Source: Bacteroidales bacterium
Lineage (GTDB): Bacteria > Bacteroidota > Bacteroidia > Bacteroidales > UBA7960
Length of the DNA: 53,046 nucleotides
NCBI GenBank assembly: GCA_007125585.1
Contig: SLCY01000054.1
Span: 1-53,046, forward strand
Reading direction: 5' to 3'
The first letter of the stretch is position 1. The number at the start of each line of letters is the position of its first letter. Positions 1 to 53,046 of this stretch are shown here, one piece after another. A program made the translations under genes and the position numbers. Below the pieces are notes generated by a model that was given only the letters and a program-made list of their open reading frames with translations, searched no databases and was not told where the DNA came from.

Positions 1-340
1 CCCAGTCGACAAATGCGACAATGCCGCAACCGCCAAGAGTAAGGATATATCCGACGATGGTCCCTGTGGAGGTGCCCAGATAGGCACGGTGGATCCCCAG
101 CGGACCAACAAACCATGCCAGAATGAATGCAATGGCCGGATCCGGTTCATCAAGGCTGTGCATGCCGGCAGATGTGCCCGCCAGTGGCGCCATGCTGTTC
201 ATGGACAGCATGTCTGCCTGCTCGGCCTGCTCAAACATCTGGTCAACGGCAGCATGGTCAAGGTGGTAGCTGCTGGCGTTGGCCTGTACGGCAAAGATCC
301 CGATAAAGACGATCAAGCTTGATAGTAAGAGTTTTTTCAT
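1..340 (-). CDS. TM2 domain-containing protein, 3' part outside window
   Basis: This gene starts at an ATG at 340 and reads leftward off the window edge, so only its first 113 codons are visible. The product opens with a signal peptide (MKKLLLSSLI, then a hydrophobic run ending in VQANA). A low-complexity Met/Ala/Glu-rich stretch follows, then a TM2-type segment with the pattern FILAWFVGPLGIHRAYLG and a second hydrophobic helix ending in FVDW. TM2 proteins are small two-helix membrane proteins with a G-x-H-R/F-F/Y-L-G turn; their function in bacteria is mostly unknown. It lies 70 bp downstream of the barrel-protein gene on the same strand, and the two may be cotranscribed. Family assignment is good; role is unknown. 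Confidence 0.8.
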   Translation of the reverse strand, partial: MKKLLLSSLIVFIGIFAVQANASSYHLDHAAVDQMFEQAEQADMLSMNSMAPLAGTSAGMHSLDEPDPAIAFILAWFVGPLGIHRAYLGTSTGTIVGYILTLGGCGIVAFVDW

Positions 341-410
341 AATGACGTTGTTTTTGGGATTTTTCGTTAAGCCAAAGTTATGGTGACAAAAATATAATAT
401 TGTTGACAAA

Positions 411-935
411 TTACAAATAAAAACGAACCCCAACATTGAATTTTAGCTGATCAAAACCACTTAAAAACAACTTTGGCTCAGCGAAAATGGATAAGCCACC
501 AAGATTGTATTCTGCACCTGCGCCCAAACCAAGACCAAGCTCAGAATCTGAATCACTCTCTCCGGCAATAGAAACTCTGGCTAAGTGAATACCTAAAGCC
601 CCGATGCCATATAACAAGAGATCGTCCTGATTGTAAAAAATGTAATTAAAGTTACCATTTATTTCAAGGTATGTAAATGAAATGGATTCTCCGAAGAATG
701 ATTCATCGCCGATGAGCCAGTAAGTAATGTCGCCGCCAGCACGCATGTTTTCATTGATGAAATAAGTAACACCCCCCCTGAGTCCGATGTCTTCAATGTC
801 AAAACCATAGGTTAACCCGGCATTGACCGCTATCTGCCCCTCTTCAAAATCGGTCTGTGCAGTGGCATGAAAACTGCCGGCCATCATGACGGACAGCGCC
901 ACCAAAATCATTGTGATTGGTTTCATTTTTTTCAT
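411..935 (-). CDS. small outer-membrane beta-barrel protein (porin-like)
   Basis: The 174-residue product has a signal peptide (about residues 1-26, ending HATAQ). The rest consists of alternating short amphipathic strands with Gly/aromatic turns and ends in a C-terminal aromatic strand (VGVRFYL), as expected for an eight-stranded outer-membrane barrel of the OmpA/OprF-like 'beta-barrel domain' class. No periplasmic peptidoglycan-binding domain follows, so it is probably a free barrel. The ATG at 935 is chosen because an AAGGAG sequence lies just upstream on the minus strand, which is unusual among the genes here. It may share a transcript with the TM2 gene downstream. Substrate or partner cannot be inferred. 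Confidence 0.75.
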   Translation of the reverse strand: MKKMKPITMILVALSVMMAGSFHATAQTDFEEGQIAVNAGLTYGFDIEDIGLRGGVTYFINENMRAGGDITYWLIGDESFFGESISFTYLEINGNFNYIFYNQDDLLLYGIGALGIHLARVSIAGESDSDSELGLGLGAGAEYNLGGLSIFAEPKLFLSGFDQLKFNVGVRFYL

Positions 936-1524
936 GTTTACTCCTTTTTTGGTTTTTCAATCTTCCTACTCTTTTGGATTTTCGGTTTCTCCCTGTTTTT
1001 TATCCTGGTAACATGCTTCCAGCCATATTTTTTACGCAACCATATATTTTAACAATAAGCGCATAAAAAACGATTGTAAAATTATTGATTTTTTTTGTTT
1101 GAACAAATGTTTTGAAAAAAAAACGAGTTGTTTATCCTAAAAAATGTTTTCATTGTTATTGATCAGGTACGACGTTGCGAACACCAACACTCCACTGTCT
1201 GTGTTCCCGAAAAAACCATTTGCCGTGAGCTTTTTGTCTGCGCTGCGAACTATCCAGCCTGCGCAAACACGCAGTAGACGGGCCCGTGCGGCGGATAAAA
1301 CCGTAATAGACCGGGCCTGTGGGGGGATAAATCCGCCTTTGATGGATCTGCGTAAAAAAATAAATGCCACTTTACCAGGGCGGGTGAACGAAAGCAGGCC
1401 CCCGGACGGCAGCAATGAATGAAAAGTGGCATGCCGTCGTGCCGGCCGGATAGGCCTGCGCAGGGTAAAGAGGCCGTAGATTTTAGCAGATGCATCAGAA
1501 GCGGTGAGCTTTCTTTTTGGTGCT
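936..1524. other. intergenic region without a convincing gene
   Basis: Several open frames of 80-92 codons cross this 0.6-kb stretch on both strands, but they overlap each other and resemble no protein I recognise. The left part (about 950-1140) is T/A-rich and probably holds the upstream region of the barrel-protein gene. The right part is GC-richer and contains an imperfect tandem duplication of about 25 bp, centred on GGATAAA, at about 1279-1336. I see no RNA gene. Confidence 0.5.
1279..1336. repeat. imperfect tandem repeat, two units
   Basis: Two adjacent units read CGGGCC-(C/T)-GTG...GGATAAA-(A/T)-CCG. They differ by a few substitutions and about one base of length, and their starts are roughly 33 bp apart. 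The repeat lies in the gene-free stretch between the barrel-protein and peroxiredoxin genes. No function is evident. Confidence 0.5.
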
Positions 1525-1555
1525 AAAAAGGGCTGTCTGCAATTGCAGACAGCCC
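1525..1555 (-). terminator. rho-independent terminator of the peroxiredoxin gene
   Basis: Positions 1530-1555 form a perfect 26-bp palindrome (GGGCTGTCTGCAA followed by its reverse complement). On the minus strand it is followed by five T (AAAAA at 1525-1529 on the plus strand). It lies 27 bp past the stop codon of the minus-strand peroxiredoxin gene, the usual geometry of an intrinsic terminator. Confidence 0.85.
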
Positions 1556-1581
1556 TCTGCAGAATCAGTCAGAAATGGGGC

Positions 1582-2277
1582 TTATTTTTTCTCTTTCCTG
1601 AAACACATGAACCAGTCCAGACAATACTTGTCTTCCTCCTGGCTTTCCACCCTGTCTTTGGCAACACCGCAGGAGCCCGGAGGGGGGATGATCACGTCAT
1701 CGCCCGGCTGCCAGTTGGCAGGCGTGGCAATCTGCTCCCTGTCGGCTTTCTGCATGGCGATGATCATGCGCTTGATCTCGTCCATGTTGCGTCCCGTGCT
1801 CAGGGGATAATACAGGATGGCCCTGACCTTTGAATCAGGGTCCATGATGAATACCGCTCGGACGGCCTGGGTGGTGGATGCGTTGGGCTGTACCATCCCA
1901 AACTTCTTTGACACATCCATTTTCAGGTCTTCAATGACCGGGAAGTTCACTTCAACATTCTTCATGCCCTTGAACTCAATCTTTTCCTTGATGGTGCGCA
2001 ACCAGGCAATGTGGGCATAAATGCTGTCGATCGACAAGCCGATCAGCTCGGTGTTCAATTTGCGGAACTCTTCCTGCATGGTGGCAAAGGTCATGAACTC
2101 GGTGGTACATACCGGGGTAAAATCAGCCGGGTGACTGAACAGTATCACCCACTTGCCCTTGTAATCTTCGGGGAAATTCAAGGGTCCCATGGTGGTCTTG
2201 GCCCTGAAGCTCGGTGCAGGATCATTGATTAAAGGCATTCGTACAACTTCTTCGGGATTCATTTTGTTTTCTTCCAT
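1582..2277 (-). CDS. peroxiredoxin, Prx6/AhpC-TSA family
   Basis: The 231-residue protein is a thiol peroxidase that reduces hydrogen peroxide and organic hydroperoxides in the cytoplasm. The peroxidatic cysteine is C57 in the PVCTTEF motif. Trp, Pro and Arg-containing Prx6 signatures follow (FPVIEDLKMDVSKKFGM, RAVFIMDP), then the long C-terminal arm typical of the Prx6 subfamily (NWQPGDDVIIPPP). Further cysteines occur in that arm (about residues 204, 220 and 226), as in the archaeal thioredoxin peroxidases of this class, so a disulfide with C57 is possible. The ATG at 2277 is used; a second in-frame ATG lies five codons later. The gene stands alone, with its own terminator. Confidence 0.93.
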   Translation of the reverse strand: MEENKMNPEEVVRMPLINDPAPSFRAKTTMGPLNFPEDYKGKWVILFSHPADFTPVCTTEFMTFATMQEEFRKLNTELIGLSIDSIYAHIAWLRTIKEKIEFKGMKNVEVNFPVIEDLKMDVSKKFGMVQPNASTTQAVRAVFIMDPDSKVRAILYYPLSTGRNMDEIKRMIIAMQKADREQIATPANWQPGDDVIIPPPGSCGVAKDRVESQEEDKYCLDWFMCFRKEKK

Positions 2278-2554
2278 AGTATATCGTTTTTTGGAGGTGA
2301 ATATAGATGTTACTTTCTTAACAGATTGATAATGTTTCCACTGGTTTCAACAAGAAACCCATCACAATTGTTTGAGGTGTGTCAATAATTGTTTGATGAT
2401 GTAATGCTGCGCTACACTGCTGAAGGAGGCAACCGGCTTTCATCCGCCACCGCCGGAGGCGGTCCGTGGTGGCCCCGTCGCCCGGACCATTGACAGGCAT
2501 CTGACAACGATCAGCGGCCCGACTGCAAAAACTGTTTAAAAAGGACAGAAAACA
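2278..2554. other. intergenic region between divergent peroxiredoxin and tricorn genes
   Basis: The stretch separates two divergently transcribed genes and holds no believable coding frame; a 60-codon minus-strand frame here lacks any recognisable content. A short GC-rich stem (CCGCC/GGCGG near 2445-2463) is present. The right end runs into the palindromic promoter element described separately. Confidence 0.5.
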
Positions 2555-2574
2555 CTATCTTTGCGCAAAGATAG
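2555..2574 (+). promoter_or_regulatory. 20-bp palindrome containing a -7 box, upstream of tricorn gene
   Basis: CTATCTTTGCGCAAAGATAG is a perfect 20-bp palindrome. Its left half contains TATCTTTG (2556-2563), an exact match to the Bacteroidota -7 element TAnnTTTG; because of the symmetry, the same element is present on the minus strand. A partial -33 element (TTTA at 2535-2538) lies 17 bp upstream. It sits 31 bp before the tricorn start codon and is probably that gene's promoter. Whether the symmetry also serves a regulator is inference. Confidence 0.6.
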
Positions 2575-2605
2575 TTGACGTTTCACAATCATAAAACCAT
2601 TGGCC

Positions 2606-5600
2606 ATGAGAAAAATGTCTTTTTTGCTGATCCTTTTTTTACTGCCTGTTTTTCATCTTTCCGCCGGGGCGGAAGAGGCGCGTTTGCTTCGCTTTCCTGC
2701 TGTGTACGGCGACCAGGTAGTGTTTACCTATGCCGGCGACCTTTACACTGCTGAGCGTGAAGGCGGTGTTGCACGTAAGCTGACCAATCATCCCGGTTAC
2801 AAGATGTTTGCGCGTTTCAGCCCAAACGGCAGCCATATTGCTTTTACAGCCCAGTATGACGGGAATACCGAGGTTTACCTGATGCCCTCCCGTGGAGGGG
2901 AACCCCGGCGTCTGACCTACACGGCCACACTGAGCCGCGACGACCTGTCCGACCGCATGGGACCCAATAATATTGTGATGGGGTGGAAAGATGATGAAAC
3001 CATCATTTTCCGCTCGCGAAAACGATCTTTCAACTCTTTCAAGGGATCCTTGTTTACCGTGAACATTGGCGGCGGATTGCCCGAACAGATCCCCGTACCG
3101 GAAGGGGGATGGATCAGCTTTGCCGATGACGGCGAGCGCTTTGTCTATAACCGCGTATTTCGCGAATTCCGCACCTGGAAATACTATTCAGGCGGAATGG
3201 CTGACGACCTGTGGCTGCATGACCTCAACGACCGGACCACGACCAACCTTACCAATAACGATTCACAGGATATATTCCCCATGTGGGTGGATGACAACGT
3301 CTATTTCCTTTCGGACCGTGACGGCAGGATGAACATGTTTGTGTATAATCTCCAATCGGAACAGACCCGCAAGCTGACGCATTTTGAGGACTTTGATGTT
3401 AAGTTCCCATCGCTGGGCGATGATGCGATCGTATTCGAGAATGGTGGTTATCTGTATCTTTTTGAGCTGGAGACCGAGGCTGTTCGCCGCATTCCCATCA
3501 CCATAGCCGAGGACCTGGCCATGAGGCGTGAGCAACGTAAAGATGCCTCCGACATGATCAGGACAGCTTCCCTTGCCCCCGATGGCAGCCGCATTGCTTT
3601 CGGTGCCCGCGGTGATGTTTGGAGCGTGCCGGCAAAAAGCGGTGTGACCCGTAACCTGACAGAGACCTCCGGAGTGCATGAGCGCAATGCCACCTGGTCG
3701 CCCGACGGGCGCTACATTGCCTATATATCTGACGCTACCGGGGAAGGTGAGATATATATCATGTCGCAAGATGGCCGGGAAGACCCCATCCAGCTCACAA
3801 CAGATGCCGACACCTATAAATACAGTCTGAGCTGGTCGCCCGACGCAAAAAAGATCATGTGGTCGGACAAAAAACTCCGCCTGCAGTACGTTGATATCGA
3901 GACCAGGGAGGTTACAGTCGTTGACCAGGCCGAATCAGGTGAGATCACCCAATACAACTGGTCGCCCGACAGCCGCTGGATCACCTTTACCCGGCCTGAA
4001 CCTGAACATTACTCGCGGATCTATGTATATAACCTCGAAGATGAGGAATGTTTCCCGGTAACCAGCGGTTGGTACAGTTCATCCAGCCCGGGCTTCTGCG
4101 ACCAGGGAAAATACCTGTTCTTTGTATCCAACCGGGATTTTAACCCCATATACAGCCGCATCGAATGGAACCACGCCTACACCGATATGAGCCGGGTGTA
4201 CTTTGTCACATTGCGCCATGACGTGCCTTCATTCCTGGAACCGGAAAACGATGAGGTGAAGATTGACAACGGGGAGGGCGACAATGATGAGGGCGGTCAA
4301 GGTAACAACGGTGACCTCCGCATAGAGATAGACAGGGAAGATATCAAACGGCGCATCGCTGTGTTGCCCATCGACGTGTCTTCCTACGGGAATATCCAGA
4401 CAGTGAACGACAACATTTACTATTTGAAGCGTTCCTTCGGTGACAACCGCACGAGCCTGATGATGTTCAATATGGAGAGCCGCCAGGAAACCAGCCTTGC
4501 AGAGGTCGGCGGCTACCAGATCAGCGCCGATCAGCGCAAAATGATGGTTGTACAAAGGGGCCGTTATGCTGTAATAGACCTGCCGCGTTCACCATTCTCT
4601 GCAGATGATTTCGTTGACGTGTCAAACATGAAGGTTTGGGTCAACCTGCAAGAGGAGTGGGAGCAGATCTATGACGAGACATGGCGGCAGATGCGCGACT
4701 TTTTCTATGCGCCCAATATGCATGGCGTTGACTGGGAAACGATGCACGAAAAATACCGACCCCTGGTCGATTATGTTAACAACCGTCTGGACCTGACCTA
4801 TATATTGGGTGAGCTCGTGGGTGAGCTGAACGTCGGCCATGCCTATGTGGGCGGAGGGGATGTGCCCGAAGTGGAACGAATCCCGATGGGGCTTCTGGGC
4901 GCAGAACTGAGCCACCATGAATCAGGTTTTTACCGCATTGATCGTATCCTGAAAGGGGAAAACTGGAAATCATCCCGGCGTTCACCATTGACAGAGCTGG
5001 GCGTTGATGTGGAAGAAGGAGAGTATATCATTGCAGTGAACGGACAACCTGCCAGTGAGATGGTCAATATTTACGCTGCCCTGAAAGGCAGGGCAGGCCA
5101 GCAGGTGGAACTCACTGTAAATGACAGGCCAACCAAGGAAGGGTCGCGCGATGTGATCGTTATCCCTGTTGATGACGAGGCCGACCTTTATTATTACAAC
5201 TGGGTGCAGGAGAATATCCGCAAAGTCAACGAGGCCACCGAGGGGAGGGTTGGTTATATTCATGTCCCCGATATGGGCCCCGGCGGACTCAATGAGTTTG
5301 TCAAGCACTTCTACCCGCAACTGCGCAAGGAGGCACTGATCATCGATGTGCGTGGCAACGGTGGCGGCAATGTGTCGCCCATGCTCATCGAACGACTGTC
5401 GAGGGAGCTTACCGGACTCACCGTGCAGCGAAATGCTGCTCCCCGGACCAGGCCCAGCCACATACACCTTGGCCCGAAAATATGCCTGATCGACAAATAT
5501 TCAGCTTCCGATGGCGACCTCTTCCCCTACCAGTTCAAAAAACTGGGGCTTGGCCCACTTATCGGCACCACATCGTGGGGTGGCGTGGTAGGGATCCGGG

Positions 5601-5851
5601 GCTCATTGCCTTTCATTGACGGGGGAACGCTCCAGAAACCCGAGTTTGCACCTTACGACATCCATGGTGAAGACTGGATCATCGAAGGCATTGGCGTGGA
5701 GCCGGACATCTATGTTGAAAACGATCCCGCCAAAGAGTTCGATGGGATCGATGAACAGCTGAACCGTGCCATAGAGGAAGCCCTTGAAAGGATGGAGGAC
5801 TACGAACTGAAGATCCACCCTGTACCCCCTTTCCCTGACAGGGCACCCTGA
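2606..5851 (+). CDS. tricorn protease homolog (S41), periplasmic
   Basis: The 1081-residue protein has the architecture of tricorn, a large peptidase that trims peptides into short fragments. A signal peptide (residues 1 to about 22) is followed by N-terminal and second beta-propellers built from PD40-type repeats (many SPDG/SPDSR turns, about 25-680), interrupted by an acidic Gly/Asn/Asp/Glu linker near 545-572. A C1 helical segment, a PDZ domain (about 755-850) and the C-terminal S41 core complete it. Probable catalytic residues are H745 (NVGHAYVGG), S968 with the oxyanion-hole D969 (YSASDGD), and E1027 (IIEGIGVEPD), close to the Thermoplasma tricorn positions. I chose ATG 2606; a TTG two codons upstream is also open. 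The signal peptide suggests periplasmic peptide degradation, complementing the DPP IV-type enzyme downstream. Confidence 0.93.
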   Translation: MRKMSFLLILFLLPVFHLSAGAEEARLLRFPAVYGDQVVFTYAGDLYTAEREGGVARKLTNHPGYKMFARFSPNGSHIAFTAQYDGNTEVYLMPSRGGEPRRLTYTATLSRDDLSDRMGPNNIVMGWKDDETIIFRSRKRSFNSFKGSLFTVNIGGGLPEQIPVPEGGWISFADDGERFVYNRVFREFRTWKYYSGGMADDLWLHDLNDRTTTNLTNNDSQDIFPMWVDDNVYFLSDRDGRMNMFVYNLQSEQTRKLTHFEDFDVKFPSLGDDAIVFENGGYLYLFELETEAVRRIPITIAEDLAMRREQRKDASDMIRTASLAPDGSRIAFGARGDVWSVPAKSGVTRNLTETSGVHERNATWSPDGRYIAYISDATGEGEIYIMSQDGREDPIQLTTDADTYKYSLSWSPDAKKIMWSDKKLRLQYVDIETREVTVVDQAESGEITQYNWSPDSRWITFTRPEPEHYSRIYVYNLEDEECFPVTSGWYSSSSPGFCDQGKYLFFVSNRDFNPIYSRIEWNHAYTDMSRVYFVTLRHDVPSFLEPENDEVKIDNGEGDNDEGGQGNNGDLRIEIDREDIKRRIAVLPIDVSSYGNIQTVNDNIYYLKRSFGDNRTSLMMFNMESRQETSLAEVGGYQISADQRKMMVVQRGRYAVIDLPRSPFSADDFVDVSNMKVWVNLQEEWEQIYDETWRQMRDFFYAPNMHGVDWETMHEKYRPLVDYVNNRLDLTYILGELVGELNVGHAYVGGGDVPEVERIPMGLLGAELSHHESGFYRIDRILKGENWKSSRRSPLTELGVDVEEGEYIIAVNGQPASEMVNIYAALKGRAGQQVELTVNDRPTKEGSRDVIVIPVDDEADLYYYNWVQENIRKVNEATEGRVGYIHVPDMGPGGLNEFVKHFYPQLRKEALIIDVRGNGGGNVSPMLIERLSRELTGLTVQRNAAPRTRPSHIHLGPKICLIDKYSASDGDLFPYQFKKLGLGPLIGTTSWGGVVGIRGSLPFIDGGTLQKPEFAPYDIHGEDWIIEGIGVEPDIYVENDPAKEFDGIDEQLNRAIEEALERMEDYELKIHPVPPFPDRAP

Positions 5852-5936
5852 TGCGTGAGGGGGCGATGAGCAATGGGCCGCAACCCGGATCCATTTCTGC
5901 CCCCCCTCTAAAGGCCGGTAACAAAATCGTTATGGC

Positions 5937-6662
5937 ATGAAATGGATCCCCAATTCAATAACCCTCATCAACCTGTTCCTGGGATGTGTGGCCATGGCAC
6001 TTGTTTTCGAGGGGCTTCTTGCTGCAGCCTCCGTCATGATCGGTGTTTGTGCACTTCTTGATTATCTCGACGGGGCCGCAGCACGATGGCTGGGTGTGCG
6101 CTCCTCCCTGGGCAGACAGCTGGATTCACTGGCCGACCTGGTAAGCTTTGGTGTGGCACCGGCAACCATCGTGTACCACTACCTCCGCGACACGACCCAG
6201 GCAGTGAGCCCCGAGGGGACCCTCTCCCCCTGGCCTCTGCTCGCCTTTTTGATCGCCGTCTTTTCCGCATTGCGCCTGGCAATATTCAACACCCGCGAAC
6301 AGAAAGAGACACATTTTACCGGACTGCCAACCCCTGCCAACGCTTTGCTGATCGCCTCCATCCCTTTTGTGCTGGCTTTTGTGGCACCCGATAATGCCGT
6401 GCACCAGGCCCTGGATGCCCTCACCGCGTCATTCCGGCTCACACTGGCATTTGGTATTGTCTGTTCGCTCCTGCTGACAGCACCGGTAAAGATGTTCTCG
6501 CTGAAAGCAAAATCCCTGAAGTGGAATCAGAATCGCATTCGATATGTTTTTTTGGCCGGCTGTTTGCTTTTGTTGATAATTTTTGGCCTTGCTGCCCTGC
6601 CATTATTCCTGATTTTTTACATAATTTTGTCTGTTGCCGACCACATATGGTCGATTTCCTGA
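5937..6662 (+). CDS. pssA: CDP-diacylglycerol-serine O-phosphatidyltransferase
   Basis: This 241-residue inner-membrane enzyme makes phosphatidylserine from CDP-diacylglycerol and serine, the first step to phosphatidylethanolamine. The CDP-alcohol phosphatidyltransferase signature is complete: D42, D45-G46, A-x-A-R50, G59, D63 and D67. Several hydrophobic helices follow, with a Bacteroidota-like C-terminal helical hairpin (VFLAGCLLLLIIFGLAAL). Length fits the family. The purS gene begins 4 bp after the stop, so the two are probably cotranscribed. A phosphatidylglycerophosphate synthase would share the motif, but the N-terminal PNSITLINLFLGC and the overall pattern fit PssA. Confidence 0.92.
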   Translation: MKWIPNSITLINLFLGCVAMALVFEGLLAAASVMIGVCALLDYLDGAAARWLGVRSSLGRQLDSLADLVSFGVAPATIVYHYLRDTTQAVSPEGTLSPWPLLAFLIAVFSALRLAIFNTREQKETHFTGLPTPANALLIASIPFVLAFVAPDNAVHQALDALTASFRLTLAFGIVCSLLLTAPVKMFSLKAKSLKWNQNRIRYVFLAGCLLLLIIFGLAALPLFLIFYIILSVADHIWSIS

Positions 6663-6666
6663 AGAT

Positions 6667-6939
6667 ATGAAATACCGTGCCGAGATCACTGTCATGCCGC
6701 TGAAGGCATTGCTTGACCCACAGGGGAAAGCCATCACCGCCAGCATGAAAAACCTGGATCTGCCGGAGATCACGAATGTCCGTGTAGGTAAACACATCAC
6801 ACTTGAAGTGGATGCAGAAGATCGTGAGCAGGCTTGGCAAAAGGTCGAGACAGCCTGTAAAAAGTTGCTGGCAAACCCCATCATGGAATATTATACCTTC
6901 ACTATGGTTGGTTGTGAAGACCGTTCCGGCAAAAAATAG
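6667..6939 (+). CDS. purS: phosphoribosylformylglycinamidine synthase subunit PurS
   Basis: The 90-residue product matches PurS, the small subunit of the three-part (PurS-PurQ-PurL) FGAM synthase of de novo purine synthesis. Recognisable features are the LLDPQGKAI strand-turn near the N terminus, the NVRVGKHITL strand and the CKKLLANPIMEYYTF C terminus. PurS dimerises and forms the channel that passes ammonia from PurQ to PurL. ATG 6667 is chosen over upstream frames because it gives the family's length and lies 4 bp after pssA. No purQ or purL is nearby. Its presence predicts a small-PurL type enzyme elsewhere in the genome. Confidence 0.9.
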   Translation: MKYRAEITVMPLKALLDPQGKAITASMKNLDLPEITNVRVGKHITLEVDAEDREQAWQKVETACKKLLANPIMEYYTFTMVGCEDRSGKK

Positions 6940-6971
6940 TTCCCAACCGCAATGAGATATCCCGCTGCAAC

Positions 6972-7331
6972 ATGGCAGAATCGCACGACAGGGGAAAACA
7001 AGGAGAGGGCATTGCTGCCTCGTATCTCGTGGGGAAGGGGTATGAAATACTGGAGACCAACTGGCAGTCGAACCACCAGGAGATCGACATCATTGCACGC
7101 AAGGACAGCCTTTTGCTGATCGTTGAAGTAAAATCAAGAAGCACGAATTGCCATGGTGAACCTGAGGTGTTTGTTACCCGGCAAAAGCAACGCATGCTGA
7201 TCAAAGCGGCCAACCACTATATTGCCAGGAACCAATTGGAAACGGAAATCCGGTTCGATATCATATCGATCCTCTTCAGAGGGGGGTACCACCGGTTGAA
7301 CCACATTGAGGATGCGTTTTATGCATTTTAA
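6972..7331 (+). CDS. YraN/UPF0102 family endonuclease-like protein
   Basis: This 119-residue protein belongs to the YraN (UPF0102) family, which has a PD-(D/E)XK nuclease fold resembling Holliday-junction resolvases but whose function is not settled. The signature runs GKQGEGIAASYLVGKGYEIL, then QEIDIIARK and the E-V-K strand LLLIVEVKSR that would carry the catalytic Glu and Lys. Length is typical. It follows purS by 32 bp and may be the last gene of the pssA-purS transcript. Confidence 0.9.
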   Translation: MAESHDRGKQGEGIAASYLVGKGYEILETNWQSNHQEIDIIARKDSLLLIVEVKSRSTNCHGEPEVFVTRQKQRMLIKAANHYIARNQLETEIRFDIISILFRGGYHRLNHIEDAFYAF

Positions 7332-7486
7332 TGGCCGCAAAAAGCACCTTGGTTTGCCGGGGTGGCAAGTGTCAGCAGCCCATCCCGCCCACCGTCCGCC
7401 ACGTACGTTTCACCTGTTGGGCGGTGTGAAAAAAATCACGAAATTAGCCCGGCAAATGATATGAACCGATAAAAACCTTATTGCCC

Positions 7487-9679
7487 ATGAAATCTTGCGT
7501 TAAAAATGTTTTATTGCTGCTTATTCTCCTGTTCCCCCTTATGCGTGTGCAGGCGGCAACGGAAAAGATCACCCTGGAAAAGCTTTGGCTTGAGCGCCAT
7601 TTTGTGCCGCAAACCATCACCAGGGGTTTGTCTATGCAGGACGGACTGCATTATACGTTCATCAAGGACGGTTTCCATATTGATATGTACCGCTATGAGA
7701 CCGGTGAATTTGTGGAACGGGTTTTCAGCACTGAAGGGTTTCTGGAAAACGAAGAAGGTGACCCGCTCAGCATAGACACCTATTCCTTCAGTCCCGATGA
7801 GGGCATGTTGCTTGTCGGGGTAAACCAGGAATCCATCTATCGCAGGTCGCGCAGGGCGGAATATCATATTTGGGATATTGAAAATCAGGTGTTGACCCCT
7901 TTATCCGAGGGCACCACCCAGCGCCTTCCCGACTTTTCTCCCGATGGCAGCAGGATCGCTTTTGTCAGACAGAACAATCTGTATGTGAAAGAGCTCGATT
8001 CGGGCAGGGAGTACCCGGTGACCACAGATGGAGAGTATAATAAAATCATCAACGGGACCACCGACTGGGTGTATGAAGAGGAGTTTTACCTTACCAAAGG
8101 TTTCGAATGGTCGCCCGACGGCCGACGCATCGCCTTCATGCGTTTTGATGAAAGCCATGTGAAAGAGTTTGTGATGATGAAATATGGCCAGCTTTATCCT
8201 GAAGAATACCGTTTCAAGTACCCCAAAGCCGGAGAGGAGAATTCTGTGGTGACCCTTCATCTCTTTGACCTGGAAAGCGGGGAAACCCAGCGGGTGGATA
8301 CCGGGGAGGAAACGGATCAGTATATCCCGCGCATTCAGTGGACCCGAGACCCGGAGGTTTTTTCCTTTCAGCGGCTGAACCGCCACCAGAACCACCTGGA
8401 GATCCTGTTGGCAGATGTGGCCGGTGGTGAGACAGAGGTGTTGTATGAGGAGACCAACCAGTGGTTCATTAACATCACCGATGACCTTGCCTTTCTGGAG
8501 GATGGCCGGCATTTTGTCATATCCAGCGAGATGAGCGGTTACAACCACCTGTATATTTATGATATGATGACCGATGAGATGCGGGCCATCACGGAAGGCG
8601 ACTTTGATGTGCAGAGGTTTCTGGGGATTGACGAAGAAGAGGGCCTGGCCTATTACCTGGCACGGAAAGACTCCCCACTGACCAATGATCTGTATTCCAT
8701 TACGTTGGACGGTGAGCATGTTGCCCGGCTTACCAGCGGTGAAGGCACCCACAGTCCGTCGTTCAGTTCAGGCTTTCACTACTTTATCAACAGGAATTCG
8801 ACCGCTTCGGATCCGCCGGTATACAGCATTCACAGAGCCGATGGCACACTCGTGGAAGTGCTTGAGGACAATGCGGAGCTTGTGGGACGTGTTCAGGATC
8901 ATGGTTTTGTGGAACCTGAATTCTTTAGCTTTACCACCAGTGAAGGAGTGTCGCTGAATGCGAAGATGATACGTCCTGCCGGTTTTGATCCGCAACAGCA
9001 GTACCCCGTGCTGATGTATGTTTATGGCGGCCCAGGGCACCAGGCGGTGGTCGACAGCTGGAACACCTATAACGGCGTCTGGTTTCAAAAGCTGGCGCAA
9101 AAGGGTTATCTCATCGTTACTGTAGATAATCGCGGGACCGGAGGGCGGGGGGAGACATTCAGGAAGATGACCTATCTGCAACTCGGGAAGTATGAAACCA
9201 TCGATCAGATAGAGGCTGCGAAATACCTGGGGGTCCTCGATTACGTTGATGCAAGCCGTATTGCCATCTTTGGCTGGAGCTACGGGGGGTATCTCTCTTC
9301 GCTGTGCCTGGCCAAAGGAGCGGATGTGTTCAGCGCTGCCATTGCCGTGGCACCTGTTACCAGCTGGCGCTTCTACGACACCATATATACAGAACGTTAC
9401 ATGCGTACCCCCCAGGAAAACCCCGACGGATACGACGACAACTCACCCATCAACCACGTGGACAGGATCAGGGGCGACTACCTGCTGGTGCATGGAACAG
9501 CCGACGACAATGTGCATTACCAGAACACCATCGAAATGGCCGACGCACTGATCAACGCAGACGTGGACTTTGAATTGATGATCTATCCCGATCATGACCA
9601 CGGGATATTCACCGGACAGGCCCGGTTGCACCTTTACCGCCTGATGACAGATTTTCTGGACTGCGCCCTGGACCATTAA
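7487..9679 (+). CDS. dipeptidyl peptidase IV-type serine peptidase (S9B)
   Basis: The 730-residue product has a signal peptide (about 1-25) and should act in the periplasm or at the outer envelope, releasing N-terminal dipeptides (typically X-Pro) from oligopeptides. An eight-bladed DPP IV N-terminal propeller contains the double-glutamate motif WVYEEEFYL (E198/E199) that binds the free N terminus. The C-terminal alpha/beta hydrolase domain carries S598 in GWSYGGY, D673 in GTADDNVHY and H705 in DHDHGI, a complete triad. ATG 7487 is preferred over a TTG two codons upstream because it begins a clean signal sequence. Together with the tricorn homolog it suggests growth on proteins or peptides. 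Confidence 0.94.
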   Translation: MKSCVKNVLLLLILLFPLMRVQAATEKITLEKLWLERHFVPQTITRGLSMQDGLHYTFIKDGFHIDMYRYETGEFVERVFSTEGFLENEEGDPLSIDTYSFSPDEGMLLVGVNQESIYRRSRRAEYHIWDIENQVLTPLSEGTTQRLPDFSPDGSRIAFVRQNNLYVKELDSGREYPVTTDGEYNKIINGTTDWVYEEEFYLTKGFEWSPDGRRIAFMRFDESHVKEFVMMKYGQLYPEEYRFKYPKAGEENSVVTLHLFDLESGETQRVDTGEETDQYIPRIQWTRDPEVFSFQRLNRHQNHLEILLADVAGGETEVLYEETNQWFINITDDLAFLEDGRHFVISSEMSGYNHLYIYDMMTDEMRAITEGDFDVQRFLGIDEEEGLAYYLARKDSPLTNDLYSITLDGEHVARLTSGEGTHSPSFSSGFHYFINRNSTASDPPVYSIHRADGTLVEVLEDNAELVGRVQDHGFVEPEFFSFTTSEGVSLNAKMIRPAGFDPQQQYPVLMYVYGGPGHQAVVDSWNTYNGVWFQKLAQKGYLIVTVDNRGTGGRGETFRKMTYLQLGKYETIDQIEAAKYLGVLDYVDASRIAIFGWSYGGYLSSLCLAKGADVFSAAIAVAPVTSWRFYDTIYTERYMRTPQENPDGYDDNSPINHVDRIRGDYLLVHGTADDNVHYQNTIEMADALINADVDFELMIYPDHDHGIFTGQARLHLYRLMTDFLDCALDH

Positions 9680-9727
9680 CGGTTGCATACGGCAAAGCAG
9701 CCTGATTCCTGAAGGGGGAACATTTTT

Positions 9728-9758
9728 TTTGTTAAATAAAAAGTTCTTTGTACATTTG
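9728..9758 (+). promoter_or_regulatory. sigma-ABfr type promoter of rpsU
   Basis: TTTG at 9728-9731 and TACATTTG at 9751-9758 are separated by exactly 19 bp, a perfect match to the Bacteroidota -33/-7 consensus. Transcription would start about 7 bp downstream, near 9765, leaving a leader of roughly 58 nt before rpsU. Confidence 0.85.
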
Positions 9759-9822
9759 CCACCGCTTTTGACGCATATAATTAATCTATCAAGTTTAAAA
9801 TCAGTAAAAAAAAGAGGCAAAC

Positions 9823-10017
9823 ATGATCATTGTTCCCATAAAAGAAGGCGAAAACATTGACAGGGTATTGAAGAAAATGAAACGCAAGTTTGAAAAAACA
9901 GGCGTGCTGCGCGAATTGAGAGAGCGGCAAAAGTATACCAAGCCTTCGATAAAAAAACGGGAAGAGAAGCTGAAGGCGATCTATATTCAAAAGCTGAGAG
10001 ACCAGCAAGACGCTTAA
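9823..10017 (+). CDS. rpsU: 30S ribosomal protein S21
   Basis: This 64-residue basic protein is S21 (bS21), which sits on the platform of the small subunit near the anti-Shine-Dalgarno region of 16S rRNA. The N-terminal MIIVPIKEGENIDRVLKKMKRKFEK and the following RELRERQKYTKPSIKKREE are characteristic. Length fits Bacteroidota S21. It has its own consensus promoter and is followed by the recombinase gene after about 105 bp. Confidence 0.96.
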   Translation: MIIVPIKEGENIDRVLKKMKRKFEKTGVLRELRERQKYTKPSIKKREEKLKAIYIQKLRDQQDA

Positions 10018-10122
10018 TTTCGCCTTTCTAGAAAAAATCTTTTTTGTTTTCAGAAGAAATTTTTGCGGTTGCTATTTTTTTGGCATAACTTTAAGGCAAA
10101 GGTTTCTTCTTTTCATTTCCAT

Positions 10123-11013
10123 ATGGGGCATTATACGGAAAAATTTTTACAACATCTCACCCAGGTAAAGCGGTATGCTTCACATACTGTGATAGCCTAT
10201 GGCAATGACCTGAAACAATTTGAGTTTTTTCTGGATACACATTATGGCATTGAGGGTTGCCATCAGGCCAGCGCGGCCATGGTACGGTCCTGGCTGGCCG
10301 ACCTGAGCTTGCGGGGTGTTGCGCGGAGCACCTTCAACAGAAAAGCTTCGGCTCTCCGGTCATTTTATAAGTTTCTGGAGAAATCGGCCGTACTGGATAC
10401 AAACCCGATGCTAAAGGTTTCATCGCTGAAGAAAGAAAGGCGTTTGCCGGTATTTGTTGAAGAGGAAAGGCTCAACGCGCTGTTTGGTCAATCAGGGTTG
10501 AACAGAGGCTTTAAGGGGTTGCGCGACCATTTGATGCTGGAGCTGTTGTACACCACCGGGATGCGCCTTTCAGAGCTGATAAATCTAAAGCATCATGACA
10601 TAGATACCCGCGGCCTGCAACTCAAGATCACGGGGAAGGGTAACAAACAGCGCCTCATCCCATTGCTCCCCGGCGTGGTCGATACGTATACCAGTTATTG
10701 CCGGGAAAAAACCAGGACTTTTGGTACAGATGCTGAACCATGGGTTTTTCTGACCGACAAAGGGAAAAAACTATACCCTGTTTTTGTATACAGGAGGGTG
10801 AATCATTTTCTGGGGATGGTTACCACGCGGACAAAGAAAAGTCCGCATGTGATGCGCCATTCTTTTGCCACCCATATGTTGCATCATGGGGCGGACCTGA
10901 ATGCGATCAAAGCGTTGCTTGGGCATTCAAATCTTGCAGCCACCCAAGCATATACACACACATCAATAGAAAGGATCAAAAACATATATAAACAAGCCCA
11001 CCCAAAGGCATAA
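10123..11013 (+). CDS. xerC: tyrosine recombinase XerC-like
   Basis: The 296-residue protein is a XerC/XerD-type recombinase that resolves chromosome dimers at dif. It has the N-terminal SAM-like core-binding domain (about 1-90) and a catalytic domain with every active-site residue: R148 (TGMRLSE), K172 (GKGNKQR), H242 and R245 (HVMRH), H268 (GHSN) and the nucleophile Y277 (QAYTH). The positions almost coincide with E. coli XerC. The chromosomal position between ribosomal genes argues for the housekeeping enzyme, not a phage integrase. ATG 10123 is selected; an upstream frame extension lacks conserved content. It could equally be called XerD, since Bacteroidota copies are hard to separate by eye. 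Confidence 0.92.
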   Translation: MGHYTEKFLQHLTQVKRYASHTVIAYGNDLKQFEFFLDTHYGIEGCHQASAAMVRSWLADLSLRGVARSTFNRKASALRSFYKFLEKSAVLDTNPMLKVSSLKKERRLPVFVEEERLNALFGQSGLNRGFKGLRDHLMLELLYTTGMRLSELINLKHHDIDTRGLQLKITGKGNKQRLIPLLPGVVDTYTSYCREKTRTFGTDAEPWVFLTDKGKKLYPVFVYRRVNHFLGMVTTRTKKSPHVMRHSFATHMLHHGADLNAIKALLGHSNLAATQAYTHTSIERIKNIYKQAHPKA

Positions 11014-11029
11014 ACAGTGGAGGACCAAT

Positions 11030-11329
11030 ATGAAAGTGACGATCAGCTCAATCCATTTCAAAGCAGACATCAAGTTGGAGGATTTTATCAGGGAGAAAAC
11101 AGCCAAGCTGGCGACCTTTTTTGATGGTGTTATTGGCTGCGATGTGATCCTAAAACTTGATTCCGCTACAAACAATGAAAATAAAATTGCAGAGATCCGG
11201 GTGATAATCCCCGGAAATGATCTTTTTGCCAAAAAGCAGGCAAAGACATTTGAGGAGGCTGTTGACAATGCGGTGGATGCTTTGAAACGCCAGGTAAAGA
11301 AGCACAAGGAAAAGCTCAGGGGCGTATAG
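11030..11329 (+). CDS. raiA: ribosome hibernation-promoting factor (HPF/RaiA short form)
   Basis: The 99-residue product matches the short HPF/RaiA (YfiA) family, which binds the decoding centre of idle 30S subunits and stabilises inactive ribosomes in stationary phase. It shows the beta-alpha-beta-beta-beta-alpha pattern, starting MKVTISSIHFKAD and ending with the basic helix DALKRQVKKHKEKLRG. There is no C-terminal dimerisation domain, so it is the short form. It follows xerC by 16 bp, in the common Bacteroidota order before the tRNA-tuf cluster. Confidence 0.93.
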   Translation: MKVTISSIHFKADIKLEDFIREKTAKLATFFDGVIGCDVILKLDSATNNENKIAEIRVIIPGNDLFAKKQAKTFEEAVDNAVDALKRQVKKHKEKLRGV

Positions 11330-11364
11330 CGGGCCGCCTGCCATTAAAAAAATTTGCTTGTTTT

Positions 11365-11395
11365 TTTGGTAGGTTTTAAATCTTTTGTACATTTG
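11365..11395 (+). promoter_or_regulatory. promoter of the tRNA-tuf operon
   Basis: TTTG at 11365-11368 and TACATTTG at 11388-11395 are separated by 19 bp, an exact -33/-7 match. The predicted start is near 11402, about 34 nt before the first tRNA. It probably drives the four tRNAs and tuf. Confidence 0.88.
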
Positions 11396-11435
11396 CAGAC
11401 CTTTTTGCGGGGTATTTTTTCGCTGAGATGTTTAT

Positions 11436-11509
11436 GCCGATGTAGCTCAGTTGGTCAGAGCAGCTGATTTGTAATCAGCTGGCCGGGGGTTCGAATCCCT
11501 CCATCGGCT
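11436..11509 (+). tRNA. tRNA-Thr (TGT)
   Basis: The acceptor stem GCCGATG pairs with CATCGGC. The D arm (GCTCAG...), the anticodon stem GCTGA/TCAGC with loop TTTGTAA, and the GTTCGAATC T loop are all present. The anticodon TGT reads ACA. CCA is not encoded. Confidence 0.95.
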
Positions 11510-11530
11510 CTGAATAATGGGTGTGAATCA

Positions 11531-11613
11531 GGGGGGGTTCCAGAGCGGTCAAATGGGGCAGACTGTAAATCTGTTGGCTTTCGCCTTCGGAGGTTCGAAT
11601 CCTTCCCCCCCCA
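11531..11613 (+). tRNA. tRNA-Tyr (GTA)
   Basis: A seven-G/seven-C acceptor stem, the anticodon loop CTGTAAA with anticodon GTA, and an extended variable arm (GGCTTTCGCCTT region) identify tRNA-Tyr, a class II tRNA. The T arm GGAGG-TTCGAAT-CCTTC is intact. CCA is not encoded. Confidence 0.95.
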
Positions 11614-11622
11614 CTTTGCTTA

Positions 11623-11695
11623 GCGGAAATAGCTCATCTGGTAGAGCGACAGCCTTCCAAGCTGTAGGTGGCGGGTTCGAGTCCCGTTTTCCGCT
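11623..11695 (+). tRNA. tRNA-Gly (TCC)
   Basis: The acceptor GCGGAAA pairs with TTTCCGC, the anticodon loop is CTTCCAA (anticodon TCC), and the T arm is GCGGG-TTCGAGT-CCCGT. All stems pair. CCA is not encoded. Confidence 0.95.
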
Positions 11696-11710
11696 CAAAA
11701 CGTTTTCCCT

Positions 11711-11782
11711 GCCGATGTAGCTCAGGGGTAGAGCGTTTCCTTGGTAAGGAAGAGGCCACGGGTTCAATTCCCGTCATCGGCT
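11711..11782 (+). tRNA. tRNA-Thr (GGT)
   Basis: The acceptor GCCGATG/CATCGGC is identical to that of the first tRNA-Thr. The anticodon loop TTGGTAA gives anticodon GGT. It lies 62 bp before tuf, in the conserved tRNA-tuf order. Confidence 0.95.
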
Positions 11783-11844
11783 CTGCAAAAAATAAATGAA
11801 TCATTTGTTGAATCCCTTTTATTTAACCTAAACACCAGTAAGAT

Positions 11845-13032
11845 ATGGCAAAAGAAAAATTTCAACGTACGAAACCGCACGTGAATATTGGTACCATCGG
11901 TCATGTTGACCATGGCAAGACCACACTCACCGCTGCAATAACTCAAGTGTTGGCGGAAAAAGGCTGGTCAGAGATCAGGTCTTTCGACTCCATCGACAAT
12001 GCCCCCGAGGAAAAAGAACGAGGCATCACCATCAATACGGCACACGTTGAGTACCAGACAGAAGCACGTCACTATGCACACGTTGACTGTCCCGGTCACG
12101 CTGACTATGTCAAGAACATGGTTACCGGCGCTGCCCAGATGGATGGTGCGATCCTTGTGGTTGCCGCTACCGATGGCCCCATGCCCCAGACACGCGAGCA
12201 TATTCTTTTGGCCCGTCAGGTAGGTGTCCCTTCAATCGTGGTCTTCATGAACAAGACAGACCTTGTTGATGATGAAGAGCTCCTGGAACTGGTAGAAATG
12301 GAGATCCGGGAACTGCTTTCATTTTATGAATTTGATGGCGATAATATCCCTGTTATCCAGGGTTCTGCACTGAAAGGCCTGAACAACGAGCCTGAAGGTA
12401 TTCAGCAGATTGTAGAACTGATGGATGCTGTAGACAGTTATATTCCGTTGCCCAAGCGTGACGTGGACAAAGACTTTCTGATGCCCGTTGAGGATATTTT
12501 CTCCATCACCGGACGCGGTACCGTTGCTACCGGACGGATTGAAACGGGTGTCATCAATAGCGGTGATCCCGTCGATATTATCGGCATGGGTGCTGAGAAA
12601 CTCAAGTCTGTCGTTACCGGTGTGGAGATGTTCCGCAAGATCCTTGATCGTGGCGAAGCAGGCGACAACGTCGGTTTGTTGCTCCGCGGCATTGACAAGG
12701 ATACGGTTACGCGCGGTATGGTAATATGTAAACCCGGATCCGTGAAGCCCCACAGAAAGTTCAAGGCTGAGGTATATGTGTTGAAAAAAGAAGAAGGTGG
12801 ACGCCACACACCATTTGGCAACAAATACCGCCCGCAGTTCTTCTTCCGTACCACTGACGTTACCGGTGAGATCATGCTTCCCGAGGGACGCGAAATGGTT
12901 ATGCCAGGTGACAACCTGACCATCAACGTGGAACTGATCGCCGATGTGGCTATGGACAAAGGTCTGCGTTTTGCGATCCGTGAAGGTGGCCGGACCGTTG
13001 GTGCCGGACAGGTGACAGAAATTGTTGACTAA
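11845..13032 (+). CDS. tuf: translation elongation factor Tu
   Basis: The 395-residue GTPase delivers aminoacyl-tRNA to the ribosome. The P loop GHVDHGKT is at 19-26, the switch II motif DCPGH near residue 80, and the guanine-specificity motif NKTD near 136. Domains 2 and 3 follow with the [20 protein letters not shown] and [10 protein letters not shown] signatures. Length is typical. It is preceded by four tRNAs and followed by tRNA-Trp and secE. Confidence 0.98.
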
Positions 13033-13088
13033 TGGATGATTGTCATGCTTTTGGTGACGGACGGGTGCCGGCACCAGGAACTGACTGA

Positions 13089-13161
13089 ACGGGTGTAGCT
13101 CAATTGGTAGAGTAGCGGTCTCCAAAACCGTTGGTTGAGGGTTCGATTCCTTCCACCCGTG
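13089..13161 (+). tRNA. tRNA-Trp (CCA)
   Basis: The acceptor ACGGGTG pairs with CACCCGT and the discriminator is G. The anticodon loop CTCCAAA carries anticodon CCA, and the T arm GAGGG-TTCGATT-CCTTC is intact. The tuf-tRNA(Trp)-secE order is widely conserved. Confidence 0.95.
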
Positions 13162-13186
13162 CAAAATATTAGAAGAGTCCCAAGCT

Positions 13187-13381
13187 ATGAAGAAAATCAG
13201 AGCCTATATCAGTGAATCCTATGATGAGTTGATCAACAAGGTTTCCTGGCCCTCTTGGAGTGAACTGCAGAGCAGCGCAGTGGTGGTATCTATTGCTTCC
13301 CTTATAATCGCAGCTGTCGTTTATTTGATGGATATTACCTTTAGCTCCATTCTTGAACAATTTTACCGTCTCTTTTTGTAA
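13187..13381 (+). CDS. secE: preprotein translocase subunit SecE
   Basis: The 64-residue inner-membrane protein is the single-span form of SecE, the clamp subunit of the SecYEG channel. An amphipathic N-terminal helix with the conserved ELINKVSWPSWSEL motif precedes one transmembrane helix (about residues 31-50). Position between tRNA-Trp and nusG confirms it. Confidence 0.95.
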   Translation: MKKIRAYISESYDELINKVSWPSWSELQSSAVVVSIASLIIAAVVYLMDITFSSILEQFYRLFL

Positions 13382-13482
13382 TGATCCCGTTTTTGTTGCG
13401 GCAGGGAATCATTCTAATATCAAACCTGGTTTTCATTTGCCGGCAAAAACAAATCGTGGAACCATAGATCTCGTAAACTGGT

Positions 13483-14025
13483 ATGAGCGAACAAGTAAAA
13501 AAATGGTATGTGGTCCGGGCTATCAGCGGCGGCGAGAAAAAGGTAAAACAATACCTTGACAACGAAATCGCCAGGCTAGGCCTTGAGGACTATGTGTCGC
13601 AAGTACTGATCCCGACAGAGAAGGTCTATCAGGTGCGTAAAGGGAAAAAAATAAGCGCCGAGCGCAACTATTTTCCCGGCTATGTGCTGATAGAAGCTGC
13701 CCTGGTGGGTGAGATCCCGCATATTATCAGGAACATTCCCGGCGTACTGGGTTTTTTGGGCTCTGGTGGTATCCCGGTACCCCTGCGACAGTCGGAAGTC
13801 AACCGTATCTTAGGAAAAGTTGATGAGCTGTCGGGCAAAGAGGAAGAACTGACCGTCCCCTATATTGTCGGGGAAACGGTGAAAGTTACAGACGGTCCGT
13901 TTAACAGTTTCTCAGGCGTGATCGAAGAAATCAACGAGGAGAAGAAAAAGCTGAAGGTGATGGTGAAGATCTTCGGACGAAAAACGCCTCTGGAATTGAG
14001 TTTTATGCAGGTGGAAAAAGAATAG
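13483..14025 (+). CDS. nusG: transcription termination/antitermination protein NusG
   Basis: The 180-residue factor binds the RNA polymerase clamp and links it to Rho or to the ribosome. The N-terminal NGN domain starts with KKWYVVRAISGGEKKV and contains the FPGYVLIEA strand. A linker and a KOW domain (VKVTDGPFNSFSGVIEEI) complete it. It lies between secE and rplK, as in most bacteria. Confidence 0.96.
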   Translation: MSEQVKKWYVVRAISGGEKKVKQYLDNEIARLGLEDYVSQVLIPTEKVYQVRKGKKISAERNYFPGYVLIEAALVGEIPHIIRNIPGVLGFLGSGGIPVPLRQSEVNRILGKVDELSGKEEELTVPYIVGETVKVTDGPFNSFSGVIEEINEEKKKLKVMVKIFGRKTPLELSFMQVEKE

Positions 14026-14132
14026 GCGTTTGCAGAGTGCTGTGGCCATGAAGCCGCAGAGACAATGGTTGTGCCGGCTTATGATACCTGCGGAAGAGTT
14101 CAATCCCCTTATTTGAAAAACAATTAAAAAAA

Positions 14133-14570
14133 ATGGCAAAAGAAGTTAGTGGAATAATTAAGCTGCAGATAAGAGGAGGTGCTGCAAATCCTTCCCCGCC
14201 CGTAGGCCCTGCATTGGGTGCAAAGGGGGTGAATATCATGGAGTTTTGCAAGCAGTTCAATGCCCGTACACAGGACAAGGCAGGCAAGGTGATCCCCGTG
14301 ATCATCACGGTGTTCAAGGACAAGTCCTTCAATTTCATCATCAAAACCCCGCCTGTAGCTGTACAGTTGCGTGAGGCAGCCAAAATAAAATCTGGCTCTG
14401 CTGAACCCAACAGGGCAAAAGTAGCCACCATTACCTGGGATAAGGTGCGGACGATCGCTGAAGACAAGATGCCTGACCTTAACTGCTTCACTGTGGAGTC
14501 GGCCATGAACATGGTTGCCGGCACCGCGCGCAGCATGGGCATACGTATCAAAGGGGAACGACCCGCTTAA
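14133..14570 (+). CDS. rplK: 50S ribosomal protein L11
   Basis: The 145-residue protein is uL11, the base of the L7/L12 stalk that binds the GTPase-associated 23S rRNA. The N-terminal domain has [20 protein letters not shown], and the C-terminal rRNA-binding domain ends with [11 protein letters not shown]. Length is normal. Confidence 0.97.
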
Positions 14571-14630
14571 TGCCCGCACAATGCCAGGGGTATGAGCCAT
14601 GAATTATTAAAGCTTAACGCAATCCAAGAA

Positions 14631-15326
14631 ATGGCGAAATTAACGAAAAACCAAAAAGAAGCTTTAGCAAAGTTCGACACAAGCGCGGTGTATTCCTTAT
14701 CCGACGCAGCCGATATCGTGAAGAAGATCAACTATGCCGGTTTTGATGCATCCGTGGACCTGGACATCCGGCTCGGCGTAGACCCCAGAAAAGCCAATCA
14801 GATGGTCAGGGGAGTGGTGACGCTGCCGCATGGAACAGGAAAAACCGTTCGCGTGTTGGTGCTTTGCGGTCCTGAAAAGGAAGATGAAGCAAAAGAAGCC
14901 GGAGCTGATTATGTCGGCCTGGATGAATATGTGGAGAAGATCAAGGGTGGCTGGACAGAAGTGGATGTGGTGATCACCACCCCCAATGTGATGCCCAAGG
15001 TGGGTGCCCTGGGACGTGTCCTGGGCCCGCGCGGACTCATGCCAAACCCAAAAGCCGGCACCGTCACCATGGATATTGGAAAAGCAGTATCCGAAGTGAA
15101 AGCCGGTAAGATCGACTTCAAAGTAGATAAATTTGGCATCGTACATGCAGGGATCGGAAAAGTCTCATTTGAGAAAGAGAAGATCGTGGATAATGCCAGA
15201 GAACTCATCCAGACCATTATGCGGTTAAAACCTGCCGCTGCCAAGGGTACATATGTGCGAAGCATTTATATGTCGAGCACCATGAGTCCCGGTATCCAGG
15301 TTGAAACCAAATCAGTATCATTATAA
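14631..15326 (+). CDS. rplA: 50S ribosomal protein L1
   Basis: uL1 forms the mobile L1 stalk and, in many bacteria, represses its own operon by binding the leader mRNA. Signature segments include [40 protein letters not shown] and [16 protein letters not shown] take ATG 14631 ([14 protein letters not shown]), which matches the family N terminus and gives 231 residues. An in-frame ATG at 14592 would add 13 residues that do not look like L1. Confidence 0.95.
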
Positions 15327-15364
15327 ACGAAAAGGTGCAGCACCTTTAAAGATGTTTACGCTTT

Positions 15365-15898
15365 ATGAAAAGTAGAGAAGAAAAATATCAGATCATGGAG
15401 TCGCTGACAGAAAAACTGAAAAACAGCGATGTCATTTATCTGACCGATACTTCTGATTTGAACGTGGAGACCATCAACAACCTCAGAAGGTTGTGCTTCA
15501 GGCGCAATGTTTCCCTGGAAGTGGTGAAAAATACACTGCTGAAAAAAGCCATGGAAAAGAGCGAAAAAGACCTGGAACCACTATATGAGGCCCTTGTCGG
15601 TCCCACCTCCGTGATGTTGTCTGACATTGGCAATGTACCCGCCAAACTGATCAAGGAATTTCGCAAGACAAGGAAAAACGAAAAACCCATCCTGAAAGGC
15701 GCCTATATCGAAGAGGCCTTCTTTATTGGCAATGATCAGCTGGACACACTCGCGAAGATCAAATCCAGGGAAGAGTTGATCGGTGACCTTATCGGATTAT
15801 TGCAGTCGCCGGCCACCAATGTTATCTCCGCCCTTCAGTCGGGTGGCAATACCATCTCCGGCATTGTAAAAACGCTTTCTGAAAGACAGGAAAGCTAA
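15365..15898 (+). CDS. rplJ: 50S ribosomal protein L10
   Basis: The 177-residue uL10 protein anchors the L7/L12 dimers at the ribosomal stalk. The pattern VIYLTDTSDLNVETINNLRR, LEVVKNTLLKKA and the C-terminal helix region that binds L12 fit Bacteroidota L10. It sits 38 bp after rplA. L10 with L12 often regulates this operon translationally; no specific leader structure was resolved here. Confidence 0.95.
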   Translation: MKSREEKYQIMESLTEKLKNSDVIYLTDTSDLNVETINNLRRLCFRRNVSLEVVKNTLLKKAMEKSEKDLEPLYEALVGPTSVMLSDIGNVPAKLIKEFRKTRKNEKPILKGAYIEEAFFIGNDQLDTLAKIKSREELIGDLIGLLQSPATNVISALQSGGNTISGIVKTLSERQES

Positions 15899-15956
15899 TC
15901 GCTCATGTATTTTTTTAATCAGTAAAAAGTAGAACCCAATTAAAACAATAAGAGAA

Positions 15957-16337
15957 ATGGCAGATTTGAAAGCTTTTGCAGAACAGTTGGTTAACCTCAC
16001 CGTGAAAGAGGTTAATGAATTGGCAACAATTTTGAAAGACGAATATGGTATAGAACCCGCAGCTGCAGCACCTGTAGCTGTTGCAGCTGCCGGTGGCGAA
16101 GCCGGCGGAGAGGCCGCTGAAGAACAGACACAGTTTGATGTCATCCTGAAAGCCGCAGGCCCCTCCAAACTTGCTGTTGTGAAACTTGTAAAAGAGCTCA
16201 CCAGCCTCGGCCTGAAAGAGTCGAAAGAATTGGTCGACGGTGCACCCAAGGCCATCAAGGAAGGAGTTACAAAGGACGAAGCCGAGTCGCTGAAAAAACA
16301 GCTCGACGAAGCCGGAGCAGAGGTTGAGATAAAGTAA
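15957..16337 (+). CDS. rplL: 50S ribosomal protein L7/L12
   Basis: The 126-residue acidic protein is bL12, present as dimers on L10, which recruits translational GTPases. An N-terminal dimerisation helix pair ([19 protein letters not shown]), an Ala/Gly-rich hinge (about 38-56) and the globular C-terminal domain ([20 protein letters not shown], then [11 protein letters not shown]) are clear. Confidence 0.97.
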
Positions 16338-16353
16338 GCCTGCAATCAAAAAA

Positions 16354-16400
16354 AGATTAGACTTCTGCCGAATGAACAATTCGCTGTAGAAGTCTGATCT
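16354..16400 (+). promoter_or_regulatory. strong hairpin between rplL and rpoB (attenuator or processing site)
   Basis: AGATTAGACTTCTGC (16354-16368) pairs with GTAGAAGTCTGATCT (16386-16400): 15 bp including two G-U pairs. Inside it, CGAAT (16369-16373) pairs with ATTCG (16379-16383), leaving a two-base bulge and a five-base loop. The 3' side is followed only by CTTTATT-like sequence, so termination would be partial at best. In E. coli the same junction holds an attenuator and an RNase III site that set the ratio of ribosomal protein to polymerase; a similar role is inferred here. Confidence 0.65.
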
Positions 16401-16462
16401 TTATTGCTGGTTATTCTGTTTCTTCAATTTTTAGCTTTTAGTAACTTCAAACCCAACATACC

Positions 16463-19400
16463 TTGGCAGCAAAACAAAAAATCGCAGAGAGGGTAAATTT
16501 CGGAACGGTAACCACCCATTTTGATTACCCCGATTTTCTTGAGATCCAGATTAAATCATTCCAGGATTTTTTCCAGCTGGAGACAACCCCTGAAAACAGG
16601 AAGAATGAGGGATTGTTCAAAGTGTTCAGCGAGAATTTCCCCATTTCAGATGCCAGAAACAACTTTGTACTGGAGTTCCTGGATTATTTTATAGACCCCC
16701 CAAAGTATTCTATCCGCGAATGTATAGACCGGGGCCTTACCTACAGTGTGCCGCTGAAGGCAAAATTAAAACTTTACTGCACCGATCCGGAACACGAAGA
16801 CTTTGAAACGATCATCCAGGATGTTTACCTGGGGACCATCCCCTACATGACACCCAGGGGCACCTTCCTGATCAACGGCGCCGAAAGGGTCGTGGTGTCC
16901 CAGTTGCATCGATCGCCTGGCGTTTTTTTCGGGACAAGCGTTCACGCCAACGGCACACAGCTCTACAGCGCACGGATCATCCCGTTCAAAGGATCCTGGA
17001 TAGAGTTTGCCACCGACATCAACAGCGTGATGTATGCCTACATCGACCGTAAGAAAAAGTTGCCGGTAACCACATTGCTTCGGGCCATCGGCTTTGAGAC
17101 CGACAAGGAGATACTCGAGATCTTCGGGCTGGCCGACGAGGTGAAGGTCACAAAAACAGGATTGAAAAAATATGTTGGCCGTAAACTGGCTGCCAGGGTG
17201 CTGCGGTCATGGGTGGAAGACTTCGTGGATGAAGATACCGGAGAAGTCGTGTCAATCGAACGTACCGAGGTGATCATAGACCGCGAAACGGTGCTGGAGA
17301 ATGACCATATCGAACAGATACTTGATGCCGGTGTCAAAACCATCATCCTGCATAAAGAGGGGGTGAATGTCAACGACTATATGTTGGTTTACAACACCTT
17401 GCAAAAAGATACCACCAACTCTGAAAAAGAAGCGGTTGAATTCATCTATCGTCTGCTGAGAAATGCAGATCCTCCGGATGATGAAACGGCCCGGAGCATG
17501 ATCGAGAAGCTCTTTTTCTCAGATAAGCGTTACGACCTTGGCGACGTGGGCCGCTATCGCATAAACAGGAAGCTGAACCTCGACACCCCCATGGATGTGA
17601 AAGTCCTTACCAGGGAGGACATTATCTGCATCGTCAATTACCTGATCGAACTGGTGAACGCCAAAGCGGATGTGGATGATATTGACCACCTGAGCAACCG
17701 CCGTGTGCGGACAGTCGGAGAACAACTGTACACTCAGTTTGGTGTGGGACTTGCCCGCATGGCACGTACCATTCGTGAACGGATGAACGTACGCGACAAT
17801 GAGGTTTTTGCACCAACCGACCTGATCAATGCCAAGACCCTCTCCTCTGTGATCAACTCCTTTTTTGGCACAAACCAGTTGTCGCAGTTCATGGACCAGA
17901 CAAACCCGCTGGCTGAGATCACCCATAAACGCAGGATGTCAGCACTTGGGCCGGGCGGACTCTCCCGTGAACGTGCCGGATTTGAAGTCAGGGACGTCCA
18001 CTTTACCCATTACGGTCGCCTGTGTACCATTGAAACACCGGAAGGCCCGAACATCGGACTGATATCTTCCCTGTGCGTGTATGCCAAGGTGAATGAGCTC
18101 GGGTTTATCGAAACCCCTTATTTTGAAGTAGCGGAAGGCAAGGCCCGTTTTGACAAACCACCTCTGTATCTGACCGCCGAAGAGGAAGAGACAGAGATCA
18201 TCAGCCAGTCCAATGTGCCCTTGAAAAAAGATGGTGAGTTTGAAGAAGACCGTATCAAGGTCAGGTATCAGGCCGACTACCCTATCGTTGAGCCCGACCA
18301 GATCAAGCTGATGGACGTGGGCCCTAACCAGATCGCCTCCATCGCCGCTTCCCTGATCCCATTCCTCGAACACGACGATGCCAACAGGGCCCTTATGGGC
18401 AGTAACATGATGCGCCAGGCCGTCCCGCTGATCAACCCTGAAGCCCCCATTGTGGGAACAGGTCTTGAAAAAAGGGTGGCCAATGACTCAAGGGTGCTGT
18501 TGCATGCCGAAGGAAGCGGCACAGTAGAATACGTTGATGCCGACAGCATCACCATCAGATACACCCGGAGCGAGGATGAAAGACTGGTGAGTTTCGAGGA
18601 GGATATAAAAACCTATGAGCTCACCAAATTCAGTAAAACAAACCAGAACACCTGCCTGAGCCTGAAACCCATTGTAAAGAAAGGGCAGAATGTCAAGAAG
18701 GGCCAGTTGCTGTGTGAAGGATATGCCACCAAAAATGGCGAGCTGGCACTCGGGCGCAACCTGAAAGTGGCCTTTATGCCATGGAAAGGGTACAACTTTG
18801 AAGACGCCATCGTGGTATCTGAAAAAATTGTCCGTGACGACCTCTTCACCTCTATCCATATTGAGGAATTCTCCCTTGATGTGCGCGACACAAAACGTGG
18901 GGCCGAAGAGCTTACCAGCGACATCCCGAACGTGAGTGCAGACGCGATCAAAGACCTCGATGAAAACGGTCTGATACGCATCGGTGCAGAGGTTAACGAA
19001 GGGGATATCCTCATCGGCAAGATCACCCCCAAAGGTGAGACCGACCCCACCCCGGAAGAGAAACTGCTGCGTGCCATCTTTGGCGACAAGGCCGGCGATG
19101 TGAAAGACGCCTCATTGAAAGCTCCCCCCGCCACAAAAGGGGTTATCGTGGATAAAAAACTCTTCTCGAGGATCATCAAAGACCGCAAGGCCAAAACCAA
19201 GGAAAAAGCTTTCGTTGAAAAGCTGGATGCGGAATTCAAGGCCAAAGCCGGAGAACTCAGATCCAAGCTTGTCGACAAGCTGATCGTCCTCGTTTCCGGC
19301 AAGACTTCACAGGGAGTTACCAACAGCCTGAAAGAGTCAGTGGTGCCCAAGGGAACCAAGTTTACCCAAAAAATCCTTCATGGTCTAGATTACTCTACCA

Positions 19401-20275
19401 TTAATCCCAATAACTGGACCACTGACAAAAAGAAAAATCAGCTGATCAAGGAGTTGTTGCACAATTATTCCATTCAGTTCAAAGATCTCCTGGGCATTTA
19501 CAACCGGCGCAAGTTCACGGCGACGGTAGGGGATGAGTTGCCCACGGGAATTGTTCAGCTGGCCAAGGTTTACCTTGCCAAAAAGCGCAAGCTCAAGGTG
19601 GGTGACAAGATGGCGGGTCGTCACGGCAACAAAGGGATCGTTGCAAAGATTGTACGGCAGGAGGACATGCCATTCCTGGAGGATGGCACACCTGTCGACA
19701 TTGTTTTGAACCCTCTGGGTGTCCCGTCGCGTATGAACCTTGGACAGATTTACGAAACCGTGCTGGGATGGGCAGGGCAGAAGCTGGACTTGACTTTTTC
19801 CAGTCCAATTTTTGATGGTGCCCATGTTGACCAGATCAATGAATACATGGTCAAAGCCGGCCTCCCGGAAAATGGCAAAGTATACCTGTATGACGGTGGC
19901 ACCGGCGAACGGTTTGACCAGCCTGCCACGGTGGGTGTCATCTACATGCTGAAGCTTGGCCACATGGTCGATGACAAGATGCATGCCCGCTCCATCGGTC
20001 CGTATTCACTGATTACACAACAACCCCTGGGTGGTAAGGCCCAGTTTGGTGGTCAGCGGTTTGGGGAGATGGAAGTGTGGGCATTGGAAGCTTTTGGTGC
20101 GGCCAATGTATTGCAGGAGATCCTGACCGTGAAATCGGATGATGTGATTGGCCGTGCAAAAACCTACGAAGCACTGGTGAAAGGAGACAACCTGCCCATC
20201 GCGGGCGTGCCTGAATCTTTCAATGTGCTGGTGCATGAGCTCAGAGGACTGGGGCTCAGCATTAATTTCGACTAG
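16463..20275 (+). CDS. rpoB: DNA-directed RNA polymerase subunit beta
   Basis: The 1270-residue beta subunit is full length for Bacteroidota. The rifampicin-pocket region reads [19 protein letters not shown] with the residues matching E. coli D516, H526 and S531 in wild-type form. [11 protein letters not shown], the [20 protein letters not shown] segment and the C-terminal [19 protein letters not shown] follow. No ATG fits: the frame is closed 19 bp upstream of 16463, and the first usable initiation codon is TTG at 16463 (residues [13 protein letters not shown] follow). The start is therefore inferred. It is the first gene after the rplL-rpoB hairpin. Confidence 0.96.
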
Positions 20276-20333
20276 CGTGTCCGGTTGTGGTGAGCGATAA
20301 CGATCGATATTACGTTCTTAACAAAACATATAT

Positions 20334-23300
20334 ATGGCTTTCAGAAAAGAATCGAACGTCAAAAGTAATTTCTCCAACATAACAATAAGCCTGGCCTCTC
20401 CTGAATCTGTGCTTGAGAGGTCGCACGGGGAGGTGTTGAAGCCAGAAACCATTAACTATCGCACATACAAGCCCGAAAGAGACGGGCTCTTCTGTGAAAG
20501 GATTTTTGGTCCGGTAAAGGACTGGGAATGCCATTGTGGAAAATACAAGCGCATACGCTATAAGGGCATTGTATGCGACCGCTGTGGTGTAGAGGTCACA
20601 GAAAAGAAAGTGCGCAGGGAGCGGATGGGGCATATTAAGCTGGTCGTGCCGGTGGCGCATATCTGGTTTTTCCGTACCCTTCCAAACAAGATAGGCTATT
20701 TGCTGGGACTGCCATCCAAAAAGCTTGACCAGATCATTTATTATGAGCGTTATGTGGTGATCAATCCTGGTGTTAAGGCTGATGAGCTGAACTTCATGGA
20801 TTTCCTTACCGAGGAGGAGTACTTCAATGTGCTGGAGTCCATTCCCATGGAAAACCAGATGCTGGATGATGACGATCCAAACAAGTTCATCGCCCGGATG
20901 GGTGCGGATGCACTGAAAGAATTGCTGTCAAGGCTTGATCTGGACCAGCTCTCCTATGACCTTCGCCACAAGGCGAACACCGAGACCTCCCAGCAGCGCA
21001 AGGCGGATGCCCTCAAACGTCTGCAGGTGGTGGAAGCTTTCCGTGATGCACAGAAAACCCTGGAAAACCGACCCGACTGGATGATCGTGGATGTGGTGCC
21101 GGTGATACCGCCTGAGCTGCGTCCGCTGGTGCCGCTGGATGGTGGCCGTTTTGCCACCAGCGACCTCAACGATCTGTATCGACGGGTGATCATACGCAAC
21201 AACAGGCTCAAACGCCTGATAGAGATCAAAGCCCCCGATGTAATATTGCGCAATGAGAAGCGCATGCTTCAGGAAGCTGTAGACTCTTTGTTTGACAATT
21301 CGCGCAAGACGAATGCCGTGAAAACCGAATCGAACAGGCCGCTCAAGTCATTGTCCGACAGCCTGAAGGGTAAACAGGGGCGTTTCCGGCAGAATCTGCT
21401 TGGCAAACGTGTCGACTATTCTGCCCGTTCCGTGATCGTTGTGGGTCCCGAACTGGGCCTGCACGAATGCGGCATTCCCAAGGAAATGGCCTCAGAACTG
21501 TTCAAGCCGTTCATCATCCGCAAGATGCTGGAACGGGGCATCGTGAAAACCGTTAAGTCGGCCAAAAAGATTGTTGACAGAAAAGATCCTGTTGTCTGGG
21601 ACATCCTTGAAAATGTGTTGAAGGGCCATCCTGTATTGCTGAACCGTGCCCCCACATTGCACCGGCTGGGTATTCAGGCTTTTCAGCCGAAACTCATTGA
21701 AGGCAAGGCCATACAGCTGCACCCGCTTGTTTGTACAGCATTCAATGCCGACTTCGACGGGGACCAGATGGCGGTACACCTCCCCCTCGGAAATGCCGCG
21801 ATACTGGAAGCCCAGCTGCTGATGCTGGCATCACACAATATCCTTAACCCCGCCAACGGTGCACCCATCGCAGTTCCTTCGCAGGATATGGTCCTTGGCC
21901 TATACTACATGACCAAAGCCCGCAAGAATACCAAAGAACACCCGGTAAAAGGCGAAGGACTTACATTCTATGGCCCGGAAGAGGTGATCATCGCGCACAA
22001 TGAAGGTAAAGCCGACCTGCATGCCATCATCAAGGTCAGGGTGCCTGTGAAAGAAAAAGGCAAACTGGTCAACAGGGTGGTGGAAACCACCGTGGGTCGT
22101 GTTCTCTTTAACCTTGTTATTCCGGAAGGCTATGGGTTCATCAACATCTTGCTCACAAAGAAAGCACTGCGCGATGTCATTGGCGGCATCATGAAAGAGA
22201 CGGGGATCTCCCGTACTTCAAAGTTCCTCGATGATATCAAGGACCTGGGGTTCGAGCTGGCCTTCCGCGGTGGGTTGTCGTTCAACCTGGGCGACATCAT
22301 TGTGCCTGAAGAAAAGCAAATCCTTATCAACCAGGCTGATGACCAGGTGGAAGAGGTCCGCGGCAACTACAGCATGGGCTTTATCACCAACAATGAGCGA
22401 TATAACCAGATCATCGATATCTGGACACATACCAACGCCAAGCTGACCAAGGTGTTGATCGACAAAACCACGGCCGACAACCAGGGCTTCAACCCTGTGT
22501 TCATGATGCTGGACTCCGGTGCCAGGGGATCCAAAGAGCAGATCCGCCAGCTGTCGGGCATGCGTGGATTGATGGCCAAGCCGCAGAAGTCGGGCGCCAA
22601 AGGTGGAGAGATCATTGAAAACCCCATCCTTTCAAACTTCAAGGAGGGACTGTCGGTACTGGAGTATTTCATATCCACGCATGGTGCGCGTAAGGGCCTG
22701 GCCGACACAGCCCTTAAAACGGCCGATGCCGGATACCTCACCCGGCGCCTTGTCGATGTGGCTCAGGACGTGATCATCACAGAACCCGACTGCGGCACGT
22801 TAAGGGGATTGACTGCGACAGCCCTCAAGAATAATGAGGAAACGGTGGAAACCCTTTACGACCGGGTCCTGGGACGTAACACGCTGCACCATATCTATCA
22901 TCCCACCTCCGGAGAGATCATCGTGAAGGCTGGAGATGAGCTGACAGAAGAAATATCTGCGATCATTGAGGATTCGCCCATAGAAGCAGTGGAGATCCGT
23001 TCGGTGCTCACCTGTGAATCGAAAAAGGGTGTATGTGCCAAGTGCTATGGCCGAAACCTGGCAACAGGCCGTATGGTTCAGAAGGGAGAATCGGTGGGTG
23101 TCATTGCTGCACAATCGATCGGCGAGCCTGGAACACAGCTTACGCTGCGCACTTTCCATGTTGGGGGGACTGCATCCAACATCGCCACGGCTTCCAAGAT
23201 CAATGCCAAATATGGCGGGTTGCTTGAACTGGATGAACTTCGTTCTGTACCTTTCAGCTACGACGGAAGGAGTTACAGCGTGGTCATTGGCCGTTCGGCG

Positions 23301-24653
23301 GAGATGCGGATCGTGGACAAAAACACCCAGATGGTGCTCACCAGCCAGAATATTCCCTATGGTGCCAACCTGTACTTTAAGCATGGTGATGAAGTAAAAA
23401 GCGGCGACCTGATCTGTGAATGGGATCCCTACAATGCTGTGATCATAGCAGATAAACCTGGAAAGGTGTTGTTCAACAATATGAAGGAAGGCACCACATA
23501 CCGTACGGACTCTGACGAGCAAACCGGTTACTATGAAAAGGTGATCATCGATTCGAAGGACAAGACCCGCAACCCGTCCATCAGTATTGTAAGCGACGGA
23601 GGGAAGACAGAACGTGTGTATGACATGCCTGTTGGGGCCCATGTAGTGATCACGGAAGAAAAAGATGTGAAGCCCGGCACGATCATTGCAAAGATCCCGC
23701 GTGCTGTTGGCAAGTCCGGCGACATCACCGGGGGATTGCCACGTATCACGGAGCTTTTTGAGGCGCGCAACCCCTCCGACCCCGCTGTGGTATCGGAGAT
23801 CGACGGGGTAGTGTCTTTTGGCAAGAAGATCAAGCGGGGCAACAGGGAGGTGATCATCACCTCCAGGACGGGAGATGAAAAGCGTTACCTGGTGCCATTG
23901 ACCAAGCAGATACTTGCCCAGGAAAATGACTTTGTGAAGGCCGGGACACCCCTTTCTGACGGTCCTATCACACCGGCTGACATCCTGGCCATTAAAGGGC
24001 CGACCGCCGTTCAGGAGTATATTGTGAATGAGGTACAAGAGGTATACCGTATGCAGGGCGTGAAGATCAATGACAAGCATTTTGAGATCATTGTGCGGCA
24101 GATGATGCGTAAAGTTGTCATTGATGATCCGGGCGACACACGCTTCCTTGAGAATGAAGTGGTGAACAAGGTGGATTTCATGGAAGAGAATGACAGCCTC
24201 TTTGGCAAGAAGGTTGTTGAAGATCCCGGCGATTCTTCCTTGAAGCCGGGCCAGATCATCACCGCCCGCAAACTTCGTGACGACAACTCCTTTTTGAAAC
24301 GCCGGGACAAAAAAATCGTTGTCGCGCGCGACGCTAACGGTGCCACGGCACGTCAGCAGCTGCAGGGTATCACCAGAGCTTCCCTGCAAACGCAAAGTTT
24401 CATATCGGCAGCCTCTTTCCAGGAAACCACCAAGGTGCTCACCGATGCAGCAGTCAATGCGAAAACAGACAATCTCAAAGGGTTGAAAGAAAATGTGATC
24501 GTCGGGCACCTGATTCCGGCAGGGACAGGGTTGCGTGAGTACGACAACATCATCGTAGGCTCCATGGAAGAGTACAACCTGCTGATGGCTTCCAAAAACA
24601 AGGCGGAAGCGGAAGAACAAGAACAAACGGAATTATCAAAAACAAACAAATAA
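20334..24653 (+). CDS. rpoC: DNA-directed RNA polymerase subunit beta'
   Basis: The 1439-residue beta' subunit contains the catalytic NADFDGD motif (residues 471-477; D473, D475 and D477 hold the magnesium). The N-terminal zinc site ([20 protein letters not shown]), the second zinc site ([13 protein letters not shown]) and the trigger-loop region [17 protein letters not shown] are intact. It begins 58 bp after rpoB. The C terminus ends in a Glu/Lys-rich tail. Confidence 0.98.
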
Positions 24654-24657
24654 TATT

Positions 24658-24972
24658 ATGGCTGATCAGAAAAAATCAGATAAGCAGATCAATATTGAGC
24701 TGGGAGAAGAAGTGGCGGAAGGGATCTATTCAAACCTGGCCATCATCACCCACTCCAACACTGAATTTGTTGTTGACTTTGTACGGTTAATGCCTGGTGT
24801 TCCGAAGGCAAAAGTGAAAGCGAGGGTGGTCCTTACACCCCAGCATGCCAAAAGGCTCATGAATGCGCTCAAGGAGAACATTACCAAGTTTGAGTCAGTG
24901 CATGGTCCCATCAAGGAGATCAAGGGGCCTGCCCTGCCGATGAACCTTGGCGGGCCGGCTGCGCAGGCGTGA
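24658..24972 (+). CDS. DUF3467 family protein
   Basis: The 104-residue protein matches the DUF3467 family, which in Bacteroidota is commonly encoded just after rpoC; its function is unknown. It shows INIELGEEVAEGIYSNLAIITHSNTEFVVDF near the N terminus and a conserved VKARVVLTPQHAKRLMNAL segment. The start is 4 bp after the rpoC stop, implying translation from the same mRNA, and a terminator follows. A link to RNA polymerase is suggested only by position. Confidence 0.88.
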   Translation: MADQKKSDKQINIELGEEVAEGIYSNLAIITHSNTEFVVDFVRLMPGVPKAKVKARVVLTPQHAKRLMNALKENITKFESVHGPIKEIKGPALPMNLGGPAAQA

Positions 24973-25017
24973 TCTGCTGTATCCCATTTCACTGAAGTTT
25001 TTTTACACTGCAAGCAG

Positions 25018-25053
25018 GAGGGGTTGTGTTTACGACACGGTCCCTCTTTTTTT
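25018..25053 (+). terminator. rho-independent terminator of the rpoBC operon
   Basis: GAGGGGTTGTGT (25018-25029) pairs with ACACGGTCCCTC (25035-25046), giving 12 bp with three G-U pairs and a five-base loop. Seven T follow (25047-25053). It ends the plus-strand ribosomal/RNA polymerase operon and just touches the end of the convergent polymerase gene. Confidence 0.85.
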
Positions 25054-28039
25054 ATGTGCCGGTTCTCCGGGGATCCGGCTTTACGGGTAGCCGGGCCATT
25101 TTGTGGACGTTAAGGGAAGGCTGGCCAAACTCCTGGGTGATCTGTCCTTTGAGCAGGTAGACCCCTCTGCCGCGGAAAGGATATTGACGGTTGACTGCCG
25201 GGAAGTGGACGGTATCGAAAAACCGCCCTTCGTGATCGATAAAGCAGCCGAAATACATTGTCTCTTTTTTTATGGTGCGCACGTATTTGGTGGTGACCAG
25301 CCAGCCCAGCATACGTACCTCCCTGCCATCGCTGGAGAGCATTTCCCGGGCGAATATCTCACCGCGAAAGGATGTTTGCAGCAGGTCAAAGGGACTCATC
25401 GATACCGTAAATCCCAGCAACTCCATTTCGTCATAGGCCTCAGGCACCGGGCCGGTTTCAGGCTCGGGCAACTTGAATTTCCCGTCAGCCGGTATGGTGA
25501 AGAGCTTCGGGAGGCTGTTCGTCTTATTCCCGGCCAGCAGATAAGCCTTCCAGAGAAGGTGTGACTTTGGGATTCCGGTAAAGCGCAGTGCCGTTGTCCG
25601 GATAAGGATAACCAGTTGTTCGGTCGTGGTGCCTGTCCGCCCTGCAAAATCTTCCAGTCCCAGGTAAGGGCCATGGCGCAGGCGCTCATGCATGATGCAT
25701 TGTGCTGTTTTATGTTCCAGGTGTTGGATGTGTACCAGGCCCATATATATGGTGTTGCCCTGGATGCGGTTGACATGGTTGCTGTGGTTGACACATGGCA
25801 GCTCAATGTGTGCCCCCTGCCTGCGTGCTTCATGGAAATAGATCTCGCTGCGGTAGAACCCGCCGAAGTTATTGATAACGGCCGTCATAAATTCTATGGG
25901 ATAATGGGCTTTCAGGTAAAGGCTCTGGAAGCTCTCCACGGCAAAAGAGGCGGAGTGCGCTTTGGAGAAGGAGTAGCCTGCGAAAGATTCTATCTGTCGC
26001 CACACTTCTTTGACGAGGCTTTCGGGGTGCCCCTTTGCCCGGCAGCCTTCGAAGAACCGTTCCACCAGTCGAAGCATCTCTTTTTTCGACCGGTATTTCC
26101 CGCTCATGGCGCGCCGCAGGACGTCGGCATCGGCCAGGTCGAGTCCGGCGAAATGATGACATACCTTGATGACATCTTCCTGGTATACCATCACGCCGTA
26201 TGTCTCTTTGAGCTGTTCCTTCATTACCGGGTGGAGGTATTTTGTCTGTTCCGGATGCCGGGTACGGCGGATGTATTCCTGCATCATGCCGGAGCGGGAT
26301 ACCCCGGGCCGGATGATGGAACTGGCTGCCACCAGGCCCGGGTAGTCACTGCACTTCAGCTTTTTGAGCAAGCCACGCATGGCCGGGCTTTCCACGTAGA
26401 AGCAGCCGGTGGTCTCCCCGTTGCGCAGCAAGGCTTTCACCTTTTTGTCCTGTTTGATGTCCTCCATCCGGTGAATGTCTGTTCCCTTCCCACGGTTTTC
26501 GCGTATGAGCCGTATGCATTCGTTGATGTGTCCGATGCCGCGTTGACTGAGGATGTCGATCTTTTCAAAACCGAGCTCCTCAGCAACATACATGTCCCAC
26601 TGCACGGTAGGCAGCCCTTTGGGCGGCAGGTCGAGGGCTGAATAGCAGCAGATGGGGCTTTCGGAAACGAGCACGCCACCGGCATGAATGCTGCGCAGGT
26701 TGGGGTAGTCGGACAGTCGTGCCGCCCAGCGCAGGACCTTTGCGATGATGCTGTCTTGTTGGCCTGCCGCCTCCTGGGCAATGGCCTTCTCGTCCGGACG
26801 TATTGCAGCTGCCTGTTGTCCGGCCAGCAACGTGTCGATCTCATTTTTTGGCAGGCCGTACACTTTGCCCAGCTCCCTGACGGCCGACCGGTGATGAAAG
26901 GTGGAGATGGTGCCCAGCAGGGCGGTATGCTCACGCCCGTAGCGTTTGAAGATGTAGTCGAGCACCTGGTCGCGTTCCTTCCATGAGTAGTCTATGTCAA
27001 AATCGGGCGGTGTGGAGCGCCTGGGATTGATAAACCGTTCAAAGTACAGGTCCAGCTCGATGGGGTCCACATCGGTGATCTGCAGACAGTATGCCACAAT
27101 GCTGTTGGCGCCGCTGCCGCGCCCGACGTGGTAAAAGCCGCACGACATGGAGTAACGGACAATGTCCCAGGTGATAAGGAAGTAAGCGGAGAACCCCAGT
27201 TTATGGATGATGTCCAGCTCGTTCCTTATACGCCGCATCGCCTCTTTGTTGCCGTTGCCGTAGCGTCTCTGCATCCCGTCTGTCGCCAGCTTCTCCAGCA
27301 GGGCCTTGTCGTCGGCACGGTGTCCGGTGAAGGTCTTTTTGTTTTTTAAGGTGTGGAAGTCGAAGTCGATGCTGCATTGCCCGAGCAGGTCTTCCGTGTT
27401 GCTGATGATGTGAGGGAAGCCCGCATAGCATTGTTTCAGGTCTTCGACCGGCAACATCAACTCGTCGGGCATCGCCGTATGTTGTGTCTCCAGTTGGCTG
27501 AGCAGGGTGTTGTGGTGTATGGCCCGCAGGTGCCGGTGTAGTCCGTACCCTGTCGCATTCTGGAAGGACACCGGGTGCAGGGCCACCAGCCTGTCTGTAT
27601 GATGACGCAGGGGGGATGTGTGCAGGCGGTGCAGTCCGGTGGCCCTGATGCCGATGTATTCGTTTGGTCCCGGGGCGATTGTGTCGTTGTTACCGAAGGG
27701 ATAGATGCTGAGTGTATGTTCGCACACCGGGAAGCGCTGGGGCAGGGGGGTGTCATGGATATTGTGCCGGCTACGGAAGGTGTTGATCTGACGGAAGCCC
27801 TCTGCATTCCGTGCCAGAACGATATACCTCAGCCGGTTGTTTTGCCGGAACTCCATGCCTGCCACTGGTGTTATGCCCTGCTGGCGGCACCGCTGTACAA
27901 ATTCAGGCATGGCCGTGACGTTGTTGATATCGGTGAGGGCCAGCCGCTGCACTCCACACCGTGCGGCAAGATCTGCCAGCTGCTCCGGCGACAGGGTGCC
28001 GTAGCGCAGGCTGTAGTATGTATGGCAGTTGAGGTACAT
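25052..28039 (-). CDS. DnaE-like DNA polymerase III alpha subunit, short (error-prone type)
   Basis: The product (995 residues from ATG 28039; a TTG five codons upstream is also open) is a C-family polymerase shorter than the replicative DnaE. It has an N-terminal PHP domain whose first motif reads NCHT, not HxH. The palm contains PDFDID with catalytic Asp at D348 and D350, followed by the finger region (GRGSGANSIVAYCL, AGYSFSKAHSASFA) and a C-terminal OB-fold (REVRMLGWLVTTKY). It lies 18 bp downstream of dinB on the same strand, opposite an S24 repressor. That context matches DnaE2/ImuC translesion polymerases of damage-induced mutasomes, so I infer an error-prone role; a second, replicative DnaE should exist elsewhere. 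Confidence 0.88.
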   Translation of the reverse strand: MYLNCHTYYSLRYGTLSPEQLADLAARCGVQRLALTDINNVTAMPEFVQRCRQQGITPVAGMEFRQNNRLRYIVLARNAEGFRQINTFRSRHNIHDTPLPQRFPVCEHTLSIYPFGNNDTIAPGPNEYIGIRATGLHRLHTSPLRHHTDRLVALHPVSFQNATGYGLHRHLRAIHHNTLLSQLETQHTAMPDELMLPVEDLKQCYAGFPHIISNTEDLLGQCSIDFDFHTLKNKKTFTGHRADDKALLEKLATDGMQRRYGNGNKEAMRRIRNELDIIHKLGFSAYFLITWDIVRYSMSCGFYHVGRGSGANSIVAYCLQITDVDPIELDLYFERFINPRRSTPPDFDIDYSWKERDQVLDYIFKRYGREHTALLGTISTFHHRSAVRELGKVYGLPKNEIDTLLAGQQAAAIRPDEKAIAQEAAGQQDSIIAKVLRWAARLSDYPNLRSIHAGGVLVSESPICCYSALDLPPKGLPTVQWDMYVAEELGFEKIDILSQRGIGHINECIRLIRENRGKGTDIHRMEDIKQDKKVKALLRNGETTGCFYVESPAMRGLLKKLKCSDYPGLVAASSIIRPGVSRSGMMQEYIRRTRHPEQTKYLHPVMKEQLKETYGVMVYQEDVIKVCHHFAGLDLADADVLRRAMSGKYRSKKEMLRLVERFFEGCRAKGHPESLVKEVWRQIESFAGYSFSKAHSASFAVESFQSLYLKAHYPIEFMTAVINNFGGFYRSEIYFHEARRQGAHIELPCVNHSNHVNRIQGNTIYMGLVHIQHLEHKTAQCIMHERLRHGPYLGLEDFAGRTGTTTEQLVILIRTTALRFTGIPKSHLLWKAYLLAGNKTNSLPKLFTIPADGKFKLPEPETGPVPEAYDEMELLGFTVSMSPFDLLQTSFRGEIFAREMLSSDGREVRMLGWLVTTKYVRTIKKETMYFGCFIDHEGRFFDTVHFPAVNRQYPFRGRGVYLLKGQITQEFGQPSLNVHKMARLPVKPDPRRTGT

Positions 28040-28057
28040 GATAAGGGTCGGCAATCT

Positions 28058-29227
28058 CTAAATGTCTGGTGAACAGAGGTGGTGTGTCACGGCCCTGTGG
28101 ATGGCCCCGGCACCGTACTTATATCGCATACGGTCTACGGCCTTGTAAAGCCTGGCCAGCTCAGGCGTGTCTTCGAACATGTTGAGTTGTTGCACGCCGC
28201 GTATCAGCCGGCTAAACTGTAAGCCCACAAGCCGGATACGCATACGGCGGGTATAGAGGCGCCGGAAAAGCCCCTTGCAAACGGGGATGAGCACATGGTC
28301 GAAAGCGGTATAGGGCACCTTCTGCTGCAGGGTGTGGGTGTCGAAGTTCGCATAACGTATCTTGACACTTATGTTGCCTGTGAGCTGTTGATGTTTGCGC
28401 AGACGGTAAGCCAGCTGTTCACATAAGCCTGTCAGTATGTTGTTGATATGTGTGGTGTCGGTGCTGTCATTGTTAAAGGTCGTTTCGGTGCTGATGGCCT
28501 TCCGTTCGCTCCAGGCCTGTACAGGTGAATTGTCAAACCCGTTGGCGCGCTGCCATATCTCCCGTCCGTTTTTCCCCAGCATCCCCTCGAACACCTCCGG
28601 GGGGATGCTTCGCAGGGTGCGGATGGTGGCGATGCCCATGTTGCGCAGGCTGTTGTATGTTTTGGGGCCTATCAATGGGATCTTACGGACAGACAGCGGA
28701 TCAAGGAATGGCCTGATCACGGTGGGCGCCACCTCCAGTTGCCCGTTCGGCTTGGCTTCTCCTGTAGCGATCTTGGCGATGGTCTTGTTGAGCGATAACC
28801 CCATGGAGATGGGCAGGCCTGTTTCGTTCATGATGGCTTCCCGCAGTTCCGCCGCCCATTGGCGGCAGCCAAAAAAACGATCCATGCCCGTCAGGTCCAC
28901 ATAGTGCTCGTCGATGGAAGACTTCTCAAACAAGGGAGCCTTGCTGGCAATGATGGTGGTGACCAGATCGGAATAGCGGGAGTACAGCTCCATGTCGCCA
29001 TGTATATACACGGCATCGGAACACAGCTGGCGGGCCAGCTTCATGGGCATGGCCGACTGTACGCCAAACTGGCGTGCCTCATAGCTGCAGCTCGACACCA
29101 CCCCCCTGTCGCCAGCACCGCCAATGATTACCGGCCTGCCCGCCAAACGGCGGTTTCGCAAACGTTCCACCGATACAAAAAAAGTGTCCTGATCCAGGTG
29201 TAAGATACTTCGGTTGTCGCTGTGCAT
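28058..29227 (-). CDS. Y-family DNA polymerase (DinB/UmuC-like)
   Basis: The 389-residue translesion polymerase has all catalytic acids: D12 (HLDQDTFF), D106 and E107 (SIDEHYVDLTG). The helix-hairpin-helix region (RKIPLIGPKTYNSLRNMGI) and the little-finger domain follow. Near the C terminus QLNMF (347-351) fits the beta-clamp binding motif. It is thus an active enzyme, unlike ImuB, whose active site is degenerate. It is the first gene after the operator region shared with the XRE-S24 repressor and is followed closely by the dnaE-like gene, so the two are probably one damage-inducible unit. DinB and UmuC subfamilies are hard to separate by eye. Confidence 0.92.
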   Translation of the reverse strand: MHSDNRSILHLDQDTFFVSVERLRNRRLAGRPVIIGGAGDRGVVSSCSYEARQFGVQSAMPMKLARQLCSDAVYIHGDMELYSRYSDLVTTIIASKAPLFEKSSIDEHYVDLTGMDRFFGCRQWAAELREAIMNETGLPISMGLSLNKTIAKIATGEAKPNGQLEVAPTVIRPFLDPLSVRKIPLIGPKTYNSLRNMGIATIRTLRSIPPEVFEGMLGKNGREIWQRANGFDNSPVQAWSERKAISTETTFNNDSTDTTHINNILTGLCEQLAYRLRKHQQLTGNISVKIRYANFDTHTLQQKVPYTAFDHVLIPVCKGLFRRLYTRRMRIRLVGLQFSRLIRGVQQLNMFEDTPELARLYKAVDRMRYKYGAGAIHRAVTHHLCSPDI

Positions 29228-29245
29228 AAAAAATGTTGGTTTTTA

Positions 29246-29276
29246 TTTGTCAGGTTAAAGAAAACACCTATCTTTG
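29246..29276 (+). promoter_or_regulatory. promoter of the XRE-S24 repressor gene
   Basis: TTTG at 29246-29249 and TATCTTTG at 29269-29276 are spaced by exactly 19 bp, matching the -33/-7 consensus. The last four bases of the -7 element lie within the left arm of the inverted repeat at 29273-29293, so a protein bound there would block this promoter. Transcription should start near 29283. Confidence 0.82.
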
Positions 29277-29293
29277 ATTAGAAAATAATCAAA
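29273..29293. promoter_or_regulatory. inverted-repeat operator candidate O1
   Basis: TTTGATTA (29273-29280) and TAATCAAA (29286-29293) are perfect 8-bp inverted arms separated by GAAAA. A related copy, O2 (29296-29316), has the same right arm TAATCAAA (29309-29316) and a weaker left arm (CATGGTTA, 5 of 8 matching). The two dyads are 23 bp apart, about two helical turns. Location between the divergent repressor and dinB genes, overlapping the repressor promoter, makes this the likely binding site of the XRE-S24 protein. Confidence 0.72.
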
Positions 29294-29327
29294 AACATGG
29301 TTATAATATAATCAAAAATAATTGACG

Positions 29328-30128
29328 GTGTCCTGTTTCTTTGGAAAAAATATCAAATTGTTACGCAAGCGCCGCGGGCGCACCCAGGATGATGTGGCTT
29401 TTTCGCTGGGCCTGAAGCGGTCTACGCTGAGCGGTTATGAGAATGGTGTGGCGCAGCCCGGGCTGGAAGTATTGGTGAATTTTTCCCGGCATTTCAATGT
29501 CTCTATTGACACCCTTGTAAAAACGGACCTGGGTGCTTTGTTGGAGAGTCAGTTGTCGCAGCTGGAGCGGGGGTGCGATGTCTTCCTGACCGGCAGCAAA
29601 TTAAGGGTGTTGGCCACCACGGTCGATCGTGACAATGAGGAGAACATTGAGCTGGTGTCGGAAAAGGCAAAGGCCGGCTACAGGGCGGGCTTTGCTGATC
29701 CGGAGTTCATCAGGGTGCTGCCCACTTTCCAGATGCCATTCTTGTCGCGACAAAAGAAGTACCGTACATTCCAGGTATCGGGCGACAGCATGTTGCCCAT
29801 TGCTGATGGTTCGTGGGTTACCTGTGAGTTCGTTCAAAACTGGCAACTGATCCGCAACCGCCATGCTTATGTGATACATACGCTCGATGACGGGGTGGTG
29901 TTTAAGGTGGTGGAGAACCGTCTTAAAGAGGAAGGCAAGCTGACCCTGCACTCTCTGAACCCCGCCTATGAGCCTTATGACGTGCATGTGAATGACATCC
30001 GGGAGGTGTGGAAGTTTGTGAACTATATCAGCAATGTGATGCCTGATGGCGACACGCCGTATCAGGAACTCTCCAGGCAGGTGAACCGTCTTCGGTCAGA
30101 TGTGGAGAATCTGAAGCGGCGACAATAG
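29328..30128 (+). CDS. XRE HTH-S24 peptidase repressor (LexA/UmuD-like, self-cleaving)
   Basis: The protein (266 residues from GTG 29328; TTG 29322 is the other possible start, and no ATG fits) has an N-terminal XRE helix-turn-helix (about 5-60: NIKLLRKRRGRTQDDVAFSL, then GYENGVAQPG). A C-terminal S24 domain carries S154 in VSGDSML and K193 in VVFKVV, spaced as in LexA and UmuD. Ala-Gly bonds at A116-G117 and A120-G121 (KAGYRAGF) are candidate self-cleavage sites. A coiled coil (LSRQVNRLRSDVENLKRR) ends the protein. It faces dinB-dnaE across a palindromic operator, so I infer it represses both itself and the polymerases until DNA damage triggers cleavage. Confidence 0.88.
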   Translation: MSCFFGKNIKLLRKRRGRTQDDVAFSLGLKRSTLSGYENGVAQPGLEVLVNFSRHFNVSIDTLVKTDLGALLESQLSQLERGCDVFLTGSKLRVLATTVDRDNEENIELVSEKAKAGYRAGFADPEFIRVLPTFQMPFLSRQKKYRTFQVSGDSMLPIADGSWVTCEFVQNWQLIRNRHAYVIHTLDDGVVFKVVENRLKEEGKLTLHSLNPAYEPYDVHVNDIREVWKFVNYISNVMPDGDTPYQELSRQVNRLRSDVENLKRRQ

Positions 30129-30166
30129 TGAAGCACACTTCTCGGGCAAAGGGCCAGGTTGCGGGC

Positions 30167-30985
30167 TTACATCTCCCGGATGAGCTCTTTGAACAGCTGT
30201 GTCATTTTTGAGGCGGCGGCACCGGCCACGTTCTGCACTTCTTCATGGGTGGTTGGCTTGTCCATCTCAGAGGGTTCCGACAAATTGGTGATGACGGAAA
30301 TGCCAAAAACCCTCATGCCGGCATGGCGGGCAACGATCACTTCAGGAACCGTCGACATCCCTGTGGAGTCGGCGCCCAATATGCGAAACATCTTATATTC
30401 GGCAGGGGTCTCAAGGGTTGGCCCCGGACTGCCGATATAGACACCCGACTGGAACTTGATCTTGTTTTTAATGGCAATTTGTTTGGCCTTTCCGATCAGC
30501 TCCCGGCAATAAGTCTCGCTCATCTCAGGGAAACGCGTACCCAGCTCGTCAATATTGGGCCCGCGAAGCGGGTTCTCCGGAAACATATTGATGTGATCAC
30601 GGATGATCATCAGGTCCCCGACCTCAAAAGCCGGATTTAATCCTCCTGCTGCATTGGAAACAAAGAGGGTATGCACACCCATCAGCCGCATGACCCGTAT
30701 CGGGAAGGTTACTTTTTCCATCGGATAGCCTTCATAATAATGAAAACGTCCCTGCATGGCCATCACTTGCTTGCCGCTCAGTTCTCCAAATATAAGCTGT
30801 CCGGCATGCCCTTCCACGGTCGACGCGAGGAAATTGGGGATCTCCTTGTAGGGCAAACGGTGTTTGATATCGATCTCATCAACCAATCCGCCCAGGCCGC
30901 TACCCAGCACGATACCTATTGCAGGATTAAAACCGGTTTTTTCCTTCAGAAATGCCGCTGTCTCTTTTAGCTTGTCCATCATCAT
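30167..30985 (-). CDS. purine nucleoside phosphorylase
   Basis: The 272-residue enzyme splits purine nucleosides with phosphate, yielding the free base and ribose-1-phosphate (salvage). It is the trimeric PNP-I/MTAP type. GIVLGSGLGGL is the phosphate-binding loop, and GRFHYYEGYP, LFVSNAAGGLNP, GPTLETPAE and the base-contacting VITNLSE follow. Three ATG codons in a row open the frame (30985, 30982, 30979) and the start among them is uncertain. It is convergent with the S24 repressor gene (38 bp apart) and precedes guanine deaminase, giving a coherent guanine salvage pair. Confidence 0.92.
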   Translation of the reverse strand: MMMDKLKETAAFLKEKTGFNPAIGIVLGSGLGGLVDEIDIKHRLPYKEIPNFLASTVEGHAGQLIFGELSGKQVMAMQGRFHYYEGYPMEKVTFPIRVMRLMGVHTLFVSNAAGGLNPAFEVGDLMIIRDHINMFPENPLRGPNIDELGTRFPEMSETYCRELIGKAKQIAIKNKIKFQSGVYIGSPGPTLETPAEYKMFRILGADSTGMSTVPEVIVARHAGMRVFGISVITNLSEPSEMDKPTTHEEVQNVAGAAASKMTQLFKELIREM

Positions 30986-31074
30986 GTGTTGTTTTTGGGT
31001 TAGTTTACGAAAATAATAAATAATTGTTTGCCGGATGATGGGTCTTGTCCGGTATAAATCTTGCTGATGGCCGG

Positions 31075-31551
31075 CTAATAACTGATCTTGTCCTCCATCT
31101 CTTCCCAGGCGGTAAAGGGTTTTAAGGCATTTTCACAATCTGTTTGAATGGTTGGGATGAAGCGTTTTTCAAGTGGCAGCGATATCTCCTTATAAATGAA
31201 AGAGTCGTCAAAACCTGCTTTGGCAGCATCGGTGTTTTTCGCTGCAAAAAAGATCCTTTTCAGCCTTGCCCAGTAGATGGCGGCCAGGCACATGGGGCAG
31301 GGCTCACAGCTGGCATAGATCACGGCATCTTCCAGCCTGAAGTCATCAGCTTGTTTGCAGGCTTCCCGTATGGCTACAATCTCGGCATGGGCGGTAGGGT
31401 CCTTGGTCGCGGTCACCCGATTGACCCCGCGTCCGATAACCTGTCCGTCTTTTACAATGAGGGCGGCAAACGGGCCTCCCGCACCACTGCCTGCATTTTC
31501 CGACGCCATCTCAACGGCCTCTTTGATGTAATCCCGATGTTCTTTCCGCAT
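31075..31551 (-). CDS. guaD: guanine deaminase (cytidine deaminase-like fold)
   Basis: The 158-residue cytoplasmic zinc enzyme converts guanine to xanthine. The zinc site is H55-A-E57 with P84-C85-x-x-C88. Its close resemblance to B. subtilis GuaD runs through GGPFAALIVKDG, DPTAHAEIVAIR, SCEPCPMCLAAIYWAR, TDAAKAGFDDSFIYKEI and a C terminus with PFTAWEE, which in GuaD reaches the partner active site. tRNA adenosine deaminase TadA shares the zinc motif but not the DDSFIYKEI region. A possible minus-strand -7 element (TATTTTTG) lies at 31575-31582 upstream. Neighbouring purine nucleoside phosphorylase supports a purine salvage role. Confidence 0.88.
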   Translation of the reverse strand: MRKEHRDYIKEAVEMASENAGSGAGGPFAALIVKDGQVIGRGVNRVTATKDPTAHAEIVAIREACKQADDFRLEDAVIYASCEPCPMCLAAIYWARLKRIFFAAKNTDAAKAGFDDSFIYKEISLPLEKRFIPTIQTDCENALKPFTAWEEMEDKISY

Positions 31552-31711
31552 AATAAACGATATTTGTTATACAGCAAAAATAAGAAAAGCCAAAGAAAAC
31601 AACAGCAGTGGCTGTGAAGATTGTCTGCCTGTTTGAGACCGGGGCTTTCCAACCCTAAGGCGTTTGATCGTCGCATGGTGCAATCCAGGTAACCGAAACA
31701 CAATTACGCGT

Positions 31712-32530
31712 ATGAAAACTTTGTTGGACGAAAAGGTCGCGCTCTATAATCGCCCGGAGTTTTTAAAGGGTGATCCCATCTTTGTGCCCCATCAGTTTAC
31801 TGATAAGGCCGATCAGGAGATCGCGGGGTTCCTTGCAGCCACCATTGCCTGGGGCAACCGGCAGAGCATAGTGAGCAGTGGCATGCGTTTGATGGCCTTG
31901 ATGGACTTCCGTCCTGCAGCCTTCATTCATGGTTTTTCGGAGAAAGACCTGGGGCCTTTTCGCGGCTTCGTGCACCGTACATTTAATGACACCGACCTGT
32001 TCACATTTTTTTATGCCCTGAAAAACATCTGTCAGCAACATGGTGGGTTGGAAGCGGTGTTTCATGAGGGTTCCCTCAAGGGAAAAGGTCCCGGCTCCGG
32101 CAAAGCAGGAGATGGCATCAAAGGGGCCATCCTGCATTTCCGGGATGTTTTTTTTAGCATTCCGCATGCAAAACGTACACAAAAACATATCAGCAATCCG
32201 GTTGCCGGCTCTGCAGCAAAGCGGTTGAACATGTTTTTACGATGGATGGTCAGGAAAGACAATGCCGGCGTAGACCTGGGGATATGGGACTCCTTTTCTC
32301 CGGACGAACTCTATTGTCCGTTGGATATCCACTCCGGCCGTGTTGCCCGGCACCTGGGACTATTGAAGCGAAAGCAGGACGACTGGAAGGCAGTACAGGA
32401 ACTGACAGCCAATCTGCGGTTGCTTGATCCAGCTGATCCTGTTAAATACGACTTTGCGCTATTTGGCATGGGGGTTTTTGAAAAAACTTATCCGGAGACG
32501 TTGTCCGCCCGTACCAGGGAATGGTTTTGA
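31712..32530 (+). CDS. TIGR02757 family protein (DUF2400)
   Basis: The 272-residue product belongs to the TIGR02757/DUF2400 family, found mainly in Bacteroidota and relatives, with no established function. Conserved segments visible are FLAATIAWGNRQSIV near the N terminus, FVHRTFNDTDLFTFFYALK, and SAAKRLNMFLRWMVRKDNAGVDLGIW followed by CPLDIHSGRVARHLGLL. The last two resemble the helical DNA-glycosylase fold, and a nucleic-acid role is only a guess. ATG 31712 is chosen over an upstream extension. Confidence 0.85.
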   Translation: MKTLLDEKVALYNRPEFLKGDPIFVPHQFTDKADQEIAGFLAATIAWGNRQSIVSSGMRLMALMDFRPAAFIHGFSEKDLGPFRGFVHRTFNDTDLFTFFYALKNICQQHGGLEAVFHEGSLKGKGPGSGKAGDGIKGAILHFRDVFFSIPHAKRTQKHISNPVAGSAAKRLNMFLRWMVRKDNAGVDLGIWDSFSPDELYCPLDIHSGRVARHLGLLKRKQDDWKAVQELTANLRLLDPADPVKYDFALFGMGVFEKTYPETLSARTREWF

Positions 32531-32666
32531 ACGCGGGCGTCAGGCGCGGCCCCCAAACCATTGTGGCGACTGTTTGTGCATTCGATGAACCCGGCAATCA
32601 AGACAAGCAAATGGGATGATCGTCCCTTTCAAAAAAAAACAGGATGCCTGTTGGATCCGAACATTG

Positions 32667-32909
32667 TTATTTAAACATCCACTTGAGCATATGGCTCATC
32701 ACCACCAGGAAAAGCCCAGCCAGCAGAAAGATTATCCATATGCCAATGATCGCCTCCGACCGGTCAAGGTTGACAAGCATATAGATCAGGGATGTGATCA
32801 GGATGATCACTCCCAGATAAAGCATGGTACTGCTTGCTATTGAAATGAAACGGTTCGGCTTTGGGTCAGCTTGCTTTTTCTTTTTTAGAAATCCTCGTTC
32901 TAACATCAT
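32667..32909 (-). CDS. small two-helix membrane protein, unknown function
   Basis: The 80-residue product (from ATG 32909; ATG 32906 is equally possible) has a basic N terminus (LERGFLKKKKQ), then two transmembrane helices (about residues 25-47 and 53-75) and ends MLKWMFK. I do not recognise a named family. A minus-strand -7-like element (TATATTTG, 32938-32931) lies 22 bp upstream, next to the dispersed repeat shared with the SulP gene region. Composition is like its neighbours. Confidence 0.65.
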   Translation of the reverse strand: MMLERGFLKKKKQADPKPNRFISIASSTMLYLGVIILITSLIYMLVNLDRSEAIIGIWIIFLLAGLFLVVMSHMLKWMFK

Positions 32910-33411
32910 GATGAATGATTGGTGCTTAGGCAAATATACATGACAATTTTCAATTGACACACAGACGGGATGAAAAACGTCTCAAGTTCTTTCACCCGAT
33001 CGTTGCTTGTTTATTTATGTTTATCATTTGTCAAAAGGGCGAAAGGTCAAAGAGGTTGAAGGGTTTAAAGGTTTAAAAGTTTAATGGCTTAAAGGTTTAG
33101 GGATTGAATGGTTTGCGGATGCTGTAAACGCACATGCCTCCAATGAGGATTTGCCATTAACCGGTACAATCCGGATTATCTGTGTTGATTTGTTTTTGGG
33201 TTTATTTGCCGGATTTGTTTAATTTTGAGATCATTAAAAACAACATGCCTCAATGAGCCCACTCGAAGAAAGCGTGGTATTGAGGTTTAGGCCAGGGTGC
33301 CGGGCACACAACCAATAATCCCGGTCAGGATAAAACAATGGGGATCCCTTGTTTGTTAACATGCTGAAGAAACAACGGATCATCAGGCATTATAAATCAA
33401 CAGACAGAATG
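32910..33411. other. gene-free stretch holding a dispersed repeat and a possible leader
   Basis: No coding frame of substance is present. The left part (32931-33110) contains a minus-strand -7-like element, the 58-bp dispersed repeat block and a degenerate GGTTTAAA-type tail. The right part holds TAATTTTG (33220-33227), a -7 match for the DUF2892 gene, then a leader with a long-range inverted repeat (CCTCAAT at about 33248 and ATTGAGG at about 33279) enclosing a CCAC/GTGG stem. Confidence 0.55.
32980..33071. repeat. dispersed intergenic repeat, copy A
   Basis: 32980-33037 matches 39343-39400 at 54 of 58 positions. After an 8-bp insertion in this copy (33038-33045), 33046-33071 matches 39401-39426 at 24 of 26. 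The tail merges into degenerate GGGTTTAA-type units up to about 33110. The block lies upstream of the minus-strand two-helix membrane protein gene. Confidence 0.85.
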
Positions 33412-33624
33412 ATGAAGAAGAACATGGGAACGGCAGACAGGATTATCCGTTTGATAATCGCTGCAATTATCGTGGTATTTTATTTTACCAATGTGGTCAC
33501 CGGGACACCGGGGATCGTTCTGCTGGTGTTGGCTGGCATATTGGCAATAACAACTTTAACTGGCTTTTGTGGCCTTTATACTCTTTTTGGGGCAAACACC
33601 TGCCCCTCCAGGGAAGAAAAATAG
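33412..33624 (+). CDS. DUF2892 family inner-membrane protein
   Basis: The 70-residue protein is typical of DUF2892: MKKNMGTADRIIRLIIAAI, two hydrophobic helices, and the ending GFCGLYTLFGANTC with its conserved cysteines. The function of this family is unknown; some members are fused to rhodanese domains. A tandem ATG at 33409 could also be used. It stands alone between the repeat region and the NAD(P)-binding protein gene. Confidence 0.85.
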   Translation: MKKNMGTADRIIRLIIAAIIVVFYFTNVVTGTPGIVLLVLAGILAITTLTGFCGLYTLFGANTCPSREEK

Positions 33625-33695
33625 GCTGGCAGACTTTCCCGGATTGTTGTTTTTTTCTTGGGGGCTAAAAAAGGCTGACGTAAAACAAACCGTGC

Positions 33696-34352
33696 ATGAA
33701 AAACTGTATCCTCCTTGGTGCAACGGGTCTGGTGGGTTCCCATCTCCTGAAGCTGCTTTTGGATGACCAGCGCGTTGATGCCGTGAGGGTTTTTGCAAGA
33801 CGTTCAACAGGCATCGTTCACCCCAGGCTTTCGGAACACATTATTGATTTTTCCAGGCCTGAAGACTGGCAACACCTGGTGAAAGGCGACACCATCTTCC
33901 TCAGTTTGGGGACCACCCGTGCCAAAGCCGGAGGTAAAAAGGCACAGTTTGAAGTGGATCACACCTATCAATACCGCTTTGCATCTGTGGCGGCGGGTAA
34001 CGGAGTAAATACACTGGTGCTGGTATCCTCTGCTGGGGCTGCAACCGGGTCACCGTTTTTTTACATGCGTATGAAAGCTTTGTTGGAGCAGGACATCCGT
34101 AGGCTGCCCATTGAGCGCATGGCCTTTATTCGACCCGGTTCGCTGACAGGCCCGAGAGCAGAGAAACGGCTGTTGGAAAACTTCGGGGTGTTTGTGATGC
34201 GGCTGATAAACCATCTGGGCATACTGCGAAAATATCGTCCCATTCATGCTGAAACGGTGGCCCGTGCCATGATCAATGCTGCTCTATCCGCGAAACCCGG
34301 GGTGACCACCTGCGAACTGAACGAAGTGTTTGAACTGGCACAGGAGGTCTGA
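33696..34352 (+). CDS. NAD(P)-binding oxidoreductase, HTATIP2/atypical SDR type
   Basis: The 218-residue protein has an N-terminal Rossmann motif GATGLVGSH (8-16) and a second-strand Arg pair (FARRST) suggesting NADP preference. Features of the HTATIP2-like atypical short-chain dehydrogenases follow: FLSLGTTRAKAGG, LVLVSSAGA, then a Y-x-R-M-K element (YMRMKALLE) and RPGSLTGPR. The substrate is unknown. It lies about 70 bp upstream of trmD on the same strand. Confidence 0.82.
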   Translation: MKNCILLGATGLVGSHLLKLLLDDQRVDAVRVFARRSTGIVHPRLSEHIIDFSRPEDWQHLVKGDTIFLSLGTTRAKAGGKKAQFEVDHTYQYRFASVAAGNGVNTLVLVSSAGAATGSPFFYMRMKALLEQDIRRLPIERMAFIRPGSLTGPRAEKRLLENFGVFVMRLINHLGILRKYRPIHAETVARAMINAALSAKPGVTTCELNEVFELAQEV

Positions 34353-34421
34353 AACGTCCAAAAGCCGAAAAGTTAAAAAAATGTCCAAGTGCTGTCGCTA
34401 CATCCTCAAACTCCAAACCCT

Positions 34422-35105
34422 ATGCGCATCGACATCCTAACCATATTCCCCGGCATGTTTGACGGTCCTTTTTCTCATTCTATCATCAAACGTGCAAAAG
34501 AAAAGAAACTGGCGGAAATTCACCTGCACGACATTCGCGATCATGCTACCGGCAAGCACAGGCGCGTAGACGATTATCCTTTTGGCGGGGGCGCAGGCAT
34601 GGTGATGATGATTGAACCCATTGAACGTTGCATTGCTTCGTTGCAGGCAAAAAAAAACCATGATGAGATCATTTACATGAGCCCCGATGGCGATCTGCTG
34701 GATCAGCCCATGGCAAACAAGCTTTCCACATGTGAGAACATCATTATCCTTTGTGGTCATTATAAAGGCATTGACGAACGCATCAGGGAGCATATTGTTA
34801 CCAGGGAGGTTTCTGTAGGCGATTATGTGCTGTCGGGGGGTGAACTGCCTGCGGCTATCCTGACCGATGCCGTGGTGCGCCTGATACCCGGTGTGCTGGG
34901 CGATGAAACATCGGCATTGACAGACTCTTTCCAGGACCGGCTATTGTCACCACCTGTATATACAAGGCCTGCAGATTATAAGGGCTGGAAAGTGCCCGAC
35001 ATCCTGTTATCCGGCCACGACCGAAAGATTGCAGAATGGCGCCATGAACAATCTGTATTGCGCACAAAAAGGAAAAGGCCGGGGTTGTTGAGTGATGAGC
35101 GATGA
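34422..35105 (+). CDS. trmD: tRNA (guanine(37)-N1)-methyltransferase
   Basis: The 227-residue SPOUT enzyme methylates G37 of tRNAs with G36, preventing frameshifts. [13 protein letters not shown] opens the protein. The trefoil-knot SAM site is formed by [13 protein letters not shown] and [14 protein letters not shown], and the [13 protein letters not shown] and [15 protein letters not shown] segments contact tRNA. ATG 34422 matches the family start. The usual neighbour rplS follows, but with its own promoter. Confidence 0.96.
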
Positions 35106-35154
35106 GGGACATCCTCCACGACGGCCCTGTCGATAAAAAAAACATAATAAACGT

Positions 35155-35185
35155 TTTGTTATTGTACTATAAATCCCTACATTTG
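35155..35185 (+). promoter_or_regulatory. promoter of rplS
   Basis: TTTG at 35155-35158 and TACATTTG at 35178-35185 are spaced by exactly 19 bp. The -7 element and its surroundings (CTACATTTGCA) resemble those of rpsU and the tRNA operon. Transcription should begin near 35192, about 60 nt before rplS. Confidence 0.85.
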
Positions 35186-35251
35186 CACTCCTTTTATGCA
35201 GGCACTGTGTGTTTGGTGCAGGCATAAGCATAATCTCAAAAATCCAAAGTG

Positions 35252-35608
35252 ATGAACCAGTCGGAAATCATGAAATTTGTCCAGGATAATCTGGTGGAAA
35301 AGAAGGAATGGCCTGCTTTCAAGGCCGGGGATAATATCACGGTCCATTATAAGATCAGGGAAGGGAACAAGGAACGTATCCAGCCCTTTCAGGGTGTATG
35401 TATTCAGCGCCGGGGAAGTGGCACGACGGAAACCTTCACTGTTCGCAAGATATCCGGAAATATTGGTGTGGAAAGGATATTCCCGGTACATTCCCCGTTT
35501 ATCGAAAAGATCATATTGAACCGGCGGGGCCTTGTAAGGCGCGCACGCATCTTCTATCTGCGCAAGCTGCGTGGTAAGAGTGCACGCATCAAGGAGCGCC
35601 GGGCCTGA
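35252..35608 (+). CDS. rplS: 50S ribosomal protein L19
   Basis: The 118-residue bL19 protein lies at the subunit interface of the ribosome. [29 protein letters not shown] and the C-terminal [26 protein letters not shown] are characteristic. ATG 35252 is used; the preceding GTG is one codon upstream. An intrinsic terminator follows. Confidence 0.97.
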
Positions 35609-35639
35609 TCCGGAAAATTTCATAAAAACCAAATCCAAT

Positions 35640-35669
35640 AAGCCCTTTTTACATCAGGGCTTTTTTTTT
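35640..35669 (+). terminator. rho-independent terminator of rplS
   Basis: AAGCCCT (35640-35646) and AGGGCTT (35656-35662) form a 7-bp stem around a nine-base loop, followed by an uninterrupted T run to 35669. It lies 31 bp after the rplS stop codon. Confidence 0.88.
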
Positions 35670-35797
35670 ATATTAGCAAAAGATCCCTTAACGTATGGGT
35701 GGTATATCCAAATGACAATATTTATAACAAAGTCCCAATAACCAACATGCGGTCATATTGTAAAAGATCCTGGTCGCACATAAAAAACCATTGAGCA

Positions 35798-37495
35798 ATG
35801 AAAAAACTGATAGAATGTGTTCCAAATTTCAGTGAGGGGAAAGACATGGGCATTATTGACAGTATTGCCCGTGAAATAGAGTCGGTTGAAGGGGTCAAGC
35901 TGCTGGACGTGGATCCTGGCCAGGCTACCAACCGTACTGTTGTGACCTTTGTGGGGTCACCTGATGAGGTTGTGGAGGCCGCTTTCAGGGCGGTAAAAAG
36001 GGCTGCGGGGCTGATTGACATGCGCAAGCACAAGGGTGCGCATCCGCGGATGGGTGCTACCGATGTTTGTCCCCTGGTCCCGGTTGCCAACGTCTCGATG
36101 GAAGAGGTGGTCACTTATGCACACAAGCTGGCTGAACGTATTGGTGATGAGCTTGGCATTCCGGTGTATTGTTATGAGAATGCGGCCAGGCAGCCCGGGC
36201 GTAAAAACCTTGCCAATTGCCGCAGCGGCGAATACGAAGGCATGGCCGAAAAGCTTGCCAGGCCGGAGTGGAAGCCTGACTTTGGGCCTGACACGTTCAA
36301 TGCACGAAGTGGAGTGACTGCCGTGGGGGCCCGCGACTTCCTTGTGGCCTATAACATCAACCTGAACACCACCTCAACACGTCGCGCCAATGCCGTGGCC
36401 TTTGATGTGCGGGAAAAAGGCCGGGTGAAAAGAGAGGGGCACCCCTTGACGGGAAAGATTGCAAAGGACGAAAAAGGCGATCCGGTTTACATCCCCGGCA
36501 CATTAAAGGAGGTGAAAGCCATAGGCTGGTTTATCGAGGAGTATGGCATCGCCCAGATCTCCATGAACCTGACCAATATCGGTGTGACGCCTGTGCATGT
36601 TGCTTTTGACGAGGTATGCAACAAGGCGACGAAACGTGGCATCCGTGTTACCGGTTCGGAACTTGTTGGACTGGTACCCCTGAAAGCCATGCTCGATGCC
36701 GGAAAATATTTTCTAAGGAAACAAAAAAGAAGCCTGGGCGTTTCTGAATCCGAGCTGATTAAGATCGCCGTAAAGTCGATGGGCCTCGATGAGCTGAAAC
36801 CTTTCCATCCGAAAGAAAAGATCATTGAATATATGATCGCCGGGGATGAGGGAAGGAAGCTTGTTGACATGAGTGCGGCAGGATTTGCTGACGAGACGGC
36901 CAGTGAATCACCTGCTCCCGGGGGTGGTTCCGTGTCTGCCTATGTCGGGGCCCTGGGCATATCGCTGGGCACAATGGTTGCCAATCTGTCCTCGCACAAG
37001 CGCGGCTGGGATGAGCGGTGGGAAGAGTTTAGCAGGTGGGCGGAAAAAGGCCAGGCCATCAAGGATGAATTGCTCTACCTGGTCGATGAGGACACCCGTG
37101 CCTTTAACCGCATCATGGAAGCCTTTGGGCTGCCAAAAAAATCGGAAGAGGATAAAAAAGTACGCCACCAGGCCATCCAGGATGCTACCCGGCATGCCAT
37201 CCTGATCCCGTTCGGTATCATGCAAAAGGCTTATGAGTCGATGGAGGTGATAGAAGCCATGGTGGAAACAGGCAATCCCAATTCAATAACAGATGCAGGT
37301 GTCGGCGCATTGTGTGCGCGGACCGCCGTGATTGGTTCCTTTATGAATGTGAAGATCAATGCCGGGGGGCTTGAAGACAAAGCGTTCTATGAAAACCTCC
37401 ATCGCGAAGGACTGGAGATAGAGGCAGCCGCTAAGGCGAAGGAGGAAGAGATCATCCGGAAAGTGGAACGTTCCATAGCCGGGGACAAGGCCTGA
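35798..37495 (+). CDS. ftcD: bifunctional glutamate formimidoyltransferase / formimidotetrahydrofolate cyclodeaminase
   Basis: The 565-residue protein fuses both enzymes that end histidine degradation: it transfers the formimino group from formiminoglutamate to tetrahydrofolate, then releases ammonia to form methenyl-THF. The formimidoyltransferase domains cover about 1-330: ECVPNFSEG, the catalytic-type H82 in KGAHPRMGATDVCPLVPV, and FLVAYNINLNT. After a linker, the cyclodeaminase domain (about 355-555) shows SESPAPGGGSVSAYVGALG and the helical bundle ending VMETGNPNSITDAGVG-like (VETGNPNSITDAGVGALCA). No other hut genes are in the window. The gene appears to be transcribed alone. Confidence 0.95.
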   Translation: MKKLIECVPNFSEGKDMGIIDSIAREIESVEGVKLLDVDPGQATNRTVVTFVGSPDEVVEAAFRAVKRAAGLIDMRKHKGAHPRMGATDVCPLVPVANVSMEEVVTYAHKLAERIGDELGIPVYCYENAARQPGRKNLANCRSGEYEGMAEKLARPEWKPDFGPDTFNARSGVTAVGARDFLVAYNINLNTTSTRRANAVAFDVREKGRVKREGHPLTGKIAKDEKGDPVYIPGTLKEVKAIGWFIEEYGIAQISMNLTNIGVTPVHVAFDEVCNKATKRGIRVTGSELVGLVPLKAMLDAGKYFLRKQKRSLGVSESELIKIAVKSMGLDELKPFHPKEKIIEYMIAGDEGRKLVDMSAAGFADETASESPAPGGGSVSAYVGALGISLGTMVANLSSHKRGWDERWEEFSRWAEKGQAIKDELLYLVDEDTRAFNRIMEAFGLPKKSEEDKKVRHQAIQDATRHAILIPFGIMQKAYESMEVIEAMVETGNPNSITDAGVGALCARTAVIGSFMNVKINAGGLEDKAFYENLHREGLEIEAAAKAKEEEIIRKVERSIAGDKA

Positions 37496-37562
37496 TGTGT
37501 GGTCGGTCATGAAAAAAGCCAGGAAGAAGGGCAAGGATTGAATGAGAACCGTTAAACGGCAG

Positions 37563-39230
37563 TCAGGAGGTTATGGATGGCTGGACGAGGACCAGTTTGC
37601 GGGCGTGTGCCAGGGAGCACTCAATATTGTCGCAGATATTTTCTTCCCCGATGTCATCGTAAAGGCCTTCCTTTTTAAGGGCACTTTTGGCTTTTGGGGT
37701 GACTCCCGATAAGATGATCTGTGTGTTGTGCCTTTTGGAACGTTCATAAAAGCTGCGCAGGTTCTTTAACCCGGTGGAGTCGATGAACGGCACGCGCCGC
37801 ATCCGGATGATACGAACCTTTGGTATTTCCCGTATCTCTTGTTCCGCTTCCTCAAACTTATTGGCGATACCGAAAAAGAAGGGCCCCTTGATCTGAAACA
37901 CCTCTACCCCTTCAGGGATCTCTAGGGTTTCAAAGTCTTCGGATATATGAGAGCGTTCGTCCTCCACTTCGTGCCTCAGCACTTCAATGTCGGTCGTTTC
38001 CATTACCCTGTTAACAAAGAGTATCATCGCCAGGATGATCCCAAAGGGAAGGGCAAAATTCAATCCGACGAATACGGTAAGCAGGAAAGTGACCAGCAGC
38101 ACACTGGCTTCCCCACGTGAGCTTTTGAGGATGTTTTTAAATGACCGCCATTCACTCATGTTGTAGCAGACCACGACCAGCACGCCGGAAAGAGCGGCCA
38201 GGGGTATCTTCATGGCCAGGTTGCCCAGGAAGAGCATAAACAATAGCAAGACGATCGCATGGAATATCCCGGCCAAGGGGCTCTTTCCCCCGTTGCGGAT
38301 ATTTGTCATGGTCTTGGCCAGGGCGCCGGAGCCGGCCATGCCACCCACCAGCGGCGATATGATATTGGCAATGCCTTGTGCCATCAGTTCGGTATTGGGC
38401 CGGTGACGATAGCCTGTTGCACCGTCGGCGACAATGGCAGACAGCAGGGATTCAATCGACACCAGCATGGCCAGGATAAAGGCGGGTACAAACAACTGCC
38501 CGATCAAATCCAGGCTGATGGTGGAGAGGTCTGCCAGCCGGAAAGAGGCTGAAAACTGACCGAATTTGCTGCCGATGGTCTTCAGGTCAAGGTCAAAGAT
38601 ACTGGCCAATGCCGTTACGACAATGATGGCGAGCAATGAGCCGGGCATCCTCCTGTTTATTCTGGGCCATAAACCGGTTATCAGGACGGTGAGCAGGCCC
38701 ATGCCACCGGCAACATAATTGATCTGGTCAATATGCCTGAAGTAGTGGATCCATTTTCCTGCAGGGTCTGATGGCAGCCCTGTGCCGGGTAAGCCAAAAA
38801 ACTCCTGTATTTGTGAAGTGAAGATGATCAGGGCAATGCCGCTGGTAAAGCCAACGACGATGGGATAGGGCATGAACTGGATAATGGTCCCTGCCCGCAT
38901 CAATCCCATGATGATCAACATGATGCCCGCCATGATGGCAACCACTACCACCCCTTCCAGGCCGAACTGCTGTACCACACCATAAATTACCACGATAAGG
39001 GCCCCGGAAGGCCCGCCAATCTGCACCCTGCTGCCTCCAAGGAATGATACGAAAAACCCGACCACCACCGCCGTGATAAGGCCCATCTCCGGTGGCACGC
39101 CTGAAGCAATGGCGAAAGCAATGGCCAGCGGCAAGGCCACAACACCCACAATGATCCCAGCCGTGAGGTCAGGCAAAAAGCGACGCTTCTTAACCTTTTT
39201 AATGGTGTCGAAAAAGACCGGTTCAAACAT
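37563..39230 (-). CDS. SulP family anion transporter with STAS domain
   Basis: The 555-residue inner-membrane protein belongs to the SulP/SLC26 family, which carries sulfate, bicarbonate, dicarboxylates or other anions. The transporter domain (about 15-420, many hydrophobic helices) starts with LPDLTAGIIVGVVALPLAIAFAIASG and contains the conserved GSRVQIGGPSGAL loop. A cytoplasmic STAS domain at the C terminus (about 440-545) includes IRMRRVPFIDSTGLKNL. The true substrate cannot be read from sequence. A minus-strand -7-like TATATTTG lies at 39295-39288, 58 bp upstream, beside copy B of the dispersed repeat. It is convergent with ftcD. Confidence 0.92.
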   Translation of the reverse strand: MFEPVFFDTIKKVKKRRFLPDLTAGIIVGVVALPLAIAFAIASGVPPEMGLITAVVVGFFVSFLGGSRVQIGGPSGALIVVIYGVVQQFGLEGVVVVAIMAGIMLIIMGLMRAGTIIQFMPYPIVVGFTSGIALIIFTSQIQEFFGLPGTGLPSDPAGKWIHYFRHIDQINYVAGGMGLLTVLITGLWPRINRRMPGSLLAIIVVTALASIFDLDLKTIGSKFGQFSASFRLADLSTISLDLIGQLFVPAFILAMLVSIESLLSAIVADGATGYRHRPNTELMAQGIANIISPLVGGMAGSGALAKTMTNIRNGGKSPLAGIFHAIVLLLFMLFLGNLAMKIPLAALSGVLVVVCYNMSEWRSFKNILKSSRGEASVLLVTFLLTVFVGLNFALPFGIILAMILFVNRVMETTDIEVLRHEVEDERSHISEDFETLEIPEGVEVFQIKGPFFFGIANKFEEAEQEIREIPKVRIIRMRRVPFIDSTGLKNLRSFYERSKRHNTQIILSGVTPKAKSALKKEGLYDDIGEENICDNIECSLAHARKLVLVQPSITS

Positions 39231-39342
39231 TTTAACCCATTCGTTTCTTTAACATTCCATATCTTTGAACTGGTAACATACGGAAACCAAATATACATGA
39301 ATTTTTTTCGTTCGAAATTATACACAGACGAATGAAAAAAAA

Positions 39343-39426
39343 TCTCAAGGTCTTTCACCCGGTCGTTGCCTGTTTATTAATGTTTATCATTTGTCAAAAG
39401 GTCAAAGAGGTTTAAGGGTTTAATGG
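39343..39426. repeat. dispersed intergenic repeat, copy B
   Basis: 39343-39400 matches 32980-33037 at 54 of 58 positions, and 39401-39426 matches 33046-33071 at 24 of 26. As with copy A, it lies upstream of a minus-strand membrane-protein gene (here SulP), with a TATATTTG element between repeat and gene, and ends in GGTTTAAGGGTTTAA-type sequence. Confidence 0.85.
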
Positions 39427-39508
39427 TTTTAAAGCCAATAGCTAACAGCAGGCTCAGGTCTTTCGGCTGTTTAGCTTTTTGCTTTTCAACCCTTAAGCCT
39501 ATTTGACC
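39400..39508. repeat. inverted-repeat element with nested hairpin
   Basis: The arms GGTCAAAGAGGTTTAAGGGTT (39400-39420, 21 bp with its partner) and 39488-39508 are complementary at 19 of 21 positions and enclose 67 bp. Within them AGCTAACAGC and GCTGTTTAGCT can pair with one bulged base. The left arm is part of dispersed repeat copy B. No open frame or transposase is present. Confidence 0.7.
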
Positions 39509-39536
39509 ATTCAAGGTTATTACAAAATATAAACAC

Positions 39537-41474
39537 ATGAAGCACAAAACACTTCCCCATCTTTTTGAAGAGAGTGTCAACAATTTTCCTGATAATATTT
39601 TGCTCCGGGAAAAAAAGAAGGCGGCCTATGAAGGGACGACCTATGCTGATGCATACAAAGCGGTGAGGCGAACTGCCCGTGGGTTGCTGAGCATAGGCCT
39701 CGAGAGGGGAGACAGGGTGGCATTGATATCTGAGGGGCGCAACGACTGGGTTATCAGCGAGCTGGCCATCCTTTTTGCCGGCGCAATCTGTGTCCCCCTT
39801 TCCGTGAAGATTGAACAGCCTTCCGAGCTGCAATTCCGCCTGGAACATTCAGGCTGTAAAGGGGTTATTGTATCCCGTAATCACCAGCACAAGGTGTTCC
39901 ATTTGCTGAACAAGCTACCTGAACTTGTGTTTGTCGTTGTTATGGACCCGTTGGATGAGGAGGCACAATTTGCCCGTGACCGCCATTCTCAAAAGATCAT
40001 CTATGTTGAAGATATCAGGAGCCAGGGCGATGGGGTACAGGAAAAATATTCTGGCACACTTGAGAAGGTCAAGGATTCGCTGGTCCCCGGCGACTATGCC
40101 AACATATGTTATACATCCGGTACTACCGCTGACCCGAAAGGCATCATGCTCACGCATCAAAACTATATTCACAATGTAGAACAGGCATCTGCCATTTTTG
40201 ATGTACCCCCGGAATTCACGTCATTGCATATTTTGCCCTGGGACCATTCCTTTGCCCATACCGTCGGCATCTATGCCTTGATGCGTAATGGCGCCAGCCT
40301 GGCATCGCTGAAGCCGGGGAAAACCCTCGCAGAGACCGTCAAAAATATCCCGGTTTGCATCAGGGAGGTAAGGCCCCACTTTCTGTTGAGTGTACCGGCC
40401 CTGGCAAAAAACTTCAGGACCAACATTGAGAAAGGTGTAAAAGAAAAGGGCAGGCCAGCCTGGTGGCTGTTTCAGATGGGTTTGAGAGCAGCTTATGCTT
40501 ACAACAGGGAGGGGAATAACAAAGGGGGCGGGTTCAGGGTGCTTCTGAAACCGGTCGTTCGTTTCATTGATGCGATATTGTTCAGGAAGATCCGTGCCGG
40601 CTTTGGCGGGCGCCTTCGGTTTTTCGTGGGTGGGGGTGCCTTGTTGGACATTGAGTTGCAACGGTTCTTTTATGCCCTTGGGATGCCCATGTATCAGGGC
40701 TATGGACTCACGGAGGCATCACCAATCATCTCCTCCAACAACCCTGATTTTCATAAGATAGGGTCATCGGGCAAGGTGGTCCCCTGGCTTGACCTGAAGA
40801 TATGTGGTGAGGATGGCCTTGAAAAGCCCATTGGCGAACAGGGGGAGATCGTAGTGCGCGGCGACAACGTGATGAAAGGATACTGGCGTAATGAGAAAGC
40901 CACCAATGAGACGGTGAGGGATGGATGGCTGTACACAGGTGACCTTGGATATCTTGATCATGACGGCTACCTGTATGTCCTTGGGCGCTCCAAAAGCCTG
41001 CTTATCGGGAGTGACGGCGAGAAATACAGTCCGGAAGGGATCGAGGAAGCCATGATCGAAAAATCCCCGTTCTTCGACCAGGTGATGTTGTACAATAACC
41101 AGCGTCCTTATACCGTGGGACTGGTGGTGATCAACAAGGTTGTCATGCGTGAATATTTGTTGAAACAGGGCCTGACGGCTTCAACGGAGGAGGGCCAGCG
41201 TGCTGCCTTGCAAAAAGTTCGTGCGGAGCTCGACCGCTTTATGCCCGGCGGTGAATATGAAGGGCTTTTCCCACCCCGGTGGTTGCCCGCCGCCGTTGCC
41301 GTACTGTCAGAGCCTTTCTCGGAAGCAAACGGGTTGATAAACAGTACGATGAAGATCGTTCGCCCGGCCATCCATAAGCATTATGAGTCAACAATAGAAT
41401 CCCTTTACACCCCCCGGGGAAAGGATATCTATCATCCCTCCAACAGGGATGCCATTTCAGCCCTGTCTGTATGA
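39537..41474 (+). CDS. long-chain acyl-CoA synthetase (AMP-binding)
   Basis: The 645-residue protein is an adenylate-forming enzyme that probably activates long-chain fatty acids as acyl-CoA at the inner membrane. The ATP/AMP signature YTSGTTADPKGIMLTH starts at Y192. The A5 region YQGYGLTEASPIISSN and the C-terminal domain with GWLYTGDLGYLDHDGYLYVLGR and GEKYSPEGIEEAM (containing the catalytic-type Lys) follow. Length fits the FadD15/FAA-like bacterial class. Its last codons overlap the QueA-fusion gene by 4 bp (ATGA), implying coupled translation, although the two functions are unrelated. Confidence 0.9.
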   Translation: MKHKTLPHLFEESVNNFPDNILLREKKKAAYEGTTYADAYKAVRRTARGLLSIGLERGDRVALISEGRNDWVISELAILFAGAICVPLSVKIEQPSELQFRLEHSGCKGVIVSRNHQHKVFHLLNKLPELVFVVVMDPLDEEAQFARDRHSQKIIYVEDIRSQGDGVQEKYSGTLEKVKDSLVPGDYANICYTSGTTADPKGIMLTHQNYIHNVEQASAIFDVPPEFTSLHILPWDHSFAHTVGIYALMRNGASLASLKPGKTLAETVKNIPVCIREVRPHFLLSVPALAKNFRTNIEKGVKEKGRPAWWLFQMGLRAAYAYNREGNNKGGGFRVLLKPVVRFIDAILFRKIRAGFGGRLRFFVGGGALLDIELQRFFYALGMPMYQGYGLTEASPIISSNNPDFHKIGSSGKVVPWLDLKICGEDGLEKPIGEQGEIVVRGDNVMKGYWRNEKATNETVRDGWLYTGDLGYLDHDGYLYVLGRSKSLLIGSDGEKYSPEGIEEAMIEKSPFFDQVMLYNNQRPYTVGLVVINKVVMREYLLKQGLTASTEEGQRAALQKVRAELDRFMPGGEYEGLFPPRWLPAAVAVLSEPFSEANGLINSTMKIVRPAIHKHYESTIESLYTPRGKDIYHPSNRDAISALSV

Positions 41475-43453
41475 ACAAACAATTGAAGGCTGCGACTTCT
41501 GTCGCCATGAAAGAATATACCTATACGTTGCCTGCAGCCCGCATTGCTTCTTATCCTTTAAAAGAGCGGGATGCATCAAAGCTGCTGGTTTATGATCATG
41601 GCAGGATACATGATTCCAGTTTCAGGGAAATGCATCAGCATCTTGATCCCGGCACCATGCTGGTATTGAACAATACCCGTGTTGTTCAGGCGCGCCTTGA
41701 GTTTTTCAAATCGTCCGGCGCTCGCATCGAGATTTTTTGCCTGCACCCTTCCAGGCCGTCAAAAGATGTGGCCGTGGCCCTTGGTCATTTTTCACCTGTC
41801 CAGTGGTATTGCCTTGTGGGCAATGCGAAAAAATGGAAAACGGGTGAACTGGAGATACGGCATCCCGGACGGCATTTTTCCCTGGTTGCCTCGCTGGAAA
41901 GAAAAGAAAAAGACGGGTTTTTGATAAATTTTCGATGGGAGCCATCCCATCTTGGGTTTGCAGAGGTTCTGGCGCTCGCCGGCAAAACACCCTTGCCGCC
42001 ATATATCACCAGGGCCCCGGAGGCAGCCGACAGGCAAACATATCAGACAGTGTTTGCTAGCGATGAGGGCTCGGTGGCTGCCCCGACCGCCGGACTGCAT
42101 TTCACGCCGGATGTCTTTCAGCGGCTGGATCAGAAAGGGATCGACAAAGCGTTTCTGACCTTGCATGTGGGCGCAGGGACATTCAAGCCGGTCGTTTCAA
42201 ATACCATTGGCAAACACATGATGCATGAAGAACAATTCATGACCGACCGTGATTTTTTGCAGCGGCTGCTCTCCCAGAAGGGTCCCTTGCTGGCGGTGGG
42301 CACTACCAGCCTGCGCACCATCGAAAGCCTCTATTGGCTGGGTGCAAAAATCGGCCGGGGACACCCCCCCAGGGGAGAGACCCCTTTCATCTCCCAATGG
42401 GAACCGTATGAATGGAAACACCCATTGCCGTCAAAAAGACAAGCCATCAAAGCGTTGCTTCATTGGATGGAAGAAAAAGAACTGGATCAGTTAAACGGCA
42501 ATACTGCGTTGATCATCGTCCCGGGATATGTTTTTCAGATGACAGACATCCTGGCAACCAACTTTCATCAGCCCGGAAGCACCCTGCTGTTGCTGGTGGC
42601 CGCGTTTGCCGGAGAAGACTGGAAAAAAATCTATCAACATGCGCTGGATAACGATTATCGTTTTCTGAGCTATGGCGATGGCTGCCTGTTGTTCAGGGAC
42701 AGGGGCCAGGGGGTAAAAAGACCGGCCATGACCTGTCGAAGCAGTGAGGCCAGCGATATTTTCGGTCGCGCGTTCAAGGATTTTATGTCAGGAAAAACAG
42801 ATGGTATGATCCGTGTCAGCACCAGCCTATCGGCGGCGGAAGCATTGCCGGTCGCCTATTTCTTTCGCTCTTTCAACAAGATGCCTGAGTGGGAAAAGCT
42901 GGTCATGGAAAGATGCAGGGGACGTGTGTTGGATGTTGGCGCCGGTGCCGGGAGCCATGCCCTGGCACTGCAGGACAAAGGGTTGGCGGTTTGTGCCATC
43001 GATGTGTCGGCAGGGGCTGTTGAGGTGATGGAACGGCGTGGGGTGAAGAATGTACAATGCCGCAATTTCTTCCGGCTTCAGGAGAAAGGCTTTGATACCA
43101 TATTGTTTTTGATGAATGGCGCTGGAATGGCTGGTACGTTGGATGGACTGAAGAAACTGCTGACACACGCCCGGAAGCTATTGAACCCTGGTGGGGCCGT
43201 CTACCTTGAGTCGACCGATCTGATGTATATGTATGAAGAAGAGGATGGCTCAGTGCTGATTCCCATGGGACAAAAATACTATGGGGAACTCGAATACCAT
43301 CTAGGCTATGAGGACCTGGATGCAGAACCCTTTCCGTGGCTGTTTGTCGACCCGGACAACCTGGCCGGCATCGCCGCGCGTTGCGGCATGCATGCGGAGA
43401 TCATTTACCAGGGTGTGGACCATAATTATGTAGCGGAGATCGTGGCTTTGTGA
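41471..43453 (+). CDS. QueA-type ribosyltransferase-isomerase fused to a SAM methyltransferase
   Basis: One open frame of 660 residues joins two enzymes. Residues 1 to about 410 match S-adenosylmethionine:tRNA ribosyltransferase-isomerase (QueA), which builds epoxyqueuosine on tRNA: LPPYI, GSVAAPTAGLHF (200-211), HVGAGTFKPV, HMMHEE, GTTSLRTIES, TNFHQPGST (363-371) and SYGD (400-403). After a linker, about 435-660 form a class I methyltransferase with motif I VLDVGAGAG (486-494), FLMNGAGMAGTLDGL and NPGGAVYLESTD. No stop or frame break separates them. The QueA half is shifted from canonical sequences and may be the Bacteroidota paralog, so its tRNA substrate is not certain. ATG 41471 overlaps the upstream stop; ATG 41507 is an alternative. 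Confidence 0.88.
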   Translation: MNKQLKAATSVAMKEYTYTLPAARIASYPLKERDASKLLVYDHGRIHDSSFREMHQHLDPGTMLVLNNTRVVQARLEFFKSSGARIEIFCLHPSRPSKDVAVALGHFSPVQWYCLVGNAKKWKTGELEIRHPGRHFSLVASLERKEKDGFLINFRWEPSHLGFAEVLALAGKTPLPPYITRAPEAADRQTYQTVFASDEGSVAAPTAGLHFTPDVFQRLDQKGIDKAFLTLHVGAGTFKPVVSNTIGKHMMHEEQFMTDRDFLQRLLSQKGPLLAVGTTSLRTIESLYWLGAKIGRGHPPRGETPFISQWEPYEWKHPLPSKRQAIKALLHWMEEKELDQLNGNTALIIVPGYVFQMTDILATNFHQPGSTLLLLVAAFAGEDWKKIYQHALDNDYRFLSYGDGCLLFRDRGQGVKRPAMTCRSSEASDIFGRAFKDFMSGKTDGMIRVSTSLSAAEALPVAYFFRSFNKMPEWEKLVMERCRGRVLDVGAGAGSHALALQDKGLAVCAIDVSAGAVEVMERRGVKNVQCRNFFRLQEKGFDTILFLMNGAGMAGTLDGLKKLLTHARKLLNPGGAVYLESTDLMYMYEEEDGSVLIPMGQKYYGELEYHLGYEDLDAEPFPWLFVDPDNLAGIAARCGMHAEIIYQGVDHNYVAEIVAL

Positions 43454-43494
43454 CCTTTTTCTGACGCTCTGGCTGTTTGGGCCATGGCCGAATG

Positions 43495-44418
43495 TTAGAT
43501 CTGAATGATCACAGCGATGGCGATGAGCAGATCTGTGGCCAGTACGACAATCACGTTCATCCCCAGTGCAGGCATCAGTTTCACCGGGTCTTCGCCGTGC
43601 CTGATGGCGATTTGTGAGGCTTTGAGGGCTATCGGCAGCGGTAAAAGGGCCAGGTAGAGCCAGAAGGATGAGACCCCAACCAGTGGCAAAAGAAGGATGA
43701 TGGCGAAGGTGGCCAGCATGCCGGCAGTGTATAGACGGGCGGAGGCTTTCTTGCCATACTTGATGACCAGGTGTTTCCTGCCGCCGGCTTTGTCAGCCTC
43801 CACATCAGGGAATTCATTAAGTAACAACAAAAGGGAGGTCAGTATGCCGGGGGGGATGGCGATGAGCCACACCTCCAGCGGGACAATCTCTGGGATCGAT
43901 GCTGCGGGGGTGCCGTTCATGGCAATGTATGCGCCGAGGACCACCAGCGATCCCAGCGCAATGCCGGCAAACAGTTCACCCATCACTATTTTGGACAGCC
44001 TGCTGGTGTAAAACACAATGGTAAGGGCCCCAACGACCGATATCAGTGCAATGGACCAGTGGGCGGTAAAGGTAAAATAAACGCCGATGCCGGCAGCAAC
44101 CAGCAGGGTCAGCAAAGCGGCAAATTTAACCTGTGCGGGCTTCGTCTGTCCCTCCGTCAGCATGCCGCTGCCCCCGCTGAAAGGTGTCCGCCGTGTCAGG
44201 AAATCAATTTTTGTATGGTGGTCAGATAATTCGTTGAAAAGGTTCACTGATACATGCGCCGAGATGGTGCCAAGCATGATCAGGCTGGCATGCCACCAGT
44301 TAAACGATGGCTCAGGGCTATATTTGGCGGCATATGCCAGGCCGATGGCTACGAGAAAAACAGCCAGTAATAGAAAGTTTGCACGTGTCTGTGCCAGCCA
44401 GATCTGAAGCTTGTTCAT
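43495..44418 (-). CDS. UbiA-superfamily prenyltransferase, MenA-like
   Basis: The 307-residue inner-membrane protein has about eight to nine hydrophobic helices and both Asp-rich motifs of the UbiA superfamily: N62-x3-D66...D72 (NLFNELSDHHTKID) and NEFPDVEADKAGG. Both bind the prenyl diphosphate through magnesium. The TRRTPFSGGSGML segment after the first motif is typical of MenA-type enzymes, which attach the polyprenyl chain to 1,4-dihydroxy-2-naphthoate in menaquinone synthesis. A menaquinone role would fit the phylum, but no other men genes are nearby and other aromatic acceptors are possible. It is convergent with the QueA-fusion gene. Confidence 0.85.
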   Translation of the reverse strand: MNKLQIWLAQTRANFLLLAVFLVAIGLAYAAKYSPEPSFNWWHASLIMLGTISAHVSVNLFNELSDHHTKIDFLTRRTPFSGGSGMLTEGQTKPAQVKFAALLTLLVAAGIGVYFTFTAHWSIALISVVGALTIVFYTSRLSKIVMGELFAGIALGSLVVLGAYIAMNGTPAASIPEIVPLEVWLIAIPPGILTSLLLLLNEFPDVEADKAGGRKHLVIKYGKKASARLYTAGMLATFAIILLLPLVGVSSFWLYLALLPLPIALKASQIAIRHGEDPVKLMPALGMNVIVVLATDLLIAIAVIIQI

Positions 44419-44520
44419 TGGTCAGGTGTTTTCGTGGGCGTTCATGTTGAATCTATTCACAATATATGATAAATACGAAATTGGGTCGATTTGTTTAATT
44501 TTGTATGAAATATTTTATCG

Positions 44521-45225
44521 TTGAACACCTTCCTGAACAGAGTGCTGAAAGAGACCGCCGATGGTTCCCACACCTTGTTCCTCCCTGGCTGGGATGAGCA
44601 TTATCATTCTTTACATGGGGCCATCCGTGAATCCTTACATATATTTATCAATGAAGGGTTTAATCGTGTTGCCGGAGGGTTTGTGGAAGGTGAGCGGGGA
44701 GCGGGCAAAAGCCTGATGGTGTTGGAAGTGGGGTTTGGCACGGGGCTCAACGCCTTGCTTACGGTGGAGCGTGCCATGGACCTGGGTGTTAATGTAAACT
44801 ATCTGGCATTGGAGCCTTATCCGTTGACGGCCGCGGAGGTGTCGCGGTTGAACCTCCCGGATAAAGTCGCCGGGGGATTGCTGGCGGACGATTTTTTCAG
44901 GATGCATAATGCGCACTTTGGCGAGATGACAAATGTCAGGCAGGGATTCATATTCGGCAAGTGGAAGTTTCGGTTGCAGGATGCACCGTTGCCACCGTGT
45001 GTCTATCATCTTGTTTACCATGATGCCTTTGCCCCGCAAGTGCAGCCGGAACTTTGGGGCGCCGAAGTTTTTGGCAAGCTGCATCGGGCAATGGTCCCGG
45101 GTGGCGTATTCACAACATATTCTGCAAAAGGCAGCGTAAAAAGGGCTTTGAGAGCCTGCGGCTTTTCATTGTCGCACCCGGCCGGCCCCCCAGGGAAACG
45201 GGAGATGACCCGTGCATCCAGATGA
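44521..45225 (+). CDS. mnmD: tRNA (5-methylaminomethyl-2-thiouridine)-methyltransferase MnmD
   Basis: The product of about 234 residues matches the stand-alone MnmD (MnmC N-terminal) family, which completes mnm5s2U at the wobble position of tRNAs for Lys, Glu and Gln. ADGSHTLFLPGWDEHYHSLHGAI is the family opening, the SAM motif VLEVGFGTGLNAL contains GFGTG at 71-75, and DAFAPQVQPELW plus the terminal GPPGKREMTRA are diagnostic. There is no FAD-containing MnmC C-terminal domain. The frame has no ATG; TTG 44521 is used, and GTG 44542 is another possibility. TAATTTTG (44496-44503) is a likely -7 element. It is divergent from the MenA-like gene. Confidence 0.88.
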   Translation: MNTFLNRVLKETADGSHTLFLPGWDEHYHSLHGAIRESLHIFINEGFNRVAGGFVEGERGAGKSLMVLEVGFGTGLNALLTVERAMDLGVNVNYLALEPYPLTAAEVSRLNLPDKVAGGLLADDFFRMHNAHFGEMTNVRQGFIFGKWKFRLQDAPLPPCVYHLVYHDAFAPQVQPELWGAEVFGKLHRAMVPGGVFTTYSAKGSVKRALRACGFSLSHPAGPPGKREMTRASR

Positions 45226-45331
45226 TCAGCGTCGGATGATGGAGAGAAAGATCTGATCATGTGGGCTGGCGGTTTCGGAAAGGCCTGGCAAAAAACAGTG
45301 ACGCATTGTGTCTGGCATCCCTGCTTTTATA

Positions 45332-46972
45332 TCAATCCAGTTCGAGGTGCCGAAGGCCTTGTCTGAAAACAACGTCCACAGGGATATCCTCCCTGTTGAT
45401 GCGGTCAAGGTCACCCTGCAGCGTTTCCGACATGGCACCGTATGTTTGTATCAGTTCCTGCGCGGCACGATAATTTCCGTCGCCCTGGATGATGAGCAAC
45501 TCCTCGACCGTCTTTTCCACTGCTTTTCTCATATTGTCGAAGTGTACCTGGTATGTGTCGGTTTCCTGGCAGCGTTCAAAGGCTTCTTCCCGTGCGAAGA
45601 TGTTGAATCGAATCATCCCTGCGGTCCCGTGTGCCCCTGCCGTGCCAAAACGGCTGGACCGCATCACGCTGGCGAAAGAGGTCACGTAGGCTTGTTTGAG
45701 CTCCTCTTCCGTCAGTTCACCCATCTCCTCCAGCTGGGTGATCAGGTAGAGTGCCATCAGGTCGGAAACGGTGGCATTGATGATGCCATGGTATTCACGC
45801 AGTGCATCCCTGACAGACCCCGGCCCTGTGACCCTGTCGGAGATCGTCAGTCCGCCGGCGATCTCATGAAAAGCGGTAAGGTGAAAAAAGGCGTCGAAGC
45901 TTATGTGTTCGCGCTGTTCCTCGTGGATCATCATTTCACCAATGGGCTGTAATATCCCGTCAAATTTTGCTTCCATCACGTTTCTCAGCTGCATGCTGCG
46001 GGTACCCGCCTTCTGTTGTACTTCGGGATCGTGCGGCAGGTGGAGTGCAATGATCTTGGGACCAGCATTGCAATGTCCGGCATAATAGATGGCATCATAT
46101 ACATACATGTCAGAATCATCGCCCGGCACTTCCTGTTTGTATTCAGCAGGCACAGGCAACCTCGCCTGCAGTGCAGGCACCATCTCCACGAAACGTTCCA
46201 GCTTTCGGCTCCTGTCGTGGTCTTTCACAACAATGTAGGCGCTATGTGCGGCCTTGTGCCCAAATTTACGGTCTTCGCCTGTATCCAGAGGCCTTAGCAC
46301 CAGGTCGATGTTGTTGTCCTTCATCTGCATCCACGCCAGGTCACTCTCCCTGTAGTCATCGGTGAGCAATGCCTCTGCCAGTTTCATCAGATAATCTGCA
46401 AAAGGACTGTATTCCGCAAGCATGGATGCTTTTTCCAATAAAAGGGCAATTTCCTGGTTATGTTCTGCGAATGCTTCAGCGTATGGGATGGACACCAGGG
46501 AGCCGTCGGCATCACGGCGGATCATTGTGTAAGGGCTTCGCTTGTCAGGGTGGTCCCATTCGTTGAACTCCTCACGTTCCAGGTCGGGTGGATAAAAGTT
46601 GGCTCCAAGGGGCTTGTCTTCAAAACCGGGATAAAAAGGGGTGTGCCCCTCCAGGCGGCCCCAGGGCCCGTAATTGATCCGTGCATACTCGCGGGCATAC
46701 GGATCGTCCATAAAATCCATCAGCTGGTCTTTCGACCCGTAAGACTGCATCCAGAATATATCATCCACAATATCAGCAGCGGAGATGAGAATGGGGATCA
46801 TGTCACGCTCCTGCTCACTCAGCCATGCAAGATCGGTGGTCAATACCACGTCTGCATACTGGTCAATGCGTTCGCGGATCTGTCGCTGGTATTCTTCGTC
46901 GGCCGGCCGGCAACCCCCAAAAACCGTCAGCGAAAAAATGGTTGTCAAAAATAAAATCCTGGTACGTTTCAT
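45332..46972 (-). CDS. M49-like (DPP III-related) lipoprotein with altered metal site
   Basis: The 546-residue protein starts with a lipoprotein signal (cysteine at residue 21, FGGC) and should be anchored in the envelope. Its segments INYGPWGRL, GANFYPPDLEREEF, YTMIRRDADG, LLTDDYRESDLAWMQMKDN, DAIYYAGHCNAGPKIIALHLP and SSRFGTAGAHGTAGMIRFN fit the zinc hydrolase family related to dipeptidyl peptidase III. The motif expected as HExxHGLG reads HEIAGGLT (369-376), losing the second His. The downstream E-E-x-K-A-D element reads NATVSD (399-404). An intact reading frame with a lost metal site suggests a non-catalytic or changed function. Its start codon directly abuts the octamer repeat array. Confidence 0.8.
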   Translation of the reverse strand: MKRTRILFLTTIFSLTVFGGCRPADEEYQRQIRERIDQYADVVLTTDLAWLSEQERDMIPILISAADIVDDIFWMQSYGSKDQLMDFMDDPYAREYARINYGPWGRLEGHTPFYPGFEDKPLGANFYPPDLEREEFNEWDHPDKRSPYTMIRRDADGSLVSIPYAEAFAEHNQEIALLLEKASMLAEYSPFADYLMKLAEALLTDDYRESDLAWMQMKDNNIDLVLRPLDTGEDRKFGHKAAHSAYIVVKDHDRSRKLERFVEMVPALQARLPVPAEYKQEVPGDDSDMYVYDAIYYAGHCNAGPKIIALHLPHDPEVQQKAGTRSMQLRNVMEAKFDGILQPIGEMMIHEEQREHISFDAFFHLTAFHEIAGGLTISDRVTGPGSVRDALREYHGIINATVSDLMALYLITQLEEMGELTEEELKQAYVTSFASVMRSSRFGTAGAHGTAGMIRFNIFAREEAFERCQETDTYQVHFDNMRKAVEKTVEELLIIQGDGNYRAAQELIQTYGAMSETLQGDLDRINREDIPVDVVFRQGLRHLELD

Positions 46973-47204
46973 GGGTTTATGGGTTTATGGGTTTATGGTT
47001 TATGGGTTGAAGGGTTTAAAGGTTGAAGGGTTTAAGGGTTTAAGGGTTTAAGGGTTTATGGGTTGAAGGGTTTAAAGGTTTAAGGGTTTAAGGGTTTAAG
47101 GTTTAAGGGTTTAAGGTTTAAGGGTTTAAGGGTTTAAGGGTTTAAGGGTTTATGGGTTTATGGGTTTAAAGGTTGAAGGGTTTAAGGTTTAAGGGTTTAA
47201 GGGT
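46973..47204. repeat. GGGTTTAA-type octamer repeat array
   Basis: About 230 bp consist almost entirely of tandem GGGTTTAA and GGGTTTAT octamers, with scattered variants such as GGTTGAA and GGTTTAAA, roughly thirty units in all. It fills the gap between two co-directional minus-strand lipoprotein genes and touches the start codon of the M49-like gene at 46972. Unit length is mostly 8 bp, unlike the 7-bp plant telomere repeat it resembles. Degenerate versions occur in both dispersed repeat copies. Confidence 0.95.
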
Positions 47205-47224
47205 CAGGGTCGGGAGTGTTCAGA

Positions 47225-47752
47225 TTAAAAATAGGCTGAGTGAGTGATGTTGAGGGTTACGAATGTTGCATCGCCTTCCGTGACTGTTGCGGCCTGGATA
47301 TATCCTTCGCTGTTCCAAAGATTGGCATAGAGCAACCCTTTCTCTTCGATGAACAATGAATAGTTCCCTGGTGGAAGGCCTACTTCAAAAAACCCTTCTG
47401 CGTCGGTTTTCACTTTGGTTATCAGCCTGGTTTTTACATTTGTATGGAATCCGCCCTGTTGGTGTTCGGCTTCACTCCGGTGAGTGTATTCATGAATATG
47501 GACCACCCTTTTCACAGGATACCGCAGACAGCTGCTTTCCATCCCTTCGTCGTCTACCACCCCCGGCATGCAATTTCCTTCGGTGAAGATCACCGTGCCG
47601 GCCAGGCCCTCCTTGATCCGGACTTTCTCCAGGTTGTGTTCCAGCAGTGCATCAATGTCGTTCAGCCATTTGCTGTCGCGCCCCGTGTATTCCTGTTCAC
47701 AAGAGTTTAAGGAAATGAGCATCATAAAAATGCATAAAAAAAGTCGGGTCAT
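47225..47752 (-). CDS. small lipoprotein with carboxypeptidase-regulatory-like domain
   Basis: The 175-residue product has a lipoprotein signal (SLNSC, cysteine at residue 18). The C-terminal half looks like a transthyretin-like carboxypeptidase regulatory domain (TKVKTDAEGFFEVGLPPGNYSLFIEEKG), a beta-sandwich often found on envelope proteins. The middle contains GLAGTVIFTEGNCMPG and a His-rich segment (VVHIHEYTH, then AEHQQGGFH). I do not recognise a specific family. It lies upstream of the M49-like gene on the same strand, separated by the octamer array. Confidence 0.75.
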   Translation of the reverse strand: MTRLFLCIFMMLISLNSCEQEYTGRDSKWLNDIDALLEHNLEKVRIKEGLAGTVIFTEGNCMPGVVDDEGMESSCLRYPVKRVVHIHEYTHRSEAEHQQGGFHTNVKTRLITKVKTDAEGFFEVGLPPGNYSLFIEEKGLLYANLWNSEGYIQAATVTEGDATFVTLNITHSAYF

Positions 47753-47895
47753 GCGGTTTTTTGTTTGTTATGGTTTTTCCAAAGTTAATCAAAATGATGA
47801 TCATTTAAAAACTGCGGCGGCACGGGATGATCAGGGCAAGTTTAAAAACATGTTGATGGGCATCGCTCTGTTTGCGAAAACGTTTGCGAAGCAAT

Positions 47896-47929
47896 AAAAA
47901 AGCCGCTCACAAAAACACTGTAAGCGGCT
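47896..47929 (-). terminator. rho-independent terminator of tRNA-Val
   Basis: AGCCGCT (47901-47907) and AGCGGCT (47923-47929) pair, with an inner ACA/TGT extension. On the minus strand the hairpin is followed by six T (AAAAAA at 47896-47901 on the plus strand). It lies just past the 3' end of the minus-strand tRNA. Confidence 0.85.
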
Positions 47930-47940
47930 GTTAATCAACG

Positions 47941-48015
47941 TGGGACGTGCTGGAATCGAACCAGCGGCCTCATGCCTGTCAAGCATGCGCTCTGAACCAA
48001 CTGAGCTAACGCCCC
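47941..48015 (-). tRNA. tRNA-Val (GAC)
   Basis: Read on the minus strand, GGGGCGT pairs with ACGTCCC, the anticodon stem CATGC/GCATG encloses TTGACAG with anticodon GAC, and the T arm is GCTGG-TTCGATT-CCAGC. CCA is not encoded. A TATCTTTG -7-like element lies at 48054-48047, about 32 bp upstream. Confidence 0.93.
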
Positions 48016-48290
48016 GGGTTAGATAAACCCCACCACCGGGGAAAGACAAAGATAATAAATTTGTTGAATCCCATCGAGATCGTTTTTTATATGTAAACAC
48101 AGAAATACCTGTCTGCTCGATAGAAATAGGTCCTGGCTTTCCATGGCGTGGATGCATCATGGTATTTTCCAATATCCCTTCAGTGTAAACAGGTCCAACA
48201 CCTTTAGGGCTTAATCACTGTGCTGAACATTTTTGCCTTGCAAACCTTATATTTGTATAGTCACGTATTCTTCATTAAACCCGATTACGC
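48016..48290. other. intergenic region between tRNA-Val and the polysaccharide genes
   Basis: No gene is visible. The left end holds the minus-strand TATCTTTG element for tRNA-Val (48054-48047). The right end has TATATTTG (48248-48255) on the plus strand, a -7 match for the chain-length determinant gene without a clear -33 partner at 19 bp. Confidence 0.5.
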
Positions 48291-49154
48291 ATGCTAAAAG
48301 ACGAATTTGCCTTGCTGCTCAGGTGGAAATTCCTGAAGTGGCTTATCGTAGGCGCCACCGGAACCTTTGTGCTGGTATATTTGCTCACAGCCCCGCTGAT
48401 TGTACGGCCATTGTACAAGTCGGAAGCCCTGATCTTTGTGCCGCTCACGCTTTTTTCGCAACAATTCGAACAGCAGGGAATAGGTTTTGGCAGCGATGCT
48501 GAAATCGACGGCCATATCCAGATTCTGCAGTCTACCCGTTTGCTTGACAGTTTGGCCGACCGGTTTGGCCTTGCTGAACGCTATGACATTGATATGGAAG
48601 AGCCGGGAGGCAACATGCGGCTGCATGAGATAATGCGCGCCCGGATCAATATTGAAAAGACACGCTATCATTCCGTCTCTGTCAGTGTCCGCGACCATGA
48701 TGCCCTGATGGCTGCTGCGTTGGCCAACGAAATCGTGCGGCTGGGAGATGTGATCAAAGAAGACCTTTTGCGGAAGAACCGCCTGGCCGCCTATCATTTT
48801 GCCAGGAGCCTTTATGAGGATAAACTTGCAGAGCTGGATGCCCTTGAGGATGCCTTTCAGCTTAAAGATGCAGTTGCAGATGACAAGACATTATCCTTGC
48901 CTTTACTTGCCTCCAGAACACAATCGTTCTATGAGTTTCTGCTTATGGAGTTGTCTGAACGTAAATCAAATTATGAGATCGTTAAGAAAAGCCTTGAAAC
49001 ATCGCTTCCCACAGCTTACGTCATTTCCCCCGCAGGTGTTGCACACCGGCCTGTGTGGCCACCCCGGCTGCTACTCTCGGCTGCCGCATTGATGGTATTT
49101 TCTGTTGTGATGATTTTTGTAGAAGTGATCCGGAAAGATGTCCTTAAAGGCTGA
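48291..49154 (+). CDS. polysaccharide chain-length determinant (Wzz/PCP family)
   Basis: The 287-residue inner-membrane protein has the two-helix plan of polysaccharide co-polymerases. A first transmembrane helix (about 14-36) precedes a long periplasmic part with Wzz-like strands (YKSEALIFVPL, HIQILQSTRLLDSLADRFGL) and coiled-coil helices. A second helix (about 257-278) follows a Pro-rich APVAHRPVWPPRL-type segment. There is no cytoplasmic kinase domain. Such proteins set the length of O-antigen or capsule chains made by a Wzy polymerase. The next gene, a Wzy/WaaL-type protein, overlaps its 3' end by 17 bp, supporting that partnership. Confidence 0.82.
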   Translation: MLKDEFALLLRWKFLKWLIVGATGTFVLVYLLTAPLIVRPLYKSEALIFVPLTLFSQQFEQQGIGFGSDAEIDGHIQILQSTRLLDSLADRFGLAERYDIDMEEPGGNMRLHEIMRARINIEKTRYHSVSVSVRDHDALMAAALANEIVRLGDVIKEDLLRKNRLAAYHFARSLYEDKLAELDALEDAFQLKDAVADDKTLSLPLLASRTQSFYEFLLMELSERKSNYEIVKKSLETSLPTAYVISPAGVAHRPVWPPRLLLSAAALMVFSVVMIFVEVIRKDVLKG

Positions 49155-50604
49155 AATACAAAGGATCCCGTTGATCATCATGCTGTCTTCCCTGGTGATC
49201 GTGGTGGGGTCGTGGCTGCTTATGCTTAAAACCCCCCTGATTGCGTTGCCCGTAATGATGCTTTTTGGATTTATAAGTGCATGGCTTATCATTCGTTTTG
49301 AGGCAGTGCCAATACTAATGAAAACCATGGCCTTGTTGTTGCCTTTCTCCCTGGAGGTGCCATTTATTATGGACTCCATGTTGCGCCTGCCCACTGAGCC
49401 CCTTATCGTGCTGTCGGTCATGGTGTTGATCCTGGATTTTCTCATGCACCCTGGCACCTGGAAGGGAACCCCAGGAAAAGAACTGTTATGGTTGTTGCCA
49501 TTGGTGGGGGCATTGCTCTTAACCATCCCGTTTTCGGGAATGCCATTTGTCTCCGTGAAGTTTTCCATGGTGAACATCCTGTACATGCTGGGTTTTTATG
49601 TTATGATCATGCGCCTTAGCATGAAGTCCGCCTCTTTATTTCCTCAGATGGTCTTTTTATATGGTTTGGGGGTCGTCCTGGTCATGTTCTGGGCCCTTGT
49701 TCAATACGGGCTGTGGGATTGGAATCCAGTGGTTGTGCGTGGCATCTTTCAGCCATTTTACAAAGACCATACGATCTTTGGTGCCTCCGCAGCCATGCTG
49801 GCTGCTTTCTGGCTGGGAGCCGCCATGACAGAAGAGCTACGCGGCTGGCGCCTGATGGCCTTCTTTACAGCGGTCCTCTTCCTAATGGGGGTGTTACTCA
49901 GCACAAGCAGGGGTGCCTTTCTGAGTCTGCTGGCCTTTGGATCCGTCATCCTGATATTTCACCTTAAGCCACGGCCACTGCATGTTTTGGCCTCTGTTGC
50001 TCTGCTGGTCGTTCTGTCCTGGTCGCTCACGGGAACAGTGATTGAACGCTTCGACCGTGTTGAAAGCTTGTCGTACGACAGCGAGGCACGACTTGTTGAG
50101 CGTACCCGATCTGTGGCCAACGTGTCAACAGATGTGTCAAACATTGAAAGACTCAATCGCTGGGTTTCAGCGTGGCGGATGTTTTTGGAGAGGCCCCTTA
50201 CCGGCTTCGGCCCGGGTACCTATCAGTTTGAATATATTCCCTATCAGAAAAAGGAGCTGATGAACCGTCTCAGCGTGACAAACCCCTGGAGTGTTCCCGA
50301 GGGATCGGGCGGTACGGCCCATTCAGAATACCTCCTGGCACTGAGCGAAATGGGGGTTTTTGGCCTTCTGGGATGGCTGCTGCTGATGGGAAGGTGGATA
50401 TGGATGGCTACAAGCCGCTGGCGAACACACCCGCAAAAAAAATATCTCATGGTCGCCCTTGCGGCGTTGAGCACCTACTTTTTTCATGCACTGGTGAACA
50501 ACTTCCTGACCACCGACAAGTTTGCTTTCCTCTTCTGGGGCATGGCAGCCTGGCTGGTGGCCAACTATCATAAAAAAGATGAGACAGTTTTATCAACAAG
50601 TTGA
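49138..50604 (+). CDS. O-antigen ligase/polymerase family membrane protein (Wzy/WaaL)
   Basis: The 488-residue protein is very hydrophobic, with about ten to twelve predicted helices. The large periplasmic loop typical of the Wzy_C/O-antigen ligase family contains RLNRWVSAWRMFLERPLTGFGPGTY and ends in a conserved GGTAHSEYLLALSEMGVFGLLGW segment whose His is characteristic. It would either polymerise repeat units or ligate glycan to a lipid acceptor at the periplasmic face. Start ATG 49138 lies inside the end of the chain-length determinant gene, and the methyltransferase gene begins before its stop, so the three are one operon. Confidence 0.85.
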   Translation: MSLKAEIQRIPLIIMLSSLVIVVGSWLLMLKTPLIALPVMMLFGFISAWLIIRFEAVPILMKTMALLLPFSLEVPFIMDSMLRLPTEPLIVLSVMVLILDFLMHPGTWKGTPGKELLWLLPLVGALLLTIPFSGMPFVSVKFSMVNILYMLGFYVMIMRLSMKSASLFPQMVFLYGLGVVLVMFWALVQYGLWDWNPVVVRGIFQPFYKDHTIFGASAAMLAAFWLGAAMTEELRGWRLMAFFTAVLFLMGVLLSTSRGAFLSLLAFGSVILIFHLKPRPLHVLASVALLVVLSWSLTGTVIERFDRVESLSYDSEARLVERTRSVANVSTDVSNIERLNRWVSAWRMFLERPLTGFGPGTYQFEYIPYQKKELMNRLSVTNPWSVPEGSGGTAHSEYLLALSEMGVFGLLGWLLLMGRWIWMATSRWRTHPQKKYLMVALAALSTYFFHALVNNFLTTDKFAFLFWGMAAWLVANYHKKDETVLSTS

Positions 50605-51385
50605 GAAGTATTACAACGGGGATGCCGGCGGCTTTGATGAGCGTTACTGGAAAAACCCTGTCTTGCAACGTATCCGGCAGGACTTCCGGGAGGAGGTGAA
50701 GCGTTTTCACTTTAAGGACATGCTTGAGATAGGCTATGGTACCGGGCTTGATATGGTTCACTTCGCAGTGATCCACCCTGATGCCAGGGTGTCCGGCATT
50801 GACATCTCAGGTGCCATGAAGGATGTCGCTGCAGAGAAGATACGGCAGGCAAAGCTTGGGAATGTGGAGGCGCACAAAGGCAGCGTGGAGGACCTCGGGT
50901 CACTTTTCCCTTCACGGCGCTTTGATATGGTTTATGTTTTTTTTGGCGCCCTGAACACCGTAGAGGACCTCGACAAGTCGGCTGATGAAATTTACGGGGT
51001 CACAGCCGCCGGCGGCACCCTGGTGCTTTCTTTTGTGAACAAGCATTATGTGGCTGGCATGCTCATCGAGCTGATGAAGCTGCGGTTCCGGGCAGCGTTC
51101 TCCCGGCTGAAACCAGTCTGGGGCGGATACTCCCCTTCACAATTCCTGCCCAGCCGCTGCTACAGTCCTGCGCAGGTCAAAAGGGCCTTCTCTTCTTTCC
51201 GTCTGCTCAAACAAAAGGGCTACAGCATCATCCATCCGGCCTGGTATTACCACAGGCTGAACCGGCTGCTCAGACGTTTTGGACCGTTGCTCTGGCACAC
51301 AGATCGCATGCTTAACAGATCCCCTTTCTGGTCGTTTGGCGAATACACCTTATTCGTCTTTCAAAAGCCTGACTGCGTCGGCTAG
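50579..51385 (+). CDS. class I SAM-dependent methyltransferase
   Basis: The 268-residue protein has motif I MLEIGYGTGLDM (GYGTG at 52-56), an acidic second strand (VSGIDISGAM) and the post-motif region RFDMVYVFFGALNTVEDLD; the C terminus is basic and partly hydrophobic. The substrate is not evident; its place after the O-antigen ligase gene suggests a glycan or lipid-linked acceptor. ATG 50579 overlaps the ligase gene by 26 bp. Its 3' end overlaps the convergent SDR gene by 36 bp. Confidence 0.82.
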   Translation: MRQFYQQVEKYYNGDAGGFDERYWKNPVLQRIRQDFREEVKRFHFKDMLEIGYGTGLDMVHFAVIHPDARVSGIDISGAMKDVAAEKIRQAKLGNVEAHKGSVEDLGSLFPSRRFDMVYVFFGALNTVEDLDKSADEIYGVTAAGGTLVLSFVNKHYVAGMLIELMKLRFRAAFSRLKPVWGGYSPSQFLPSRCYSPAQVKRAFSSFRLLKQKGYSIIHPAWYYHRLNRLLRRFGPLLWHTDRMLNRSPFWSFGEYTLFVFQKPDCVG

Positions 51386-52285
51386 CATCTCTTCCGGCTG
51401 TGGAAAACGGGTGTCGGCCTTCGCGTGTATACCGGGATATAGGCTTTGCATGGGAATGGATGCGGTAAGTGCTTCCGCCACCGTGCTTCCATGTTCTTTG
51501 CGCAGCTTTTTTTCTGTTATCTCCATTGTCTGACATCCAGTCAGTTCTGCCAGCATGGTACAAAATGTCTTATGGGCAATTGGTGTCCCGGCAAAGATGT
51601 TCAGGTCTTGGTCCCTTTTTCCGTATATGCTGAGGGCATCTATCATGGCGGCCCCGTCGTGCAAATGGATCATAGACATGAGTTGTTTGCCGGAACCGTA
51701 AATGGGCACTTTTCCATTCAGCTGCAGTGGTTCCCAGAAAAAATGCCTAAACCATGAGTTGGGTCCGATGATCCATCCCGGGCGCGCAAAACGAACATCC
51801 AGCAATCCTGATTGCCTTGCTTCCAGCCATGGCAGTTCATTTTGATGATAGTATCTTGCATAGGCCACCGGTTGCAAGGCTGTGTTTTCACTGGCCGGGT
51901 CCTTGGCATGGCGGGGGCCATAGACCAGGGACCCGCTTATATAGATCACTGTGGGCGGGTTGTCGAGTTTTGACAAAAGGTGCACAAGGTGGCGGTTGGC
52001 TGCTTTTCCGCTGCGGGCTGACAACGCCCTTGTCAGCCTCCGGCTGCCGGCCGGACGTGCGAGGTGAAACACCACATCCGGGGGATAACGTTCAAACCAT
52101 AAAGGGTCGATGCGGGCCAGGCTCCCGGTAAAGGTGCTGACGTTTTCGAGAACTCTTAGAGGCAGATGGCGGTGCAACAGCAGGTGCAGCTGGTTTAGGG
52201 GATCATCCGAAAGATGCCTGACCAGAGCACGGCCTATATAGCCGGTGCCCCCAAGCACCCATATTATGCGCTTTCTTTTTGTCAT
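51350..52285 (-). CDS. NAD-dependent epimerase/dehydratase (extended SDR)
   Basis: The 311-residue protein has the N-terminal nucleotide site GGTGYIG (12-18), the VIYISGSLVYGP strand with the catalytic-type Ser, and a Y-x-x-x-(N/K) region (YARYYHQNELPWL) in which Asn replaces the usual Lys. RPGWIIGPNSW follows. Similar proteins act on nucleotide sugars in surface-glycan synthesis, and the neighbours support that, but the variant Y-x3-N element makes catalysis uncertain. Its start overlaps the stop of the nucleotidyltransferase-like gene by 4 bp, indicating an operon read leftward. Confidence 0.8.
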   Translation of the reverse strand: MTKRKRIIWVLGGTGYIGRALVRHLSDDPLNQLHLLLHRHLPLRVLENVSTFTGSLARIDPLWFERYPPDVVFHLARPAGSRRLTRALSARSGKAANRHLVHLLSKLDNPPTVIYISGSLVYGPRHAKDPASENTALQPVAYARYYHQNELPWLEARQSGLLDVRFARPGWIIGPNSWFRHFFWEPLQLNGKVPIYGSGKQLMSMIHLHDGAAMIDALSIYGKRDQDLNIFAGTPIAHKTFCTMLAELTGCQTMEITEKKLRKEHGSTVAEALTASIPMQSLYPGIHAKADTRFPQPEEMLADAVRLLKDE

Positions 52286-53046
52286 AGCTTGGCCGTGACC
52301 AGATAGGTGTTTGAGGTATAGGGGGTGGCCATTCGTCGCTCAAAGGTCTTCATCTTCCAGCAAAAACGTTTCAGTATCCTGAATTGCTGACGGTTGGGAA
52401 GGTAACGCAGCTCGTGTGGCAAAACACTGAAGCAGCTGCTGAAGGTATCCTCGTCCATATGACGAAACTTTTTTCGGATGAAACGGCGGGACTTCCTGTA
52501 AAGGTAGGCTTCTATTTTGTCGCCCAAAGAACGTTCGAAAATCTTTTCTGTCAACATTTTCAGGATGGGATCCTTGTCCGTGGCCTGGCCGTTTTGCTGA
52601 TGAAAGGAAGGATAGTACTTTTTTACCCACTCATTGGCAAGTAACAGTTCACGGTGAAGGTGACTGTTATGGGTGGGTATCAGAAAGACGATCTCTGTTG
52701 CTGTGAAACGATTTTGTTCTTTGATAAGCAGGTGGTCTTTGTCAACAAAATAATTGACACAGAAGTTTCGTGCTGAATTCAACAAAAAGATCTTCTTAAA
52801 AAGGATGATCAGTGTTCGCGCGAGCCACAATCGTCCCTTACTGGTAATGATGAAGTAGTCGATATCGTCTGTTTCGCTCATGGTTCCTTTTGAGATGGAG
52901 CCTGAGAGCAACACACCCCTGACGAAAGGAAAGGATGCGATAATGCGGGAGTACCTTTTTGCTGTTTTCAAACGCTTCCGGGCATGCTCATTGTTCTTGA
53001 TGCGGCGATGTACGATTGACGGGCTGTCGCCTGCAAAATAATAACC
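52282..53046 (-). CDS. nucleotidyltransferase-fold protein, 5' end outside window
   Basis: The frame is open to the right window edge, so the N terminus is missing; 254 residues are visible, starting GYYFAGDSPSIVHRR. The nucleotidyltransferase signature GSISKGTMSETDDIDYFIIT (G49-S50 with D61 and D63, visible numbering) is intact, meaning both metal-binding Asp are present. The helical C-terminal part has many basic residues and no second recognisable domain. Related Bacteroidota proteins are annotated only as nucleotidyltransferase-like. A TTG at 52971 could serve as an internal start, but the upstream residues look genuine. It is translationally coupled to the SDR gene. Confidence 0.75.
   Translation of the reverse strand, partial: GYYFAGDSPSIVHRRIKNNEHARKRLKTAKRYSRIIASFPFVRGVLLSGSISKGTMSETDDIDYFIITSKGRLWLARTLIILFKKIFLLNSARNFCVNYFVDKDHLLIKEQNRFTATEIVFLIPTHNSHLHRELLLANEWVKKYYPSFHQQNGQATDKDPILKMLTEKIFERSLGDKIEAYLYRKSRRFIRKKFRHMDEDTFSSCFSVLPHELRYLPNRQQFRILKRFCWKMKTFERRMATPYTSNTYLVTAKL

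Follow-up and report, generated by a model that had tools for sequence, protein, structure and literature searches.

A reading frame joining a QueA homolog of a second class to a class I methyltransferase in a single Bacteroidales genome, probably a recent fusion of neighbouring genes

The window analysed here, a stretch of 53,046 nucleotides from a Bacteroidales bacterium, contains one stop-free frame of 660 aa that runs from an ATG start to a TGA stop and encodes a QueA-type domain (aa 14 to 407) and, beginning near aa 429, a class I methyltransferase. Both domains are complete, and their motifs are intact. The initial annotation had described this frame as uninterrupted and as carrying a QueA-type tRNA enzyme and a SAM-binding methyltransferase on the same chain, and both observations were reproduced. 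We consider it probable that the fusion arose recently in this lineage, when two independent enzymes were tethered by a one-step join of neighbouring genes. A single mutation would have removed the stop codon of the first gene, here called QueA2, and thereby joined two co-directional neighbours. Translation of the whole frame would yield a single chain on which both SAM-using enzymes are complete and are connected by a flexible stretch of about 20 residues. The first would be a QueA2-type ribosyltransferase-isomerase, and the second a methyltransferase that probably acts on a small molecule or peptide. The two activities would work separately, as those of the unfused homologs presumably do. 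The features of the locus are listed in Table 1.

Table 1. Coordinates of the fused frame, its parts and the neighbouring genes in the window
Feature	Position	Strand	Remarks
AMP-binding (acyl-CoA synthetase-like) gene, upstream and co-directional	39537..41474	+	ATGA overlap with the QueA2 start
Fused frame of 660 aa, with a QueA2-type domain followed by a class I methyltransferase	41471..43453	+	Stop-free, unlike the relatives read
QueA2-type SAM:tRNA ribosyltransferase-isomerase domain	41471..42700	+	PF02547 at aa 14-407; extra segment near aa 288-340 compared with canonical QueA
Linker, about aa 409-428	42695..42754	+	Low model confidence at aa 414-423; unconserved in relatives
GGGGGTAAAAA: run of five G, then TAA in the neighbouring frame	42709..42719	+	Loss of one G would place the QueA2 stop 11 residues past the conserved GD
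In-frame ATG, residue 420	42728..42730	+	Likely original methyltransferase start, 9 residues before the DIFG motif
Class I SAM-dependent methyltransferase, Bacteroidota family (PDB 5bp9 type)	42755..43450	+	
UbiA-family prenyltransferase gene	43495..44418	-	
mnmD-type methyltransferase gene (PF05430)	44521..45225	+	1.07 kb downstream of the fused gene

The Pfam model Queuosine_synth (PF02547) matched the first part of the frame with 320 bits (cut-off, 25). Two NCBIfam QueA equivalog models were likewise exceeded (NF001140, 337.7 versus a cut-off of 324; TIGR00113, 286.5 versus 267.45). A third, NF002398, was not reached by the fused copy (195.9 versus 588), nor by the canonical QueA copy of the same genome that is described below. 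The identification as QueA was thus upheld, but the statement that nearly all of its motifs are present proved too cautious, as the match covered model positions 2 to 322 of 322. In the second part, the Pfam models Methyltransf_23, Methyltransf_25, Methyltransf_12, Methyltransf_11 and Methyltransf_31 all scored above their cut-offs within aa 483 to 593. These gathering scores and the class I fold place the domain among the class I SAM-dependent methyltransferases. The two domains were folded apart with AlphaFold and gave mean pLDDT values of 93.8 (QueA2) and 95.0 (methyltransferase), while the linker-facing ends of the models were of low confidence. In relatives, the place of the linker is taken by the tail of QueA2 with its stop codon, by the start of the methyltransferase and by whatever intergenic DNA lies between them.

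Among the 21 genomes of the genus and the 47 of the family, only that of the window had a stop-free joint frame, so the architecture was not found in a second species, as a conserved bifunctional fusion would be. In 29 of the 46 other family genomes (manual count), QueA2 is followed on the same strand, within 0.8 kb, by the methyltransferase as a gene of its own; in one of the 29 (G020), the methyltransferase is cut by the contig end. The two genes lie apart in five genomes (G022, G028, G030, G034 and G214), and three have no usable QueA2 (G001, with a fragment only, G004 and G216). The remaining nine could not be judged (G007, G014, G026, G027, G029, G033, G206, G209 and G213), with QueA2 or the methyltransferase cut, missing or at a contig end. 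The arrangement as adjacent separate genes, which the initial annotation had proposed to look for, is therefore the usual one among judgeable relatives, and its view of the methyltransferase as a separate gene in Bacteroidota held for these genomes. The junction was read at 30 loci including that of the window, the 29 others coming from 28 sources (L034 is the same as L067). QueA2 was terminated by a stop at all 29 of these loci. The second gene occurred in any of the three frames; at the six loci where it shared the frame of QueA2, a stop lay between the two in each case. At one extreme the two genes overlapped slightly, and at the other they were several hundred bases apart. Apparent joint frames in G006, G023 and G024 (772, 909 and 714 aa) turned out to be concatenated stretches with the genes in separate frames. 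Both halves of the fused gene had their nearest relative in the same genome (G018; 67% and 70% identity), which is what a late joining of two long-paired genes should give.

The junction of the window reads AGG GAC AGG GGC CAG GGG GTA AAA AGA CCG GCC ATG. When one G of the run at 42709-42713 is removed, CAG GGG GTA AAA becomes CAG GGG TAA, and the ATG at 42728 then lies 11 bases downstream. The QueA2 proteins of 30 relatives end 5 to 14 residues past a conserved GD (median, 8.5), a range that includes the out-of-frame TAA of the window at 11. In addition, codons 413, 416 and 417 (CAG, AAA and AGA) are each one substitution short of a stop. With an out-of-frame TAA and near-stop codons at the usual end of QueA2, one mutation is enough for fusion, and a single-step path from separate genes to the fused frame exists. 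The simplest such mutation would be one extra G in the run, a stop-loss substitution being equally sufficient. The DIFG motif of the methyltransferase family follows the ATG at 42728, and those methyltransferase starts that were read in relatives are ATG codons about 1 to 7 residues before DIFG. The ATG at 42728 may still be usable as a predicted internal start, from which a free methyltransferase may also arise.

The same features could be produced by a consensus error in the draft assembly, whether the G run slipped by one base or a stop codon was miscalled; the cell would then have unfused genes of the ordinary kind, about 11 bp apart. Such an error would be indistinguishable from a true one-base mutation, the TAA stands where QueA2 of relatives ends with a usable ATG 11 bases later, none of the relatives read carries the fusion, and the genome is a draft of 120 contigs. 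Evidence from the rest of the window speaks against such an error, which we consider less likely than a true fusion, though it is the most serious rival. Its 30 open reading frames (41.2 kb, both fused halves included) contain 258 homopolymer runs of at least five bases, 59 of them of G or C, and their frames are unbroken; since not all 30 were compared with relatives, this count bounds the error rate only roughly. Six neighbouring genes were of the length expected from relatives. We infer that the assembled DNA is correct and retain the fusion by one mutation as the preferred explanation.

The fusion could also have been selected as a bifunctional enzyme, in which QueA2 would modify tRNA or a different acceptor with a ribosyl-derived group, and the methyltransferase tethered to it would methylate the product. 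Both domains come from SAM-using families with intact motifs, and the adjacency of their genes in 29 of 46 relatives could reflect a functional link, which counts against independence. The restriction of the fusion to one genome, however, speaks against a selected enzyme, as does the distribution of the families across the phylum. In a draw of 148 phylum genomes including that of the window, with counts made among the matches listed (to about E 1e-36), 27 of the 147 others contained QueA2 (E ≤2.4e-81) and 20 contained a methyltransferase match (manual count). Among these listed matches, the families met in only two genomes (G103 and G130), on different contigs in each, against about 3.7 expected by chance; 18 genomes had the methyltransferase without QueA2, and 25 had QueA2 without a listed methyltransferase. 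Judged from these sequence matches, QueA2 and the methyltransferase appear to occur independently across the phylum. The phylum methyltransferases without QueA2 were 37 to 44% identical, and such distant members may have another function. Taken together, the separateness in relatives, the low-confidence linker ends and the lack of association in the phylum support a late join of independent enzymes. No other fusion was found among the listed matches of the 147 genomes, a reading that left out L132 (G088) and L138 (G180; a methyltransferase match in a long frame with an internal stop). Four candidates were discarded: the open stretches that precede QueA in L131 (G125), L118 (G159) and L126 (G101) seem fortuitous, and in L109 (G075) a stop closes the preceding gene just before QueA2.

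The likely substrates of the methyltransferase also bear on a bifunctional enzyme. The best solved match was a Bacteroides fragilis SAM-dependent methyltransferase with no stated function (5bp9; E 7e-54, Z 33.5, rmsd 1.5 and 40% identity over 233 residues). It matched the window domain over its full length, but its structure is that of a stand-alone chain, 281 residues long, without a QueA domain. The second best structural match was XhnM1 (PDB 9klx and 9khp; Z 27.7, rmsd 2.4 over 227 residues, 29% identity), whose structure was solved with the natural product Xinhaicarcin BG. CgnL, CypM and sugar N-methyltransferases were among the further neighbours. Several of the best 50 structural matches have no stated function; those that are named mostly act on small molecules or natural products, sugars and peptides, and no tRNA methyltransferase title appeared among the best 50 listed. 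Because the named neighbours are mostly of that kind, a small molecule, a sugar or a peptide is suggested as the substrate, bearing in mind that a shared fold does not prove function. Neither the window domain nor any of the three relatives tested scored above the cut-off of an NCBIfam methyltransferase model, and thus the domain was not assigned to any known tRNA methyltransferase family represented in NCBIfam. In view of these results, we regard a selected bifunctional enzyme as improbable.

The surrounding genes offer a further view of the adjacency. The initial annotation had noted mnmD about 1 kb away, and the PF05430 gene indeed lies at that distance, separated from the fused gene by the UbiA-family gene on the opposite strand. 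mnmD is a tRNA wobble enzyme, and its proximity might be taken in favor of a bifunctional tRNA-modifying chain. It directly adjoins the methyltransferase in four family genomes in which the methyltransferase is away from QueA2 (G022, G028, G030 and G034), and the cluster of the AMP-binding neighbour (c3) is also found beside QueA2 in relatives. The proximity of QueA2 and the methyltransferase therefore probably reflects a gene order at the level of the family, in which two blocks were brought together, and the link between the methyltransferase and mnmD is as good a lead as that between the methyltransferase and QueA2. A variant in which QueA2 makes a modification other than queuosine, the adjacent methyltransferase caps the product within this family and the fusion betrays the partnership seems a long shot to us.

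A joining of two independent enzymes leaves the role of QueA2 itself to be considered. The same genome encodes a second, canonical QueA on another contig (G000:C71; 350 aa; 442 bits versus 320 bits for the fused copy), a possibility that the initial annotation had asked to check. TGT and QueG were both found in this genome, and no match was obtained there for QueC and QueH. With canonical QueA, TGT and QueG present, the fused copy is regarded as a paralog. The initial annotation had further suggested that the methyltransferase could modify the same tRNA or act on the queuosine precursor. The presence of these enzymes, the occurrence of the fusion in 1 of 47 genomes of the family, the independence of the families in the phylum and the named structural neighbours, which are mostly small-molecule, sugar or peptide methyltransferases, argue against such a joint pathway step, and a queuosine-methylating enzyme is unsupported.

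On sequence grounds, the QueA domain of the fused gene is a member of the longer second class, QueA2. Its members are mostly about 400 to 420 aa long, about 60 aa longer than canonical QueA (about 350 aa), and carry their extra segment after the GTTSxRTxES motif. An unrooted tree of 37 canonical and 31 QueA2 rows, all from the phylum Bacteroidota, separated the two classes with 100/99 support, with a program warning of long branches, and QueA2 fell outside the canonical group and its length. At the same time, 48 positions that are conserved in ≥95% of the canonical rows were also kept in ≥90% of the QueA2 rows, and the only PDB matches to the QueA2 model at E ≤0.001 (Foldseek) were the QueA structures 1vky, 1yy3 and 1wdi (four chains). 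The canonical copy of the genome matched 1yy3 with 324 bits, compared to 209 bits for the fused copy. QueA2 thus resembles QueA by motifs, yet forms a distinct class. Compared with QueA (tRNA preQ1(34) SAM ribosyltransferase-isomerase; PF02547 and TIGR00113), it has the same fold and matches the whole Pfam model, but it is longer, forms its own group in the tree and co-occurs with canonical QueA in one genome; its activity is putative. That the fused domain is instead the queuosine enzyme of the genome, with the fusion a part of the normal pathway, is hardly credible: it passes the NF001140 and TIGR00113 cut-offs and retains H at the residue that corresponds to E. coli position 226, which is D in most canonical rows of the group, but it is outscored by the canonical copy (338 versus 444 bits), is less similar to E. 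coli QueA (36% versus 40% identity) and belongs to the class that the tree sets apart.

The fusion itself matters little, as a single genome was seen to carry it and one mutation separates it from the usual gene order. Worth attention is the longer second QueA class beside canonical QueA; of the 42 well-assembled genomes searched within the genus, family and order, 41 contained it. NCBIfam models name both classes QueA, and if the product of QueA2 differs, genome-based predictions of queuosine would be blurred. A literature search covering titles and abstract openings returned no report of QueA2, a QueA paralog or a QueA fusion, and no relative was found in the viral contigs searched. A survey of 59 genomes (that of the window, 20 of the genus, 14 of the family and 24 of the order) yielded canonical QueA in 55 and QueA2 in 56, counted manually by score and span with fragments included. 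The genomes without one of the two classes were all less than 90% complete, and both classes were present in all 36 genomes with at least 90% completeness and at most 5% contamination. Among six further well-assembled family genomes, five contained QueA2; the sixth, G216 (92% complete), had canonical-type matches only. Within the survey, the canonical QueA of G015 was split in two pieces, and the QueA2 of G033 was cut.

The two QueA classes, canonical QueA and the longer QueA2 that is fused to a class I methyltransferase in the window, were paired per genome in 41 of 42 well-assembled genomes, almost order-wide. When the classes were compared by alignment, the histidine at position 226 of Escherichia coli QueA was found in every QueA2 row (31/31), and the corresponding position of the canonical rows was occupied by aspartate in 35 of 37. 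The window's own genome also encodes TGT and QueG in addition to canonical QueA; a search of this genome for QueC returned no match. This could reflect salvage of preQ0 or preQ1 by the organism; alternatively, QueC may lie in an assembly gap.

In four genomes of the family that carry the methyltransferase gene away from QueA2, mnmD directly adjoins it. The gene with a weak Peptidase_M49 match belongs to neighbor-gene cluster c17, which was found near mnmD in two relatives as well (loci L087 and L095). The grouped polymerase and regulator genes of the window resemble an inducible mutagenesis cassette.

Features and loci considered in this part of the analysis
Feature	Location	Remark
Canonical QueA, own genome	G000:C71:1903-2940 (separate contig)	
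QueA2 part of the fused frame	window 41510-42691	
Loci entered for the two-class pattern	L001, L003-L031	
Methyltransferase-mnmD neighbor loci	L151, L152, L156, L157	
DnaE-type polymerase III alpha, Y-family polymerase and divergent HTH-Peptidase_S24 (LexA-like) regulator	window 25052-30128	grouped
Gene with weak Peptidase_M49 match	window 45332-46972	22.1 bits versus cutoff of 21
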